Source of the DNA: Chryseolinea lacunae
Lineage (GTDB): Bacteria > Bacteroidota > Bacteroidia > Cytophagales > Cyclobacteriaceae
Reading direction: 5' to 3'
Assembly: GCF_016735595.1 (NCBI RefSeq)
Contig: NZ_JAERRB010000010.1
Span: forward strand, 124,001-188,000
DNA length: 64,000 bases
Within the stretch, counting starts at the first letter, position 1. Each line of letters opens with the position of its first letter. Made by a program: the position numbers and the translations under genes. The notes under the pieces are model-generated. The model searched no databases, was not told where the DNA came from, and saw nothing but the letters and a program-made list of their open reading frames with translations. Positions 1-64,000 of this stretch are shown here, one piece after another.

Positions 1-208
1 CGGCATATTTGCCATACAACACGTTGTCGCCCACCTTAACAGTAACAGGCTTGTCTTTCAGGCCCTCGCCAACCGCGACGATCGTTCCTTTCTGGGGTTT
101 CTCTTTTGCTGTATCAGGAATGATGATACCCGACGCAGTTTTGGTTTCAGCTTCAGCGGGTTCAACAAGTACCCTGTCCTCATTTGGTTTGAAGTTGATT
201 TTTGCCAT
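1..208 (-). CDS. groES: Co-chaperonin GroES (N-terminal part, cut by window edge)
   Basis: Reads leftward off the window; 69 residues are visible from ATG at 208. GroES forms the heptameric lid of the cytoplasmic GroEL folding chamber. The visible part has the family N-terminus ([16 protein letters not shown]), the mobile-loop stretch that contacts GroEL ([16 protein letters not shown]) and the conserved GTIVAVGEG strand. It lies on the same strand as the secG-lptE-miaB block; a plus-strand gene sits between them. GroEL probably follows outside the window, which is an inference. No convincing CIRCE-like inverted repeat was found upstream. Confidence 0.95.
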
Positions 209-523
209 ATCTCTAAATGGTTTAAAAGGTTAACAAATTGACTTCTTCGGCTTATCACCTATTGTGCCAAGCCGTAAAGAGATGCGAATTACGACTAATT
301 TTTCACAAACTGTCAGCTTTTGCGCCGGTATTTCAATCGTAGTCTGTCAGGCTTTCGCCACATTCAGGCCAGGTTGTCAGTCTTTCTCCGCAAGCACTTT
401 GAAGCTCTATTTTATCAACCGCCATCGCACGCATGTAGTTTCCGGCTCACGGTTGCTCCCTTCCGCAGTTGCGACGTGTTGGCAGAATCGCTAAATTAGG
501 ATGTGTTGTAACTGATACTTTCT
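209..523. other. Intergenic region between divergent groES and an unknown gene
   Basis: This 315-base gap must carry the promoter of groES (minus strand) and of the plus-strand gene at 524. A minus-strand TAACCTTTT resembles a degenerate -7 box for groES, but no full TAnnTTTG match with a -33 partner is visible. The short reading frames inside have no recognisable product. No repeat or RNA gene was seen. Confidence 0.5.
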
Positions 524-1240
524 ATGGACAAATTATCGAAAGACTGGCTCACCCAAGGGATGATTGATTTTGAGTACAAGAAATACGTGCTCATGGGCTA
601 TCTCCAAACCGTGAAGAACTCCTTTGGCAAAGTAGAGCTCTATCCCTTCCTCGCCGACCTGGTGTTTCACTACCGGAACCTGATGGCCCTGAAAGAAAAC
701 AAGACCCTTTTCCGCGAAGCCTTCCCCAAAGAACTCTCGCTCGAAGAACTGAAGAACCTGGAGCTCCGCTACCGCGAAATGGTAGAAGACGACGCCATCA
801 TGCAGGAGCTGGAGTCTATTATAAACTTCGCCCTGCCCGAGATCAAGGGCTCCCTTCAGGAAGGCTCTGTCATCTATGAATATGTGGAGTCGCAATGTGA
901 AATATCGCCGGTGGGAGTGACCCCGCTTTACGCGAAAGAGGGCTACCTCTTCGTGACCCAACCCCCTGAAAAAGAGACGCATATCTACCGCTACCAGATG
1001 AGCATCTTTGGCGATAGCCAGGAGCAGCTGCGAAGCCTCAACACCCAGTTCATCGACCGTGTGGAGAAGAACACCGCCAACACCTACGAACGCCTCAAGC
1101 TCGACCTTATCCGCAAGTTCAAAGACATGCCCAACCCGGCAGCCTACCTCATCCTGGCCCGCACGAAGTTTCCCTTTTCAGAAACCCTCATGCCCGTGGC
1201 CAAGCGCCTTTTCGTGAAGCACATTTCGCAAGCGGCCTAA
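524..1240 (+). CDS. Conserved hypothetical protein, 238 aa
   Basis: No function recognised. The 238-residue product has no signal peptide or membrane segment, so it should be cytoplasmic. It is rich in Glu, Lys, Leu and Tyr, with a predicted helical N-terminal half (residues 1-110) and a more mixed C-terminal half. Codon use matches the neighbours. ATG at 524 is the first in-frame start and gives a plausible N-terminus (MDKLSKDWLTQGMIDFEYKK). It is a single-gene unit on the plus strand inserted between groES and secG, and ends at a shared bidirectional terminator. I believe it is of a type seen in other Bacteroidota, but I cannot name a family. Confidence 0.75.
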   Translation: MDKLSKDWLTQGMIDFEYKKYVLMGYLQTVKNSFGKVELYPFLADLVFHYRNLMALKENKTLFREAFPKELSLEELKNLELRYREMVEDDAIMQELESIINFALPEIKGSLQEGSVIYEYVESQCEISPVGVTPLYAKEGYLFVTQPPEKETHIYRYQMSIFGDSQEQLRSLNTQFIDRVEKNTANTYERLKLDLIRKFKDMPNPAAYLILARTKFPFSETLMPVAKRLFVKHISQAA

Positions 1241-1257
1241 ATAACGGATAGGCTGAA

Positions 1258-1294
1258 AACAAAAAAGACCCCGACACGTCGGGGTCTTTTTTTT
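1258..1294. terminator. Bidirectional intrinsic terminator
   Basis: An 8-bp GC-rich stem (GACCCCGA / TCGGGGTC, 1267-1286, loop CACG) is flanked by an A tract on the left and a run of eight T on the right. It can stop transcription of the plus-strand gene ending at 1240 and of the minus-strand secG operon ending at 1311. Confidence 0.9.
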
Positions 1295-1310
1295 ATCGTT
1301 CGACCGTTTC

Positions 1311-1661
1311 TTAGTTCGGAGTAGTGTCGGCAGGAGTGCTTCCTGTCGAATCCAGGTTCAGGGCAGGAGCCTGCTGTGTAGCGGGAGCCTGTTGGCCTGC
1401 GCGGTCCAGGATGTCGTTTGTGCTGCTGCTTTGCCCAGGAGTAACAAAGTTAGTCGCCAGCGAAAGCACCATGATGCCTACAATGAAGCCCCAGGTAAGT
1501 TTCTCCAACAGGTCGCCGGTCTTTTTCACACCGATGATGTTGCTGGCCGAAGAACCACCAAACTGGCTGGTAAGTCCGCCGCCTTTCGAATTCTGGGCCA
1601 GAATAACCAGCACCAATAAAAAAGCGAAAAGGATGATAAGGGAAATAATGATTGGATACAT
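1311..1661 (-). CDS. secG: Preprotein translocase subunit SecG
   Basis: SecG is the small inner-membrane subunit of the SecYEG channel. The 116-residue product shows the family layout: an N-terminal membrane helix (residues about 2-22, rich in I/L/V), the conserved cytoplasmic loop QNSKGGGLTSQFGGSSASNI, a second membrane helix (about 55-72) and a low-complexity tail rich in Ala, Gln, Ser and Thr. Length and order agree with bacterial SecG; the tail is longer than the E. coli one, as is usual in Bacteroidota. It starts 9 bases after the stop of the upstream gene and is the last gene of the minus-strand cluster. Confidence 0.93.
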   Translation of the reverse strand: MYPIIISLIILFAFLLVLVILAQNSKGGGLTSQFGGSSASNIIGVKKTGDLLEKLTWGFIVGIMVLSLATNFVTPGQSSSTNDILDRAGQQAPATQQAPALNLDSTGSTPADTTPN

Positions 1662-1670
1662 ACTAGCGGA

Positions 1671-2684
1671 CTAATTTTTTAGTTCTTCAATTTGAGCCGC
1701 AAAGTAAGCCTTTTTTTGTGGAAACTTCCAAATCAGCTTCTTCAAAACCTCGATGGCTTTGTCTTTTTTTCCTTGTTTCAGGAGAATATCCACCAGCGTT
1801 TCCGACACCACATTGTCGTTGAACTCACCGGTTTTGATGGTGCTCAGGTCGCCGGAGGCGGCATGAACGGGTTTGTCTTTGTTGCTGGTGATGGAGGGCT
1901 GGGTTTTGATGAACTGCTCGATCATTTGCAGCTGCTCCTTTTGTTTATCGTTTTCAGGCTTGATCTCTTCCTTGGTGCTGGCGATCTCCTCAATAATGTC
2001 TTCGCCACCCTCGTCGCGTTTTTTCTTTCCAGGCGTGCGGGGTTCGGCTTCCGATGGGGCAGCTTGTTCGCGTTGCGCTTCGGCTTCCAGCGACTTGGCA
2101 AGTTCAATGATGCGCTCGCGTTTGGTCTTCGGGGGTTCTTCCATGGCGCGGGCCAACTCAATGATGCGCTCGCGCTTCGATTTGTTGGGATCGCGATGAA
2201 ACGACTCCGGCAGTTCATCGTCGGCTTTGGCCGGTTTTGTTTTCTCGGAGGCTTTGGCTTTTTCCTCCTTGCCTTCGATGAACAGCACTTCAAAATTATG
2301 CTTCAGCTGGTGAAGTATCTCCAGGTCGTGCATCACCTCGTCGGCCAGGGTTTCGCCCTCGGCCTCGGGCACTTCAACGGGCGCGGCGGTCATCGTTGCA
2401 GCCGCGTCGCTGATGAGCGACGACAGCCTGCCCGACTTCACCACAACCACGTCGCCGGCGGTCATCACCTCTTTCAGCACACCGCGGTCGGCGGCATACA
2501 CAGCCGCCATCTGCAGTTCGGTGCCCTGTGTGCTAAACCCCTGGTCCTTGCTGAGCCGGGCCGACAGCGCATGCAACAGCTGGCTGTAAGGAAAAGCATC
2601 CTTCAGCCCCAACACTTCCTGGGCCTCCTCGGAGGAGCACTCGGGGTAATGTTCCAGTAGTTTAATGAAGCTTTCTTTTTTCAC
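1671..2684 (-). CDS. Hypothetical protein between lptE and secG, C-terminal TPR-like
   Basis: No named family recognised. The 337-residue product lacks a signal peptide. Residues 1-110 look folded, starting with a motif recalling heptad-like SSEEAQEVLGLKDAFPYSQL. Residues about 150-260 are highly charged and probably disordered; they contain a short tandem repeat in which the segment KRERIIELA recurs about 20 residues apart. The last 45 residues (LVDILLKQGKKDKAIEVLKK) look like a single TPR-type helical hairpin. The position between LptE and SecG suggests a link to envelope biogenesis, which is an inference from context only. Confidence 0.7.
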   Translation of the reverse strand: MKKESFIKLLEHYPECSSEEAQEVLGLKDAFPYSQLLHALSARLSKDQGFSTQGTELQMAAVYAADRGVLKEVMTAGDVVVVKSGRLSSLISDAAATMTAAPVEVPEAEGETLADEVMHDLEILHQLKHNFEVLFIEGKEEKAKASEKTKPAKADDELPESFHRDPNKSKRERIIELARAMEEPPKTKRERIIELAKSLEAEAQREQAAPSEAEPRTPGKKKRDEGGEDIIEEIASTKEEIKPENDKQKEQLQMIEQFIKTQPSITSNKDKPVHAASGDLSTIKTGEFNDNVVSETLVDILLKQGKKDKAIEVLKKLIWKFPQKKAYFAAQIEELKN

Positions 2685-2717
2685 AGTTGGGGTGCCTTAA
2701 GGTAAAAATAGTAAAAT

Positions 2718-3257
2718 TTACCAATTGGCAACTGAAGCGTTGAAAAGGTCGTTGATGATCCGCTCGAAAATGGCTTTGGTATACTGCTCGCCCACGTCGG
2801 TAATGTTCTGCTCGTTGGGGAAGTCCTTATAGAACGAAAAGGTCTTGTCTTTGAAACTCATCGTTTCGTCGAGCGTGTTCACATAAGTGGCTTTCACGGT
2901 GATGGTCAGGCGTGTAGACGAAGCGGTGGTGAGCTGCGTAGGGTCGCCGGTCGACACCGGGGCAATGGGAGAGATCCTGAAATCGGTGATCTCGCCGTCA
3001 AGCTGAAGCTCGCCCTCTTCGACCACCACCGCCAGGTTGGAGTTCTGGATGAAATAGTTTTTTAAATCGTTGGTAAACGTCTGCCCCATGTTGGCCGGAC
3101 CCAGGTCCGTGTTGTTATAGAACTCGCGGATCGAAATGGTTTTGGCGCTGGTCGACGACCCGGTCATGGAATAATGCACACCTACGCCGCAGCCGCCCAA
3201 GGTCAGCAACAAGGCCAATGCCACAGGGGTGAAGTACCATAAGTGCTTTCGGCGCAA
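2718..3257 (-). CDS. lptE: LptE-like outer-membrane lipoprotein
   Basis: LptE plugs the LptD barrel that inserts lipopolysaccharide into the outer membrane. With a TTG start at 3257 the product has a basic N-terminus, a hydrophobic segment and a lipobox (LGGC, Cys about residue 23). The mature part has the Bacteroidota LptE pattern: SIREFYNNTDLGPANMGQTF, then a strand-rich region and a C-terminal helix with IFERIINDLFN. No ATG is available between the previous stop and the signal peptide; an ATG at 3377 would give a 219-residue form with 40 extra residues overlapping the activator gene, which would bury the signal peptide. TTG is therefore preferred, though not proven. Confidence 0.82.
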   Translation of the reverse strand: MRRKHLWYFTPVALALLLTLGGCGVGVHYSMTGSSTSAKTISIREFYNNTDLGPANMGQTFTNDLKNYFIQNSNLAVVVEEGELQLDGEITDFRISPIAPVSTGDPTQLTTASSTRLTITVKATYVNTLDETMSFKDKTFSFYKDFPNEQNITDVGEQYTKAIFERIINDLFNASVANW

Positions 3258-3303
3258 GGCATTAAGCGACGATGTTGAAGGGACTGTAGCGGGCGCGTTG
3301 TGA

Positions 3304-4593
3304 TTAATCTTCAAGGTCGTATTGTTTAATTTTCCGATAGAGTGTGCGTTCGGAAATACCCAAATCGCGTGCCGCATATTTGCGCTTGTTGTTGTTCTTC
3401 CGGAGTGCCCGGAGAATCAGTTCCTTTTCCTTTTTCTCGATCGAAAGCGAATCGTCTTCCGTTTCGTGACTGATGTCGTGCACGTCCTCCACATGCCCGT
3501 TGCTCTGGTCCGACGCGGAGGGCGACAGGTTAAGCACCACAGGTTCAGACGAGTGGGCGTGACGGTTGTTGTCTTCCACTTCATGTATCCCTTCAAAGAG
3601 CTCCGGATGATCCTTCACCAGCTGTGCCGCCTTGGCCTGGCTGGGCAGGGTGTCGAGCACCAGCTTCTTCAGATCGTTAAAGTCCTTCTTCATGTCAAAG
3701 AGAACCTTGTAAAGAATGTCGCGTTCCGAAAGACTGTCTTTCTCGCCAACCCCGCTTTTGTAAAGGGCCGGTAGGGTGTTCACCTTGGGCAGGTAACGTT
3801 GCAGGCCGTCGGACGTAATTTCCTTGTTATCACTGGATAAAACCGAGATCTGTTCAACCAGATTTTTAAGCTGGCGGATGTTTCCAGGGAAACGGTATTG
3901 CAGCAAAAGATCTTTGGCGTCGTCGGTGAGGGCTACGGGTTTTACCTTGTATTTGTCGGCAAAATCGGAGGCAAATTTCCTGAACAGCAGTTCAATATCA
4001 CGTCCTCGTTCACGGAGAGGCGGAACATAGATGGGCACGGTGCTGAGGCGGTAATAGAGGTCTTCGCGGAATTTTCCGTCTTCCACGTTGTGCATCAGGT
4101 TCACATTGGTGGCTGCCACCACCCGTACATCGGTCTTCTGAACCTTCGAGGAACCTACTTTAATGAACTCCCCGTTTTCGAGCACCCGCAGCAGCCGGGC
4201 CTGAGTTCCCAAAGGCATTTCGCCAATCTCGTCCAGGAAAATGGTGCCGCCGTTCGATACTTCAAAGTATCCCTTGCGGGCCTCGTGGGCACCGGTGAAA
4301 GAGCCCTTCTCGTGCCCGAACAATTCCGAGTCGATGGTGCCCAGCGGAATGGACCCGCAGTTGATGGCGATGAACTGGCCGTGTCGCCGGGGGCTCAGGT
4401 GATGAATGATTTTTGAGAACGATTCCTTTCCGCTTCCGCTTTCGCCGGTGATGAGCACCGACATGTCGGTGGGTGCCACTTGCATCGCCACGCTCACCGC
4501 GTTGTTCAGCAACGGCGAGTTGCCAATGATGCCGAAGCGTTGTTTGACATTTTGTATTTCTGAATCTGTTATGGCCATGTTTTGATAAGTCAC
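3304..4593 (-). CDS. Sigma-54-dependent transcriptional activator without receiver domain
   Basis: A 429-residue AAA+ activator of sigma-54 RNA polymerase. Walker A is GESGSGKE (residues 50-57); the sigma-54 contact loop reads GSFTGA (97-102) rather than the usual GAFTGA; Walker B is TIFLDEIGEM; FREDLYYRL and PPLRERGRDI follow. The C-terminal 40 residues form a Fis-type helix-turn-helix (KRKYAARDLGISERTLYRKI). There is no receiver, GAF or PAS domain, so its activity must be controlled by level or by a partner. It lies between miaB and lptE on the same strand. That placement is, to my knowledge, common in Bacteroidota; its targets are unknown. Confidence 0.92.
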   Translation of the reverse strand: MTYQNMAITDSEIQNVKQRFGIIGNSPLLNNAVSVAMQVAPTDMSVLITGESGSGKESFSKIIHHLSPRRHGQFIAINCGSIPLGTIDSELFGHEKGSFTGAHEARKGYFEVSNGGTIFLDEIGEMPLGTQARLLRVLENGEFIKVGSSKVQKTDVRVVAATNVNLMHNVEDGKFREDLYYRLSTVPIYVPPLRERGRDIELLFRKFASDFADKYKVKPVALTDDAKDLLLQYRFPGNIRQLKNLVEQISVLSSDNKEITSDGLQRYLPKVNTLPALYKSGVGEKDSLSERDILYKVLFDMKKDFNDLKKLVLDTLPSQAKAAQLVKDHPELFEGIHEVEDNNRHAHSSEPVVLNLSPSASDQSNGHVEDVHDISHETEDDSLSIEKKEKELILRALRKNNNKRKYAARDLGISERTLYRKIKQYDLED

Positions 4594-4658
4594 TGATCCT
4601 TGTCAGTGTTTTAAGAATGGAAGGGATTGTGATGCCGGTGGCCGGGGAGAAGCGGGGC

Positions 4659-6119
4659 TCAATAGTCCACTGCTTTGCCCACCAACGTGCCCCCTGTGCA
4701 ATCCTCTGCCAATACGTTAACATATTGTCCTTTTTGAAAGTGCTCGCGGGGAAACACGAACACCTTGTTTGCCGAATTCCTGCCCTGCAAAAAGTCGGCA
4801 GAGCGTTTTGAATTTCCTTCCACCAGAATTCTGTGGACCTTACCCACCTCTTGCTGGTTGCGCAGCACCGCGTGTTGACGTTGCTTCACAATTATCTCCT
4901 CCAGACGCCGCTTCTTTACAGCGTCGGATATGTCGTCTTTATATTTCTTGGCGGCAAGTGTTCCGGGGCGTTCGGAGTAATAAAACATGTAGGCAAAATC
5001 ATATTTCACCTCGTCCATGAGCGTGAGCGTTTCCTGGTGTTCTTCTTCGGTTTCGGAGCAGAAGCCCGCAATCATGTCGGAAGAAAGCGCGCACTCGTCG
5101 CCCAATATTTCCTTGATTCTCTGAACTTTACCAAGATACCATTCACGTGAATAACCACGTTCCATCAAGCCCAGCACCCGCGTGCTGCCGCTTTGTAGCG
5201 GGAGGTGAATGAATTTGCAGATGTTGTCGTGCCGCGCCATGGTGTGCAGCACTTCGTCGGTGATGTCTTTAGGATGCGACGTCGAAAAACGCACGCGAAG
5301 ATCGGGGTGCACCAGGGCAACACGCTCCAGCAGGTGCGCAAAAGTCACCACGTTGGTCAGGCCCACTTTTTCGAGACGGGCCTTGTTGTTTTCGTCTGCA
5401 CTCCACTTGTAGGAGTCAACGTTCTGGCCCAGCAGCGTCACCTCGCGGAAGCCGTTGTCGAACAATTGCCGGGCTTCGGCCACGATACTTTCCGGGTCGC
5501 GGCTGCGTTCGCGACCGCGGGTGAAGGGCACCACGCAGAACGAGCACATGTTGTCACATCCCCGCATAATGGAAATGAACGCCGTCACGCCGTTGGAGTT
5601 CAGACGCACCGGCTCAATGTCGCCATAGGTTTCTTCGCGCGACAGGAAGGTGTTCACGGCCTTGTTGCCGTCGTCGACCTGGGCAATGAGGTTAGGCAGG
5701 TCGCGATAGGCGTCGGGGCCGGCCACGAGGTCTACGATCTTTTCTTCTTCCAGCAATTTTGATTTCAGTCGTTCGGCCATACAGCCCAGCACGCCCACCA
5801 GCATTTCGGGCTTGTGTTTCTTGAGGCCGTGAATGTGCATAAGTCTGTGACGAACAGTCTGTTCTGCCTTGTCGCGTATAGAACAGGTGTTCAGGAAAAC
5901 CACGTCGGCCTCGGTGATGTCGGAAGTGGTGTCGAAGCCGTTTTTCTGAAGAATGGACGCCACGATCTCGCTGTCGGAGAAATTCATCTGGCAGCCATAG
6001 CTTTCAATGTAGAGCTTCCGGTTGTTGCCTGTGGAATGGTCTTTCGTAACGTGAAAGGTTTCGCACGCTTCGCCTTCCGGCTCCCTTAATATCTCTAGTT
6101 CACTGATCAGATTATCCAT
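4659..6119 (-). CDS. miaB: tRNA-2-methylthio-N6-dimethylallyladenosine synthase MiaB
   Basis: Radical-SAM methylthiotransferase that converts i6A37 to ms2i6A37 in tRNAs reading UNN codons. All parts are present in 486 residues: an N-terminal UPF0004 domain with auxiliary cluster cysteines C43, C79 and C113, the radical-SAM motif CDNMCSFC (C188, C192, C195), the [10 protein letters not shown] signature right after it, and a C-terminal TRAM domain (about 410-480). It begins the minus-strand operon miaB, sigma-54 activator, lptE, unknown, secG. A TAttTTTG -7 box is visible just upstream. Confidence 0.97.
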
Positions 6120-6138
6120 TTCTAGGCGTTTCGAACTA

Positions 6139-6177
6139 CAAAAATAACACTTTTACCATCCCCGTGACATCTTGTCA
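6139..6177 (-). promoter_or_regulatory. miaB promoter -7 box and short upstream palindrome
   Basis: On the minus strand, TATTTTTG at 6146-6139 matches the Bacteroidota TAnnTTTG -7 element 20 bases ahead of the miaB start. About 20 bases further upstream is a 5-bp dyad TGACA-N3-TGTCA (6165-6177), in the position of a -33 box or operator. A clear TTTG -33 element is not seen. Confidence 0.55.
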
Positions 6178-6212
6178 GGTTAGATTTTCTTTAATATTTG
6201 AACGCCGGCACA

Positions 6213-6338
6213 ATCGCACGTGCCACCCGCCCGGGTGCGATAGGGCTGGGTTTTAGGTGCCTGTACTCATCCTGCGTTTATCCTCCGTTTCAAAACGCAG
6301 GATGAGTACAGCACCTGGGAGGAAAGTGCAAGGCACCT
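6213..6338. repeat. Palindromic cluster: two hairpins and a third half-repeat
   Basis: First dyad 6213-6241: ATCGCAC...GTGCGAT with inner ACCCG/CGGGT and a bulge. Second dyad: AGGTGCCTGTACTCATCC onward (6255-6279) against its near-perfect reverse complement (6293-6316), about 24 paired bases with one bulged C and a 13-base loop. The terminal AGGTGCCT has another complementary partner AGGCACCT at 6331-6338. No T tract follows, so it is not a simple terminator. It could be a REP/MITE-like element or a structured RNA. The rest of the 6120-6486 gap shows no gene. Confidence 0.7.
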
Positions 6339-6486
6339 ATACCATATCCAACGCGGGCCAACGTTGGCGTTTACCCCCTAAACGGCCAAGCCAGGTCTGC
6401 GATCCATTCGTGAGCACGATTTTATTTTGGCCGGGGGTATTTTTAAATCTCCCGGGCATTGTAGCTTTCGCCCAAATTAGAAACGC

Positions 6487-6996
6487 ATGGCACTCATCAA
6501 AACCGTGAGAGGGTTCACACCAAAGTTTGGCAACGAATGTTTTGTGGCCGACAACGCCACCGTGGTGGGAGAGGTGGTGATGGGCGACCGTTGCACCGTG
6601 TGGTTCAATGCCGTGGTGCGCGGCGACGTGCACTCCATCACCATCGGTAATGACACCAACATACAAGACGGGGCCATCATTCATTGCACCTATCAAAAAG
6701 CAAAAACCGTTATCGGCAACAACGTGTCTATAGCGCACAGTGCCATCGTGCACGGGTGCACCATTCACGACGACGTGCTGGTGGGCATGGGCGCCATCAT
6801 CATGGACGACGCTGTCATCGGATCGAATTCTGTCATTGCCGCGGGAGCCGTGGTGCTGCCCGGCACACAAGTGGAACCCGGAAGCACCTACGCCGGCACA
6901 CCCGCCAAACGCATCAAAGACACCAGCGAAGAAATGAAGGCCGTCATCCAACGCACGGCACGGAACTATCCCATGTATGCCGAATGGTACAAATGA
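6487..6996 (+). CDS. Gamma-class carbonic anhydrase family protein (left-handed beta helix)
   Basis: A 169-residue hexapeptide-repeat protein of the YrdA/PaaY/CaiE group. The imperfect [LIV]-G-x4 repeats build a left-handed beta helix that trimerises. The three zinc-ligand histidines of the gamma-carbonic anhydrase family appear in their expected spacing (H66, H84, H89), and the conserved RGD of VVRGDVHSI is present. Family members bind zinc or iron; many show weak or no CO2 hydratase activity, so enzymatic function is uncertain. ATG at 6487 gives the standard N-terminus. It stands alone, facing away from miaB. Confidence 0.9.
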   Translation: MALIKTVRGFTPKFGNECFVADNATVVGEVVMGDRCTVWFNAVVRGDVHSITIGNDTNIQDGAIIHCTYQKAKTVIGNNVSIAHSAIVHGCTIHDDVLVGMGAIIMDDAVIGSNSVIAAGAVVLPGTQVEPGSTYAGTPAKRIKDTSEEMKAVIQRTARNYPMYAEWYK

Positions 6997-7081
6997 TTTA
7001 ACCGTCCGATTCCTTCATATTTACATTGAAGTATAGAACAAATTCCACTTTTATTGTTATATTCATAAAGAAGAGTAACGT

Positions 7082-7660
7082 ATGCCCTTAACAAATAATC
7101 CATTAGTCGACAACGAAGGCTTCGATCCCAAGTACATCGAAGATTATCAGGCCAAAATGAAAGCCGCAGGAAAGGACTATGTTCTGGATGAAGAAGACGA
7201 CAATTCCGACGAGTATGCACACTTCTATTTTATAGGCAAATTTGAAGGCCGCGATGTGGTCTATGATGCCGTCATCTACACGCTGCGCCTGCAACACGAA
7301 AGCGAGATGTATGAAATTGCCGAGCACCGTGCCGCCCAGCATTTCCCTTCGTATAAAAAAATCACCTACGACGAAGATGAAAACGGAAACCTCGAAGCGC
7401 TCGATCCCCTCGAAGAGGAAATCGGCTTGTTCATGGCCGAAGTGATCATGGAGTTGGAGGAAGAAGAAACCATCAAAGTGAAGGAGCACATCGACATCGA
7501 TCCCCATGCCGAATTTGGGGTGAGCCTCGACGTGGGCCTGCACACGGAAAAAATAACGACGAAGACAATCGAGCGTTTCATTAAAGACTATAATGAGGAC
7601 AACCTCAAGTTGGACGACACATTATATTCCTTCCAAACCCAGGACCAGGAGGCCGACTAA
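7082..7660 (+). CDS. Acidic conserved hypothetical protein, 192 aa
   Basis: No function recognised. The product is strongly acidic (runs such as LDEEDDNSDEYAHFYF and LEEEE) with no signal peptide or membrane helix. The central part alternates strands and helices and includes a YDAVIYTLRLQHESEMYEIAE segment that looks like a folded core. It sits between the carbonic anhydrase relative and the OmpH-like gene on the same strand, 85 bases after the former. Probably a cytoplasmic protein; I cannot place the family. Confidence 0.75.
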   Translation: MPLTNNPLVDNEGFDPKYIEDYQAKMKAAGKDYVLDEEDDNSDEYAHFYFIGKFEGRDVVYDAVIYTLRLQHESEMYEIAEHRAAQHFPSYKKITYDEDENGNLEALDPLEEEIGLFMAEVIMELEEEETIKVKEHIDIDPHAEFGVSLDVGLHTEKITTKTIERFIKDYNEDNLKLDDTLYSFQTQDQEAD

Positions 7661-7735
7661 GGCTTTCGGGTTCATTTCCAGCGGTTTACTTCCCGGCATA
7701 GAGCGACCACCTTGGTTTTGCGAGGGTGGGAATAA

Positions 7736-7767
7736 TTTGCCTAAGCTTTTATTTCTGCACATATTTG
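7736..7767 (+). promoter_or_regulatory. Promoter of the OmpH-like gene
   Basis: TTTG at 7736-7739, a 20-base spacer and CATATTTG at 7760-7767 (7 of 8 to TAnnTTTG) form a good Bacteroidota housekeeping promoter, 23 bases before the ATG at 7791. Confidence 0.65.
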
Positions 7768-7790
7768 CGCCCTGAAACTTAAAACCTAGA

Positions 7791-8396
7791 ATGAAGAATT
7801 TGTCCCTAATCTTAAATGCCGTGCTGCTGGTTGCAGTGGGTGTTTTGTTTTACTTGCATTTTTCTGCCGGAAAACCCGCCACTGCATCATCGACCACCGC
7901 AGCACCCGGCGAGTTGAAGATTGCCTACATAAACTCCGACAGCGTATTGAAAAATTATGAATACCTGAAGGTGAACCGTCAATTGTTGGAAGACAAGACC
8001 AAGAAGATGGACCAGGACTATCGCAACCGAGCCATCAGCCTGCAAAATGAAATTGCCGCCTACCAACGCAACGTGCAAAGCATGACGCTGGGCCAGGTGA
8101 AAGCCACCGAAGAAGACCTCGGCAAAAAACAACAGAACCTGCAACTCTATCAACAAAGCCTCGGCCAACAGTTGATGGACGAAGAAGCAAAACTGAACAA
8201 AGCCCTCTATGAGCGCGTGACCGTTTTCCTGAAAAAATACGGCAAAGAAAATGGCTTGCAAGTGGTTTTGAAAACTGACGTATCAAGCGACGTGTTGTAT
8301 GCCGACGATGCCCTCGACATTTCGAAGGCCGTTACCGACGGACTCAACAGCGACTACAAAACTGAAAAGGCAGATTCGACAGCCGTGAAAAAGTAG
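7791..8396 (+). CDS. OmpH/Skp-family periplasmic chaperone
   Basis: Skp-type chaperones hold unfolded outer-membrane proteins in the periplasm. The 201-residue product starts with a membrane/signal segment (residues 1-25, LSLILNAVLLVAVGVLFYLH) that may act as an anchor, then a linker, then the family start IAYINSDSVLKNYEYLK. Residues 60-150 form a long charged coiled coil (tentacle), and the C-terminal strand VVLKTDVSSDVLYADDALDIS completes the body domain. It stands alone between its own promoter and a terminator. Confidence 0.88.
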   Translation: MKNLSLILNAVLLVAVGVLFYLHFSAGKPATASSTTAAPGELKIAYINSDSVLKNYEYLKVNRQLLEDKTKKMDQDYRNRAISLQNEIAAYQRNVQSMTLGQVKATEEDLGKKQQNLQLYQQSLGQQLMDEEAKLNKALYERVTVFLKKYGKENGLQVVLKTDVSSDVLYADDALDISKAVTDGLNSDYKTEKADSTAVKK

Positions 8397-8424
8397 TCGA
8401 ACAGACCCACAACATGATTCTGAG

Positions 8425-8452
8425 AAACCGGCCACAAGCCGGTTTTTTTTTT
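8425..8452 (+). terminator. Intrinsic terminator after the OmpH-like gene
   Basis: Perfect 8-bp stem AAACCGGC / GCCGGTTT (8425-8445, loop CACAA) running into a ten-base T tract. It lies directly against the promoter of the next gene. Confidence 0.93.
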
Positions 8453-8459
8453 ATATTTG
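8452..8459 (+). promoter_or_regulatory. -7 box of the nucleotide-translocase-like gene
   Basis: TATATTTG is an exact TAnnTTTG match ending 9 bases before the ATG at 8469. Transcription would start only a few bases before, or at, the start codon. No -33 box is recognisable because the terminator T tract occupies that position. Confidence 0.6.
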
Positions 8460-8468
8460 GTTTTCGCT

Positions 8469-11400
8469 ATGGCAAATCGTTTCGTTGGTGCCCTTCAAAT
8501 CAAAACCCAGGAGCAGAAGCAAATTGTGCTGATGCTGTGCACGGGCTTTTTCATGGGGGTGTTCATTGCCACCTACCAGGTAACGGTCGACTCCCTCTTC
8601 CTGAACCGTATGGGCGACCAGTTAGACAAAGCCTTCCTGGTGGCCGGCGCGTTGGGGATCATCACCACAGGTCTCTTCTCATTCTTTCAAAACTGGATCA
8701 AGTTCACCACGCTGGCGTTGGGCAGTGTGGCCCTCATGTTCCTGTTCACCCTCAGTGCCTACTGGCTCATTCACTTTGGCGATCCCGCATTTACAGACCG
8801 GTTCATCTTTGCGCTCTATTGCATGTCGGGACCCAACACAGCGGTTCTGCTGTTGAGCTTCTGGGGAATCTTCGGGCGGCTCTTCAACTTCCGCCAGTCC
8901 AAACGCATCATCGGCTGGATCGACACGGGGCAACTTATTGCGGCCATCCTGGCCACCCTCATTTTTATACCCTTCACCTCCGAGATTTTTAAGGACACGT
9001 CCAACTACCTGCTCATTTGTGCCATCAGCATCGCCATGGTGTCGGTGTTGCTGTTCATCATTGCCCACACCTTTCCACTCTCCAAAAACGATCCGCGCGA
9101 GTTTGGCGTAACGGTTCGGCGCGAAACCAGCATCACCAAGATATTCTCGGATCAATACATCGTGCTTTTGTCGCTGTTCCTGCTGGTGTCGATGGTGATG
9201 TTCACTTTCAGCCAGTATACCTTCCAAACCCTGGTGACGGTGCAATACCCCAACGTGCGCGACCTCACCAACTTCAACTCGTTCTTCATCGGCGCGGTCT
9301 ATGGCATCAGCCTTATTCTGCAGACGTTTGTGAACCAGCGCATCATCAGCAACTACGGTCTGCGCATCTCCCTGTTTGTGTTGCCCATTGTGATGATCAT
9401 TTTCTCGGTGGGCTCCATCACCATGGGAACGGTGTTCGGGTTCGACAAAAGCATTTCGCCCACGGGGTTCATCTACTTCTTCCTGTTCGTTTCGCTGAGC
9501 CGCCTTTTCAACTGGACGTTGCGCGACTCGATGGAGAACCCGGTGTTCAAGCTGTTTTTCATTCCGTTGGAATCGCGCCTTCGCTTCAACATACAAGCCA
9601 AAGTGGAAGGGCTGGTGAACGAAAGCGCCCGTTTTATTGCAGGCATTCTCATTTTCGTGCTGGCATTCATTCCGTTCTTCAACATCCTGCACATATCCAT
9701 ATTCCTCATCATTCTGGCGGCCGTCTATTTTGTGGTGGTAAACAACCTCTATAAGGGCTATCGAAACAAGATCCGCCTTAAGCTGGAGAGCACGGAAGAA
9801 CATCAGGAAAAACTGGAAAAGGGCTATGCGCAAATCACCACGCGCCTGGAGAACATGCTCACGGTGCCCTACTCCAGCAAGGCTGTTTTTTCATATAAGC
9901 TGCTGGAGAAGATCAACGCAGCGCTGGTGCCGCAGTGGGCCAACAGCCTCATGAAAAATGAAGACGAAGCCGCGCGCTACTACGCCCAGGAAAAAATGAA
10001 CGAGCTGAAGGGGTTGTCGGTGTCGGACCAATATGTGATCCGCATGGACGAATCGAAAGTGGATGGCAGCGAGAAGAACGTGCTCAGCATGCTTGACCTG
10101 CAACTCATCATCGAGAACGGCGGCGACATCACCAAAACCCGCATCCAGAAGCTCACGCGTTCCACCAATCCCAACGACCGACACTATGCAGCCGAGTTGC
10201 TGCTTCACACCTCGAAAGACGAATGCACGTCGTTTCTCATGGAGCTGCTGAACGACACCGAACCCAAGGTGCGCAATACAGCCCTGAAGACGTCCATAAA
10301 AAAGAACAACCCCGAAGTGATCAACGCCGTGATCGAAAACCTGGGCAACCCGGTGTTCAGCAACCAGGCCATGAACGCACTGACGCTCATCGGGTCCGAA
10401 ACCTTGCCGGCTCTCGACTCGGCGTTCTACCGGAGCGGGCAGAGCACGCAGATGATGCTCCGCGTGATCCAGGTGATCGGCCGGATAGGGGGGCAGCGCG
10501 CCCGTGAAATTCTGTGGGGCAAAATCGACTACCCCAACAAGATCATCGTGTCGCAGGTGTTGTTGTCGCTGGGCGAATGCGGGTTCAAAGCCGGCATCTC
10601 GCAGATCACCCGCATCAAATACGCCATCGAATCCGATATCGCCGACATCAGCTGGAACCTCAGTGCGCTTCAGGAAGTGGGCGACGAGGGATTTCACGAA
10701 CAGATCAAAACCACGCTGCGTTCGGAAATTCAAAACGACATCGAACACATCTATATGCTGCTCACCATGCTTTACGACACCCGCTCGATACAGCTGGTGA
10801 AAGAGAACATCGACAGCGGCACGGCCGAGGGCATCACCTATGCCATCGAGTTGCTGGACGTGTTCTTGTCTGAGCAATTGAAGCAGCGCGTAATCCCCAT
10901 CCTCGACGACCTCACCGATGCCGAGCGCACCGGTCGTCTCGAAGACTTTTATCCCCGCATCAAACTCGACTCGAAACTGGTGCTGAAGTTCATGATCAAC
11001 CGCGACTTTGCACAGTCGAACCGGTGGACCAAAGCTTGTGTGATCTACCAGATCGGCATTCTGCGCATCGAAGACTTCAAGCTCGACCTCATTGCACAGC
11101 TCTTCAATCCCGACACACTCATTCGCGAAGTGTCGGCCTGGGCACTCAACAGGTTAAGTCCCGACGAGTATAAGAAAAACACCAAGCGTTTGGGTGATGT
11201 GATGGAAAAGGAATTGAATGCCCTCATCATTCAGTCGCGTAAGATGACAAGGTTCGAGATGGTGTTGTTTTTCCAGCGCAACAACTTCTTCGAAAATGTG
11301 CCGGGGCTCACGCTGTCTTACCTCGCCGACATCTGCGACGAGATCCACCTGAAGCCACACGATTCTCTGCCGCTCGACGAGAAACAGAACAACTCCTTCT

Positions 11401-11627
11401 ATGTGCTGGTGTCGGGCTCGGTCGATTTTTATCAGCGCGGGCAGTTGGTGTCGCAATTTGAAACGGGGCAGTTCATCGGCGAAATGCTGGGGCTTCCCAA
11501 CTTTGTAAACACCAACCTCATCATTGCCCGCAGCGAAACAGTGGTGCTGAAATTCAACAAAGACCAGTTCTACGAACTATTGTCAGACAATGTGAAGCTG
11601 GCCGATAAGGTATTGGAGTATATTTGA
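8469..11627 (+). CDS. ADP/ATP-translocase-like carrier fused to HEAT repeats and a cNMP-binding domain
   Basis: A 1052-residue multidomain protein. Residues 1-430 carry about 12 membrane helices resembling the NTT/Tlc nucleotide transporter branch (MFS fold). Residues about 430-480 form a charged linker or coiled coil. Residues about 500-870 are helical repeats of HEAT type (for example MELLNDTEPKVRNTALKTSI). Residues about 974-1045 resemble a cyclic-nucleotide-binding (CRP-like) beta roll, with FYVLVSGSVDFYQRG and FIGEMLGLP. Such NTT-HEAT fusions are known in free-living bacteria, but their substrates are unsettled. ATG at 8469 is preferred over an in-frame TTG at 8457, which lies inside the -7 box. 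Confidence 0.85.
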   Translation: MANRFVGALQIKTQEQKQIVLMLCTGFFMGVFIATYQVTVDSLFLNRMGDQLDKAFLVAGALGIITTGLFSFFQNWIKFTTLALGSVALMFLFTLSAYWLIHFGDPAFTDRFIFALYCMSGPNTAVLLLSFWGIFGRLFNFRQSKRIIGWIDTGQLIAAILATLIFIPFTSEIFKDTSNYLLICAISIAMVSVLLFIIAHTFPLSKNDPREFGVTVRRETSITKIFSDQYIVLLSLFLLVSMVMFTFSQYTFQTLVTVQYPNVRDLTNFNSFFIGAVYGISLILQTFVNQRIISNYGLRISLFVLPIVMIIFSVGSITMGTVFGFDKSISPTGFIYFFLFVSLSRLFNWTLRDSMENPVFKLFFIPLESRLRFNIQAKVEGLVNESARFIAGILIFVLAFIPFFNILHISIFLIILAAVYFVVVNNLYKGYRNKIRLKLESTEEHQEKLEKGYAQITTRLENMLTVPYSSKAVFSYKLLEKINAALVPQWANSLMKNEDEAARYYAQEKMNELKGLSVSDQYVIRMDESKVDGSEKNVLSMLDLQLIIENGGDITKTRIQKLTRSTNPNDRHYAAELLLHTSKDECTSFLMELLNDTEPKVRNTALKTSIKKNNPEVINAVIENLGNPVFSNQAMNALTLIGSETLPALDSAFYRSGQSTQMMLRVIQVIGRIGGQRAREILWGKIDYPNKIIVSQVLLSLGECGFKAGISQITRIKYAIESDIADISWNLSALQEVGDEGFHEQIKTTLRSEIQNDIEHIYMLLTMLYDTRSIQLVKENIDSGTAEGITYAIELLDVFLSEQLKQRVIPILDDLTDAERTGRLEDFYPRIKLDSKLVLKFMINRDFAQSNRWTKACVIYQIGILRIEDFKLDLIAQLFNPDTLIREVSAWALNRLSPDEYKKNTKRLGDVMEKELNALIIQSRKMTRFEMVLFFQRNNFFENVPGLTLSYLADICDEIHLKPHDSLPLDEKQNNSFYVLVSGSVDFYQRGQLVSQFETGQFIGEMLGLPNFVNTNLIIARSETVVLKFNKDQFYELLSDNVKLADKVLEYI

Positions 11628-11631
11628 GGCC

Positions 11632-11829
11632 ATGTCGCGATCGAAAAAGATCTTTGTGGGGGTAGTGATTTTGTTTGCCATACTGCTGGCCTATGCGAGC
11701 TACGACATCAGCCGGAAAACTTCATTTCCAGGGTCGAAATCACAACTTAAGCAACGTCTGAAGGAAAAATACATGCCCCTGGATTCCGGGGTTTCAGATA
11801 CTGTAAAGGGATTTTCAAAGAAAAATTGA
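11632..11829 (+). CDS. Small single-pass membrane protein, 65 aa
   Basis: Starts 4 bases after the stop of the transporter-like gene, so it is very likely co-transcribed. It has a basic N-terminus, one hydrophobic helix (residues 7-24, IFVGVVILFAILLAYASY) and a polar Lys-rich tail. No family recognised. It could be an accessory subunit of the carrier; this rests only on adjacency. Confidence 0.65.
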   Translation: MSRSKKIFVGVVILFAILLAYASYDISRKTSFPGSKSQLKQRLKEKYMPLDSGVSDTVKGFSKKN

Positions 11830-11859
11830 TTTTTTTTTGAGGAATTATGATGCAAACGG

Positions 11860-11889
11860 TTGTTTTGACAACGGATATTTGTATCTTTG
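11860..11889 (+). promoter_or_regulatory. Promoter of small RNA copy 1
   Basis: TTG at 11860-11862, a 19-base spacer and TATCTTTG at 11882-11889 (exact TAnnTTTG). It ends 4 bases before the conserved RNA segment. Confidence 0.75.
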
Positions 11890-11893
11890 AAAC

Positions 11894-11955
11894 AGATTAA
11901 AGCCAACTATAGACATGACAATCCCCCTTAGTCGAGTACTTCGGGGGATTTTCAA
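11894..11955 (+). ncRNA. Putative small RNA, copy 1 of 3
   Basis: The 22-base segment at 11894-11915, containing ATTAAAGCCAACTATAG, is identical in all three copies. It is followed by a hairpin: AATCCCCC (11920-11927) pairs with GGGGGATT (11943-11950), with an inner AGT/ACT helix and a five-base loop, then a T-rich tail. The lower stem has one C/U mismatch (11919 and 11951). A TAnnTTTG promoter lies 4 bases upstream. An ATG in this copy could open a short frame, but it is absent from copies 2 and 3, so the element is treated as non-coding. Predicted RNA length is about 60 nt. Confidence 0.72.
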
Positions 11956-12004
11956 TTTAGGGCATTTTGGTTCCTTATCCTCGTTATCCGTCGTTCAACC
12001 CTAC

Positions 12005-12059
12005 TATTTTCCAGTGAACGATTTCACGAATGCCAGTTGAAACACATACCTTACCTTTG
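12005..12059 (+). promoter_or_regulatory. Promoter and upstream element of small RNA copy 2
   Basis: TACCTTTG at 12052-12059 is an exact TAnnTTTG, 5 bases ahead of the conserved segment. A 28-base element at 12005-12032 (starting TATTTTCCA) recurs ahead of copy 3 with 23 of 28 identical bases and exactly the same distance to the RNA. The -33 box is weak. Confidence 0.7.
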
Positions 12060-12064
12060 ACCTA

Positions 12065-12130
12065 AGATTAAAGCCAACTATAGACAATAACAATCCCCCG
12101 GAGTCCAGGATTTCGGGGGATTGTTATTTT
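12065..12130 (+). ncRNA. Putative small RNA, copy 2 of 3
   Basis: The conserved 22-base 5' segment spans 12065-12086. The hairpin has a 12-bp perfect stem, AACAATCCCCCG (12089-12100) with CGGGGGATTGTT (12114-12125), continuing inward with wobble pairs, then ATTTT. The pair C12091-G12123 corresponds to A12267-T12299 in copy 3, a compensatory double change that keeps the stem. It lies 171 bases after copy 1 and 176 before copy 3. Confidence 0.75.
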
Positions 12131-12180
12131 CAGCCGTTCCCGGCAACGCTTTATCCCCGCCAGCGACGTCTCGTCCCCAT

Positions 12181-12236
12181 TATTTTCCAATGACCGATTT
12201 AAGGGATGATCATGTCAAAACTTGTTTTTACTTTTG
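12181..12236 (+). promoter_or_regulatory. Promoter and upstream element of small RNA copy 3
   Basis: TACTTTTG at 12229-12236 is an exact TAnnTTTG, 4 bases ahead of the conserved segment. The element at 12181-12208 repeats the one at 12005-12032 and sits 32 bases before the RNA segment, as in copy 2. No clear -33 TTG is present, which would suit activator dependence. Confidence 0.7.
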
Positions 12237-12240
12237 TTTC

Positions 12241-12306
12241 AGATTAAAGCCAACTATAGACAGTAAAAATCCCCCGAGGTCAAGGACTTCGGGGGATTTT
12301 TATTTT
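12241..12306 (+). ncRNA. Putative small RNA, copy 3 of 3
   Basis: The conserved 22-base 5' segment spans 12241-12262. It is followed by the longest of the three hairpins: 12264-12280 pairs with 12286-12302 (17 bp including one G-U), loop CAAGG, ending in TTTTTATTTT. The inner stem (GAGGT/ACTTC) differs in sequence from copies 1 and 2 but is still paired. The next gene starts 117 bases later behind the terminator, so this is not an attenuated leader in the simple sense. Confidence 0.76.
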
Positions 12307-12422
12307 AACACCCCTGGCATTTGTCTCGAAATTCACGACGACAGAAATTCCGTTTTTGCTAACCCCTGACCATATTTGTTAGGGTTATTGTACCTACAAT
12401 TGTTTTGTCTAACTTTTCATCT

Positions 12423-12797
12423 ATGAAAACTCGTGTAGTGTCTTTTGGGGTCCTGGCGTTTGTGGTGGTGCTGTTGGCCCAGTGCGTGAACCACAGTGCG
12501 CCCGAGGGTTTGTTTAATTGCCAGACGTCGGCAGAGGTGAGTTTTGCCACCGACGTGCAGCCCATCCTTCAATCCAGCTGTGCCATCACCGGCGACGGCG
12601 GGTGTCACGATGGGGGCAATGGTGCATCGCGCGACTGGCGTGTGTTTTCGAATGTCCAAAGCCATGCGCTTCAGATCAAAGACCGCGTGACCCGTCCTGC
12701 GGGCGCCAGTGGGCACATGCCCAAGATCGGCACAATAACCGACGCACAGATTCGCACGCTGGTCTGTTGGGTAGAGCAGGGCGCGAAGGCCAACTAA
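12423..12797 (+). CDS. Small secreted c-type-cytochrome-like protein with unusual heme motif
   Basis: A 124-residue exported protein. Residues 1-22 form a signal sequence ending LLAQC, possibly a lipobox with an atypical Gln before the Cys. The mature part follows the Bacteroidota small cytochrome pattern: FATDVQPILQSSC, then CHDGG, later GHMPKIGT (a possible distal Met ligand) and a C-terminal helix LVCWVEQGAK. The putative heme motif is C-x7-CH (SSCAITGDGGCH) instead of CxxCH. It leads a run with two YceI genes and a barrel. ATG at 12423 is chosen over TTG at 12405 because it gives a normal signal peptide. Heme attachment is unproven. Confidence 0.72.
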   Translation: MKTRVVSFGVLAFVVVLLAQCVNHSAPEGLFNCQTSAEVSFATDVQPILQSSCAITGDGGCHDGGNGASRDWRVFSNVQSHALQIKDRVTRPAGASGHMPKIGTITDAQIRTLVCWVEQGAKAN

Positions 12798-12809
12798 GAA
12801 GGGACAAAC

Positions 12810-13343
12810 ATGCAGATCGTAAAACTGATCGTTCTCTTGCTGGCAAGCGTGCCGGCCATGGCGCAGCGCTATAGCGCTGAGAAGACCTTTGTGTCGTTTT
12901 TCTCGAAGGCTTCGGTAGAAGATATTAAAGCGGAAAACACCAAGGCCGTGAGCATGTTCGACGCCACCTCAGGCGAGGTGGCCTATTCTGTTCCGATCAA
13001 GGATTTCAAATTCGCGAAGTCGCTCATGCAGGAGCATTTCAATGAAAAATACCTGGAGTCTGAAAAATACCCGAAGTCAACCTTCGAAGGCAAAATTGTA
13101 GGCTTCAAAGGTTTGGTGGAGGGCGTTCAGCAGGTGCATGCGCAGGGCAAACTCACCATCCACGGCGTGACCCACGACGTGGACATTCCGGGCACACTCG
13201 AAAAACAGGCCGACCGGCTTGTGATGAAATCGAAGTTCATGGTGAAGCTCGAAGACTATAAAGTAAGAATACCCCAGTTGTTTTGGAAGAACATCGCCGA
13301 ACAGGTGGAGGTCACGATCGACTTCACCTATCAGCCAAAATGA
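12810..13343 (+). CDS. YceI-family periplasmic protein (first paralogue)
   Basis: YceI proteins are extended lipocalin-like barrels that bind long isoprenoid or similar lipids in the periplasm. The 177-residue product has a signal peptide (cleavage after AMAQ), then the family fold with GEVAYSVPIKDFKF, MQEHFNEKYLESEKYP and GKLTIHGVTHDVDIPG. It starts 12 bases after the cytochrome-like gene, and a closely related paralogue follows 37 bases later. The pairing with a cytochrome-like protein suggests a redox or quinone-related role, which is an inference. Confidence 0.88.
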   Translation: MQIVKLIVLLLASVPAMAQRYSAEKTFVSFFSKASVEDIKAENTKAVSMFDATSGEVAYSVPIKDFKFAKSLMQEHFNEKYLESEKYPKSTFEGKIVGFKGLVEGVQQVHAQGKLTIHGVTHDVDIPGTLEKQADRLVMKSKFMVKLEDYKVRIPQLFWKNIAEQVEVTIDFTYQPK

Positions 13344-13380
13344 AAACCCTGTGACCTTGCGATCCGACTCACGCTAATCT

Positions 13381-13926
13381 ATGAAGCCTCTAAAACCCCT
13401 CTTGCTTCTCCTGATGTTGTCGACTCCGTGGAGCCTGGCAGCACAACAACGTTACTTCGCCGAGAAATCGGTGGTGTCGTTTTTCTCCGATGGTGTAGTG
13501 GAAGATATATCGGCCACCAATGCAAAAGTTACCAGCATCTTTGATGCGCAGGATGGCGAAGTGGCCTACCTGTTGGGCGTCAAGGATTTTCAGTTTGTGA
13601 ACAAGACCATGCAGATCCACTTCAACGAGAAGTATATGGACTCGGAGAAGTTTCCCAAGTCGTCGTTCCAGGGGCAGATCATCGGCTTTAGTCTGGCCGC
13701 GGGCGGCAAACAGGATGTGCACGCGAAAGGCAAACTCACGCTTCATGGCGTCACCAAAGAAATTGACGTGCCCGGCACCATCGAGGTGGTGGGCAATCGC
13801 CTGGCGCTGAAATCAAAATTCATTGTAAAACTATCGGACTATAACATCAAGATACCCCAACTGGTGTGGCAGAACATCGCCCAGCAAGTGGAAGTAACGC
13901 TCGACTTTATGTATCGGCCCCTTTAA
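13381..13926 (+). CDS. YceI-family periplasmic protein (second paralogue)
   Basis: A 181-residue signal-peptide-bearing YceI protein clearly related to its upstream neighbour: the same FNEKY, SEK-P-KS-F, KGKLTLHGVTKEIDVPGT and IPQLVWQNIAQQVEVTLDF blocks in the same order. The two genes are a tandem duplication that has diverged in the N-terminal and middle segments (YLLGVKDFQF against YSVPIKDFKF), so ligand preference may differ. Cleavage is likely after SLAAQ. The following gene starts 11 bases after the stop, consistent with one operon. Confidence 0.88.
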   Translation: MKPLKPLLLLLMLSTPWSLAAQQRYFAEKSVVSFFSDGVVEDISATNAKVTSIFDAQDGEVAYLLGVKDFQFVNKTMQIHFNEKYMDSEKFPKSSFQGQIIGFSLAAGGKQDVHAKGKLTLHGVTKEIDVPGTIEVVGNRLALKSKFIVKLSDYNIKIPQLVWQNIAQQVEVTLDFMYRPL

Positions 13927-13937
13927 ATCAACCTGCT

Positions 13938-14819
13938 ATGAAAAAACTAGTACTCATGTTTTTGCTTACCCCGTGCGTTGTGATGGCACAGAACGATTTG
14001 TTGGGTGAGTTGGAGAAAGATTCGAAGAAGGAAACTGAATATGCCTTCGCCACTTTTAAAGGAACACGCCTGGGCAACGGCCACACCGTGGAAACAAAAC
14101 CGGCAGGCACGCTGGAGTTTATATTTGGTCACCGCTTTGGTGCCATCAATGGCGGATCCTACGAAATGTTCGGACTCGACCAGGCCTATGTACGGCTTGG
14201 GTTGGACTATGGCATCACCGATCATCTTTCGGCAAGCATTGGCCGGAACTCAACCGACAAAACGATGGACGGCTATTTGAAATACAAGCTGCTACGTCAA
14301 AGCAGCGGCGTGAAAAACTTCCCGGTGTCGGTGACGGTGCTGGGTGGTGCCGCCTACAAGCTGTCGCCCAAAGATAACAAGGAGGTCGCGCCCGATTTCG
14401 AGAACGTGGACCGGCTGGCCTACACCGGCCAACTGCTCATTGCGCGCAAGTTCTCTCCGAACTTCTCATTCCAACTCATGCCCACGCTGGTGCACAAAAA
14501 TTATGTAACACAGTCCATCGAGAGCAACGATCAGTTTGCTGTGGGCTTTGGTGGTCGCATCAAATTGACGCGGAGCATCGCGCTCACGGGCGAATACTAT
14601 TACAACGTGAGCCGCGTCAGCGGGTCGCCCTACTATGACGCCATGTCGCTCGGCATCGACATCGAGACGGGTGGACACGTGTTTCAATTGTTGCTGACCA
14701 ACGCTATCGGCCTCACCGAGCGTGCCTTCATCACCGAAACGCGCGACAATTTCTTCGACGGCGATATTCACCTCGGCTTCAATGTGACACGCGCATTCCA
14801 ACTCAAAAAAAATAAGTAG
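13938..14819 (+). CDS. Outer-membrane beta-barrel protein (DUF5777-type)
   Basis: A 293-residue protein with a signal peptide (MKKLVLMFLLTPCVVMAQ) and a barrel of alternating aromatic and polar strands: GTLEFIFGHRFGAINGG, YVRLGLDYGITDHLSASIG, FAVGFGGRIKLTRSIALTGEYYYNV. The last strand ends in Phe-Gln-Leu followed by a short basic tail. The match to DUF5777 rests on recollection of its usual company with YceI proteins. ATG at 13938 is chosen because an earlier frame start lies inside the preceding gene and gives no signal peptide. It is the last gene of the cytochrome/YceI/YceI/barrel set. Confidence 0.8.
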   Translation: MKKLVLMFLLTPCVVMAQNDLLGELEKDSKKETEYAFATFKGTRLGNGHTVETKPAGTLEFIFGHRFGAINGGSYEMFGLDQAYVRLGLDYGITDHLSASIGRNSTDKTMDGYLKYKLLRQSSGVKNFPVSVTVLGGAAYKLSPKDNKEVAPDFENVDRLAYTGQLLIARKFSPNFSFQLMPTLVHKNYVTQSIESNDQFAVGFGGRIKLTRSIALTGEYYYNVSRVSGSPYYDAMSLGIDIETGGHVFQLLLTNAIGLTERAFITETRDNFFDGDIHLGFNVTRAFQLKKNK

Positions 14820-14863
14820 CACAAGCCGACCCGCTTTATGAAAAACTCTCCTGGTTTTTTACT

Positions 14864-14885
14864 TTTAGACTTTTAACCGTCTAAA
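14864..14885 (+). other. Small hairpin upstream of the symporter
   Basis: A 7-bp perfect dyad TTTAGAC / GTCTAAA around an 8-base loop lies 13 bases before the TTG start of the next gene. There is no T tract downstream, so it may be an operator or an RNA leader hairpin rather than a terminator. Confidence 0.4.
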
Positions 14886-14898
14886 TACAAGCCACGCA

Positions 14899-16293
14899 TT
14901 GTTACTTTTCTCCATCATCACCTACCTCGCGCTCACGGTACTGGTGGGATTTTGGGCTTCCCGAAAAGTAAAAACCTCCGGCGACTTCATGTTGGCGGGT
15001 CGCAGCCTGCCGCTGGTGCTGAGCTCGGCCGCCATGTTCGCCACCTGGTTTGGATCTGAAACAGTTTTTGGTGCTTCGTCTGAATTTTTGAAGAATGGAC
15101 TCTATGGCGTGATCGAAGATCCGTTTGGCGCGGCGTTGTGCCTGATCTTGTTTGGAACATTCTTCGCCGGCAAACTCTATCGCATGAACCTGCTCACCCT
15201 GGGCGATTTTTTCAAGATCCGTTTCAACGGTCGCACCGAGCGCGTGGCCAGCTTGTTTCTGGCGCCGCCCTACATTGGCTACACAGCCGCGCAACTGGTG
15301 GCCATGGGTTTGATTCTGAACGTGGTGACGGGACTCGAAACCTGGCAGGGCGTGGTGATCAGCGCCCTGGTGGTGACCCTCTACACCTTTGTGGGCGGCA
15401 TGTGGGCCATCTCCATTGCCGACTTCATGCAAAGCATCATCATCATTGTGGGCTTGCTGGTGCTCGCGGTCATTCTTGCGGGCAAAGCGGGTGGGGTAGG
15501 CGTGGTGCTTTTGGAGATGCCACGCGAGAACCTTCGTTTTTTTCCCGACGCAGACTTCAAAGAAATTGTGACCTATATCGCGGCGTGGTCGGTGTTGGGG
15601 TTGGGCTCGTTGCCTTCGCAGGATGTGTATCAGCGGGCCATGTCATCGTCGTCCGAGCGCACGGCGGTTTGGTCGTGCTACATCGCGGCGCTCCTCTACT
15701 TGTCCATCGCCATGTTGCCGCTGTTCATTAGTTTGTGCATCCGCCACATGTATCCCGACCAGCTCACGGGCGACACACAGCTTGCGCTTCCCAACATGGT
15801 GTTGCAGCACACCAACCTTCCCATCCAGATTCTTTTCTTTGGGTCGTTGCTGTCGGCCATCATGAGCACCACCAGCTCGTCTATACTGGCGCCCGCGGCC
15901 ATATTTTCGGAGAACCTCATGAAGCCCCTCATCGGTCATCGCTACTCCGACAAGCAACTGCTGTTGATGACGCGGATTTCTGTTTTAATTTTCAGCGCAT
16001 CGGCCACCATTATGGCGTGTTTGCGTTCTAATATCTACGAACTCGTGGGCGAGTCGTCTATCCTCAGCCTGGTGTCGCTGTTTGTGCCCTTAACCTTAGG
16101 GTTGTATTGGAAGAAGGCCAACAGCACGGGCGCCTTGTTGTCGATGGTGCTTGGCATGCTCACATGGATTATCTTTGAGGCGTGCGACACAAGCTGGCCA
16201 AGCCTGGTGCCGGCAACGCTTGTTAGTTTTTTGGGAATGCTGGCCGGGGTGTATCTCTGGCCGCAGAAAGAAGGAATGTATGGTAAAAATTGA
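14899..16293 (+). CDS. Sodium:solute symporter (SSS family)
   Basis: An inner-membrane carrier of the LeuT-like SSS family, which couples Na+ entry to uptake of small solutes. The 464-residue product has about 13 hydrophobic helices and typical blocks: FWASRKVKTSGDFMLAGRSL, ATWFGSETVFGASSE, GGMWAISIADFMQSIIII and SAIMSTTSSSILAPAAIFSEN (sodium-site region). Substrate cannot be told. The frame has no ATG near the expected N-terminus, so a TTG at 14899 is taken. The gene overlaps the next one by 14 bases. Confidence 0.88.
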   Translation: MLLFSIITYLALTVLVGFWASRKVKTSGDFMLAGRSLPLVLSSAAMFATWFGSETVFGASSEFLKNGLYGVIEDPFGAALCLILFGTFFAGKLYRMNLLTLGDFFKIRFNGRTERVASLFLAPPYIGYTAAQLVAMGLILNVVTGLETWQGVVISALVVTLYTFVGGMWAISIADFMQSIIIIVGLLVLAVILAGKAGGVGVVLLEMPRENLRFFPDADFKEIVTYIAAWSVLGLGSLPSQDVYQRAMSSSSERTAVWSCYIAALLYLSIAMLPLFISLCIRHMYPDQLTGDTQLALPNMVLQHTNLPIQILFFGSLLSAIMSTTSSSILAPAAIFSENLMKPLIGHRYSDKQLLLMTRISVLIFSASATIMACLRSNIYELVGESSILSLVSLFVPLTLGLYWKKANSTGALLSMVLGMLTWIIFEACDTSWPSLVPATLVSFLGMLAGVYLWPQKEGMYGKN

Positions 16294-16699
16294 AATCAAT
16301 CGTTTGAACGACGACTTCCACATGGAAGCCGTGAATGAGCAGGGTGCCAAAATCCAGATGGATGCGTCGCCCGATGTGGGAGGTTCCAACCTGGGCATGC
16401 GCCCCATGCAACTGCTGCTGGCTGCCATGGGCGGATGCAGTTCCATCGACATCATCAATATTCTGAAAAAACAGAAGCAACCGCTGAAAGACATCAAGGT
16501 GACCGTCACAGGCGAACGCGAGAAAGACGTGGTGCCCTCGCTCTATACCGAAGTGCACGTGCACTTCAAAATGTTTGGTGCCCTCGATCGCGACAAGGTG
16601 CAGCGCGCCGTGTCACTGGGTGTCGAGAAATATTGCTCCGTGGCCAAGACGCTCGAAGCCAACGCAAAGATCACCTACAGCTTTGAGATCATACCCTGA
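16280..16699 (+). CDS. OsmC/Ohr-family protein
   Basis: A 139-residue OsmC-fold protein; family members reduce organic hydroperoxides through two cysteines or serve in related stress roles. Blocks seen: MRPMQLLLAAMGGCSSIDI with the first cysteine, and later GVEKYCSVAKTLEANAKI with the second, in the usual places. ATG at 16280 is used; a nearby ATG at 16276 belongs to the symporter frame. The 14-base overlap with the symporter suggests translational coupling. Confidence 0.9.
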   Translation: MVKIEINRLNDDFHMEAVNEQGAKIQMDASPDVGGSNLGMRPMQLLLAAMGGCSSIDIINILKKQKQPLKDIKVTVTGEREKDVVPSLYTEVHVHFKMFGALDRDKVQRAVSLGVEKYCSVAKTLEANAKITYSFEIIP

Positions 16700-16748
16700 G
16701 AAAAATCAGCAAGGCCATTAACGTTCATTGACCTATTTACGCCACCAC

Positions 16749-17924
16749 ATGGAAGAAGAATTCTATTTTGAGACCAACGCCATTCGCGCCCAGCACGAAC
16801 GCTCGGAGTTTCGCGAACACTCCGTGCCGTTGTATCTCACCTCAAGTTTTGTATTTGACGATGCCGAGCAAGCACGCGCCATGTTTGCCGATGAAATAGC
16901 CGGCAACATCTATAGCCGCTACTCCAATCCCAACACAAACGAATTCATCGCGAAGCTTTGCCTCATGGAGGGCACCGAAGACGGCATTGCCACCGCGTCG
17001 GGCATGGCCGCCATGTATAGCAGCATGGCCGCCCTTTTGAAAGCCGGCGACCACGTGCTGGCCTGTCGCTCCGTTTTTGGATCGACGCATCAGATTCTGA
17101 ACACCATCTTCCCGCGCTTCGGGATCACCCATTCATACGCCGACATTTCGGAACCCGAAACCTGGGAATCTAAAATACAGCCCAACACGCGGATGATCTT
17201 TGTGGAAACACCCAGCAACCCCGCGTTGGATTTGCTGGACCTGGAGTGGCTTGGCAAACTGGCCGCGAAACACAATCTCATTCTGAACGTTGACAACTGT
17301 TTTGCAACACCCTATCTGCAAACCCCGGCCAAATGGGGCGCACACATCGTGACCCACTCGGCCACAAAATTCATGGACGGTCAGGGCCGTGTTATTGGCG
17401 GCGCCATTCTCGGCACAAAAGAACTGATCAAAGAAATCCGTTTCTTCACACGCCACACAGGCCCGGCCATGTCGCCCTTCAATGCATGGGTGCTTTCAAA
17501 AAGTTTGGAGACGCTGGCCGTGCGCATGGATCGCCACTGCGACAACGCGCTGAAGCTGGCCACATACCTGGAAAGCAACAGCCATGTGGCCACGGTGAAA
17601 TATCCTTTCCTGCCCTCGCATCCCCAGCATGCGCTGGCTAAAAAACAAATGCGTCTTGGCGGAGGGCTGGTGACATTCGAAGTGAAAGGTGGACTCGATC
17701 AGGGCCGCAGATTTTTGAACAACCTCAAACTCATTTCACACACACCCAACCTCGGCGACACCCGCACCATCGCCATTCACCCGGCATCGACCACACACTC
17801 GAAACTAACCGACGAAGAGCGCGCCGTGGTGGGCATCACCCCAGGCTTGATTCGCATCGCCGTTGGCCTGGAAGATATTCGCGACATCATCGCGGATGTG
17901 AAACAGGCTATTGAACGGGAATAG
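16749..17924 (+). CDS. metZ: O-succinylhomoserine sulfhydrylase / Cys-Met metabolism PLP enzyme
   Basis: A fold-type I PLP enzyme of the Cys/Met metabolism family that makes homocysteine directly from an activated homoserine and sulfide. The 391-residue product has YSRYSNPN near the N-terminus, ATASGMAAMYSS (phosphate-binding region), FVETPSNPALDLLD, VDNCFATPYLQ, and the PLP lysine in HSATKFMDGQGR (K207). The N-terminal pattern and the order of blocks fit MetZ better than cystathionine gamma-lyase, but acyl-group specificity cannot be read from sequence by eye. ATG at 16749 is preferred over TTG at 16728. It is a single gene ending at a bidirectional terminator. Confidence 0.88.
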   Translation: MEEEFYFETNAIRAQHERSEFREHSVPLYLTSSFVFDDAEQARAMFADEIAGNIYSRYSNPNTNEFIAKLCLMEGTEDGIATASGMAAMYSSMAALLKAGDHVLACRSVFGSTHQILNTIFPRFGITHSYADISEPETWESKIQPNTRMIFVETPSNPALDLLDLEWLGKLAAKHNLILNVDNCFATPYLQTPAKWGAHIVTHSATKFMDGQGRVIGGAILGTKELIKEIRFFTRHTGPAMSPFNAWVLSKSLETLAVRMDRHCDNALKLATYLESNSHVATVKYPFLPSHPQHALAKKQMRLGGGLVTFEVKGGLDQGRRFLNNLKLISHTPNLGDTRTIAIHPASTTHSKLTDEERAVVGITPGLIRIAVGLEDIRDIIADVKQAIERE

Positions 17925-17947
17925 ACTTCTTCTAAAACGCTTGACAC

Positions 17948-17984
17948 AAAAAAGCCACCTTGAACGGGTGGCTTCATTTTTTTT
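17948..17984. terminator. Bidirectional intrinsic terminator
   Basis: Stem AAGCCACC / GGTGGCTT (17952-17974, loop TTGAACG), preceded by an A run and followed by a T-rich tract broken by CA. It separates the convergent metZ and MoeB-like genes. Confidence 0.88.
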
Positions 17985-17998
17985 GAACAGTTCGTTCA

Positions 17999-19153
17999 TC
18001 AATACGTAGGCATTTCAGGATCTATTTCCTTTGCCCAGGCCAATATGCCGCCTTTCAGGTTGTAGAGATTTTCGAAGCCGTGATTTTTTTCGAGCCACTG
18101 CACCATGTTGCCGCTGCGCGCGCCGCTCCGGCAATGAATCACCACTTTCTTTGTGCGGTCAATCTTGTCGACACTGCCGGGGATGTCGCCTTGCGGGATG
18201 AGCTCGCCGCCGAGGTCACAGATATCAAATTCATGAGGCTCGCGCACGTCAATCAGTTGGAAATCGGCGCCTGAATCTTTCAGTTGCTTAAGCTCTTGTA
18301 CGGTTATTTCCTTCATAGTATTCCATTCGTTAGAGTTCAAAGATTTGTTTTTCTGCTGATTTAAACCACAAAAATCTTCATAATCCACCAGTTCTGTGAT
18401 GGGCTTCCGGTGAGGAGATTTAATGTAGCGAATGCGACTAAGTGTCATAGACAGCGCGTCGAAGATGGCCAGCGTGTTGGCCAGGGGTTCGCCGAGTTCG
18501 GTAATGATCTTGATGGCTTCTGTGGCCTGCATGCTGCCCACCATGCCGGGCAAAATGCCCAGCACGCCGGCTTCTTCACAATTGGGTACGCTTGAAGCAT
18601 CGGGTGGTTCGGGAAAGAGGTCGCGGTAGTGCGCACTGTTTTCGCCCCGATGATCTTTCATATTAAACACAGACACATGTCCTTCGAAGCGAAGGATGGA
18701 GCCATAGACCAGCGGTTTGTCAAGCAGCACACAGGCATCGTTCAGCAGATAGCGTGTAGGGAAGTTGTCTGTGCCGTCGATCACCACATCGAATTCGCGC
18801 AGGATGTCCAGGGCGTTTTCGCGGGTTATGGCCGGGTAGGGTTGGAGTGTGATGGTGGGGTTGAGGCGGTGCAGCCTCTCCGTTGCCGCGTCGGCTTTGC
18901 GTTTGCCGATGTCGTCGGTGGTGAAGAGCACCTGGCGCTGGAGGTTGGTCAGTTCAACGTGGTCGCCATCGGCAATGCCCAGCGTGCCAATGCCGGCGGC
19001 GGCCAGATAGAGCAGGGCAGGGGACCCAAGTCCACCGGCACCCACCACCATCACACAGGCAGCCTTCAGCTTCTCCTGATTGGTCGGGCCAAATTCCTTC
19101 AACACCAGGTGGCGGCTGTAGCGAATGTTTTCTTCAGGGGTCAATGTGGTCAT
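17999..19153 (-). CDS. MoeB/ThiF-type adenylyltransferase fused to rhodanese
   Basis: An E1-like enzyme that adenylates the C-terminus of a ubiquitin-like sulfur carrier, joined to a sulfurtransferase domain, as in MOCS3-type proteins. In 384 residues: nucleotide-binding GAGGLGSP (39-46), DGTDNFPTRYLLND, the candidate catalytic Cys C192 in VPNCEEAGVLG, then a rhodanese domain (about 285-384) with active-site CRSGAR (C341). The zinc-ribbon cysteines of classical MoeB appear lost: the usual CxxC before LFPEPP reads HYRD, and only one Cys (DFCG) remains later. ATG at 19153 is used; an upstream frame start at 19201 would add 16 residues. It may serve thiamine, molybdopterin or tRNA thiolation. 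Confidence 0.85.
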   Translation of the reverse strand: MTTLTPEENIRYSRHLVLKEFGPTNQEKLKAACVMVVGAGGLGSPALLYLAAAGIGTLGIADGDHVELTNLQRQVLFTTDDIGKRKADAATERLHRLNPTITLQPYPAITRENALDILREFDVVIDGTDNFPTRYLLNDACVLLDKPLVYGSILRFEGHVSVFNMKDHRGENSAHYRDLFPEPPDASSVPNCEEAGVLGILPGMVGSMQATEAIKIITELGEPLANTLAIFDALSMTLSRIRYIKSPHRKPITELVDYEDFCGLNQQKNKSLNSNEWNTMKEITVQELKQLKDSGADFQLIDVREPHEFDICDLGGELIPQGDIPGSVDKIDRTKKVVIHCRSGARSGNMVQWLEKNHGFENLYNLKGGILAWAKEIDPEMPTY

Positions 19154-19394
19154 GGAGGTGCGCCAGTGCGATTCCAAATATAATCCGAATCGCGGTGTCA
19201 TAAGTTCCGCGGCGGCATCTTAATTGACCGGGCCGGTGTGAGTTTCTGGCAACGGTTCCCGGCGCCACTGTGGAGAAATAATCCCAGACAACCTAGTGTC
19301 ATCATCATCACAAGCTCCATTCGGGCCTTAGGCAACGTGGCACAGTTTTTAAGTGGTTTGGAATGGAGCATATAAAACATAAACCCAAACGACA

Positions 19395-19820
19395 ATGAAA
19401 ACCAATCTTGATATCGACAACCTCACGGGCAAAAATCACGAAGGCGTGAAGGCCAACTCCCCGGTTAGAATTTTAACGGCATCGTCAATCATGAAAGACA
19501 CCATTGAAGATCCGCAAGGCGAAAAGCTGGGCGACATCAAAGACGTGATGTTAAACGTGGAGACCGGCGCCATTGAATACATTGTGCTGGAGAGTGGTGG
19601 TTTTCTTGGCCTCGGCCAAAAGCTGTTTGCCATTCCGTATCGCGCGCTTCGCCTCAACACCAGCGAACATGCTTTTGTGCTGGATCTTGATAAAGAAATC
19701 CTGAAGGAAGCCCCCGGCTTCGACAAGGATCATTGGCCCGGCACAAACTCGCACGAGTTTGAATCGACCAACACCTACTGGGGTGGCTTTATGGGTCCCA
19801 ACACCGGCTCATCCTATTAA
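19395..19820 (+). CDS. PRC-barrel domain protein
   Basis: A 141-residue cytoplasmic protein. Residues about 24-100 form a PRC-barrel: ILTASSIMKDTIEDPQGEKL, then GDIKDVMLNVETGAIEYIVL, LFAIPYRALRLN and VLDLDKEILKEAPGF. PRC-barrels occur in RimM and in photosynthetic reaction centre H subunits; free-standing ones are common in stress-associated proteins of unknown role. The C-terminal 25 residues (YWGGFMGPNTGSSY) look flexible. It is a single gene ending at a terminator. Confidence 0.85.
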   Translation: MKTNLDIDNLTGKNHEGVKANSPVRILTASSIMKDTIEDPQGEKLGDIKDVMLNVETGAIEYIVLESGGFLGLGQKLFAIPYRALRLNTSEHAFVLDLDKEILKEAPGFDKDHWPGTNSHEFESTNTYWGGFMGPNTGSSY

Positions 19821-19854
19821 CATGTTATTGCTGTAGTTGCTAAATCTCTTTCCG

Positions 19855-19890
19855 GAAAGCATTGGTTTGTCGCCAATGCTTTCTTTTTTT
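19855..19890 (+). terminator. Intrinsic terminator after the PRC-barrel gene
   Basis: Perfect 11-bp stem GAAAGCATTGG / CCAATGCTTTC (19855-19883, 7-base loop) followed by seven T. In the rest of the 303-base gap (19821-20123) I see only a weak TATCTTGA -7-like box at 20071-20078 ahead of etfB. Confidence 0.93.
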
Positions 19891-20123
19891 AGGGCCTGTT
19901 GAATCGGGCTCACCTTTGTTTGAATACGTCTCAATGTGTCATGCTTGGGATGATCAATGACGCGCCTGAGATTGAACAACGTCCAACAAAACGATTGTGG
20001 AAGCCGATGCGCAAAAACGCTCTGAATCTTAAAAATATGCGCATTTTGGCGTTTGGAAACCGGTTTTTTGTATCTTGACCGCAGTTTGGAAAAGCAATTT
20101 TCAACTTATTGATTTAGAGCCAG

Positions 20124-20861
20124 ATGAAGATTTTAGTTTGCATTACGCACGTTCCGGATACGACCTCCAAAATCAATTTCACGGATAGCAACACAAAGTT
20201 CGACACCACCGGTGTTCAGTTTATCATAGGTCCCTACGACGACTACGCGCTGGCACGGGCCATTGAGTTGAAAGAAACTTCGGGTGCCACCGTCACGGTG
20301 CTCAACGTGGGGCTGGCCGACACCGAGCCGACCTTGCGCAAAGCGCTGGCCATTGGTGCCGACGACGCCATCCGCGTGAATGCCGAACCTACCGATTCAT
20401 TTTTTGTGGCCGCACAAATTGCCGAGCTGGCAAAAGGCGCAGGCTATGATCTGATTCTCATGGGCCGCGAGTCCATCGACTACAACAGTGGCGTGGTGCA
20501 TGGCATCGTGGCCGAATTGCTGGGCATTCCCTCCATTTCGCCGGTGATGAAACTTGACATCGACGGAACAAAAGCAAAACTGGCCCGCGAAATTGAAGGC
20601 GGGAAAGAATACCTGGAAGTGTCGCTTCCTTTTGTGGCCGGTTGTCAGGAACCCATAGCCGAATGGAAGATCCCCAACATGCGGGGCATCATGTCGGCGC
20701 GCACCAAACCGCTCAAAGTTGTTGAACCGAAAACCGTTGACAGCGGCGTGAAGCTTCAGAAATTCGAATTGCCTCCTCCAAAAGGTTCTGTGAAGATGAT
20801 CCCGGCCGACAATGTGGGCGAGCTGGTGAATCTCTTGAAGAACGAGGCCAAAGTATTGTAA
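20124..20861 (+). CDS. etfB: Electron transfer flavoprotein beta subunit
   Basis: ETF is a soluble heterodimer that collects electrons from acyl-CoA and other dehydrogenases and passes them to the quinone pool. The 245-residue beta subunit binds AMP. Visible blocks: MKILVCITHVPDTTSKI, YDDYALARAIELKE, the conserved LRKALAIGADDAIRV segment, LILMGRESIDYNSG and the C-terminal arm LPPPKGSVKMIPADN. Length is normal. etfA follows after 54 bases. Confidence 0.95.
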   Translation: MKILVCITHVPDTTSKINFTDSNTKFDTTGVQFIIGPYDDYALARAIELKETSGATVTVLNVGLADTEPTLRKALAIGADDAIRVNAEPTDSFFVAAQIAELAKGAGYDLILMGRESIDYNSGVVHGIVAELLGIPSISPVMKLDIDGTKAKLAREIEGGKEYLEVSLPFVAGCQEPIAEWKIPNMRGIMSARTKPLKVVEPKTVDSGVKLQKFELPPPKGSVKMIPADNVGELVNLLKNEAKVL

Positions 20862-20915
20862 GCCGAAGTGTCGTTTACGAAATCATAAATTTTCTTTTAA
20901 CCTTAATTTTCTCGT

Positions 20916-21869
20916 ATGGCCATACTCGTATTTGTCGAGAGTGCAGAAGGAAAAATAAAAAAGACTTCCATCGAAGCCGTTGCCTATGCCCATGCATTGG
21001 GTGGACCGGTAACCGCCATAGCGCTGGGTGCTGTAGATAAAGCCGAGCTGGAAGCGCTTGGAAAATATGGCGCGCAAAAAGTGTTGCACGCTGCCGATGA
21101 AAAGTTGAACCAGGGAGTGATCCAGGCCTATGCATCGGTGCTGGAGAAAGCGCTGCAAGACGAAGGCGCCGACATTCTGGTGCTCGCCAACTCGTCGCTG
21201 GGCACACCGGTGGCCGCACGCGTAGCCACAAAAATTGGCGCCAGCCTCGCCTCCAACGTGGTGGACCTTCCGCAAACGTCGGGTGGTTTTGTGGTGAAAA
21301 GAAGCATCTACACCGGCAAAGCCTTTGCGTGGGTGGAGTTGAAAAATCAGAAGAAAGTGATCGGCCTTCGCAAGAATGCCGCCGAGATAAAAGAGGTGGG
21401 AAGTGCTGCGCAGGTAACGCCCTATGCGGTGACCCTGAGCGATGCTGACTTTGCCACGCACATCACATCGTCCGAAAAAGCAACCGGCGAAGTGTTGTTG
21501 CCGGAAGCCAACATCGTGGTTTCAGGCGGACGCGGCATGAAGGGACCCGAACACTGGGGCATCCTGGAAGAACTCGCCAAAACCCTGCACGCCGCCACCG
21601 GATGCAGCAAGCCTGTGTCTGACATGGGATGGCGACCACACCACGAACACGTAGGGCAAACCGGAGTGAAGGTGGCCCCACAGCTATACATCGCCATCGG
21701 CATATCCGGTGCCATTCAGCACCTGGCCGGCGTGAACTCTTCCAAATATATTGTGGTCATCAACAAGGACCCGGAGGCGCCGTTTTTTAAAGCTGCCGAC
21801 TACGGTATTGTTGGTGATGCTTTCGAAATAATTCCTAAATTGACTGAGGCGATCAAAGCTGCGAAGTAA
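20916..21869 (+). CDS. etfA: Electron transfer flavoprotein alpha subunit
   Basis: The FAD-binding partner of EtfB. In 317 residues: an N-terminal domain with ILVLANSSLGTPVAARVATK, then the C-terminal FAD domain with VVSGGRGMKGPEHW, GCSKPVSDMGWRPHHEHVGQTG and YIAIGISGAIQHLAGV, and the closing ADYGIVGDAFEIIPKLTEA. All expected FAD contacts are present. The stop codon abuts the GTG start of the next gene, so these genes are probably co-transcribed. Confidence 0.96.
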   Translation: MAILVFVESAEGKIKKTSIEAVAYAHALGGPVTAIALGAVDKAELEALGKYGAQKVLHAADEKLNQGVIQAYASVLEKALQDEGADILVLANSSLGTPVAARVATKIGASLASNVVDLPQTSGGFVVKRSIYTGKAFAWVELKNQKKVIGLRKNAAEIKEVGSAAQVTPYAVTLSDADFATHITSSEKATGEVLLPEANIVVSGGRGMKGPEHWGILEELAKTLHAATGCSKPVSDMGWRPHHEHVGQTGVKVAPQLYIAIGISGAIQHLAGVNSSKYIVVINKDPEAPFFKAADYGIVGDAFEIIPKLTEAIKAAK

Positions 21870-22469
21870 GTGAAGAAAATTAAACTGGAAATACTAGGAC
21901 TATCATCGAGTCAATCACAGACCGGCTCGTTCGCGTTGGTGCTTGGCGAAACCGAAGGCAGCCGCCGCCTCCCCATCATCATCGGGATGTTTGAGGCACA
22001 GGCTATCGCCATCGAAATAGAAAAGATCATTCCGAACCGGCCCATGACGCACGACCTGTTCAAGGCCTTCGCCAACAATTTTCATTTCACGGTAGAAGAG
22101 ATCATCATCTCCGACTTGAAAGAAGGTGTGTTCTTCGCGAAAATTGTGTGCAGCGACGGCCTGAAGAAAAGCGAGATCGATGCGCGCCCTTCCGACGCCA
22201 TCGCCATCGGCCTGCGGTTCGACTCCCCGATCTTTACGTATGAAAACATTCTGGCCGAAGCCGGCATCGTGCTGACCGACGAGGTGGAGGAAGACAAACC
22301 CGAACCCAAAACCGAGGCGAAAGCCAAAGTGAAAAAAGAAACCTCCCGCAAAGACGACTTTAAAAACTACTCCATCGAAAAATTGAATGAGCTGCTCAAA
22401 GACGCCATCGACAAGGAAGACTATGAGCGGGCCGCAAAGATTCGCGATGAATTGAGCAAACGCAACTGA
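21870..22469 (+). CDS. Bifunctional nuclease family protein with C-terminal UVR motif
   Basis: Residues 1-135 form a DUF151/BFN domain (LGETEGSRRLPIIIGMFEA, RPMTHDLFKAF, DARPSDAIAIGLRF), a fold with reported DNase/RNase activity in plants and Thermotoga. After a charged Lys/Glu linker, residues about 165-199 hold a UVR motif (LNELLKDAIDKEDYERAAKI), the helical hairpin by which UvrB and UvrC interact. The start is GTG, placed directly after the etfA stop with no spacer. The BFN-UVR combination is recurrent in Bacteroidota as far as I know; its substrate is unknown. Confidence 0.9.
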   Translation: MKKIKLEILGLSSSQSQTGSFALVLGETEGSRRLPIIIGMFEAQAIAIEIEKIIPNRPMTHDLFKAFANNFHFTVEEIIISDLKEGVFFAKIVCSDGLKKSEIDARPSDAIAIGLRFDSPIFTYENILAEAGIVLTDEVEEDKPEPKTEAKAKVKKETSRKDDFKNYSIEKLNELLKDAIDKEDYERAAKIRDELSKRN

Positions 22470-22480
22470 GAAGAATAACG

Positions 22481-22513
22481 AAAAGCATGAAGGACTATAC
22501 TTCGTGCTTTTTT
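22481..22513 (+). terminator. Intrinsic terminator of the etf operon
   Basis: Stem AAAAGCATGAAG / CTTCGTGCTTTT (22481-22511, one G-U pair, 7-base loop) ending in a T run. It lies 11 bases after the nuclease-family gene. Confidence 0.88.
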
Positions 22514-22563
22514 GTGTTTATAGATTTATCGTGACCGAAACCTAAACCTAAACCAATGTGAAG

Positions 22564-22605
22564 ACAATGCCCGGCGCTGGTTCGCCACACGGCATTGTGC
22601 TTTTT
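22564..22605 (+). promoter_or_regulatory. Terminator-like hairpin in the nucleoside transporter leader
   Basis: ACAATGCC (22564-22571) pairs perfectly with GGCATTGT (22591-22598), with an inner GGCG/CGCC helix, followed by GC and five T. It ends 11 bases before the transporter ATG at 22616. This is a second terminator-shaped structure after the one at 22481-22513, so it may be a transcription attenuator; alternatively it hides the start region in the mRNA. Confidence 0.5.
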
Positions 22606-22615
22606 GCTCTTCGTT

Positions 22616-23923
22616 ATGGATTATATACGCGCGCTGGGTGGCCTGGTGTTTATTGTGGGTGTGGCCTACCTCTTCTCTACGAATCGGAAAGCTGTGGATT
22701 GGCGCCTCGTCGCCGCGGGCATTGCCTTGCAAATTGTGTTCGGCTTGCTCATCGCTAAAATAGAAGCCGTGCAACTGGCGTTCGAATATGTGAGCGCGCA
22801 GTTCATCGTGTTCCTGAACTTTGCCCAGAAGGGCGCCGAATTTCTCTATGGCGACCTGTCGCGAAACTCCGACGCCGTGAAAGGCGTGAGACACAACCTG
22901 GGTTTCCTCTTTGCCTTTCAAACCCTTCCCACCATCATCTTCTTTTCGGCCGTCACCGCCGGCCTCTATCACCTGGGCGTGTTGCAAAAAATTGTATACT
23001 GCTTTGCCTGGATCATGACGCGCACCATGAAAATGTCGGGCGCCGAAAGTCTTTCTATCGCGGGCGATGTGTTCATGGGGCAAACCGAAGCACCCTTGCT
23101 GGTGAAGCCCTTCATACCCGGCATGACACAGTCTGAACTGCATTGCCTCATGGTGGGTGGCATGGCCACCATCGCGGGAAGTGTGTTTGGAGCCTATGTT
23201 TCTTTTCTCGGCGGAAGCGACCCGGCCGAACAAACCAAGTTTGCCACCTATCTGCTCACGGCCTCGATCATGAGTGCGCCAGCGTCGGTGGTGATGGCCA
23301 AACTGTTCCTGCCCGAAACCGAACCCATAGACAAATCTTTGAAGCTCACCAAAGATCACGTGGGCGTGAACCTGATCGACTCTATCGCCACAGGCGCCGC
23401 CGACGGTCTGAAGCTTGCGCTCAACGTGGGTGCTATGCTGCTGGCGTTCATCGCCGTGATCTATGCTTTGAACTGGATACTGGTAGGCCTCATTGGCCAC
23501 TACACCGGCCTCAACGAATTTGTGGTGAACAGCACCAACGGAACATTCGACGGCTTTTCGCTGCAATACATTCTCGGACAAGTGTTCCGGGTCTTTGCGT
23601 TTTTCATAGGCGTGGATTGGAAAGATACCCTGGCCGTTGGCAGTTTGCTGGGACAGAAAATGGTGATCAACGAGTTTGTGGCCTATTCGGACCTGGGCGT
23701 GATGAAGACGGCGGGCATCCTCAGCGAAAAGTCCATTCTTATCTCAACGTATGCGTTATGCGGTTTTGCCAACTTCAGCTCCATCGCCATTCAGATTGGC
23801 GGCACGGGTGGCATGGCCCCTTCGCGTCAAGCCGACATTTCGAAGCTGGGATTGCGCGCCATGATCGCGGCCACACTGGCCACCATGATGACGGCCACCA
23901 TTGCCGGCGCATTGTTCAGCTGA
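22616..23923 (+). CDS. Concentrative nucleoside transporter (CNT/NupC family)
   Basis: An inner-membrane carrier importing nucleosides with Na+ or H+. The 435-residue product has the CNT order: an N-terminal gate domain, FLFAFQTLPTIIFFSAVTAG, the substrate-site hairpin GQTEAPLLVKPF, MVGGMATIAGSVFGAYVSFL, and the C-terminal block NEFVAYSDL, ALCGFANFSSIAIQIGG. ATG at 22616 is preferred over TTG at 22595, which falls inside the leader hairpin. A terminator-like hairpin directly precedes it. Confidence 0.92.
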   Translation: MDYIRALGGLVFIVGVAYLFSTNRKAVDWRLVAAGIALQIVFGLLIAKIEAVQLAFEYVSAQFIVFLNFAQKGAEFLYGDLSRNSDAVKGVRHNLGFLFAFQTLPTIIFFSAVTAGLYHLGVLQKIVYCFAWIMTRTMKMSGAESLSIAGDVFMGQTEAPLLVKPFIPGMTQSELHCLMVGGMATIAGSVFGAYVSFLGGSDPAEQTKFATYLLTASIMSAPASVVMAKLFLPETEPIDKSLKLTKDHVGVNLIDSIATGAADGLKLALNVGAMLLAFIAVIYALNWILVGLIGHYTGLNEFVVNSTNGTFDGFSLQYILGQVFRVFAFFIGVDWKDTLAVGSLLGQKMVINEFVAYSDLGVMKTAGILSEKSILISTYALCGFANFSSIAIQIGGTGGMAPSRQADISKLGLRAMIAATLATMMTATIAGALFS

Positions 23924-23944
23924 AAAGGTCACTCCTTAGAAACG

Positions 23945-23970
23945 ACCACGTGCTGCAGGCAACACGTGGT
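23945..23970. repeat. Perfect 8-bp dyad between transporter and trmH
   Basis: ACCACGTG / CACGTGGT with a 10-base loop, 15 bases ahead of the trmH -7 box. No T tract follows, so it could be an operator or a weak terminator of the transporter transcript. Confidence 0.5.
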
Positions 23971-23984
23971 TAAAGCTCTTCGTA

Positions 23985-23992
23985 TAACTTTG
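23985..23992 (+). promoter_or_regulatory. -7 box of the trmH-like gene
   Basis: TAACTTTG, an exact TAnnTTTG match, ends 4 bases before the ATG at 23997. Transcription would begin essentially at the start codon, implying a leaderless mRNA. Confidence 0.6.
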
Positions 23993-23996
23993 CATT

Positions 23997-24683
23997 ATGC
24001 TCACACCCCACGAACGACTGGTCACGGCCCACTTCGCGCAATTCATATCCGATCATAAGCTGCAAGGCGTGGAAAAGATCATGAACCAGCGGACCCGCCA
24101 TGTGACGGTGGTACTGGAAGATATCTTTCAATCGCAGAATGCCAGCGCCGTGGTGCGCACCTGCGAGTGCATGGGCCTGCAAGACATACACATTGTAGAG
24201 AACATCAGCAAATACAGTATCAACCCGCGCGTGCTGAAAGGGTCGCACAAATGGCTTGACATTGTGCAGCACACCTCCAAACAACACGACAACACCGAAG
24301 CGTGCATCGCGAAGCTGAAGGGAGAGGGCTACCGCATTCTCGCAGCCGACCCCGACGAAGACGGCGTATCCATTCACGACGTAGACCCCACACAAGGCAA
24401 GGTGGCCCTGCTGTTTGGCAACGAACTCCGCGGCGTGTCGAAGCGCGCCCTCGCGTTGTGCGACACCAAAGTGCGCATCCCCATGTATGGCTTCACCGAA
24501 AGCCTCAACATCTCGGTGAGCGTGGCCATCTGCCTCAACTCAATCGTTACCAAACTTCACCAATCGGGCAAGACCTATGGCCTCAGCGACGAAGAGAAAG
24601 ATCACATCCGGCTGCAGTGGTATCGCAAAATTGTGCGGAACTCCGAGTTGATCGAGCAGGAGTTTCTGCGCGCAATTCAGTAG
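23997..24683 (+). CDS. trmH: TrmH-type SpoU-family RNA 2'-O-methyltransferase
   Basis: A 228-residue SPOUT enzyme; TrmH methylates the ribose of G18 in tRNA D-loops using SAM. The trefoil-knot motifs are clear: motif 1 SQNASAVVRTCECMGLQDIH with the catalytic Arg region, motif 2 VALLFGNELRGVSKRAL and motif 3 IPMYGFTESLNISVSVAIC. The N-terminal extension and the C-terminal tail (WYRKIVRNSELIE) match the TrmH subgroup rather than RlmB. Exact substrate is inferred. The next gene starts 21 bases on. Confidence 0.88.
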   Translation: MLTPHERLVTAHFAQFISDHKLQGVEKIMNQRTRHVTVVLEDIFQSQNASAVVRTCECMGLQDIHIVENISKYSINPRVLKGSHKWLDIVQHTSKQHDNTEACIAKLKGEGYRILAADPDEDGVSIHDVDPTQGKVALLFGNELRGVSKRALALCDTKVRIPMYGFTESLNISVSVAICLNSIVTKLHQSGKTYGLSDEEKDHIRLQWYRKIVRNSELIEQEFLRAIQ

Positions 24684-24704
24684 CTTTGTTTGTCAGGTTA
24701 ATCT

Positions 24705-25355
24705 ATGCGCAGGCTGAGGAATCTTTTGTGGATCGTTTTTGGGGTATGCATGTTGTTTATCGTTGGGTGTAACCTTTGGGTGGTCTGGAGCACATCCTCA
24801 GACGTATTCACCGACCTGCAGCAACTTCCCGATCATCGCGTGGCCTTGGTGTTGGGCACCAGTCACAAAACCGTGGGTGGGGGATCAAATCCCTTTTTTC
24901 AAAAACGCATGGAGAAAGCCTATGAGCTCTACCGCCTGGGCAAGGTCGATCACTTCATCCTGAGCGGCGACAACCGTTCAGTGTATTACAACGAACCGAT
25001 GGAAATGCGCAAGGCCCTCCTCAAAATGGGTGTGCCCGACTATGCCATCACCCTCGACTACGCAGGTCTTCGCACGCTGGATTCGGTTGTGCGTTGTCAG
25101 AAGATATTTGGGCAGAACAAGATCATCATCATCACGCAACCCTTTCACAGCTATCGTGCGCTGTTCATCAGCCGCTACTACGACATCGACGCCGTGGCCA
25201 TGGTGGCCGATGAACCCGATTTCGACTATGCACTCAAGGTTCGGTTCCGCGAGTATTTTGCCCGGCCAAAAGCTGTGCTCGATTTATATATCCTCAAAAC
25301 CTCGCCGCGTTTTTTGGGCGAGAAAGAAAAGATCAAAGTGAGCACCACCCGCTAA
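24705..25355 (+). CDS. SanA/YdcF-like DUF218 membrane protein
   Basis: A 216-residue protein with one N-terminal membrane helix (residues 7-27) and a DUF218 domain outside. Typical features: VALVLGTSHKTVGGGSNPFF, AYELYRLGKVDHFILSGD, then TLDYAGLRTLDSVVRC and IIITQPFHSYRALFISRY. E. coli SanA is tied to envelope barrier function against vancomycin; the enzymatic role of DUF218 is unsettled. It is probably co-transcribed with trmH. Confidence 0.85.
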   Translation: MRRLRNLLWIVFGVCMLFIVGCNLWVVWSTSSDVFTDLQQLPDHRVALVLGTSHKTVGGGSNPFFQKRMEKAYELYRLGKVDHFILSGDNRSVYYNEPMEMRKALLKMGVPDYAITLDYAGLRTLDSVVRCQKIFGQNKIIIITQPFHSYRALFISRYYDIDAVAMVADEPDFDYALKVRFREYFARPKAVLDLYILKTSPRFLGEKEKIKVSTTR

Positions 25356-25414
25356 GAACATAACAGGACAAAGCGAGGTTAATTCATTTAAGAACACATC
25401 ATAACCCCCCGCAC

Positions 25415-27940
25415 GTGCGAAGAGACGTAGCCCACGTATTTTTCCGTACCCGTCTCGTCATGGCCATGTTGCTGTGTGGGCTTCCGGCATTTTTGTGGGC
25501 ACAGGAAACGGTCATCAAAGGCAAGGTGACCGACGCCAACTCGGGCGACCCCATTCCTTTTGCCAACCTGATTTTCCCGGGCACATCCACGGGGGCCACC
25601 ACCGACTTCGATGGGAACTATGAAATCAGAACCACGCATCCCGGCGACACACTGGTGGTTTCCTACATCGGCTACCTGTCGCGCAGGAAAGCCGTGGTGA
25701 AAGGCAAAACACAAACCATACACTTTCAAATCCGCGAAGACGCCCAAAACCTCCAGGAAGTAGTGGTGCTCTCGGGCGAGAATCCGGCGTTTGCCATCAT
25801 GCGCAACGTGGTGAAGAACAAAAGCAGGAACGACAAACGCAGACTGGTGGCGTATGAATACGACACCTATACCAAAGTGGAAATAGACGTCGACAACCTC
25901 ACCGACAAATTCCGGAAACGCAAGGTGGTGCAGAAGATCACCCAGGTGCTCGACAGCATCGAACGCATTGCCGGCGAAGACGGCAAACCCATTCTGCCGA
26001 TCCTGATCACAGAGAGCGTTTCAAAAGTCTACTACCGCGACAAACCCACCCTGCGCTACGAACACATTCTCAACTCGAAGGTGAACGGCCTCGGCGTGGA
26101 GGATGGCAGTACCATCACCCAATTGGTAGGATCTTCTTTTCAGGAATACAACTTCTACCAGAACTGGGTGAACATCGTGACAAAAGACTTTGTGTCGCCC
26201 CTGGCCGACGGCTGGCGTCTCTACTATGATTTTGATTTGGTGGATAGCCTTTATGTGGATGGACAATTTTGTTACCGGCTCGACTTCACACCGCGCAGCC
26301 CGCAGGACCTCGCCTTCACGGGGTCCATCTGGATCACCAAAGAGGGCTATGCGCTAAAGCAAATCGATGCTGCTGTAGGCAAGCAGGCCAACCTGAATTT
26401 TGTAGAGAAGATAAAGATCCAGCAGGAACTGGAACCGGCAGAAGACGGTGCATGGCTCCCGGTGAAGAATCGTGTATTGATCGACGTAGGGGAGATGACG
26501 AGCAACAGCGCGGGCATGCTGGCCAAGTTCTATACGTCCAACAAAAACTTTGTAATCAACAAACCTCACGACGTTTCCTTCTACCAATTGCCCATCACCA
26601 TGGCCGAAGATGTGCGCATGCACGAAGCCGAAGTTTTCTGGGACTCCATCCGCCATGAGCCCTTGAGTGCGACGGAGAAAAACGTCTACAAAATGATCGA
26701 CACACTGCAGGCTATCCCGGTGGTGCGAACGTATACCGACCTCATCAAGATCTTCATCAATGGCTACTACAAGGTGGGCAAGGTGGACATCGGTCCCTAC
26801 ATTTCGATATTCTCCTACAACAACATTGAAGGCGTCCGGCTGCAACCGGGATTTCGCACCAACATCGCCTTCAGCGACAAGTGGGTGTTTGGTGCACAGC
26901 TGGGCTATGGCTTTGGCGACCAACGTGTGAAATACACAGTCTCGGCCCAGAACATCATGTCGCGAAGGCGATGGACAACGCTCACCCTGAGCGCCCGCAG
27001 CGACCTGGGCCGCGTGGGCATCGACGCCGAGGCGGCCGCCGACAACTACCTGCTGCTGGCCTCGCAACGGTTTGGCTATTTCAGACGGGGCTACTACACC
27101 AACGAAGTGCGGGCCGACTTCAAGCGCGAGTTGTTCAAGGGCTTCACCCAACGGATGGCATTCCGCTATTTCACCTTCGAGCCCACCTACGACTTTGCCT
27201 ACTACGATCAACCCGACGACATCGCGACATCCACCGTGAGCCAGGATTTTCAATCGGCCGAGGTAACGGTAGAGACACGCTATGCCCGCGACGAAATGTT
27301 CCTGCAGTCAGACAACGACCGCATCAGCCTGGGCACTACGCGGTGGCCAATTATCACCCTGCGCTACACCCGCGGCTTCAAAGGATTAGCCAACAGCGAT
27401 TTTGACTACGACAAACTGCGCCTGAGTCTTTTCAAGCGCATCCGCTTCGGCCCGCTGGGAGAGGCGTTTGTGGATGTGATGGGGGAGTACATTTTCACAC
27501 CCTTACCGTATCCGTTGCTGGGCCTGCACCTGGGAAACCAGACTCCGCTCTACAGCGCGATCACCTACAACCTGATGAACTATGGCGAGTTCATCAGCGA
27601 CCGCTACGTCACTCTGCGCTACCGCCACTACTTCGAAGGGTTTCTGCTGAACCGTGTGCCCTTGCTCCGGAAACTGAAGTGGCGTTTGCTGGGCACGGCC
27701 AACGTGATCTATGGCGGCCTCAGCGAAGCCAACCGCGCCCTGCTGGCGCCCAACACACCCACTGGCGAACCGACATTGCCCGTCGGCTATTTTGGCAACG
27801 AGCCCTATGTGGAGTTGGGCTATGGCGTGGAGAACATCTTCCGCTTTTTGCGCATCGACTTTGTGCATCGCGTCACCTATCTTGACCGGCCCGATGTACA
27901 CAACTTCGGTGTGTTGTTCAGCTTCCAGTTTCAGCTTTGA
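25415..27940 (+). CDS. Outer-membrane protein with CarboxypepD_reg-like domain and C-terminal barrel (DUF5686-type)
   Basis: An 841-residue exported protein. After a signal peptide (cleavage near LWAQE), residues about 33-115 form a carboxypeptidase-regulatory-like domain (IKGKVTDANSGDPIPFANLI, VSYIGYLSRRKAV), as in SusC-type proteins. Then comes a long DUF5686-like region and a C-terminal barrel with many aromatic-ended strands, finishing in FGVLFSFQFQL with a terminal hydrophobic residue suited to BAM insertion. No TonB plug was recognised. The frame opens with GTG at 25415; an ATG at 25460 would also retain a short signal peptide, so the start is uncertain. Confidence 0.8.
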   Translation: MRRDVAHVFFRTRLVMAMLLCGLPAFLWAQETVIKGKVTDANSGDPIPFANLIFPGTSTGATTDFDGNYEIRTTHPGDTLVVSYIGYLSRRKAVVKGKTQTIHFQIREDAQNLQEVVVLSGENPAFAIMRNVVKNKSRNDKRRLVAYEYDTYTKVEIDVDNLTDKFRKRKVVQKITQVLDSIERIAGEDGKPILPILITESVSKVYYRDKPTLRYEHILNSKVNGLGVEDGSTITQLVGSSFQEYNFYQNWVNIVTKDFVSPLADGWRLYYDFDLVDSLYVDGQFCYRLDFTPRSPQDLAFTGSIWITKEGYALKQIDAAVGKQANLNFVEKIKIQQELEPAEDGAWLPVKNRVLIDVGEMTSNSAGMLAKFYTSNKNFVINKPHDVSFYQLPITMAEDVRMHEAEVFWDSIRHEPLSATEKNVYKMIDTLQAIPVVRTYTDLIKIFINGYYKVGKVDIGPYISIFSYNNIEGVRLQPGFRTNIAFSDKWVFGAQLGYGFGDQRVKYTVSAQNIMSRRRWTTLTLSARSDLGRVGIDAEAAADNYLLLASQRFGYFRRGYYTNEVRADFKRELFKGFTQRMAFRYFTFEPTYDFAYYDQPDDIATSTVSQDFQSAEVTVETRYARDEMFLQSDNDRISLGTTRWPIITLRYTRGFKGLANSDFDYDKLRLSLFKRIRFGPLGEAFVDVMGEYIFTPLPYPLLGLHLGNQTPLYSAITYNLMNYGEFISDRYVTLRYRHYFEGFLLNRVPLLRKLKWRLLGTANVIYGGLSEANRALLAPNTPTGEPTLPVGYFGNEPYVELGYGVENIFRFLRIDFVHRVTYLDRPDVHNFGVLFSFQFQL

Positions 27941-28009
27941 CCGGCATGTCTGCATGAGAAAATCGGCGCTGGTGAAAACGCGAAATAAAATGTTCCTTTC
28001 CCTAAAAAC

Positions 28010-28042
28010 CTGCATAATGCAGCGTAGAATGTTGCATATTTG
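28010..28042 (+). promoter_or_regulatory. thrS promoter region with palindrome
   Basis: CATATTTG at 28035-28042 (7 of 8 to TAnnTTTG) lies 34 bases before thrS. A perfect dyad CTGCATaATGCAG (28010-28022) occupies the -33 zone and could be an operator. No T-box or ThrRS-type leader structure was recognised. Confidence 0.5.
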
Positions 28043-28076
28043 TGCCCTGAATTAATTTTGTAGTTTAGTTCAAATC

Positions 28077-30011
28077 ATGAATGTAAAAATTTCCCTTCCC
28101 GACGGTAGTGTTCGGGAGTATCCTCAGGGCGTGAAAGGCTCTGAAATTGCGTCCAGCATCAGCGAAGGGCTGGCGCGTGTTGCATTGGCCATCGAAGTAA
28201 ACGGAGAGGTTTGGGACCTTGCGCGTCCCATCACCACAGATGCGTCCATCAAAATTCTCACCTGGAACGACAAAAGCGGCAAAACAACCTTCTGGCACTC
28301 GTCGGCTCACTTGCTGGCCGAGGCCCTGGAAGCATTATATCCCGACGTGAAGTTCGGCATTGGCCCCGCCATCGAAAACGGGTTCTACTATGACATCGAC
28401 CTGAACGGCAAACCTTTTGGCGACGACGACCTCGCGGCCGTGGAAGCCAAAATGAAGGAACTTGCCAAACGCGACAGCCAGTACGTTCGCAGCGACGTGA
28501 CCAAAGCCGAAGCCCTCAAGTACTTCAACGAGAAAGGCGACCCCTACAAAATCGAACTCATCAGCGGCCTGGATGATGGAAAGATCACCTTCTACAAGCA
28601 AGGCGACTTTACGGATCTTTGCAAAGGCCCGCACATACCCCATACCGGTTTCATCAAAGCGGTGAAACTCACCAGCGTGGCCGGCGCCTACTGGCGTGGC
28701 GATGAAAAGAACAAGATGCTCACCCGCATCTATGGCATCACGTTTCCCAAGCAAAAGGAGTTGGAAGAATACATCCACCTCATCGAAGAAGCGAAGAAAC
28801 GCGATCACCGGAAGCTGGGCAAGGAGCTTGAGCTCTTTGCGTTCTCCGAACGCGTGGGCATGGGCCTTCCGTTGTGGCTGCCCAAAGGCACCATTCTGCG
28901 CGAACGCCTGGAGCAATTCATGCGCAAAGCCCAGATCAAGGCCGGCTACGACCCCGTGGTGACACCCCACATTGGAAGCAAGCAATTGTATGTGACGTCG
29001 GGTCACTATGAAAAATACGGCAAGGATTCGTTCAAGCCCATCCACACACCGGATGAAGGAGAGGAGTTTTTGCTGAAGCCCATGAACTGCCCGCACCACT
29101 GCGAGATCTACAGAACCAAGCCGCGCTCATACCGCGACCTGCCCATTCGATTGGCAGAATTTGGGACCGTATATCGCTATGAGCAAAGCGGTGAGTTGCA
29201 CGGCCTCACCCGCGTGCGCGGCTTCACACAAGACGATGCCCACATCTTCTGTCGCCCCGACCAGGTGAAAGAAGAATTCCTTAAAGTGATAGACCTTGTG
29301 TTGCACGTATTCAACTCGTTAGGCTTCGAAAACTTCACGGCTCAAGTATCGCTGCGCGACCCTGAGAACAAGCAGAAATACATCGGCGAAGACAGCGCCT
29401 GGGAGAAAGCGGAAGCGGCCATCCAGGAGGCCGCCGACGAAAAAGGACTGAAGACCGTGGCTGTGAAAGGCGAAGCGGCCTTCTATGGCCCCAAACTGGA
29501 CTTCATGGTGAAGGATGCGTTGGGCCGGAGCTGGCAGTTGGGAACCATTCAGGTCGACTATCAGTTGCCACAGCGGTTCGAATTGGAATATGTTGGATCG
29601 GATAATCAGAAACATACACCGGTCATGATTCACCGCGCACCCTTTGGTTCGCTGGAGCGATTCATCGCCGTTTTGATCGAGCACTGCGCGGGCAATTTCC
29701 CGTTGTGGCTGGCACCCGATCAGATTGCCGTGTTGCCGATATCCGAGCGTTTTAATGATTATGCAAAGCTTGTATATGACAAGCTTAAGGAGCAGGATAT
29801 CAGAGGTTTATTGGACGATCGCGACGAGAAAATTGGTCGCAAGATCCGCGACGCCGAAACCAAGAAAATCCCGTATATGCTCATCGTTGGCGAGAAGGAA
29901 TCGTCCGAGAATCTGGTGGCCTTGCGCAAGCACGGACAAGGTGATCAAGGCAGTTTGCCCCTGGACGAGTTTGTGAATCGCTTTAGAATTGAATGTTCTG
30001 CACCCATCTGA
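28077..30011 (+). CDS. thrS: Threonyl-tRNA synthetase
   Basis: Charges tRNA-Thr and edits mis-attached serine. The 644-residue protein is full length: a TGS domain (1-62), an editing domain with HSSAH and [10 protein letters not shown] metal-type residues (about 74-185), a class II catalytic core with motif 1 at about 290, the zinc-binding Cys in [19 protein letters not shown], motif 3 [13 protein letters not shown], and an anticodon-binding domain (about 545-644). It is followed by infC-rpmI-rplT, a linkage also seen in E. coli. Confidence 0.98.
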
Positions 30012-30014
30012 TAT

Positions 30015-30044
30015 TTTGAAAAGCAAAAAATATCACGATATTTG
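30015..30044 (+). promoter_or_regulatory. Promoter of the infC-rpmI-rplT operon
   Basis: TTTG at 30015-30018, an 18-base spacer and GATATTTG at 30037-30044 (7 of 8 to TAnnTTTG). This gives the ribosomal genes their own promoter just after the thrS stop. Confidence 0.65.
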
Positions 30045-30120
30045 CACCCTGTTTTTTGAAACTTAAATTTTTAATAGTATCGCAATCTTTAATAACAACA
30101 GACCCGGTTTTGGAAAACCG

Positions 30121-30654
30121 ATGAGAAGGGGGCCTCAACGACCCGAAGAGCCTTACCGGATCAATGAAAGGATCACCGCCCAGCGGGTGAGGGTAGTCGG
30201 AGAAGAGATCAAGGTCGATGTCTACCCAATCCAGCAAGCCATTAAAATGGCGCAGGACCAAGGTTTGGACCTGGTTGAGATTTCCCCGAATGCCGATCCT
30301 CCGGTTTGTAAGATCGTTGACTACTCGAAATTTAAGTACGAGCAGAAAAAGAAGCAGAAGGAGATCAAGTCGAAGGCGCTGAAAGTGGTTTTGAAAGAAA
30401 TCCGTTTTGGCCCCAACACCGACGAGCATGACTTTAACTTCAAGTTGAAACATGCCGAGAACTTTCTGAAAGAAGGTGCCAAGGTGAAAGCCACGGTATT
30501 CTTCGCGGGCCGGTCTATCGTGTACAAAGAGCGTGGAGAGATCCTGCTGCTGAAGTTCGCGCAAGGGCTGGAAGAGTTTGGCAAGGTAGAGCAACTGCCG
30601 AAGCTGGAAGGAAAGCGGATGGGCATGATCATCATGCCGAAGGCTAAAAAGTAG
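30121..30654 (+). CDS. infC: Translation initiation factor IF-3
   Basis: IF-3 binds the 30S subunit and proofreads start-codon choice. From ATG 30121 it has 177 residues: an N-domain ([40 protein letters not shown]), a Lys-rich linker helix and a C-domain ([20 protein letters not shown]). The frame stays open upstream to a TAA at 30064, passing ATT 30067 and ATC codons at 30079 and 30085, and encodes a basic stretch ([11 protein letters not shown]) ahead of the ATG. Because infC often uses AUU-type starts for autoregulation, the true start may lie up to 54 bases upstream. Confidence 0.93.
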
Positions 30655-30676
30655 AGTTTTCTAATTTTTATATATA

Positions 30677-30871
30677 ATGCCTAAGTTAAAAACAAAATCA
30701 GGCGCCAAGAAACGCTTTAAAGTGACTGGCACTGGTAAAATTAAGCGTAAGCACGCTTTCAAAAATCATATCCTGACCAAAAAGGAAACCAAGCAAAAAC
30801 GCAGATTGTCTGCCAAAGGCCTGGTTGCAAAATCAGATATGAACAATGTGAAAGCCATGCTTATTCTTTAG
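30677..30871 (+). CDS. rpmI: 50S ribosomal protein L35
   Basis: A 64-residue, very basic protein with the L35 signature [20 protein letters not shown] and the C-terminal half [20 protein letters not shown]. It lies 22 bases after infC and ahead of rplT in the standard order. Confidence 0.97.
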
Positions 30872-30953
30872 TGGTTCAATGTTTAACCCGATTGCTGGCG
30901 CCTAAGAGTCCCGAACAAAAGAAGGACCGCCATCCGTCAAAAAATGCAATAAA

Positions 30954-31298
30954 ATGCCAAGATCAGTCAACAATGTAGCTTCACGAGCAAAACGCAAACG
31001 CATCCTGAAGCTGGCCAAAGGTTTCTTTGGTCGTAAGAAAAACGTATGGACGGTAGCAAAGAATGCCGTTGAAAAAGGTTTAGTCTACGCCTACCGCGAT
31101 AGAAAACAAAAGAAAAGAGAATTCCGTGGCATCTGGATCGCCCGTATCAACGCCGGCGCACGTGCTCATGGTTTGTCTTACTCCGCTTTGATGGGCAAAC
31201 TCAACAAAGCCGGCATCAGCCTTAACCGTAAAGTCATTGCCGACCTGGCCATGAATCATCCTGCTGCTTTCGAAGCACTGGTGAATAAGGTGAAGTAA
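30954..31298 (+). CDS. rplT: 50S ribosomal protein L20
   Basis: A 114-residue protein with [20 protein letters not shown], the long basic N-terminal helix, and the globular end [21 protein letters not shown]20 is an early 23S rRNA assembly protein and represses the infC operon in other bacteria. It is followed by an intrinsic terminator. Confidence 0.98.
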
Positions 31299-31324
31299 TT
31301 TAATTCCTTAACGGATAGTATGAT

Positions 31325-31352
31325 AAAGGGGCCTCGAGCCCCTTTTCTTTTT
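31325..31352 (+). terminator. Intrinsic terminator of infC-rpmI-rplT
   Basis: Perfect 8-bp stem AAAGGGGC / GCCCCTTT (31325-31345, loop CTCGA) followed by TCTTTTT. Confidence 0.93.
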
Positions 31353-31486
31353 AGTAATTTTAGTTTAAATTCGGCCGTAGCATTTTTTTGGCTTGCTAAG
31401 GAGCTACTTTTTTAAACTTAAACCCGAGTGCGCAGTACACGTCTTCAACCCCAGTTATCCACTCTGCTGGCAATCCCGGTTTATCC

Positions 31487-34400
31487 ATGCTGAACGAGCC
31501 TTTACATAGCGGCCACGAATATAACCGGGAAGTCCCACTCAATTTTTCACCCGGCGAAGAGAATCCGTTCCCTGGCCTACGACCTTTTTCCATAGACGAT
31601 TCGCATCTGTTCTTTGGCCGCGATGGCCAGATCGACGATATCCTTCTCAAAATCACACGCAACCGTTTCGTCACGGTGATGGGCTATTCCGGCAGCGGAA
31701 AGTCATCGCTCATGTCGTGCGGTCTCATTCCATTCCTCTACGGCGGCTTCGACACCGAGTCGGGCTCATTCTGGAACGTGGTGGCCACCCGCCCCGGGTC
31801 AGCACCCCTCAATGGCCTCACAGAATCCATTGTGGACTTCATGGTGAAGACCAAACGGCTGAACGGCAAAGATGCCCAGGTGCACCGCGCCATCGTGAGC
31901 TCGGTGCTTCGCAGCGGCTCTGATGGCCTGATTCAAATTGCCCGCTACCTCCAGCGTTCGGGCGAAGAGAATGTGTTTTTCCACATCGACCAGTTCGAGG
32001 AGATCTTCCGCTATCGCGAAATGGCCGACAGCGAGGAAGCCCTGAACGAAGCGCAGCTCTATGTGAACCTCGTGCTCACGGCCATCCAGCAAAGCGATGT
32101 GCCTGTCTACATAGCCCTGACCATGCGTTCGGACTTTGTGGGCGAATGTTCTGTGTTTGCTGGCCTCACCCAGCAGATCAACCAAAGCAACTACCTCGTT
32201 CCTCAGCTCACCCGCGACCAGAAACGCTCGGTGATAGAAGGTCCCGTGACTGTGGCCGGTGGAGCCATTTCCAATCGCCTGGTGAAACGCTTGCTGAACG
32301 ACGTAGGAAATAACCAGGACCAACTCCCCATCCTGCAGCACGCGCTGATGCGCACGTGGGACTACTGGATCAGCAACCATGAACCCGGCGAGCCGATAGA
32401 CATCCGGCACTACAACGCCGTGGGCAAGGTGAGCCAGGCCCTGGCCCAACACGCCAACGAAGCCTACGATGAACTTTCGACCCGCGACAAACAGATCGCC
32501 GAGGTCTTATTCAAAAACATAACCGAAAAGAACCAGAACAACCGCGGCAAACGTCGTGCATGCCGGTTGGGATTGGTGGCCGAACTGGCCGAAGCCAGCG
32601 AAGAAGAAGTGATTGCCGTGGTGGATCAATTCCGGCGTGCAGGTCGCTCGTTTCTGATGCCGGCGGCCAACATTCCGCTGAACACAGATTCCATGATCGA
32701 GCTTTCGCACGAAAGCCTCATGCGCATCTGGAACCGCCTGGAGAGCTGGGTGGACGACGAGTTCGAATCGGCCTCCATGTACAAGCGCCTGTCGGAAGCG
32801 GCAGCCATGTATCAGATCGGCAAGACCGGTTTGTGGCGTCCGCCCGATTTGCAACTCGCCCTCAACTGGCAGAAGAAACAGAATCCCACGCGCGAATGGG
32901 GGCAACGCTACGACGAAGCCTTCGAACGCGCCATCGTATTTCTCGACACCAGCCGCATCACCTACGAAGCTGAGTTGAAGAACCAGGAGATGATGCAGCG
33001 ACGGGTGCTTCGCCGCACGCGCGCCACCGCCATCATTCTTGGCATCGCCTTCATTGTGGCCATCATCTTCTTTGTGTTTGCCTACCTGCAAAAGCTACAG
33101 GCCGACACGGATAGATTGCGCGCCGAGAAAAACCGTCAGGAAGCGGTGGCGCAATCCAAGATCGCGAAAGCCAATCAGCGCAAAGCAGAAGAGCAGGCCG
33201 AGATTGTGAAAAAGCAAAAGGCCGAACTGCAACAGGCCTTCGATCAAATCACAGAGGCGACCAATCAATTGCAGATTGCCTTGAACACGGCCCGCGTGGC
33301 CCGCAACGAAGCCATTCAAAACCTGGTGGAGGCCAACGTGCAACGCGACTCGGCCCGTGTGGAACGCAACCGCGCCCAGACAGAATATGTGCGCGCCGAA
33401 AAAGCCTATACCGAAGCCAACCGCCTGTTCATGCTCACCAAAGCCCAGGAATTGGCGTCGAAGGCAGCCGTGGAAGACGACGACAACGACCTGGCCGGAC
33501 TCATGGCCATGCAGGGATTTATGTTCCACCGTCGCTACGAGGGCAAGAAATATGAACCCTATATCTACACCGGTTTATACAGCGCGCTCACAAAAATCAA
33601 CGGGCTCACGTATAACGCCATGAAAATTCAGGGACCGCCCCGTGTGCACATGAAGTCGTTGATTGTGTCGGATAAGAACAACGAATTTTATTCTGCGGGT
33701 GCCGACGGCCGCATCTACAAGGGAGACTTTGATAAACTCACCAACGCGGCCACACCTTTTGCCAATCCATATCCCACCAAGACCATTGGATTGAGCAAGG
33801 ACGAAACCTACCTCGTGAATGGAAGCGACTCCGCATTCGTGCAGATCTATAACCTGAAAGCGGGAGGGAAGCCCCTCGTGGTGAAAGGCCTGAGCGGCGG
33901 CACCAACAGCATTCAATTCCTGCCCGACAATTCGGCGTTCATTGTGTCGAGTGTGGGCAACACGCTTTCGCAGATCAATGCAAAAACCGGTGAGGTAAAG
34001 AAGCTGGCATCGTTGCCCTATGAACTAAAATCGTTGAGCCTGAGCAGCGACGGCAAAACGCTGGCCGGCGCATCGTGGTCGGGACAAGTGGTGCTCATCA
34101 ACCTGGCAGACATGTCTACCACGCTGGTGGCAGACGACAATCCCAACCGTGTGCTCTCCATCAAGTTCAGCCCTTCGGGAAGATACCTGGCCTATGGTGT
34201 AGACGATGTGGTGAACAAACGCGGGCTGGTCAAAATCTACGACTTCACCACAAAAGAAACACGACAGTTCACCGGGCACCGCGCCGGCGTGAACGACGTT
34301 GAATTTAGCCCCGACGAAAAACTATTGGCGAGCGCCGGACTTGACAAGCGGTTGCAGCTCTATGTGCTGGAAAATCCGGAAGATCTTCCGGTGGTGATGG

Positions 34401-34639
34401 GCAACAACAATGGCTTTATCTGGGACATCGAATTCGCCAAAGGATCGGACTATCTGATCGCCGCCTGCAGCGAATCTGAAATCCGGGTGTGGCCCACAGA
34501 CCCCTCGTTGCTGGCCGAGAAAATTTGTCCTAAGTTGACGCGTAACATGACGCAGGATGAGTGGAAGAAATACGTCGGCGACGTGGATGAAATACCCTAT
34601 GAAAACACATGCGTACGCTTACTAATTAAGGAGTATTGA
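31487..34639 (+). CDS. Membrane-anchored STAND-type ATPase with coiled coil and WD40 repeats
   Basis: A 1050-residue signal-transduction ATPase. The N-terminal entry motif NPFPGLRPFSIDDSHLFFGR is typical of the nSTAND group; Walker A is GYSGSGKS (residues 66-73) and Walker B VFFHIDQFEE (about 163-172), followed by a winged-helix-like part (ELSHESLMRIWNRLESW). A membrane helix lies at about 513-533, then a long Ala/Glu/Lys/Gln coiled coil (535-660), and a WD40-like propeller (about 690-1010; SIKFSPSGRYLAYGVDD, HRAGVNDVEFSPDEKLLASA). No signal peptide. Its stop overlaps the next ATG (TGATG), so translation is coupled to an outer-membrane barrel. STAND proteins act as ligand-triggered switches; the ligand is unknown. 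Confidence 0.88.
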   Translation: MLNEPLHSGHEYNREVPLNFSPGEENPFPGLRPFSIDDSHLFFGRDGQIDDILLKITRNRFVTVMGYSGSGKSSLMSCGLIPFLYGGFDTESGSFWNVVATRPGSAPLNGLTESIVDFMVKTKRLNGKDAQVHRAIVSSVLRSGSDGLIQIARYLQRSGEENVFFHIDQFEEIFRYREMADSEEALNEAQLYVNLVLTAIQQSDVPVYIALTMRSDFVGECSVFAGLTQQINQSNYLVPQLTRDQKRSVIEGPVTVAGGAISNRLVKRLLNDVGNNQDQLPILQHALMRTWDYWISNHEPGEPIDIRHYNAVGKVSQALAQHANEAYDELSTRDKQIAEVLFKNITEKNQNNRGKRRACRLGLVAELAEASEEEVIAVVDQFRRAGRSFLMPAANIPLNTDSMIELSHESLMRIWNRLESWVDDEFESASMYKRLSEAAAMYQIGKTGLWRPPDLQLALNWQKKQNPTREWGQRYDEAFERAIVFLDTSRITYEAELKNQEMMQRRVLRRTRATAIILGIAFIVAIIFFVFAYLQKLQADTDRLRAEKNRQEAVAQSKIAKANQRKAEEQAEIVKKQKAELQQAFDQITEATNQLQIALNTARVARNEAIQNLVEANVQRDSARVERNRAQTEYVRAEKAYTEANRLFMLTKAQELASKAAVEDDDNDLAGLMAMQGFMFHRRYEGKKYEPYIYTGLYSALTKINGLTYNAMKIQGPPRVHMKSLIVSDKNNEFYSAGADGRIYKGDFDKLTNAATPFANPYPTKTIGLSKDETYLVNGSDSAFVQIYNLKAGGKPLVVKGLSGGTNSIQFLPDNSAFIVSSVGNTLSQINAKTGEVKKLASLPYELKSLSLSSDGKTLAGASWSGQVVLINLADMSTTLVADDNPNRVLSIKFSPSGRYLAYGVDDVVNKRGLVKIYDFTTKETRQFTGHRAGVNDVEFSPDEKLLASAGLDKRLQLYVLENPEDLPVVMGNNNGFIWDIEFAKGSDYLIAACSESEIRVWPTDPSLLAEKICPKLTRNMTQDEWKKYVGDVDEIPYENTCVRLLIKEY

Positions 34640-35748
34640 TGTTTGGTAAAAGATTTTTAGTTGGTCTTGTTTTCCTTCTCGCTTGTCACGGCAAAATCCT
34701 TGCCCAGGACGAGTGCGAGTTGACCTTGAGCCGTGCGTTGGAAGAATTTAATGAAGGCCACCTGTATGGCATTCCCGGCATGCTAAGCGGTTGCATCGAA
34801 AAGAATCAGAACAGTGAGTGGCGTCAACGTGCCTATTTGTTGCTGGCAGAAACTTACTTGTTGCTGGAAGACCCGCTGGGAGCGGAGCAAAGCTACCTCA
34901 ACGTGTTGCGCGCCAATCCTGAATTTGTTCCCGATCAAAACCGTGACCCGATCGACCTGGTTTACCTGAGCAAGAAGTTCACGGCCACACCCATCTTTTC
35001 CTTCTGGGCGCAGGCCGGTCCCAACGTGTCGCCCGTGCGCGTGATCCATGATGTTTCTATTGGGGGAGAAGCAGGAACCAAACAGAAATATAACCTGAAG
35101 TTGGGCTACCAGGGCGGGGCGGGATTTGATTTTAATTACAATGAACGCATCAGCGTTTCGGCCGGACTGAATTTCACCTCCACGGTATTTAAGCACACCA
35201 CCCAAAATCTTTTTGGTCAAAACAAGGACATTGTGGAGATGGTCGATCGGCAAAGTTGGCTGACGGTGCCTATCGCCATTAAATACTGTGACGATGTTGG
35301 CAAGATCAGACCGTATGGTTTTATTGGTTTTTCCGTGCAGGCTATGATCACGGATAAGGCCAGCATCAAGATCTTTAACCGCGACAGCAAACTCGGAGAA
35401 GAATTGTCGTCCAGTGATAAACAAAGTCCTTCTTTGAATTTTAAAGATAAAAGACAAACGTTCAACCAGTCGCTTTTCGTTGGCGGGGGTGTGCGTTACA
35501 AATACAAGCTCGACTACTTTTTTGTAGACTTAAAATATTCGCTTGGATTTAGAAATGTGGTAAGTGCCGATCATCGCTACGATGACATCACCTATCGCTG
35601 GACCTATGTGGACGACGATTTCAGATTGGATAATTTAACGTTATCGATCGGCTATGTTCATCCCTTCTACAAGCCACGGAAACTCAAGCATGCCCGGACA
35701 AAATCCGTGCTACGGAAAATTAAAAAAGACGATGATGCGGATAACTAG
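34639..35748 (+). CDS. Outer-membrane beta-barrel protein with N-terminal helical domain
   Basis: A 369-residue exported protein. Signal peptide 1-22 (ending KILAQ). Residues 25-110 are helical, TPR-like (YGIPGMLSGCIEKNQNSEWR, AYLLLAETYLLLEDPLGAEQ). From about 118 a beta-barrel follows, of the porin-family/PorT type (FSFWAQAGPNVSPVRVIHD, YNERISVSAGLNFTSTVF, LFVGGGVRYKYKLDYFFVDL), with a basic tail. The ATG shares its A with the preceding TGA; an in-frame TTG at 34636 is ignored. It overlaps the following lipoprotein gene by 17 bases. Confidence 0.83.
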   Translation: MFGKRFLVGLVFLLACHGKILAQDECELTLSRALEEFNEGHLYGIPGMLSGCIEKNQNSEWRQRAYLLLAETYLLLEDPLGAEQSYLNVLRANPEFVPDQNRDPIDLVYLSKKFTATPIFSFWAQAGPNVSPVRVIHDVSIGGEAGTKQKYNLKLGYQGGAGFDFNYNERISVSAGLNFTSTVFKHTTQNLFGQNKDIVEMVDRQSWLTVPIAIKYCDDVGKIRPYGFIGFSVQAMITDKASIKIFNRDSKLGEELSSSDKQSPSLNFKDKRQTFNQSLFVGGGVRYKYKLDYFFVDLKYSLGFRNVVSADHRYDDITYRWTYVDDDFRLDNLTLSIGYVHPFYKPRKLKHARTKSVLRKIKKDDDADN

Positions 35749-36997
35749 TGTAGCCATTGTCGCAGTTGTTTTATTCCTGTTGGGTTGCGATACTGGCGGC
35801 AGGGTGGAGCCTTTTTTTCAGAACTATTTCATAAAGTATTACGGAGCAGACGGTAATCAGGATGGCAGAGATCTGTATGTGAATGATGACGGAACAATGA
35901 TTCTGTTGGGCAATTCTTCATCGCTCACAGAATCGAGCATGCCTTTTATCGCGAAAACCGATTCGTTGGGCAATGTTCTGTGGCAACGTCACATGGGTGG
36001 GCGCAACGAGGAAGCTGTGGATGTGGAGTATATTCCGGGAGGAATTCACCAGGGAAAACTGGTGGTGGTGTCAAACATTGTGAATGCTGGCAGTTACAGC
36101 ATTCGCGTCACGATCCTCGATCAGGACGGCAAGGGCATTGACAGTCTCGTGCTGCCCAACGCAGGAACACAATTCGCAAAGAGCATCACACCGTCTTCCA
36201 ACAACGACTTTCTCGTCAGCGGCTATGAACAACCAGACCCTGTTGTGAACCCGGAACCCATCGACCCCGCCGACGACAAGGCCGACATCATGGTGCTGCG
36301 CGTAAGCCAGTCGTTAGCGTCCGTGAAAACGCTTTCCCGGCAAGGTGGTGAAAAGGAAGGTTGGGGGACAAAGGTTTTTGAAGTGAACCTCCAAGACACG
36401 GTGAAATATGCTGTCTTTGGTTATTCTGATCGTCCTGAATTTGAGGGCACCGGGGTGTTTGTTCCTAAATTTGAAGTGATAGTTGTGAACGTGAACGGCA
36501 ATCAGTCGATACGCAGAACCACAGGCCAGAACGGCGATGTTACCAAAGCTGCACAGGCCATCAAGGTTCCCGCGGTGCAAGGCGACGGATTTTTCATGAT
36601 AGGTACCAGCATTAACGGTTCAGGCAGCGATATATTCATCACAAAGTATAGCAAAGATCTATCTGAGTTGAGCCCCAGCCCTGCGCTGAAGTTGCCCGAG
36701 GGCGCGCCGATGGAGGGAGTTGCAGCGGCGGCGGCGGTTGCGGAGGATGGCTATTTTTTATTGGCGAATCAAACGCAAAACAACAGTAACAATACGAACA
36801 TCTTTCTTTCGCATATCCGGCGTGACGGATCGAAGATATGGTCCACAACGTTTGGGAGCGAGGAGGGGAACGATAAAGCCGGCGCGGTGGCCGCGTTGCG
36901 AGGCGGGAGAATAGCTGTTTTGGGCACAATCGATTTGGAAACGCAGCGGAAAATGGCACTGATCATTGTGACAAAAACCGGTGGTTTTTCAAATTAG
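35732..36997 (+). CDS. Lipoprotein with propeller-like repeats
   Basis: A 421-residue lipoprotein. The lipobox is FLLGC (Cys19) after a short basic start with two Met codons (35732 and 35735). The mature part has repeating segments of the form DGTMILLGNSSS, DGYFLLANQT, GGRIAVLGTIDLE and NDFLVSGYEQ with interspersed SLGNVLWQRHMGG, which resemble blades of a quinoprotein/delta-60-type beta propeller. No catalytic residues are evident. Overlap with the barrel gene and closeness to the giant gene (78 bases) suggest a shared operon. Confidence 0.78.
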   Translation: MMRITSVAIVAVVLFLLGCDTGGRVEPFFQNYFIKYYGADGNQDGRDLYVNDDGTMILLGNSSSLTESSMPFIAKTDSLGNVLWQRHMGGRNEEAVDVEYIPGGIHQGKLVVVSNIVNAGSYSIRVTILDQDGKGIDSLVLPNAGTQFAKSITPSSNNDFLVSGYEQPDPVVNPEPIDPADDKADIMVLRVSQSLASVKTLSRQGGEKEGWGTKVFEVNLQDTVKYAVFGYSDRPEFEGTGVFVPKFEVIVVNVNGNQSIRRTTGQNGDVTKAAQAIKVPAVQGDGFFMIGTSINGSGSDIFITKYSKDLSELSPSPALKLPEGAPMEGVAAAAAVAEDGYFLLANQTQNNSNNTNIFLSHIRRDGSKIWSTTFGSEEGNDKAGAVAALRGGRIAVLGTIDLETQRKMALIIVTKTGGFSN

Positions 36998-37075
36998 GGG
37001 AAGTAGAAGTATATTAGGTGGTTACATTTCCCCAGTTAAAAAAATTAAGTTCATAGCGCATTACTTAGACCTCGA

Positions 37076-40000
37076 ATGGTTCGATTTTACAAAGGGCTCC
37101 GTTTTCTATTCATTATAGGTATAGCCTTACTCAAGCCCTATTTCGGGGCTGCGCAATGCAATTTCACAAACCTGAACAGTAGCTACTGCTCCACAGACGC
37201 GTCGTTCACACTCACTGGTGGAACAACCTACTACGGCCCCGGCGTGAGTGGATCGACATTCGCGCCCGCGACAGCTGGAGTTGGAACACATACTTTATAC
37301 ACAACCAACGGCACAGCCAATACCTATACTGTGTCGACCGCGGGCGTCTACAGCCCTGACCCCTCGGCAGCCACCACAGTCACATTTCCATCGCTACCAG
37401 CCGACGAAAGCAGCGCCTCCACAGGCATCGGGTTCAACTTTACATTCTTCGGCAACACCTACAGCACCCTCACCATAAACGCGAATGGGTACCTGACGTT
37501 TGGAACATCCAACTCGGGAATGAATCAAACCCTTCCAAACACCACGGCGCCCAATAACCTCATTGCCGGCGCCTGGGACAATCTCGATATTTCAACCGGC
37601 GGAACAGTTACCCGCGTTCTGGTTGGCTCTGCGCCACGCCGGAAATTTATTGTAAACTTCAACGCGGTCCGTCACGCGGGTGCAGCGCAAAGTGTAACGT
37701 TTCAAATTCAGCTGCACGAGTCCACCAACATCATCGAAGTGCATTCGCAGAATATACAGTTTGACGGTGGCATGGGTATGACCCAGGGAATCGAGAATGC
37801 TGCAGGCACTGTAGCCAATGCCGTTCCGGGTAGAAATAATACAAGCTGGACTGCCGCATCAGATTACGTTGCCTTTATCCCTTCCTGCACGGCTCAAAAG
37901 GTGGTGACCATTTCCGGTCCGCCCAGCCCGGTGGTTCCCACAACAGTTACCAACACCATATGCACGGGAGCAACCGCGCAGTTCACCATACCCACCCAAA
38001 ACAATGTTTCATATCAATTGTGGCGCGTATCGGACAATAGCGTGCTGAGCACAACTTATAATGGCACGGGCAGCTCACTGGTGATGTCAAGCAATGCATT
38101 GACCGCGACAACAGACATTAAGATACACGCCGTCAACACCGTCACAGGCTGTCAGGCGGATGTGTATAGTTTCTCCACGATAACCGTATTGGATCCGCCG
38201 GCCATAACCGCTCAGCCCACAGCCACACAAAGTATATGCGAAGGGAGCAACGCGTCATTTTCGGTGACGGCCACGGGTAGCGCGCTGACTTATCAATGGC
38301 ACAAAAACGGCGTCAACATTCCATCGGCCAACGCCAGCACCTATAGTATCCCCAACATTGCCACCGCCGACGGCGCCACGTATACCGTGACCGTTTCGAA
38401 CGCATGCACTTCGGTGACCAGCAATGGCTCTGTTCTGACAGTTTGGGAGAAGCCGGAGATCACCGTAAACCCTTCCAGCGCAACGTTATGCGCAGGCAAC
38501 TCTGCCAGTTTCACCGTGAACCCCGGGGTTACGACAAGCCCGGGATATCAATGGTATAAAGGCGCAGCCATCATCGGCGGAGCCACAAGCGCCACCTACA
38601 CCATTCCTACGATAAATGCGGCAAGTGCCGGAACATACTCAGTAGTGGTTAGCGGCTCGTGCGGACCATCGGCTACGAGCACAAATGCCACCTTAACCGT
38701 TCGCGCGCTCACAGCCATCACGACACAACCAGCTGCCGCACAAGCTATTTGTGAAGGCAGTCCCGCATCGTTCACGGTAGTGGCAAGCGGCACGGGCCCG
38801 ATAACTTACCAGTGGAGAAAAAACGGTGTGGTGATCGGCGCGCCGAACGCAGCAACCTATACCATTCCTTCCATCACGCCCACCGATGCTGCCACCTACA
38901 CCGTGGTGGTGAGCAACGCCTGTAATTCAGTAACGAGCAGCGGTTCGGTATTGACCGTGCAACGCACGGTGCAAGTAACAACGCCGCCTGCGGCACAAGT
39001 GGTTTGTGAAGGCGCCCCGGCCACCTTCACTGTAGATGCCGGTCCAACCACAAACCCTACCTATCAGTGGTACAAAGGGGTGACCCTCATTGGCGGCGCA
39101 ACGTCAGCAACCTATTCTATCCCGGCGACGACCACAGCAGACGCGGCAACCTATTCCGTGAGTGTGGGAGGAACCTGCGGCTCCAGCATTTTGACCGGAG
39201 CAGCACTTACCGTGAATACAGCACCGGCGATTACTGTGCAACCGGCAAGTGTCGCGCAGTGCGAGGGCCTTGGAGCTGCGTTTAGCGTAACTGCCACCGG
39301 AACGGCCCTGACCTATCAATGGAGAAAGAATGGGGTGAACATCGCTGGACAAACAAGCTCAAGCCTTTCCCTTTCCAATATTTCTGCCGCCGACAACGGA
39401 ACGTATACCGTTACGGTGACCGGCACCTGCACCCCGCCCGTGGTAAGCAACGGTGCTGTGTTGACGGTGCAGGAGAGACCGGAGATCACAGCCGGTCCTT
39501 CAGGTCAAATCGTATGCGAGGGCGCGGCGGTGAATCTTTCAGTCAATGCAGGTGTCACCACCAATCCCACATATCAATGGGCAAAGGGGGGTGTGGATAT
39601 ATCCGGGGCTACTGGTTCAACCTATTCCATTCCTTCTGCGGTAGCATCCGATGCGGGTAGCTATACGGTGACCGTTAGTGGCACATGCACATCGCCGGTG
39701 CTCAGTGCAGCGGCTAACGTGGTGGTGAACTCGGCGCCGGTCATCTCGGTGCAGCCCGTTCCCAGCCAGGCCGTCTGCGAAGGCAATGGGGCATCATTTA
39801 GTGTGACCGCGAGTGGTACAGCCCTGACCTATCAATGGAAAAAGAACGGCGTAGACATCGGCGGCGCAACGTCTGCCACCTACAGCATATCATCGGTATC
39901 CGCGTCTAACAGTGGCACCTACACCGTGGCCGTGAGCGGAACTTGCTTTCCGGCTGTGGTAAGCAATGGTTCGGTGTTGACGGTTCGCGAAACACCTGAA

Positions 40001-43000
40001 ATCATCGCCGGTCCCGCGGGGCAAACCGTGTGCGAGGGGGCCACGGTGAACTTCACCGTTAACGCCGGCGTGACGACTAATCCTACGTATCAATGGGCCA
40101 AAGGGGGCACCGATATTCTGGGTGCCACCAGCGCAACCTATTCCATACCGGGTGCCACCGCTTCCAACGCGGGTAGCTATACGGTGAGAGTTAGTGGCGC
40201 GTGCAATCCCCCCATCACAAGCGTTGCGGCGATACTGGTCGTGAACGTTGCGCCAGTAATAACCAGTCAACCCGTCTCAGGCCAGGCCGTCTGCGAAGGT
40301 AACAACGCTTCGTTCAGTGTTACGGCCACCGGCACCAGCCTGACCTATCAATGGAAAAAGAACGGCGTCGACATTGCCGGCGCGTCTGCTGCAACGTATA
40401 CCATTCTCTCTGTTTCGGCGTCCGACAATGCGACATATACAGTGGCCGTCAGTGGCGTGTGCAGTCCTGCCCTGGTGAGCAATGGCTCTGTGTTAACGGT
40501 CAACGAAATACCTGAAGTCATTACAGGTCCATCTGACCAGACAGTGTGCGAGGGTGCTGCTGTCACCTTCACGGTCGATGCCGGAGTGACCACAAACCCT
40601 ACTTATCAATGGGCAAAGGACGGCACGGATATCTCCGGAGCAACCAGTGCCACCTATACGATTTCTTCTGTTGTTGCGGCCGATGCCGGCGACTATACCG
40701 TGATAGTAGGAGGGGCCTGCCCCGCGCCGGCGGTGGTGCCGACTGCAACCCTCACGGTTAACGTTGCGCCTGTCATCACCGCACAACCGACGCCCAGTCA
40801 GGCCATCTGCGAAGGTAGCGGTGTGACCTTTAGCATTGCGGCCACCGGAACTGCGTTGACCTATCAATGGAAAAAGAACGGCGTGGACATTGCCGGCGCA
40901 CAAAGTGCTTCCTATTCTATAGCCAATGTTGTTACGGCCAGTAGCGGAACGTATACCGTGGCCGTGAGTGGTACGTGTTTCCCGGCGGTGGTCAGCGATG
41001 GCGCTGTGCTCACGGTGCGTGAGGTTCCCGAAATTATTACGGGTCCTTCAAGCCAATCGGTATGTACCGGAGGCACTGTGAGCTTCACGGTGAACCCCGG
41101 CGTAACCACCAGTCCAACCTATCAATGGTTCCGGAATGGAACCCCAATTGCCGGAAGCAGCGCGACGTTGACCATCGCCTCAGCAACCCTGGCCAATGCC
41201 GGCAACTACACCGTGAGGGTGAGCGGTGCATGCAGTCCTTTTGTGACCAGCGCCCCAGCCACGCTCACCGTGAACACGCCTCCTGTTATTGTTACACAAC
41301 CGGCACCGTCGCAAGCTATTTGTGAAGGCAACGGCGCCACCTTTAGTGTGAACGCCACCGGCACGGCACTCACGTATCAATGGAGAAAGAATGGTGTGGA
41401 TATTAGTGGTGCACAGAGCGCGACGTATTCCATATCGTCACTCGTTTCGGCAGATGCCGGAACCTACACAGTATTTGTTGCAGGAACCTGCGCCCCTGGC
41501 GTGATCAGTGCCGCATCGGTATTGAACGTGCAGGAAAAGCCCGAGATCATCATACCTCCTGCAGGCCAGACGTTGTGCGAGGGAAATTCCATCACCTTCA
41601 CCGTGAATGCGGGAGTGACCACATCTCCGGTGTATCAGTGGTATAAAGACGGCGTTACGCCTGTAGGCACAAATTCACCTTCGTTCACCATTTCTTCCGT
41701 GACCACGGCCGACGCGGGTAGCTATACCGTAGATGTGAGCGGCACCTGTGGTCCGAACGTGGTGAGCGGTCCGGCCGTGCTGAACGTGAACCGTGTGCCC
41801 GACGCAAGCGCATCGGACGCTTCGATTTGTACAGGGCAATTCACCAACATCGCCATTACCAATCCAAACAGCGTGAGCGGCACAGCGTTTACGTGGACCG
41901 TTCAAAGCGCCGTGAATGTTACGGGTGCATCGGCTGGAAGCGGCAATCTGATCAGTCAGATGCTTTCTGTTAGCGACGGCGTGAACCAGGGCTCTGTTAC
42001 CTATCTTATTCAACCCAGTGCTGCAGGTTGCAACGGACTTGCCTATGCTGTGAATGTTATTGTAAAACCCATTCCCACCGCTGCCGCTTCGCCGCAAAGC
42101 ATCTGCTCGGGTTCCAACACAAGTGTCAATATTCTCAACCCCAATGGTGTTTCGGGCACAACGTTTTCGTGGATCGTGTTTTCGACAACGAACGTGACCG
42201 GTGCTTCGGCGGGTAGTGGACCCACAATCATTCAAAACCTTACCTCGAGCGACGGCATAAACAGTGGCACCGTTACGTATCGCATCACGCCAACGGCAGG
42301 AGGTTGCCCGGGCAATTCGGTTGATGTTACGGTTACTGTTAATCCGAAACCGGTGATCACCAATTCGGCAACATCGCTGAGTCAGGAAATTTGCAGCGGA
42401 GCGTCGCTCAACTTTTTGCCTACCGCATCCATTACAGGAACAACCTTTAGCTGGTCTTCGGTTGTGATCGGTAGCTTAACAAGCGTGAGTGCCAGCGGAA
42501 ACGGCGCCATCACCGACTCACCGGTAAACTCTTCGAGTGCAACCGGGTTCATTATCTATACCATCACACCATCGTATTCGGGTTGTAGCGGTTCGCCGGT
42601 ATTTTATGTGGTGACCGTTCGCCCGACACCAAACGCATTTGCATCGCCTCAAACCATTTGTTCGGGGCAGTCCACTTCCATAAGCATCACCAATCCCAAC
42701 GGCGTATCCGGCACGAACTTCGTGTGGACGGTTTTCTCCAGCCCGAATGTGACCGGCGCTTCGGGAGGTTCCGGAAATACGATATCGCAGTTGCTGTCAA
42801 GCAGCGATAATCTTACGAATGGTGTGGTCACCTACCGCATTGTTCCTTCGGCCAACGGTTGCCCTGGCGCACCTTTCTTTGTGACGGCCACGGTGAAACC
42901 CGTTCCCGTCATCACAAACAGCGTGTCCAGTTTGTCGCAACAGATTTGCAGCGACATCGCATTGAGTTTTGTGCCCACGTCGTCTATCGCGGGCACCGTG

Positions 43001-46000
43001 TTTAACTGGACCGGAAACATCAGTGGTCCGATCGATCCTGCATCGGTAACGGCAAGCAGCTCCGGATCGATTACGGATGCTCCCAAGAACACGGGAAATA
43101 TTGTAGGCACAGTCGTCTACCGCATCGCGCCACAGCACAACGGTTGCGCCGGTGTTCCGGTTGATTTTATTGTGACGGTGAATCCGCTTCCGTCTGCCTC
43201 CGCGGCCGACCTCGTGATCTGTAGCGGGCAAACCGCCGTGGTGAACATTTCGCCCGCACCCCAGAATGTTGCCGGAACAACCTTTATCTGGACCGCGACG
43301 CCCACGTTGAACGTGACGGGCGCAGCAGATGGTGATGGCTCGGTGATCAGCCAGACCCTTAGCACAACGAACTCTGTGGCGGGTAGTGTGGTATACGCCA
43401 TAACACCTACTGCCAATACTTGCCCGGGCATTGTGAAATATGTGACCGTGACGGTGAACCCCATTGCTTCGGTGAATGCGGGTGCAGATTTCGCCGTGTG
43501 CGAGCCGATCTCAATTCCCGTTAGCGGAACACTGAGTGGCAGCGCAACCTCCGGCGCCTGGTCCATTGTGTCTGGGATGGGAGCGGGAACGATCTCAGGA
43601 TCGACCGTAGCAGGCAACATCGTTACCGCCACCTACACCGTAGCCGGTGGAGATATTGGTGGCAATGTGGTGTTACGCCTGACAACCAATGATCCCGACG
43701 CCTCCGGCCCTTGTTCGATTGCTTCGGACGATGTGTCGATTGCTGTGAATAGACAAGCTCGTGTTACATTGCCTGCCGACTATGTTGTGTGCGAACCCAG
43801 CCTGATCAACCTTACGGGTACATTAAGTGGCAGTTCTTCGTCCGGCCTCTGGAGCAAAGTTGCCGGTGTCGGAACACTTTCGGCCACGAGCGTGACGGGT
43901 TCTACCGCCGCGGCCATGTACAACGTGGCATTGCCTGGGGATGTAACCAACACGCTCACGTTCCGGTTGACGACAAACGACCCCGATGGTTTTGGTCCCT
44001 GCGTGGCCGAACATGCAGACATCAACATCCATATTAACGAGTCGGCCAAGGTGAGTGCTGGTGCGGACTTCCAGGTTTGTGAAGACAAGGTGGTGAACCT
44101 CAACGGTTCGTTTAGCGGCACAACGTCGACTGTGACCTGGAGTGGCGGCAGCGGTGCTTCGCGATTCTCGTCCGTCTCCAACCCAACGGCCACCTATTCG
44201 CTGACGCCCGCCGACATCACCGCAGGCAGCATCACACTGACCTTAACAACAAACGACCCCGATTCGGGAGGCCCTTGTGGACCGGCTTCGGATCAGGTGT
44301 TTATCAAGGTCAATAAACTGCCCATCGTTTCTTTCTTCAACCTGAAATCGGCATACGCTGAGAACAATCCGATCGAAGTGCTCGAAGGATTCCCCGCACC
44401 GCCGGGTGGTGTGTTTACCGGTCCGGGTATCATTGCCGGAACGAGCCAGTTTAATCCGGCCACGGCAGGCTACGGTCTGATCGCGGTGACGTATACCTAC
44501 ACCGATGGAAACTCGTGTGTGAATTCATTCACACGCAATACCGTGGTGAACCCCGTTACAACCATCGACTTTGACATCGAAAAACAAACAACCGATGTGA
44601 ACGGGTTGCCCCAGATTTGTGCAGAGTCAGGAAGCCTGAGGCTGATTGGCTATCCATCCGTGAACGACCCGACCAGTCTTGGGCCCACATTCTTTTCAAG
44701 CGCCGACCCGGCCATTGCACCGCGGATTTCGTCAATAACCACCGGGTCGAACACCGAGTTTTATTTGAATACGATTGGGCTGGTGGCTGGATCGTATTCC
44801 ATGAGCTATACGTTTAAGAATACCGCGGGAGCCGAGACCATTCTGACCAAGACATTCACCGTGTTCCCTGCGCCTAAAGCCATAATCAACATAAACAACG
44901 GAACCTGTATTAAAGACGACGTGATATTCAAGGATAACTCGTTCATTCCCCTGGGCACTACCGTTACCTATGCCTGGACCTATGGCGAAGGCGGTAATGG
45001 CAACGACGGTGTTTCGAGAGATCCGTCATACCGCTACCAGGCTTCAGGCCTCAAGCACGTGACGCTTACGGTAACAACCAACCAGGGCTGTTCCAACATT
45101 GCCGAACAGGATATCCGTATCGGGCCTGTTCCTGTTGTTGATTTCTCTTCTACAAAATTCTGCAGCGGACTGGAAACTACGGAGTTTAAAGACGCTACTG
45201 TAACCGGCGGCTTCAGCACAGTAGCAGACTATTCGTGGAACTTTGGCGATGGCGATGTGGTGGCCGGCGCGGCCGGCGCGCCAGTGACGGAGGGAGGCAA
45301 CAACTCAGGCACCTACACAGAGCCCAAGCACCGCTACACCCAGTTCAAAGTATATGACGTTGAACTGACGGTCACCACCAACGATGGCTGCACGGCAGCG
45401 CGCACAAAGAAAATCTTCATTCTTGACTACAACATTCCCAGCCCTACGGCCGGCTATAGCATTGATTTTGCAAACGGTCCTGGTTCATGGGTGGCTGTGA
45501 CAACGCCTAGCGGAACACCCTCCGATACCAGCTGGGTATTTGGTCCTCCTAATGGTAACAACATCAAACCTTCTGCTGCGGGGCACAACGCCTGGTGGAC
45601 CGGTGGCAACCCCAATGCGGCCACCGATTTCGGCACGTATTATAACAACGAAAACTCACAGGTGATTGGGCCTTGCCTTAACCTCGAGAACCTGAAACGT
45701 CCGATGATCGCCATCAACTACTGGTGCGAGGCACAACCCGGATTTGACGGAGCCGTTGTGCAGTATTCTGTGGACGGTGGCAACAATTGGGAAACCATTG
45801 GTAACGCCGACGGTTATGGCATCAACTGGTATAGCAAGCGCGATGTTTCGAGCGAGCCCGGAGGACAGGACAACTTCGCCTGGTCTGACACCACGCGCCA
45901 GTGGCACAATGCCCGTTTCAACCTCGACAAGATTCCCGTAAACAAGCGCGCGCTGGTGGTGTTCCGTGTGGCCTTCGCCAGCAACGACGACAACCAGAAA

Positions 46001-47053
46001 GTGTCGGTGTTGAATGGCTTTGCATTCGACCATGTCTACATCGGCGAAAAGAACCGGAATGTGCTGGTGGAACATTTCACCAACACGAGCTCGCCCAGTG
46101 TTTTTGCGGATACCTACTTGAAAGACCTATACGACGTGGAGAAAGCCGCGAAAGATTCTTCCGACTTTTTCTCGATTCAATACCACATGTCGTCGCCGCA
46201 GTTTGATCCGCTGAACAGAGATAACCCGGTTGATCCGGAAGCGCGTGCACTGTTCTACGGAGTGTCGCAGGCGCCAACCACGATCATGGACGGTATTCAG
46301 GGCCAGTATTTCAACACCGTGTTCACGGGCGGCTACGCGAAAATAACGCGTGACGAAATTGACCGTCGTGCGCTGGAAGATCCGCGGTTCGCCATCAAGA
46401 TCGACAGCGTGCAAGAATCCGGCAACAACACCCTCATGCGTCCCCGGATCACGTATACCTACATCGATTCAACCAAGACGCTCAGCGGGCCGATCATCCT
46501 GCAAGCTGCGTTGATTGAGCGTGGGGCAGCGGGAATGGGAAGCAACGTGGTGCGCAAACTCTTGCTGCAAAGCGAAGGACGCACAGTGAACCGTTCGTGG
46601 GTGAAGGGAGACTTTGAGTTGGCCACGATCGAATATGACGTGAACGTTCCTATTCTGAATTCCGACAGCCTTTTCCTGGTGGCGTTTGTGCAGGAGCAAA
46701 ACACTCCGAGACGAATACTGCAATCCAACATTGTTCCTACCGGCCGCAAGAAAGGCGTGCTGATTGTGGGCGTGGACGATCCAATCCTGGCGGAGCTGAA
46801 TGGATTAAACATCTATCCCAACCCGGCAACCAAGCTGCTGAACTTCAGCACCGACATCGTGTTGAAAAATGGCTACACCTGGAAGCTTGTCGATCAACGC
46901 GGCGTGACCGTGCTGGCTGGAAACCTGAACCGTGACTTCACCCAGGGGCCGCAGCAAGTGGACGTGAGTGGTCTCGCCAACGGCATCTATGTGATGTCGA
47001 TTCAGACGGGACAGTCGTCGGTGGTTTACCGCAAGATCGCGGTGATGAATTAA
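37076..47053 (+). CDS. Giant T9SS-exported surface protein with 14 Ig-like domains
   Basis: A 3325-residue protein. Signal peptide 1-26; N-terminal beta-sandwich (about 30-280); 14 Ig-like domains of 83-87 residues (about 374-1575), each with a Cys near the start, YQW in the middle and GxYTV-GxC near the end; six PKD-like modules (about 1575-2128) with CSG/CTG motifs; three modules ending LTTNDPD-GPC (about 2128-2415); two PKD domains with WNFGDGD (about 2600-2785); a jelly-roll-like region (2790-2990); an Omp28-like thioredoxin-fold region whose expected Cys pair is missing (VEHFTNTSSPS, about 2995); and a T9SS type A sorting domain with LNIYPNPATK (about 3241-3325). Likely a surface adhesin or gliding-type filament anchored after T9SS secretion. 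Confidence 0.9.
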   Translation: MVRFYKGLRFLFIIGIALLKPYFGAAQCNFTNLNSSYCSTDASFTLTGGTTYYGPGVSGSTFAPATAGVGTHTLYTTNGTANTYTVSTAGVYSPDPSAATTVTFPSLPADESSASTGIGFNFTFFGNTYSTLTINANGYLTFGTSNSGMNQTLPNTTAPNNLIAGAWDNLDISTGGTVTRVLVGSAPRRKFIVNFNAVRHAGAAQSVTFQIQLHESTNIIEVHSQNIQFDGGMGMTQGIENAAGTVANAVPGRNNTSWTAASDYVAFIPSCTAQKVVTISGPPSPVVPTTVTNTICTGATAQFTIPTQNNVSYQLWRVSDNSVLSTTYNGTGSSLVMSSNALTATTDIKIHAVNTVTGCQADVYSFSTITVLDPPAITAQPTATQSICEGSNASFSVTATGSALTYQWHKNGVNIPSANASTYSIPNIATADGATYTVTVSNACTSVTSNGSVLTVWEKPEITVNPSSATLCAGNSASFTVNPGVTTSPGYQWYKGAAIIGGATSATYTIPTINAASAGTYSVVVSGSCGPSATSTNATLTVRALTAITTQPAAAQAICEGSPASFTVVASGTGPITYQWRKNGVVIGAPNAATYTIPSITPTDAATYTVVVSNACNSVTSSGSVLTVQRTVQVTTPPAAQVVCEGAPATFTVDAGPTTNPTYQWYKGVTLIGGATSATYSIPATTTADAATYSVSVGGTCGSSILTGAALTVNTAPAITVQPASVAQCEGLGAAFSVTATGTALTYQWRKNGVNIAGQTSSSLSLSNISAADNGTYTVTVTGTCTPPVVSNGAVLTVQERPEITAGPSGQIVCEGAAVNLSVNAGVTTNPTYQWAKGGVDISGATGSTYSIPSAVASDAGSYTVTVSGTCTSPVLSAAANVVVNSAPVISVQPVPSQAVCEGNGASFSVTASGTALTYQWKKNGVDIGGATSATYSISSVSASNSGTYTVAVSGTCFPAVVSNGSVLTVRETPEIIAGPAGQTVCEGATVNFTVNAGVTTNPTYQWAKGGTDILGATSATYSIPGATASNAGSYTVRVSGACNPPITSVAAILVVNVAPVITSQPVSGQAVCEGNNASFSVTATGTSLTYQWKKNGVDIAGASAATYTILSVSASDNATYTVAVSGVCSPALVSNGSVLTVNEIPEVITGPSDQTVCEGAAVTFTVDAGVTTNPTYQWAKDGTDISGATSATYTISSVVAADAGDYTVIVGGACPAPAVVPTATLTVNVAPVITAQPTPSQAICEGSGVTFSIAATGTALTYQWKKNGVDIAGAQSASYSIANVVTASSGTYTVAVSGTCFPAVVSDGAVLTVREVPEIITGPSSQSVCTGGTVSFTVNPGVTTSPTYQWFRNGTPIAGSSATLTIASATLANAGNYTVRVSGACSPFVTSAPATLTVNTPPVIVTQPAPSQAICEGNGATFSVNATGTALTYQWRKNGVDISGAQSATYSISSLVSADAGTYTVFVAGTCAPGVISAASVLNVQEKPEIIIPPAGQTLCEGNSITFTVNAGVTTSPVYQWYKDGVTPVGTNSPSFTISSVTTADAGSYTVDVSGTCGPNVVSGPAVLNVNRVPDASASDASICTGQFTNIAITNPNSVSGTAFTWTVQSAVNVTGASAGSGNLISQMLSVSDGVNQGSVTYLIQPSAAGCNGLAYAVNVIVKPIPTAAASPQSICSGSNTSVNILNPNGVSGTTFSWIVFSTTNVTGASAGSGPTIIQNLTSSDGINSGTVTYRITPTAGGCPGNSVDVTVTVNPKPVITNSATSLSQEICSGASLNFLPTASITGTTFSWSSVVIGSLTSVSASGNGAITDSPVNSSSATGFIIYTITPSYSGCSGSPVFYVVTVRPTPNAFASPQTICSGQSTSISITNPNGVSGTNFVWTVFSSPNVTGASGGSGNTISQLLSSSDNLTNGVVTYRIVPSANGCPGAPFFVTATVKPVPVITNSVSSLSQQICSDIALSFVPTSSIAGTVFNWTGNISGPIDPASVTASSSGSITDAPKNTGNIVGTVVYRIAPQHNGCAGVPVDFIVTVNPLPSASAADLVICSGQTAVVNISPAPQNVAGTTFIWTATPTLNVTGAADGDGSVISQTLSTTNSVAGSVVYAITPTANTCPGIVKYVTVTVNPIASVNAGADFAVCEPISIPVSGTLSGSATSGAWSIVSGMGAGTISGSTVAGNIVTATYTVAGGDIGGNVVLRLTTNDPDASGPCSIASDDVSIAVNRQARVTLPADYVVCEPSLINLTGTLSGSSSSGLWSKVAGVGTLSATSVTGSTAAAMYNVALPGDVTNTLTFRLTTNDPDGFGPCVAEHADINIHINESAKVSAGADFQVCEDKVVNLNGSFSGTTSTVTWSGGSGASRFSSVSNPTATYSLTPADITAGSITLTLTTNDPDSGGPCGPASDQVFIKVNKLPIVSFFNLKSAYAENNPIEVLEGFPAPPGGVFTGPGIIAGTSQFNPATAGYGLIAVTYTYTDGNSCVNSFTRNTVVNPVTTIDFDIEKQTTDVNGLPQICAESGSLRLIGYPSVNDPTSLGPTFFSSADPAIAPRISSITTGSNTEFYLNTIGLVAGSYSMSYTFKNTAGAETILTKTFTVFPAPKAIININNGTCIKDDVIFKDNSFIPLGTTVTYAWTYGEGGNGNDGVSRDPSYRYQASGLKHVTLTVTTNQGCSNIAEQDIRIGPVPVVDFSSTKFCSGLETTEFKDATVTGGFSTVADYSWNFGDGDVVAGAAGAPVTEGGNNSGTYTEPKHRYTQFKVYDVELTVTTNDGCTAARTKKIFILDYNIPSPTAGYSIDFANGPGSWVAVTTPSGTPSDTSWVFGPPNGNNIKPSAAGHNAWWTGGNPNAATDFGTYYNNENSQVIGPCLNLENLKRPMIAINYWCEAQPGFDGAVVQYSVDGGNNWETIGNADGYGINWYSKRDVSSEPGGQDNFAWSDTTRQWHNARFNLDKIPVNKRALVVFRVAFASNDDNQKVSVLNGFAFDHVYIGEKNRNVLVEHFTNTSSPSVFADTYLKDLYDVEKAAKDSSDFFSIQYHMSSPQFDPLNRDNPVDPEARALFYGVSQAPTTIMDGIQGQYFNTVFTGGYAKITRDEIDRRALEDPRFAIKIDSVQESGNNTLMRPRITYTYIDSTKTLSGPIILQAALIERGAAGMGSNVVRKLLLQSEGRTVNRSWVKGDFELATIEYDVNVPILNSDSLFLVAFVQEQNTPRRILQSNIVPTGRKKGVLIVGVDDPILAELNGLNIYPNPATKLLNFSTDIVLKNGYTWKLVDQRGVTVLAGNLNRDFTQGPQQVDVSGLANGIYVMSIQTGQSSVVYRKIAVMN
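38200..41800 (+). repeat. Tandem Ig-domain repeats with 516-base two-domain period
   Basis: The Tyr codon of the TYQW core of alternate domains falls at 38291, 38807, 39314, 39830, 40346, 40862 and 41375: intervals of 516, 507, 516, 516, 516 and 513 bases. Odd domains carry GTALTYQW-KNGV; even domains carry GVTTNPTYQW-KGG. The unit that duplicated was therefore a pair of domains. All changes are whole codons. Confidence 0.88.
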
Positions 47054-47072
47054 GAGAAAACTATTTGAGGGT

Positions 47073-48983
47073 TTAAGGCAGCGCCTCTTTTGCCAGTTCC
47101 GGGAGGATAACATCGCATTGGCGGATAAAATCCGACACCACGCGCGGTATCTCATCGAGCTTGGTGAGCTGCTTGCTGTTCTCTTCGATGAAGAGAATGT
47201 TTGCGCGCAGGTTGTTCAGCCCCATGAGTGTGAACGACGGTTTGATTTGATGGGCCAGTCGCGCCAGCTTTTCCCAATCCGAATTTTCGATGGCAGTCTT
47301 CATGTCGGTAAGCACCGGTGGAATGGTTTGCGTAAAGGTCAACACCATTTCGCGGATAAACTCTTCGTTGTTTCCGGACACTGACCGGAGGTACTCGAGG
47401 TTGTAGGGTTTTGCTTTGGTACTCACTTTCTTTTTTGACTTTTGAATCGGCGTGATCTTCAGATCATTGAACAATTTCCGATACAGATCGTCAGGCGTGA
47501 ACGGTTTGGGGAGGTAGTCGTTCATGCCGGCGGCAATACATTTTTCTACATCGGTTTTGGTGGCATTGGCCGTGAGGGCCAGCACGGGGATGTTGCACAG
47601 GGGAGCATCCATCATGCGGATGGCTTTCGTGGTTTCATAGCCATCCATCACAGGCATCTGGATGTCCATAAGCACCACATCGTATTCCTGGTTCTTTATT
47701 TTCTCAAGCGCCACCAATCCGTTTTCGGCGGTGTCGGTGAAGCATTGCCAGTTCTTCAGAATACTCTTGGCATAGAGGCGGTTGATATCGTTGTCTTCCA
47801 CCAGCAGCACATAGAGTTGGGAGGCGTTCACTTCCTTCAACGCCTTTTCATTTTTGGGCGATGTGACCGAGAAACCGCTGGCCTTGCCCACGGCATACGG
47901 CACCAGCACAATGAACGCGGAGCCCACATGTTCTTTGCTCTTCACGGTGATGCTGCCGTTTTGCAATTCGACAAGTTGTTTCACAATGGTGAGGCCCAGT
48001 CCGGTGCCGCCATATTTGCGCGTCACGCTGGCGTCGGCCTGGCTAAAGCTTTCAAAGATGGTGTTCAGCTTTTCATCGGGAATGCCCACGCCAGTGTCGA
48101 TCACTTCGAGGCGCACCCAGCACATGTTTTTCTGTTCGCGCTCCAGGCTGCAAATCACTTTAATCGAGCCATTGTGCGTGAACTTCACCGCGTTGCTGAT
48201 GAGGTTTATGAGAATCTGGTTCAACCGCACCGGGTCGCCCAGCAAAATCCGGTTCAGCTTTTCGTCGATTTGGTATTCGAGCGAAATGCGTTTCTCGCGG
48301 GCCTGATAGGTGAAAGTGCTTAGCAGCGAGGGAACTATGTCGTTGAGGTTGAAGGCAATCTTCTCTAGCCGGAGTTTCCCCGACTCGATGGCGGCTAGGT
48401 CGAGGATGTCGTTGATGATCACCTTCAGGTTTTCGGCCGAGTGGCGAATGGCGTTCAGGTAGGTTTCGCGTTCTTCGGGGCTGGGGTTTTGTCCCAGCAG
48501 GTTGGCCATGCCGGCGATGCCGTTGATAGGTGTGCGGATTTCGTGGCTCATGTTGGCCAGAAACTGCTCTTTGGCTTTTTGCAGCCTCACCAATTCGGCT
48601 TCGTTTTCTTTTCGCTGCGTGATGTCGCGACAGTCGAGGATGAAGCCTGCCAGACCTTCTTTGTGTTTCAGGTTGATGGCGTTGAATTCCAGGTAGCGAT
48701 AGGAGAGGTCCTTGCACAAAAACTGGAACTCCACGTTTTCGGTATAGGCCCGTTTCTGACTTTTCTTGAATTGCTCCTTCAGGTCTTCAACAGACGTGGG
48801 GAGCACATAGTCGAAGAAGTTTTTGCCGATGAGGCTCTTGGAGCGGTAGCCCAGGGTTTCGTGCACGGAAGCATTGTGGTAGCGTATCTTGCCGGTGAAA
48901 TCAACAATAAAGATGATATCCGATCCGTCTTCCACCACGGCCTCATAGAAGGCCCCTTTGTTTACGTAGTTCTGAAGCTTCAT
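47073..48983 (-). CDS. Hybrid sensor histidine kinase (PAS-HisKA-HATPase-REC-HPt)
   Basis: A 636-residue phosphorelay kinase. PAS domain about 10-125 (IIFIVDFTGKIRYHNASVHE); HisKA with phospho-acceptor H147 in NMSHEIRTP; HATPase_c with the N box NLISNAVKFTHNG, DTGVGIP and GGTGLGL; receiver domain about 390-505 with D440 in VLMDIQMPVMDG; HPt domain at the C-terminus with H578 in RLAHQIKPSFTLMG. No membrane segment was found, so it should sense a cytoplasmic signal through PAS. It lies 12 bases after the response regulator gene on the same strand, and is convergent with the giant gene (19 bases between stops). Confidence 0.95.
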   Translation of the reverse strand: MKLQNYVNKGAFYEAVVEDGSDIIFIVDFTGKIRYHNASVHETLGYRSKSLIGKNFFDYVLPTSVEDLKEQFKKSQKRAYTENVEFQFLCKDLSYRYLEFNAINLKHKEGLAGFILDCRDITQRKENEAELVRLQKAKEQFLANMSHEIRTPINGIAGMANLLGQNPSPEERETYLNAIRHSAENLKVIINDILDLAAIESGKLRLEKIAFNLNDIVPSLLSTFTYQAREKRISLEYQIDEKLNRILLGDPVRLNQILINLISNAVKFTHNGSIKVICSLEREQKNMCWVRLEVIDTGVGIPDEKLNTIFESFSQADASVTRKYGGTGLGLTIVKQLVELQNGSITVKSKEHVGSAFIVLVPYAVGKASGFSVTSPKNEKALKEVNASQLYVLLVEDNDINRLYAKSILKNWQCFTDTAENGLVALEKIKNQEYDVVLMDIQMPVMDGYETTKAIRMMDAPLCNIPVLALTANATKTDVEKCIAAGMNDYLPKPFTPDDLYRKLFNDLKITPIQKSKKKVSTKAKPYNLEYLRSVSGNNEEFIREMVLTFTQTIPPVLTDMKTAIENSDWEKLARLAHQIKPSFTLMGLNNLRANILFIEENSKQLTKLDEIPRVVSDFIRQCDVILPELAKEALP

Positions 48984-48995
48984 GCCAATGGTTCC

Positions 48996-50357
48996 CTAGA
49001 TGCCTGCTTCTTCCATTTCTTTCAGGTAGCGGTAGAGCGACGACTTGCCGATGTCGAGCTTGCGCGCCACTTCCAGCACATTGTTATCGTATTTGTTGAG
49101 GAAGTGCCGGATGATCCGATACATAAATTCCTGCATGGTCATTTCCTGATAGAGGAACGATTCCATCCGCGCGGTGCTGTTGAAGCTGATATCCTGCGGG
49201 CGTATCTCCTGGTCTTCGGCCATCACCGCCGAGAGTTCGATGATGGATTTTAGTTCGCGGATGTTTCCGGGGAAGGGATATTGTAACAGTTTCTCCTGGG
49301 CTTCGGTTGTTATTTTAAACTTGCGCATCTGGTTTTCCTGAGCAAACTGATCCAGGAAATGTTTAGCAACGAGCAACACGTCGTTGCCACGCTCGCGGAG
49401 CGGCGGCAATAGAATGGGAAGTCCGAGCAAGCGGTAGTATAAGTCCTCCCTAAAGCGTCCACCCTTAACCTCCTCAGCCAAATCTTTGTGTGTGGCGGCA
49501 ATGATGCGTACGTCGAGTTTGATAACCTGGTTTCCGCCGATGCGGGTCACTTCGCGTTCTTGCAACACGCGCAGCAACTTGGCTTGCAGGTTCAGGTCCA
49601 TTTCACCGATCTCGTCCAGAAAGATACTGCCACCTTCCGATTCTTCGAACTTGCCGATGCGCCGGGTCACGGCACCGGTGAAGGCGCCTTTCTCGTGACC
49701 AAACAGTTCGCTTTCAATAAGCTCGCGGGGTATGGCCGCGATGTTGACGGCGACAAACGGTTTATTTTTACGTTTGGAGTTATAGTGTATTGCCTTGGCA
49801 ACTAGTTCTTTACCGGTTCCTGTTTCACCCGAAATGCTAACCGAAATATTGGTCTGCACAGCCTTTTCCAGCAGCGCGAACGTGCGGCGGATGGCCGGGC
49901 TGGTGCCGATGATGCTTTTCTCAAATTCGTATTTTTCGGAGATCTCTTTCTTGAGGTGGTCGATCTCCTTAATGAGAGAGGTTTTGTTTCGGGCGTTGTT
50001 GATGGAGTTGAGGAGCCGCTCTTTTGTTTCGTGATCCTTCGAAATGTAGTCGTAGGCTCCGGACTTGAGCAGTTCAACGGCCGTATGGATTTTCTCCTGG
50101 GCCGACACAATGATGACGTTGATGTTGGGGTCGTGGCTTCGGATCTGGCTCAGCACTTTTTCGCCGGGCATGTCGGGCAGGGAATAGTCGAGCGTGATGA
50201 CGGCGGGGTTTCGGTACAAGTTGGCGAGACAATCTTTGCCCGTGGTGTAGTACTCCACCTCATAATCCGGGTTGAGGCCCAGAACATATTTTAGGAATTT
50301 GGTGTAGGCAGGGTCATCTTCAACAACAAAGATCTTAACAGGGTCTTTTTCGTACAT
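48996..50357 (-). CDS. NtrC-type sigma-54 response regulator
   Basis: A 453-residue regulator with a receiver domain (1-125, acceptor D57 in VITLDYSLPDM), a sigma-54 AAA+ domain with Walker A GETGTGKE (177-184), canonical GAFTGA (224-229), FLDEIGEM and FREDLYYRL, and a C-terminal Fis-type helix-turn-helix (NNVLEVARKLDIGKSSLYRY). The adjacent hybrid kinase with an HPt domain is the natural phosphodonor. Targets are unknown; the upstream STAND/giant-protein operon is a candidate by position only, and no clear -24/-12 site was found there. Confidence 0.94.
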   Translation of the reverse strand: MYEKDPVKIFVVEDDPAYTKFLKYVLGLNPDYEVEYYTTGKDCLANLYRNPAVITLDYSLPDMPGEKVLSQIRSHDPNINVIIVSAQEKIHTAVELLKSGAYDYISKDHETKERLLNSINNARNKTSLIKEIDHLKKEISEKYEFEKSIIGTSPAIRRTFALLEKAVQTNISVSISGETGTGKELVAKAIHYNSKRKNKPFVAVNIAAIPRELIESELFGHEKGAFTGAVTRRIGKFEESEGGSIFLDEIGEMDLNLQAKLLRVLQEREVTRIGGNQVIKLDVRIIAATHKDLAEEVKGGRFREDLYYRLLGLPILLPPLRERGNDVLLVAKHFLDQFAQENQMRKFKITTEAQEKLLQYPFPGNIRELKSIIELSAVMAEDQEIRPQDISFNSTARMESFLYQEMTMQEFMYRIIRHFLNKYDNNVLEVARKLDIGKSSLYRYLKEMEEAGI

Positions 50358-50538
50358 GATTCACGGTCAGGTTAAATATTACATTCTCCGCTCATGGCTA
50401 CTATCGGGTATGTTTCCTTGCCAGGCTTTCAAAAAAATACAAATCACTACAATATATGTCATTGGAGATAAAGAGGGGTAATTCGTGAAAAGAAAAATTT
50501 GGGAAAGTGCTTGATTTGGGAAATTTTGATTAGCTTTT

Positions 50539-51015
50539 ATGGTAGGTGTAATGATAAAAGAATTCGCACGGTTATCGGAAACAGAGACGGAGCTTATGCT
50601 GAAAGCCCCGTTGTTGGTGTGCATTCTTATTGCCGGCGCAGATGGAGATATCGACCGTAAGGAGATAAAGGAAGCCATCAACGTGGCCCAGTCAAAGTCG
50701 AAAGGCAAGACGGCACTCACGGGATATTTCAGGGAAGTCTCTCAGGATTTTGAGGACAAGCTGAAGATTCTTGTGCAAAGCTACCCCTACGAATCAACCC
50801 AGCGTACCCCGTTGCTCACCCAGGAGCTAGGGCAAATCAACGCCGTGTGGAAGAAGATTGACCAGGCCTTCGCCATCCAACTCTATCAGATGATGAAAGA
50901 GCTGGCCGCCAAGGTGGCGTCGTCCTCGGGTGGGCTATGGGGCATGAAATCGGTGAACACCGAAGAGGCCCGGCTCATTCAGCTGACCATGATCAGCGAC
51001 CCGGCTCAAAATTAA
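50539..51015 (+). CDS. TerB-like domain protein
   Basis: A 158-residue soluble helical protein. Residues about 15-80 match the TerB/DjlA-N pattern, with the acidic loop IAGADGDIDRKEIKEAINVA that in TerB binds metal, and a later helix with AVWKKIDQAFAIQLYQMM. It stands alone, divergent from the response regulator. Function unknown; TerB-like proteins are linked to membrane stress and metal binding. Confidence 0.78.
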   Translation: MVGVMIKEFARLSETETELMLKAPLLVCILIAGADGDIDRKEIKEAINVAQSKSKGKTALTGYFREVSQDFEDKLKILVQSYPYESTQRTPLLTQELGQINAVWKKIDQAFAIQLYQMMKELAAKVASSSGGLWGMKSVNTEEARLIQLTMISDPAQN

Positions 51016-51061
51016 TTTCCCCTTCCGGTTTCTTTTTTAGCGATCGTTTCGAAGCAATTTT

Positions 51062-51069
51062 CATCTTTG
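51062..51069 (+). promoter_or_regulatory. -7 box upstream of the rhomboid gene
   Basis: CATCTTTG followed by CACCC (7 of 8 to TAnnTTTG), 23 bases before the ATG at 51093. The -33 element is not clear. Confidence 0.45.
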
Positions 51070-51092
51070 CACCCTTGTAGCGTGCATGTGAT

Positions 51093-51656
51093 ATGGCTTC
51101 AGAATCTTCGGTGTTTGGCAGTTCCGTTGTTCCGTTCAGGCTCGTTTTTCTGATGTGGGCGGCGTTCTATCTTGAGATCGTGATCGGCATTCCGTTACGG
51201 GAGTTCGGCATCGTGCCCCGGACCCTTCACGGGTTGGTGGGCATTTTTGTGGCGCCCCTGCTGCACGGCGACATCCTTCATCTCATTTCGAACACCATTC
51301 CGCTGCTCTTTCTGGGCGTGGTGCTATTCTTCTTTTATAATAAGATTGGCGGCGCCGTGTTTTTTCGCGCCTATTTCTGGACCAACGCCCTGGTTTGGTT
51401 GTTTGCCCGTCCCGCCAACCACATTGGCGCCAGCGGCGTGGTGTATTCCCTGGCGTTCTTCCTCATCTTCTTTGGCATATTCCGACGCGATTTCCTGTCG
51501 CTTTTCATATCGGTGGTGGTGATCATTCTCTACGGCAGCGTGTTCTATGGCGTGTTGCCCACCGACCCAAGGGTGTCGTGGGAGTCGCATTTTGCCGGAG
51601 CGTTGGTGGGAATCGGTTCTGCCATTACCTTTAGCAACAAAAAGACCGTAAGCTGA
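51093..51656 (+). CDS. Rhomboid-family intramembrane serine protease
   Basis: A 187-residue membrane protein with five to six hydrophobic helices. The catalytic dyad is visible: Ser114 in GASGVVYSL and His166 in ESHFAGALVG; the upstream HLISN (H63, N67) matches the oxyanion-side helix. It is a compact rhomboid without extra cytoplasmic domains. Substrates are unknown. Its stop lies 4 bases before holA, so the two may be transcribed together. Confidence 0.92.
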   Translation: MASESSVFGSSVVPFRLVFLMWAAFYLEIVIGIPLREFGIVPRTLHGLVGIFVAPLLHGDILHLISNTIPLLFLGVVLFFFYNKIGGAVFFRAYFWTNALVWLFARPANHIGASGVVYSLAFFLIFFGIFRRDFLSLFISVVVIILYGSVFYGVLPTDPRVSWESHFAGALVGIGSAITFSNKKTVS

Positions 51657-51660
51657 AACC

Positions 51661-52695
51661 ATGGATGCAAGTGTAAAGAAGATATTGACAGACCTGAAAA
51701 GCAAGAAGTATGCACCTGTCTACTTTCTGCAAGGCGAAGAGACGTTCTACATCGACCTCATCTCAGACTATATTGAGAAGCATGTGCTGGCGGAATCGGA
51801 GCGGGGCTTTAACCAGGTGATTGTCTATGGCAAGGACGTGACCATGGCGACCATCCTAACCCATGCCCGCAGGTTCCCCATGATGGCCGAACGGCAGGTG
51901 GTGATCGTGAAGGAGGCGCAAGACATCCAGGACCTCAACAAAGACATCGGCGGCAAACTGCTGCTCGACTACCTCACCAAGCAAGTGCCCAGCACGGTGC
52001 TGGTGTTCTGTCACAAACACAAGTCGCTCGACAAGCGTCGTGAACTTGGCAAGAAGATCGACAAGCTGGCCGAGACCCTTACCACAAAAAAGATATACGA
52101 AAACCAGCTCCCGGAATTTGTTCTGGAATACACCAAAGACAAGAAGATCGCGATCGATGACCGGGCCGTGCAAAGCCTCTGCGAGTTTGTGGGCAACGAT
52201 CTGCATCGCCTCGCCAACGAGATCGACAAGATCATTATATCGCTTCAGGCAGGGGAGGGCATCACCGCCGAACGCGTGATGAACCAGGTGGGTGTGAGCA
52301 AGGAGTACAATATTTTTGAATTGCAAAAAGCCATTCTTCACCGCGACACGTTGCTCGCCAATAAAATTGTGAACTACTTCGAAAGCAACTCGAAGAAGAA
52401 TCCGATGATCCCCGTGGTGGCCTATCTCTATTCATTCTTCAGCAAGTTGCTCATTGCCACACAAGCTCCAGATAAGAGTGAGAAGGGACTAGCTAGTGAA
52501 CTGAAAGTGAGTCCCTATGCTGTGCGTGATTATAGTTTGGCTTTACGTCAATATCCCCTTCAAAGCATCATCGACAACATTGCGTCACTGAAAGAAGCCG
52601 ACTTGAAACTGAAAGGTGTGAACAACGGCTCGGCCGATGAAGGACAAATCTTCAGAGAGTTGGTGTGGCGACTCATGCACGTGATGAGCGCATAA
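51661..52695 (+). CDS. holA: DNA polymerase III subunit delta
   Basis: The clamp-loader subunit that opens the beta sliding clamp. The 344-residue product has the family N-terminus PVYFLQGEETFYIDLISDYI, RRFPMMAERQVVIVKEAQDI, LVFCHKHKSLDKRR, a helical middle with LHRLANEIDKIIIS, and the C-terminal collar helices (YAVRDYSLALRQYP, LKEADLKLKGVNNGSADEGQ). The N-terminal domain is AAA+-like without a Walker A motif, as normal for delta. Confidence 0.92.
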   Translation: MDASVKKILTDLKSKKYAPVYFLQGEETFYIDLISDYIEKHVLAESERGFNQVIVYGKDVTMATILTHARRFPMMAERQVVIVKEAQDIQDLNKDIGGKLLLDYLTKQVPSTVLVFCHKHKSLDKRRELGKKIDKLAETLTTKKIYENQLPEFVLEYTKDKKIAIDDRAVQSLCEFVGNDLHRLANEIDKIIISLQAGEGITAERVMNQVGVSKEYNIFELQKAILHRDTLLANKIVNYFESNSKKNPMIPVVAYLYSFFSKLLIATQAPDKSEKGLASELKVSPYAVRDYSLALRQYPLQSIIDNIASLKEADLKLKGVNNGSADEGQIFRELVWRLMHVMSA

Positions 52696-52852
52696 TTCAG
52701 GAACAAATTTGGACAATCACACCTTCGCGCATTACCTTTAAGTCCATGCAATTTGGGCAGCGGAATATTTTTTCAACTTATTTTTTTGGTTCTTTATTTG
52801 CAATAATTTTTTTGCAGCGCTGTTTTAGTCACACAACTCATACACCCGTGTA

Positions 52853-55800
52853 ATGATCAGATCTATCATTCTTTCTTTTTTTGTCTGTGTTAGTATTGGC
52901 CTCTTCGCCCAGGATCAGCTCTCTCAAAACAAAGTCGAGAAGCTCTATCGCCGCGGCACCGAACTTGTTAGTCACTCCAACTTTGGAGCGGCCCGTCAGG
53001 TGTTCACCGAATTCCTGGCGCAAGCATCGCCCACCGATTCGCGCCGGAGCGAAGCGGAATATTATGTAGCCTTCAGCGCCCTCAGCCTCGGCAACAAAGA
53101 CGGCGAGAAGCTCATCGACGACTTCATCGACCACAATCCCTCGAGCCCCAAAGCATCGACAGCGTATTACGATCTCGCCAACTTCTTTTATTCGGAGGGC
53201 AACTACATCAAGGCCGCATCCTATTTCAAGAAAGTGAACTTCCCGGCGCTCACGCTCGACCAGCAGAGCCAGGGACATTTCAAGTGGGGCTACAGCTACT
53301 TCAATCAGAAGAAGCTCGACGAAGCCCTGGAGCAATTCAACTTCGTGAAGCGTCTCAGCAATGCCTACACCCCGGCCTCTAACTATTATGCCGGCTACAT
53401 CGAATACTCCAAAGGCAAATACGACGAAGCCCTGTTCGACCTGAAGAAGGCAGAGAGCAGCCCTTCCTACAGCGCCATCGTGCCCTACCTCATTGCCAAC
53501 ATCTATTATAAACAAGGTCGTTACGACACGGTGATCGAATATGTGAACACCCTCAAGGGACGGTCTGACCTGGCGAATGCCAACGAGATTGCCATGCTGG
53601 TGGCCGAAGCTCAATACTATAAGGGCGACTATAAGAAGGCGCTCGAAGCTTATGACAAGTATCTGGGCAACAACGCCAAAGCCGAAACGGGCATCTTGTT
53701 CCGTGCGGGCTATGCCAACTACGCCGCAGGCAACACCGCCAAAGGCATCGAGTACCTCGACAAAGCGGCGGCGGCAAAAGACACGGTGAGCTATTATGCT
53801 TCCTACTACCTTGGTATTCTGTATCTCAAGCAAGGCAATAAGCCCTATGCCTCCAACGCGTTCAACTATGCCCGCAAAAATCCAAAAGACCCCAAACTGG
53901 CCGAAGAGAGCGCGTTCCAATACGCCAAAGTATCTTACGACGCAGGCAAGCCCGACCTGGCGATTGACGAGTTCGAAAGATTTTTAAAGACCTACCCGTC
54001 CAGTACCCACACCGTAGAAGTGAAGGAGCTGCTGGCGCAGGGCTATGTGAACGGGAACAACTTCAACAAGGCCATTGAATATATCGACGCCTTGCCGTCG
54101 CGCAGCCCTTACATAAACCAGGCTTACCAGAAGGCTGCTTACCTCAAAGGATCGGAACTCTTCAACAAGGAAGAATATGAAGAGGCCGTGGTCTATTTCA
54201 AGAAGTCGCTCGAGTTTCCCAACGACCCCAACTATGTGGCGCTGGCCAGTTTCTGGAGCGGGGAGGCCTATTCGATCGGTAAGAAATATGAAGAGGCCGC
54301 TACCCACTACCTGCGCGTGGTGGGCTTAGGAGGATCGGTTGATCCTGAAATCCTTGTGAAGACACGCTACGGCCTTGGCTATGCTTACTTCAATTTGCAG
54401 ACCTACGACAAGGCGTTGTTCAGCTTCAAAGAGTTTGTGAACAAAGGCAACAAGTCGACGCCGAACTATGCCGACGGTGTGATTCGCCTGGGTGATTGTT
54501 ATTATGTGAGCCGTCAATACGACGAAGCGTTGGCCAACTATAACAAGGCCCGCACACTGGGCTCAACCGACAGCGACTATGTGTTGCTGCAGTCGGGGAT
54601 GATAAACGGAATCCAGCGGAAGTACGGAGAAGCCCGAACCCAGCTAACAGAGCTGGTGCGTTCCTATCCCAAATCACAATATAAGGATGAAGCCATCTTT
54701 CAGCGCGCGCAGTTTGAGATTGAACAGGGCAACTATCAGCAGGCAGCCGATGCATTGTCGCAGCTTATCCGCGAAGGCGCAAACTCCCGTTTCCTGCCCT
54801 ATGCCTACATGCGCCGTGGAGCATCCTATTTCAACCTGAAACAATACGACCGCACCATTTCGGATTACACGGCCGTGATCCAGAAATTTCCGGGTCATCC
54901 TGCTGCACAAGAAGTGTTGCTACCCTTGCAGGAGGTGCTCAGTATCGCCGGTCGCTCTTCGGAGTTTGAAAAATATATGACCGATGTGAAGAAGGCCAGC
55001 CCCGACAACAAGGGTTTCGAGAACATCGAGTTCGAGACGGCCAAGAATTTCTATTTCGATCAGCAATATCAAAAAACGGTGACCAGCTTCTCGGCCTACG
55101 TGGCAGCCTATCCGCTGAGTGCCAAGTTGCCGGAAGCGCGCTATTACATGGCGGAGTCCTACTATCGCCTGAAAGATTTCGACAAGGCCTTGCCGCTCTA
55201 TCGCGAGCTGAGCAACGATGCCACATTCGCACAGGCCAACAAAACCGTGGCGCGTCTGGCAGAGATAGAATTCAAGCAGGGCAAATTTGAAAATGCCGTA
55301 ACGGATTTTAAACGTGTGGAGCGTGTTGCTGCCAGCAAGAAAGATCAGTATAATGCCTGGTCGGGTCTGATGGAGTCGTTCTATGCCTTGGGCAAATACG
55401 ACTCAGCCGATGTCTATGCGAAGACCATTTTGGAACGGGGCAACGTGAGCGCTGCGTCTCAAAATAAAGCGTCGCTCTATCTTGGAAAGACAGCGGTGGC
55501 CCGCGGCGACCTCGAAGGAGCTAAAGACGAATTCCTCAATACGCTCAACTCGGCACACGACGAGTATGGCGCGGAAGCCAAGTATTCGCTGGCCGAGATC
55601 TTCTATAAACAAAAGCAATACAAGCAGTGCTACGAAACGCTGGTGAGTCTGAACAACGACTTCGCGTCATATCCAGACTGGGTGGGCAAATCGTTCCTGT
55701 TGCTGGCCGACAACTTTGTGGCCATGGACGACCTCTTTCAGGCCAAGGCCACCCTGCAGTCGCTCATCGACAAATTTCCGTTGCAGAACGTGAAGGATGA

Positions 55801-55888
55801 AGCCAAGCGCAGGCTTAGCCAACTCGACCAAAAAGAAGCCGAGAGACAGAAACAGATTCAAGCCGACACGGTAGACAACAATCGTTAA
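52853..55888 (+). CDS. Large periplasmic TPR protein
   Basis: A 1011-residue exported protein: signal peptide 1-19 (ending GLFAQ), then TPR-type helical repeats over nearly the whole length, with typical signatures FKWGYSYFNQKKLDEALEQF, GDCYYVSRQYDEALANYNKA and YMRRGASYFNLKQYDRTISD. The C-terminus resembles YbgF/BamD-like repeats (LQSLIDKFPLQNVKDEAKRR). It is followed 13 bases later by a barrel gene, suggesting a periplasmic scaffold paired with an outer-membrane partner. Family known in Bacteroidota; role undetermined. Confidence 0.88.
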   Translation: MIRSIILSFFVCVSIGLFAQDQLSQNKVEKLYRRGTELVSHSNFGAARQVFTEFLAQASPTDSRRSEAEYYVAFSALSLGNKDGEKLIDDFIDHNPSSPKASTAYYDLANFFYSEGNYIKAASYFKKVNFPALTLDQQSQGHFKWGYSYFNQKKLDEALEQFNFVKRLSNAYTPASNYYAGYIEYSKGKYDEALFDLKKAESSPSYSAIVPYLIANIYYKQGRYDTVIEYVNTLKGRSDLANANEIAMLVAEAQYYKGDYKKALEAYDKYLGNNAKAETGILFRAGYANYAAGNTAKGIEYLDKAAAAKDTVSYYASYYLGILYLKQGNKPYASNAFNYARKNPKDPKLAEESAFQYAKVSYDAGKPDLAIDEFERFLKTYPSSTHTVEVKELLAQGYVNGNNFNKAIEYIDALPSRSPYINQAYQKAAYLKGSELFNKEEYEEAVVYFKKSLEFPNDPNYVALASFWSGEAYSIGKKYEEAATHYLRVVGLGGSVDPEILVKTRYGLGYAYFNLQTYDKALFSFKEFVNKGNKSTPNYADGVIRLGDCYYVSRQYDEALANYNKARTLGSTDSDYVLLQSGMINGIQRKYGEARTQLTELVRSYPKSQYKDEAIFQRAQFEIEQGNYQQAADALSQLIREGANSRFLPYAYMRRGASYFNLKQYDRTISDYTAVIQKFPGHPAAQEVLLPLQEVLSIAGRSSEFEKYMTDVKKASPDNKGFENIEFETAKNFYFDQQYQKTVTSFSAYVAAYPLSAKLPEARYYMAESYYRLKDFDKALPLYRELSNDATFAQANKTVARLAEIEFKQGKFENAVTDFKRVERVAASKKDQYNAWSGLMESFYALGKYDSADVYAKTILERGNVSAASQNKASLYLGKTAVARGDLEGAKDEFLNTLNSAHDEYGAEAKYSLAEIFYKQKQYKQCYETLVSLNNDFASYPDWVGKSFLLLADNFVAMDDLFQAKATLQSLIDKFPLQNVKDEAKRRLSQLDQKEAERQKQIQADTVDNNR

Positions 55889-55901
55889 TCCATTTTTTGC
55901 G

Positions 55902-57620
55902 ATGACAACACACAACATGCAAACACGCACAACCACTATAGCCTGGACAAAACGGATGACCACCCTTCTGGTGGCCATGCTCTTGTGCGGCACTACACTA
56001 TACGCTCAACAGGGAGGCACCACGCCCAAGAAGGATTGGGAAAAGGAAGGGGAGATCGAAGACGTGGAGATCGAGATCATAAACAAGCGCGAGATCACCT
56101 TGCCCAAGGCCAACCGTAACTTCGAAAAGATTCCGCCACGTCCAGCCGAAACCATAAAGAACCCCATAACCTACGACTTCCGGTCGTTCAGCTTTCAGGC
56201 GCCGCCGATCAACCCACCGGTGAAACCGTTGAAGTTGAAGGCCGAAAATCCCACGGGCGTATATGGCGGCTATGTGAGAGCCGGCTTTGGAAATTACGTA
56301 TCGCCGTTGTTGGAAGCATACTTCAACAGCCGCCGGGATAAGAATAAGCTGATTGGCGCGCACCTCTATCACAACAGTTCCGACAAAGGTCCTGTTGATG
56401 GACGCAACTCGGGCAGTGGCTCTACCGGTTTGTCGGTGTTCGGCAAGTCGTTCAGCAACAGCATTGCGTTGTCGGGCAATGCCGGGTTCGAAAACAGAAC
56501 CACGCACTTCTATGGCTATGCCCCGGGAACGGAAGTAGATGCCGCGTCCATCAAACAATCGTATAATCTCTTCAAACTGGGTGGCGAAGTGTCGAACGCG
56601 AAGAACTCGGATTTTGCGTATAGCCTCGGCGCCGTGTTCAGCCACATGGCCGACAAGTATAAGGCCCGTGAGACGGAAGTCGATCTTAATTTCAAATCCT
56701 ATTACAAACTCGATGAAGATTCGCGCATTGCCATCAAGGCCGACTACTTCATGATCAGCCGCAAGGATGCGTTGGTGGAAGCAAAGCCCCGCAGCCTGTT
56801 CCAGGTATCGCCCTCCTATGAATTTCTGCCCATCGAAGATCTGAAACTCAGCGTTGGCTTTGTGGCCGCCTTCGAGAACGACTCGATCGACAAGAAGAGC
56901 ACGCACATCTATCCCGATGTGAAGGCAACCTATCCGCTTAGCCCCTCCGTAGACGCAGTGGCGTATATGACCGGCGGTATGGAGAAAGTATCCCTTCAAT
57001 CATTGAGCAACGAAAACATCTGGCTGGGCCCCAACGTGCCCATCTTTCACACCAACAAGACGTTTGATTTTGGTGCGGGCATTCGCGCCAAAGTAGGCAA
57101 CAAAGTGTCGGCACATGCCGGCCTGGGATTCACGACATTGAAGAACTGGTATTTCTTTGTGAACACGCCGACAGACGTTTCGAAGTTCACACCGGTGTAT
57201 GACGTTAGTGCCACAAAGCGTACTAACTTTTATGCAGCCCTGAGCTATGCACAATCGGAGAAAGCGAAGTTCATGGTGCGTGGCGATTTCTATGGCTATT
57301 CCACCGGCAAGGTGACGAGCGCCTGGCACCGGCCAACCTACAAGCTCACGGCAAATGCATCGATCAACGTGTATGACAAAATTCTTTTCAACGCTGACCT
57401 TATTGCGCAAGGTGGAATGAAGGCACTCGACCCGGTGACGGACAAGTCGGTGAGCTTGAAGGGAGCGTTTGACCTGAACCTGAAGACCGAGTATTTGTTC
57501 TCGCAGAGCTTCTCGGCCTTCGTGCAGTTGAACAACATCACGTCGAGCAAGTATCCGTTGTATCTCAACTACCCGGTGCGCGGCTTCCAGGCCATGGCCG
57601 GTATCACGTGGAGTTTTTAA
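55902..57620 (+). CDS. Outer-membrane beta-barrel protein paired with the TPR protein
   Basis: A 572-residue exported barrel. The N-terminus has several possible starts (ATG at 55902, 55917, 55956); MTTLLVAMLLCGTTLYAQ is the signal peptide core. After a charged, probably disordered section (residues about 40-110) the rest is strand-rich: GVYGGYVRAGFGNYVSPLLE, GLSVFGKSFSNSIALSGNAG, and the closing GFQAMAGITWSF with terminal Phe, the BAM recognition signature. It resembles a TonB-dependent receptor barrel without a plug or TonB box. Confidence 0.83.
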   Translation: MTTHNMQTRTTTIAWTKRMTTLLVAMLLCGTTLYAQQGGTTPKKDWEKEGEIEDVEIEIINKREITLPKANRNFEKIPPRPAETIKNPITYDFRSFSFQAPPINPPVKPLKLKAENPTGVYGGYVRAGFGNYVSPLLEAYFNSRRDKNKLIGAHLYHNSSDKGPVDGRNSGSGSTGLSVFGKSFSNSIALSGNAGFENRTTHFYGYAPGTEVDAASIKQSYNLFKLGGEVSNAKNSDFAYSLGAVFSHMADKYKARETEVDLNFKSYYKLDEDSRIAIKADYFMISRKDALVEAKPRSLFQVSPSYEFLPIEDLKLSVGFVAAFENDSIDKKSTHIYPDVKATYPLSPSVDAVAYMTGGMEKVSLQSLSNENIWLGPNVPIFHTNKTFDFGAGIRAKVGNKVSAHAGLGFTTLKNWYFFVNTPTDVSKFTPVYDVSATKRTNFYAALSYAQSEKAKFMVRGDFYGYSTGKVTSAWHRPTYKLTANASINVYDKILFNADLIAQGGMKALDPVTDKSVSLKGAFDLNLKTEYLFSQSFSAFVQLNNITSSKYPLYLNYPVRGFQAMAGITWSF

Positions 57621-57675
57621 GCAGGCCTTGGGTGGAGCAGGGGTGACCGGAGGGGTGGAGCCAAAGGGGGTGACA

Positions 57676-57706
57676 TTTGTATCGGTGAAATTTTAGCTTA
57701 TTTTTG
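57676..57706 (+). promoter_or_regulatory. Promoter of the SPOR-domain gene
   Basis: TTTG at 57676-57679, exactly 19 bases, then TATTTTTG at 57699-57706. It is a near-ideal Bacteroidota promoter, 39 bases before the ATG at 57746. Confidence 0.8.
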
Positions 57707-57745
57707 TATAATTACCCTGTTCCTTAACCATAACGCGCCCAGAAC

Positions 57746-58522
57746 ATGGCCAGAAGAAAGAGACCAAACGAAGAACAAGTACCTGAGAATCCCGATAATT
57801 CAGACGACACCTTTGGCTTGCCCGAGGTTGACTATGAACCCTTACGGCGCGACACGCCTCCTGAGCCAGAACCTGAACCCATCGCCGAAGCCCCGGTAGA
57901 GGAATCGGAACCCGCTGAAGTTGAGAACGAAGTTCCTGTTGAAGACCTGCAGGAGACCAACCAATTCCAGGAGTTCGATCACAAGCAGTTTTCGGAACCG
58001 GAAGAAGAGGAAGAGAAACCTGCCGTGTGGCCCAAAGTGCTTGGCATTTTGTTGCTGCTGCTCATTGTGGCAGGGGCAGGCTACTACTTCGGCATTGTGC
58101 TTCCCAAGCAGAAGGCCGCCGAAGAAAAGGAACGGAGAGAACTGCAGGCTATTCAGGAAGCCGAACGCAAGAAGGAAGCCGACCGACTGGCCGAGCAACA
58201 ACGCCAGGAAGAGGAACGCAGAAAGGCAGAAGAAGCAAAAGCTTCGGCCACACCCGAACCCGGCACCATTGAAACACTGAGCGGACGCTCTGGAAAATAT
58301 TATGTGGTGGTGGCCAGCTCTATCGACGGCGACCTGATCATGGACTTCGCGAAGAAACTCGCGGCAAAAGGAGTGGGATCTAAAATCATCCCTCCGTTTG
58401 GTAAAACGAAATTCCACCGCCTGGCAATAGCCGAAGGCGATACCTACGACAACGCACAAACCACAGCCGACGGCCTGAAAGGCGGCGACTATGGCGAGAA
58501 GGTGTGGGTCGTGAAATACTAA
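57746..58522 (+). CDS. SPOR-domain membrane protein
   Basis: A 258-residue bitopic protein. Residues 1-93 are acidic and Pro/Glu-rich, cytoplasmic; one membrane helix spans 97-119 (VLGILLLLLIVAGAGYYFGI); a charged coiled coil follows (121-170); and a SPOR domain closes the protein (about 185-258; GKYYVVVASSIDGDLIMDFA, FHRLAIAEGDTYDNA). SPOR domains bind glycan strands lacking stem peptides at division sites, so a cell-division role is plausible. It has its own promoter and terminator. Confidence 0.9.
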   Translation: MARRKRPNEEQVPENPDNSDDTFGLPEVDYEPLRRDTPPEPEPEPIAEAPVEESEPAEVENEVPVEDLQETNQFQEFDHKQFSEPEEEEEKPAVWPKVLGILLLLLIVAGAGYYFGIVLPKQKAAEEKERRELQAIQEAERKKEADRLAEQQRQEEERRKAEEAKASATPEPGTIETLSGRSGKYYVVVASSIDGDLIMDFAKKLAAKGVGSKIIPPFGKTKFHRLAIAEGDTYDNAQTTADGLKGGDYGEKVWVVKY

Positions 58523-58530
58523 GAATCAAA

Positions 58531-58568
58531 AACCTCGATGATCAAACGGTCATCGGGGTTAATTTTTT
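58531..58568 (+). terminator. Intrinsic terminator after the SPOR gene
   Basis: 11-bp stem AACCTCGATGA / TCATCGGGGTT (58531-58560, one T-G pair, 8-base loop), then AA and six T. Confidence 0.85.
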
Positions 58569-58639
58569 AACCGGCTTCGTCAATAACAGAAGCCTGCTTT
58601 AAGGCGTTATAGAAGTATAGCATTTTTAGCCCAAGCCAT

Positions 58640-59593
58640 ATGAGTGCTCGACAAGAAGAAGACAAAAACAGAGTGGTAGCCTTTCTCCTCACGACAGGCC
58701 TGCAAGCGCTGTTGATTTTTTTGTCGTTCATCGTCATCGGCTGGCGCGCGCCCGATCCTCCATGGAGTGAGCTTGACCCAGGAGGTATTGAATTAAACTA
58801 CGGAGTCGACAACCAGGGCAGCGGTGACGTGCAGCCCCTGGAGCCCATTGGCAACAATGGCGATCAGCCCGAAGAAACCGCTAAGCCTCAACCTGAGCCG
58901 GAAGAAACAAAGCCTGCCGAGCAACCCGCCGAAACGCGCGAAGAATCCAAACCTGTCGAAACCAAAGCGGTAGAAGAAAAGATATTGTCTTCGCAGGACG
59001 AAGAGAGTCCGGTGGCAGTGAAAGAGAACAAGAAGGAAACGAAGCCTGCCGAGAAGCCAAAGGAAAAGGTTGAAGAAAAGAAAGAAGTGAAGCCCGAGGT
59101 TAAACCCGCCGAGCCCGTGAAACCTAAGGTCGATTCTAAAGCAGTATACACCCCGCCAACCAACGCGCAGGCTAATGGCGACAAAACGGGAGCCAAGGAA
59201 GGCAAGCCCGGCAACCATGGCGACGACGACGGTGCCGTGGGCGACAAGGGGAACCCTAACGGATCGCTCGACGCTAAAGCCCTCTATGGATCTCCGGGGA
59301 GCGGCGGTGGCACCGGAGGCGGAACAGGCTCAAGCCTTGAACTGTCGGGCTGGATATGGGATAAGAAACCGGTCGTGAATGTTCCGCCCAACGAAACAGG
59401 CCGACTCGTATTTCAGATTGAAATAGACGAAGACGGCAACCTCACCAAAGTCACCCGTCTGGAAAGCACTGTCGGCGCCGAAGCCGAACGCATGTGCCGC
59501 AATGCTGTGCAGGAATTGTCCTTCACAAAGACCGGGGCAAACGTGGCCTCCAAATCGGTGGGTAAAGTGATCTTTGTGTTACGCGCCCGGTAA
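58640..59593 (+). CDS. TonB-like energy transducer
   Basis: A 317-residue protein with the TonB plan: an N-terminal membrane helix (11-34) that would contact ExbB/ExbD, a long Pro/Glu/Lys-rich periplasm-spanning region (about 60-180), a Gly-rich hinge (SPGSGGGTGGGTGSS) and a C-terminal beta-alpha domain (about 235-317; GRLVFQIEIDEDGNLTKVTR, VGKVIFVLR). It could equally be a TolA-like protein, since no ExbBD genes are in the window. The small gene at 59601 starts 7 bases after its stop. Confidence 0.85.
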   Translation: MSARQEEDKNRVVAFLLTTGLQALLIFLSFIVIGWRAPDPPWSELDPGGIELNYGVDNQGSGDVQPLEPIGNNGDQPEETAKPQPEPEETKPAEQPAETREESKPVETKAVEEKILSSQDEESPVAVKENKKETKPAEKPKEKVEEKKEVKPEVKPAEPVKPKVDSKAVYTPPTNAQANGDKTGAKEGKPGNHGDDDGAVGDKGNPNGSLDAKALYGSPGSGGGTGGGTGSSLELSGWIWDKKPVVNVPPNETGRLVFQIEIDEDGNLTKVTRLESTVGAEAERMCRNAVQELSFTKTGANVASKSVGKVIFVLRAR

Positions 59594-59600
59594 ACGCCCC

Positions 59601-59807
59601 ATGCAAGCCCGCTTTGTTGAATTCATACAGGACGTGCTCATCACCCTTCACCAGAACATACGCGACCTGAAAGAGCGGCGTGGCTTTGCCGATGCCGAAG
59701 AGCTAACACACATCGAAGCCAAGCTGCTGGCCTACCAGGAAATGTTATCCATACTACAGTCCAGTGCCGACGAATTCAACATTCCCCGCGACGAGCTGGG
59801 GTTTTGA
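59601..59807 (+). CDS. Small hypothetical protein, 68 aa
   Basis: No family recognised. An all-helical, charged 68-residue product (FIQDVLITLHQNIRDLKERR, AEELTHIEAKLLAYQEMLSI), cytoplasmic, perhaps a short coiled-coil hairpin. ATG at 59601 follows the TonB-like stop by 7 bases, so co-transcription is likely; an upstream GTG would overlap that gene. It is probably a real gene, given codon use and placement. Confidence 0.65.
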   Translation: MQARFVEFIQDVLITLHQNIRDLKERRGFADAEELTHIEAKLLAYQEMLSILQSSADEFNIPRDELGF

Positions 59808-59836
59808 AAAAACTGGCGCGGCATGAAGGCATCGCT

Positions 59837-59844
59837 TACCTTTG
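59837..59844 (+). promoter_or_regulatory. -7 box of folC-trmB
   Basis: TACCTTTG, an exact TAnnTTTG, ends 6 bases before the folC ATG at 59851, implying a leaderless or almost leaderless transcript. Confidence 0.65.
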
Positions 59845-59850
59845 TGCCCC

Positions 59851-61146
59851 ATGTTAACGGCCTACGAGGAAACACTCGACTTCCTATACAGCAATCTGCC
59901 CATGTTTCAACGTGTAGGGGCGGCGGCGTTAAAGCCCGATCTCACCAACACCCTGAAGCTTTGTGCCCTGCTGGGCAATCCCCAACACAAGTTCAAAAGC
60001 ATACACGTGGCCGGCACCAACGGCAAGGGCAGCACCTCGCACATGCTGGCGTCCATATTTCAGTCGGCCGGATATAAAACAGGACTCTACACATCGCCCC
60101 ACCTGAAAACATTCACCGAACGCATTCGCGTGAATGGAGAAGAAATTGATCGGGACTTTATTGTCGATTTTGTGAATCGGATGAAGCCCGCCATCGCCGA
60201 TATGCAGCCATCGTTTTTTGAGATCACGGTGGCCATGGCGTTCGAATATTTTGTGTCGCGCCAGGTAGACATTGCCATTGTTGAAGTAGGACTTGGGGGC
60301 AGACTCGATGCTACCAATGTGATCGTGCCCGAGCTTTCGGTCATCACCAACATCGGCTGGGATCATAAGGATCTGTTGGGCGACACACTCGAAAAAATAG
60401 CGGGCGAAAAGGCGGGTATTATCAAGACTAATGTGCCGGTGATCGTCAGCGAAAGACAGCCGGGAATCGATACGGTTTTTCAGGAACGGGCAGATCAACT
60501 TCACACCACCATTCAGTTTGCGTCCGACGAGTTTGAGGTGAACCAGCACAACGTGAAGGGATGCGTGGCCTTGTCAATCACAAAAGGCAATCAGACCATA
60601 TACTCCGACCTCGTCCTGCCTTTGCAGGGATATTATCAGCGAAAGAACATTGCCGGTGTCTTGAAGGCAGTCGAGCTGATGCGCGACCTCGGCTGGAAAA
60701 TTGACGATAAACAACTTGACGATGGCCTGCAGCGGGTCACTACACAAACCGGTCTGAAAGGACGCTGGCAGATTTTAGAAACGAAGCCGTTCACGGTTTG
60801 CGACACGGGTCATAACGTGGACGGCATACGCGAGGTGGTGGCGCAGATCAAAGCCCAGCCATATCGCCGGCTTTTCATGATTGTGGGCATGGTGAAAGAC
60901 AAAGACATTCGCGACGTGCTTCGGCTTTTGCCAAACGACGCGCGCTATTATTTTTGCCAGGCCAAAATTCCACGCGCCCTGGATGCGCAGGCACTGGCTG
61001 CATTGGCCAACGAAGCCGGACTCTCGGGTATTGTGATGCCCGACGTGAACGACGCGTTGGAGGCAGCACGAAAGGAAGCATCGGAAGACGATATGATCTT
61101 CGTAGGCGGGAGCACCTTTGTGGTGGCCGAAATTAAAGACTTATGA
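59851..61146 (+). CDS. folC: Folylpolyglutamate / dihydrofolate synthase
   Basis: A cytoplasmic Mur-ligase-type enzyme that joins glutamate to dihydropteroate and extends folate polyglutamates. In 431 residues: ATP P-loop HVAGTNGKGSTSHMLAS (about 50-66), TSPHLKTFTERIRVNG, EVGLGGRLDATNV, ITNIGWDHKDLLGDTLEKIA, and the C-terminal domain with DTGHNVDGIREVV. ATG at 59851 is used because an earlier start at 59842 lies inside the -7 box. It overlaps trmB by 4 bases (ATGA). Confidence 0.95.
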   Translation: MLTAYEETLDFLYSNLPMFQRVGAAALKPDLTNTLKLCALLGNPQHKFKSIHVAGTNGKGSTSHMLASIFQSAGYKTGLYTSPHLKTFTERIRVNGEEIDRDFIVDFVNRMKPAIADMQPSFFEITVAMAFEYFVSRQVDIAIVEVGLGGRLDATNVIVPELSVITNIGWDHKDLLGDTLEKIAGEKAGIIKTNVPVIVSERQPGIDTVFQERADQLHTTIQFASDEFEVNQHNVKGCVALSITKGNQTIYSDLVLPLQGYYQRKNIAGVLKAVELMRDLGWKIDDKQLDDGLQRVTTQTGLKGRWQILETKPFTVCDTGHNVDGIREVVAQIKAQPYRRLFMIVGMVKDKDIRDVLRLLPNDARYYFCQAKIPRALDAQALAALANEAGLSGIVMPDVNDALEAARKEASEDDMIFVGGSTFVVAEIKDL

Positions 61147-61796
61147 AACGAAAGCAGGAACGATTTAGAATCATTGAAGCGCGCGACAACGTGATTGAGC
61201 GCACCAAAGATATTTACGAAACGATCAAGGGAAACTGGCGTTCGACCTATTTCAAGAACAACAACCCTGTGACGGTGGAACTAGCCTGTGGCCGTGGAGA
61301 ATATACCGTTAGCCTCGCCAAGCTGTTTCCCGAAAAGAACTTCATTGGCATCGACATCAAAGGTGAGCGCATCTGGAAAGGCAGCACGTTGGCAACAGAA
61401 CAGAACCTGACCAACGTAGCATTCTTGCGCACACCGATTTTGTTGCTGGAAAACTTTTTCGAGCCGGGCGAGATAGATGAAGTCTGGATCACGTTTCCCG
61501 ATCCCCGCCCGCGCAAGCGCGACATCAAACGAAGACTCACCAGCCCGCGCTACATAGAGATCTACAAGAAGCTTGTGAGGCCCGGCGCCTACATCCGGCT
61601 AAAAACCGACAACACCGGTCTGTACGAATATAGTCTCGAAGAAGCGCAACTGCGCACCGACATCAGCGACCTGCAATTCTCTGACGATGTGTATAATTCT
61701 GCTTTGAGGCCGGAGTGTTTCGACATCAAAACCCGCTACGAAGAACACTTTGCCGCCAAGGGAGAAAAGATAAAGTATATGCGCTATCACTTCTAG
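61143..61796 (+). CDS. trmB: tRNA (guanine-46-N7-)-methyltransferase
   Basis: A Rossmann-fold SAM methyltransferase making m7G46 in the tRNA variable loop. The 217-residue product has VELACGRGEYTVSLAKLFPE (SAM motif I), FIGIDIKGERIWKG, the hallmark EVWITFPDPRPRKRDIKRRL, and the C-terminal TRYEEHFAAKGEKIKYMRY. The start overlaps the folC stop, so translation is coupled. Confidence 0.95.
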   Translation: MKRKQERFRIIEARDNVIERTKDIYETIKGNWRSTYFKNNNPVTVELACGRGEYTVSLAKLFPEKNFIGIDIKGERIWKGSTLATEQNLTNVAFLRTPILLLENFFEPGEIDEVWITFPDPRPRKRDIKRRLTSPRYIEIYKKLVRPGAYIRLKTDNTGLYEYSLEEAQLRTDISDLQFSDDVYNSALRPECFDIKTRYEEHFAAKGEKIKYMRYHF

Positions 61797-61950
61797 GATG
61801 CACAGAACGGCTTCATAGGTTTGTTGAGATGACAATGAGACCATGATTGGTCCGCCGGGAGAGAACAATTTAAAACGGATGCAGTAGCCGGTTTGTTGCT
61901 TCGTAACAATTTCATAATGGGGGTGCTCGTGGAAAGTGGGGGATAAACGT

Positions 61951-61958
61951 TACTTTTG
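61951..61958 (+). promoter_or_regulatory. -7 box upstream of the LpxH-like gene
   Basis: TACTTTTG, an exact TAnnTTTG, 74 bases before the ATG at 62033. No clear -33 element. The remaining 236-base gap (61797-62032) shows no gene. Confidence 0.5.
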
Positions 61959-62032
61959 TTTTGTTAGAATTTTCATCATAGGTCGATGATTTCCTGAAGC
62001 CATTGTCTGTTGGGGAATCGCAGTTTGCAAAC

Positions 62033-62887
62033 ATGGGGAAGAAGCGAAAACGGGACGTTGAGCTCGTTATATTGTCAGACATCCACCTGGGCACCTATGG
62101 GTGTCACGCAGAAGATCTACTGCGTTATCTCAAAACCATCCGTCCCAAAAAACTCATTCTTAACGGCGACATCATAGATATGTGGCAGTTCAGCAAACGC
62201 TATTGGCCCAAGTCGCACATGGCGGTGGTGAAGCACATCACGGGCTTGCTGGCCAAGAACACAAAAATCGTTTACCTCACGGGCAACCACGACGAGATGC
62301 TGCGCAAGTTTTCACACTTCCGCATTGGTTCCTTCCAGATCGACAACAAGCTGGTGTTGAAACTGAACGGCAAGCGCGCGTGGATTTTTCACGGCGATGT
62401 GTTTGATGTGACCATGCAATATTCGAAATGGCTTGCCAAACTGGGCGCCATTGGCTACGACACGCTTATCCTGATCAACACCATGGTGAATTGGTTGCTG
62501 GTGAAACTGGGGCGGGAAAAGATATCGCTTTCCAAACGGGTGAAAGACAGCGTGAAGTCGGCGGTGAAATTCATAAACGATTTTGAGAAGACGGCGGCCG
62601 ACATTGCCATCGAGAACGAATACGACTACGTTATTTGCGGGCACATCCATCACCCGGAAATGAAAAAAATCCAAACCGAAAAAGGTGAAGTTATTTACTT
62701 AAATTCGGGTGACTGGATTGAGAATCTTACAGCTCTGGAGTACGACGCCGGCCAATGGCGCATCTATCGTTATCACGACGATGCCCAGGCCCAGGCCGTT
62801 AAACTCCCCAAGCGCTTCAACGAAAGCCTGGACGACGACAAGATTTTCAAGGGACTGGTCAATGAATTTTTAAACGTTAAAAAGTGA
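62033..62887 (+). CDS. LpxH-like UDP-2,3-diacylglucosamine diphosphatase / metallophosphoesterase
   Basis: A 284-residue calcineurin-like phosphoesterase. Metal-binding motifs in order: SDIHLGTYG, LNGDIIDMW, TGNHDE, FHGDVFD and CGHIHHPEM. The order and the insert of about 60 residues between the fourth and fifth motifs match LpxH-type enzymes that cleave UDP-2,3-diacylglucosamine in lipid A synthesis. Bacteroidota often carry several relatives, so the assignment is to family only. ATG at 62033 is chosen over TTG at 62003. It overlaps the next gene by 4 bases (GTGA). Confidence 0.87.
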   Translation: MGKKRKRDVELVILSDIHLGTYGCHAEDLLRYLKTIRPKKLILNGDIIDMWQFSKRYWPKSHMAVVKHITGLLAKNTKIVYLTGNHDEMLRKFSHFRIGSFQIDNKLVLKLNGKRAWIFHGDVFDVTMQYSKWLAKLGAIGYDTLILINTMVNWLLVKLGREKISLSKRVKDSVKSAVKFINDFEKTAADIAIENEYDYVICGHIHHPEMKKIQTEKGEVIYLNSGDWIENLTALEYDAGQWRIYRYHDDAQAQAVKLPKRFNESLDDDKIFKGLVNEFLNVKK

Positions 62888-63888
62888 AAATCCTTTACGC
62901 CATTCAGGGAACAGGCAACGGTCACCTAGCCCGCGCCGAAGACATCATCCCCATTCTGAAACAATATGGTGACCTCGACTTGTTTGTGAGCGGTGCACAG
63001 GCCGACATCAAACTGGCCTATCCCGTGAAGTACAAATCGAAAGGCCTGAGTTTTTACTTCGGCAAAAGCGGGGGCATCGATTTCGTGAAAACATTTCGGC
63101 ACAACAGCTCGAAGGAAGTGTATAAAGAAATCAAGAAATTCCCTGTAGAAAAATACGACCTCGTCATCAACGACTTTGAGCCCGTGACGGCGTGGGCCTG
63201 CCGCAAGCGCGACATTCCGTGTGTGGGGCTTAGTCATCAGTCATCCTTGTTGTCGCCCAAGGTTCCGAAGCCAAAAAAAATAGACCCGGTGGGAGAATGG
63301 GTGTTGCATAACTATGCACCCGTCGATTCGTATGTGTCGTTTCATTTCAACCGCTACGACAAGAACATGTTCACTCCCGTGATACGTGAGGCAGTGCGCA
63401 AAGCCAAAAACGAAACGAAAGATCACTACACGGTCTACCTGCCGTCGTATGATGACAAGAAGCTGGTGCCTTTGCTGGCAAAGATCAACAACGTGCGCTG
63501 GCACATTTTTTCGAAGCATGCGAAGAAGCCCTACCACGTGGGAAAGCTCTCGGTCTATCCTGTCAACAAAGATGAGTTCGCGGCAAGCATGACGTCGTCG
63601 CGGGGAGTTTTGTGTGGTGCGGGGTTTGAAACTCCGGCTGAGGCGCTCTACCTGGGCAAGAAGCTTTTGGTGGTGCCCATGAAGTCGCAGTTGGAGCAAC
63701 ACTACAATGCCGCGTCGTTGAAACAGCTCGGTGTGCCGGTGTTGAAGAAAATGAAGAAGAAAAGTATCGAAAAGATCATCGAATGGATCGATACCGATGC
63801 CCATGTATCTGTCGACTATAAAGACATCACCGCCGAAGCCGTAGAGATGGCGGTGGCCATGGGAACCCGTAAGATTGGCAAGCAATAA
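62884..63888 (+). CDS. MurG/GT28-like glycosyltransferase
   Basis: A 334-residue GT-B-fold enzyme. The N-terminus MKILYAIQGTGNGHLARAED has the Gly-rich, His-containing loop of the GT28 group (MurG, MGDG synthase); the C-terminal domain has the donor-site block VLCGAGFETPAEALYLGKKL and VPMKSQLEQHYNAASL. Start is GTG at 62884, overlapping the phosphoesterase stop. The tight pairing suggests a joint role in glycolipid or surface glycan metabolism. Acceptor and donor are unknown. Confidence 0.88.
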   Translation: MKILYAIQGTGNGHLARAEDIIPILKQYGDLDLFVSGAQADIKLAYPVKYKSKGLSFYFGKSGGIDFVKTFRHNSSKEVYKEIKKFPVEKYDLVINDFEPVTAWACRKRDIPCVGLSHQSSLLSPKVPKPKKIDPVGEWVLHNYAPVDSYVSFHFNRYDKNMFTPVIREAVRKAKNETKDHYTVYLPSYDDKKLVPLLAKINNVRWHIFSKHAKKPYHVGKLSVYPVNKDEFAASMTSSRGVLCGAGFETPAEALYLGKKLLVVPMKSQLEQHYNAASLKQLGVPVLKKMKKKSIEKIIEWIDTDAHVSVDYKDITAEAVEMAVAMGTRKIGKQ

Positions 63889-64000
63889 GCTTCATTTAGC
63901 AAGCCGGAGCATCCCGAACATTAAACTTTTCATAACTGCCCTGTAAACGTGGGGTAATAGTGGAGTTGTACTTTGTCGTTCATAAAGCTATGGGCGACAA
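63889..64000. other. Window end, intergenic
   Basis: 112 bases with no complete gene. An ATG at 63990 (MGD...) could open the next plus-strand gene but only four codons are visible. A TACTTTG-like box at about 63969 may be its promoter. Confidence 0.35.

Follow-up and report, generated by a model that had tools for sequence, protein, structure and literature searches.

Three tandem units found in the window, that is, the whole analysed stretch of 64,000 nucleotides of Chryseolinea lacunae DNA, belong to a family whose members are probably small RNAs of about 65 nt, present in multiple copies, each transcribed independently and ended by an intrinsic terminator, and acting via their 5' segment, likeliest by base pairing without Hfq. 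Comparison of the copies demonstrates the family itself, the constancy of the segment, the compensatory drift of the stem, the presence of several copies per genome and their arrangement in ordered tandem pairs.

The three units lie head to tail at positions 11894-12307 of the window with spacings of 171 and 176 bases, as described in an earlier note on this DNA (the sequence-only reading), and the exact 19-mer ATTAAAGCCAACTATAGAC is located at 11896, 12067 and 12243. In each unit, a TAnnTTTG box is separated by a short gap from the 22-base segment AGATTAAAGCCAACTATAGACA, which is followed by a hairpin and then by a T-rich tail; the gap, given earlier as 4-5 bases, is 4, 5 and 4 bases in copies 1, 2 and 3, and the segment is identical in all three, as had been claimed. 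The box alone is not rare (28 occurrences in the window, 28.4 expected). No fourth match to ATTAAAGCCAACTATAGAC was found in the window at up to 3 mismatches, the shuffle mean being 0.01, and in the 7.9-Mb genome of the organism the 19-mer with up to 3 mismatches matches only the three places in the window. The predicted folds have z-scores of -3.0, -6.8 and -7.7 for copies 1, 2 and 3, and shuffles folding equally well numbered 3 of 200 for copy 1 and 0 of 200 for each of copies 2 and 3. The compensatory change from C12091-G12123 in copy 2 to A12267-T12299 in copy 3, pointed out in the sequence-only reading, holds, both pairs being formed in the predicted folds. The inner stems had been regarded as paired in all copies, which stands for copies 2 and 3 and is more weakly supported for copy 1, because the hairpin of copy 1 is of another subtype with an internal loop.

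Table. Positions of the units and associated features in the window.
Feature	Position	Strand	Remarks
65-aa gene, hydrophobic N-terminus (cluster c0)	11632..11829	+	usually the gene upstream at the main locus; not counted as belonging to the RNA gene
TTG ahead of the copy 1 box	11860-11862		
TATCTTTG, promoter -7-like box of copy 1	11882..11889	+	T at such a distance from the 16-mer conserved over 207 copies
Copy 1 (subtype A), with the constant segment at 11894-11915, a hairpin and a T-rich tail	11894..11959	+	R1 82.9 bits; fold -17.9 kcal/mol
TACCTTTG, box of copy 2	12052..12059	+	
Copy 2 (subtype B), with the constant segment at 12065-12086, a hairpin whose apex is C-CAG-G and a T-rich tail	12065..12131	+	R1 77.7 bits; fold -31.0 kcal/mol
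TACTTTTG, box of copy 3	12229..12236	+	
Copy 3 (subtype B), with the constant segment at 12241-12262, a hairpin whose apex is C-AAG-G and a T-rich tail	12241..12307	+	R1 87.3 bits; fold -30.4 kcal/mol

The best conserved positions upstream of the copies, apart from the bases adjoining the segment, are T at -12 (1.26 bits) and TT at -39/-38 (0.83 bits each), which we take to be the Bacteroidota form of promoter. Most copies would have their own promoter box of the Bacteroidota type. A stretch like AAACGGTTGTTTTGACA, which may be a regulator site or a promoter element, is common to the upstream region of subtype-A units in the genus, at positions 11855-11874 for copy 1 and at the equivalent place in loci L007-L011.

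In a preliminary search, the 16-mer AAAGCCAACTATAGAC, with up to one mismatch, was found in 16 of 59 genomes, including that of the organism itself. A strong but differing hairpin follows it in 11 of these (G000-G005, G011, G013, G021, G023 and G028), while its occurrence in the remaining five looks like chance. The covariance model R1, built from 19 copies and applied at E ≤ 0.001, matched 58 of the 245 genomes of the family, which represent 19 of its 84 genera, with 1 to 13 units per genome; at least one of the 58, G170, is probably no more than a terminator, and G220 is a candidate member. Thus the multicopy layout in which the 5' segment is constant and the hairpin drifts but stays paired, deduced earlier from the three units, recurs across genomes; the search by covariance model, proposed at that time as a check, revealed that pairing is kept and that the 5' segment is near-invariant among relatives. 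Of the 194 genomes of the order, eight matched R1, namely, seven from the same family and one weakly, and of the 395 genomes of the phylum seven did, namely, four from the family and three with weak matches that have no such segment. The weak matches outside the family (L066, L372-L374) were rejected as terminators. A pattern scan of named genomes revealed at least 117 stretches; those listed carry the labels Cyclobacteriaceae, Flammeovirgaceae, Cytophagales, Bacteroidia and Bacteroidetes, as well as one uncultured Bacteroides, and the genera among them are Chryseolinea, Ohtaekwangia, Pseudochryseolinea, Parachryseolinea, Chryseosolibacter, Dawidia, Chryseotalea and, in many cases, Fulvivirga. 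G208 (Fulvivirga) has 13 copies and G166 has 12, while six of the seven g17 genomes matched by R1 have a single copy. Viral carriage was considered and dismissed: in ten of the 11 viral contigs with the 16-mer, the fold that follows it reaches -10.0 kcal/mol at best, and L233 (-17.3 kcal/mol) has neither box nor T-tail.

The 16-mer is nearly invariant across copies. Among the loci brought by the model, where up to five substitutions were allowed and a hairpin and a T-rich stretch were required, 100 places contain it exactly, 15 with one change and none with two or three; of ten places with four or five changes, two are genuine diverged copies retaining AAAGCCAACTA. A larger set of 224 distinct places, at least two of which (L018 and L030) are chance, was collected by a pattern admitting listed variants only, so that counts of invariance on this set are biased. 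In loci L098 and L100 of genus g75, accepted as diverged copies, AAAGCCAACTAATAGG replaces AAAGCCAACTATAGAC and the C-N-AG-G apex of the hairpin is kept. Locus L101, a candidate diverged copy, contains AAAGCCAACTAAAAC and a terminator, while L102 was rejected as a diverged copy, and further candidate places proved to be sense coding sequence, chance or copies already known.

Behind the segment, a fold below -14 kcal/mol was found in 219 of 222 copies versus 11 of 222 mononucleotide shuffles. Two hairpin subtypes share the 5' segment but not the hairpin: the apex is C-N-AG-G in subtype B and GTCG(A/T)G(A/T)AC in subtype A, and 15 of the 222 copies show neither pattern. The 16-mer and the subtype-B loop are separated by 18, 19 and 20 bases in 75, 62 and 28 copies, respectively. 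In an alignment of subtype B, the 42 rows of which were hand-chosen from 120 distinct hairpins, with the segments of Fulvivirga, other aberrant ones and a further 20 omitted and two rows mis-registered, 97.0% of cells are paired and both sides have changed in 10 of 13 pairs. None of 500 shuffles of this alignment reaches any of five measures, and sliding it by one column lowers pairing to 55.9 or 73.1%. All 120 distinct segments, aligned without gaps, are paired in 78.3% of cells versus 35.3-65.0% when slid, the value being lower because the stems of Fulvivirga are bulged and the loop pattern mis-registered some segments.

The copies were found in 42 tandem clusters, comprising 21 of composition AB, two ABB, two with A and an unassigned copy, and 17 without A. 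In all 25 clusters holding subtype A it comes first, and the second unit follows 161-188 bases after it. In Fulvivirga, arrays of three to five RNA units with protein genes between them were observed, with a period of 305-308 bases in L071 (G208) and 262-269 bases in L075 (G166).

The gene of cluster c0, mostly of 60-67 aa and with a motif like SYDISxRTTFPGSKPQLKERI, is represented by 97 neighbour entries, several of which have a locus or genome in common; it is the nearest upstream gene in 91 of them, at a distance of 84 bases in 20. No Pfam family matches it, and its one NCBIfam match is below the threshold. Among 29 genomes selected for having no R1 match, 26 from the family and 3 from the order, the gene is also present in 24; it is therefore a marker of the place that does not depend on the RNA. 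In these RNA-less loci (L346-L369), a gene with a KPEDxGK-like motif, identified as DUF2452 in the one case tested, directly follows the c0 gene in 15 of 24. A 1056-aa protein with HEAT repeats, a cyclic-nucleotide-binding domain and a membrane-like N-terminal part is encoded at 8457-11627 of the window, and its kin (cluster c5, 30 entries) is a frequent upstream neighbour of the RNA. In a second context, the RNA mostly lies 88-91 bases after the gene of a CarboxypepD_reg protein (cluster c8, 20 entries), and the next gene is often convergent (c11, 11 entries, minus strand).

The proposed promoter box of its own, the constant single-stranded 5' part and the drifting terminator together point to a small RNA acting via its 5' end. 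Each unit would be transcribed from its own box, with a start a few bases ahead of AAAGCCAACTATAGAC, into a transcript of about 65 nt ending at the strong terminator hairpin. The working part would be the single-stranded 5' segment, with the hairpin kept as a structure and only partly as a sequence. Most likely, the segment would base-pair with messenger RNAs at sites like TAGTTGGCTTT and so alter their translation or decay without Hfq; transcription, its start site, pairing as the mode of action and the direction of regulation we infer from the sequence. The presence of Hfq (PF17209) was not detected in any of 118 genomes of the family, with control matches in 5 of 14 genomes.

Known small RNAs of similar layout were compared with the family. 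FopS of Bacteroides thetaiotaomicron comprises 14 paralogous small RNAs with a conserved single-stranded 5' seed, bound by an RRM protein (RbpB), and the conserved 5' end of GibS/FopS pairs with start regions of messages, according to PMC11697453 and PMC7366714. Similar to these, the present family occurs in Bacteroidota without Hfq, is paralogous, has a conserved single-stranded 5' part and has an RRM protein in the cell; the likeness is one of described features. An own promoter, a conserved 5' part and an intrinsic terminator, characteristic of GibS/FopS, are present here as sequence features alone. In contrast to GibS, for which about 145 nt and further hairpins are described in PMC7366714, the present RNAs would have about 65 nt and one hairpin; FopS is described from Bacteroidaceae in PMC11697453, and, unlike FopS, the family shows no complementarity to SusC starts above control. 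NsiR1 of heterocystous cyanobacteria, in the account given in PMC9045159, is about 60 nt long, with 12 tandem copies, individual promoters and siblings having different targets; it resembles the family in length, tandem copies and the proposed individual promoters, but belongs to another phylum, and its model RF02399 scored 15.3 bits, below the cut-off of 39. NgncR_162/163 of Neisseria are described as tandem sibling small RNAs too, also of another phylum, and were compared via Rfam only.

A match to a known Rfam family, which the sequence-only reading had named as a refutation, was not found: Rfam 15 gave no match at the curated cut-off in the whole window, and the best match below it was His_leader, with 32 bits versus 49. 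The 16-mer, in DNA or RNA letters, and its DNA complement were found in none of the open-access paper texts searched, and no such RNA appears in the titles and abstract starts of the open-access papers found on small RNAs of Cytophagales, Cyclobacteriaceae, Fulvivirga and Chryseolinea. Given the lack of matches in Rfam and in this literature, the RNAs are called a new family of a known kind, i.e., multicopy small RNAs with a constant 5' segment.

Target prediction with the 5' segment, the other check proposed in the sequence-only reading, revealed no site convincingly above chance. Parts of genomes were searched for short sites and whole genomes for near-full complements only. Complement words of 8-10 letters showed no excess at gene starts in two 400-kb samples. 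In the congener G001, sense complement words were below expectation, both at starts (2 versus 11.0, sd 6.9) and in gene bodies (30 versus 63.6, sd 29.8), a deficit for which stop codons in the complement may account. At the starts of 277 and 320 genes, duplex energies lay slightly under the mean of the controls, of which 13 and 7 out of 60 gave lower values, and are not clearly outside the controls. The starts of SusC genes, scored on one strand in 18 of 30 fetched loci, had a mean of -8.52 versus -8.26 (sd 0.90), and 23 of 60 shuffled segments were lower. Of neighbour genes, scored in 12 of 13 clusters, no site was kept as a target: starts of c8 and c10 scored lower than every one of 40 controls (z -2.4 and -1.7, among 24 scores), but are not believed because the predicted sites disagree between genomes.

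Near-full complements with wobble in 21 genomes numbered 104 versus 93 for the reversed pattern, in a tally where for some genomes the subtracted RNA copies are R1 matches. The best-looking site in the organism's own genome, at L430 1501-1516 (C26), is complementary in 15 of 16 letters and lies about 110 bases inside a gene that, judging by its N-terminus, is presumably dnaK. Such a site in a dnaK-like gene is absent from the complete lists of near-full-complement places of the congeners G003 and G005, and dnaK of G001 was not found in another 400 kb chosen on the basis of presumed synteny; the site is taken as chance, though not disproved. No ribosomal RNA operon was found in the sampled sequence. 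Short pairing sites may still exist, because the searches for them covered parts of genomes.

As no clear excess of targets was found, a protein-binding role of the invariant segment keeps some weight. Csr/Rsm-type RNAs elsewhere titrate a protein in several copies, and 16 constant letters exceed the length that most pairing seeds need, which is a point against base pairing. The RNAs could thus be decoys, in which a protein titrated by the copies, e.g., a small RRM protein, binds the invariant 16-nt stretch, either alone or together with the apical C-N-AG-G loop; we consider this rather unlikely. It would account for long invariance without a clear excess of complementary sites, for the many copies in some genomes (13 in G208) and for the C-N-AG-G apex common to most subtype-B copies, and an RRM protein was found in five of the six genomes examined. 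However, RRM proteins do not track the RNA, since G015, which is without it, has two; subtype A is without the C-N-AG-G apex; and the diverged L098 and L100 retain AAAGCCAACTA but not the rest of the 16-mer. A stricter form, in which the 16-nt 5' end is the site of an RNA-binding protein and not an antisense seed, the copies, up to 13 in a genome, being a dosage-tuned Csr/Rsm-like decoy in bacteria that have no Hfq and the hairpin little more than a terminator, seems about as unlikely.

The other explanations are far less probable than a decoy. That the RNA is a cis-acting leader or attenuator of the gene behind it is very unlikely: the next gene does have the same direction as the RNA in the window and in most main loci, but the next genes differ between genomes (clusters c1, c2, c4, c6 and others) and are convergent in the second context, so that one constant downstream gene in the same direction was not found, and every unit of a tandem ends in a separate hairpin and tail. 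The tandem arrays in Fulvivirga and the presence of several copies in one genome would also fit a mobile or recombination element, transcribed or not, such as a transposon end, a REP-like repeat or an attC-like site; we give this little credence, as several genera preserve both the orthologous places and the order of A before B, the promoter-like box stands at a constant distance, and there is no member on the viral contigs. A short coding gene has almost no probability, although the 16-mer does not vary and is open in two of three frames, because no conserved start codon precedes the 16-mer, stem changes preserve pairing, and no reading frame is kept, the distance from the 16-mer to the loop being variable.

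The preferred reading, small RNAs acting via the 5' segment, looks like that of a widespread, uncatalogued family of Cyclobacteriaceae. The family offers built-in tools for study, namely, more than 200 distinct copies, two subtypes with one 5' segment and related genera without the RNA, and it poses a testable puzzle, a near-unchangeable 16-nt segment versus no clear excess of complementary sites. If this reading is true, Hfq-independent riboregulation in Bacteroidota extends beyond gut Bacteroides.
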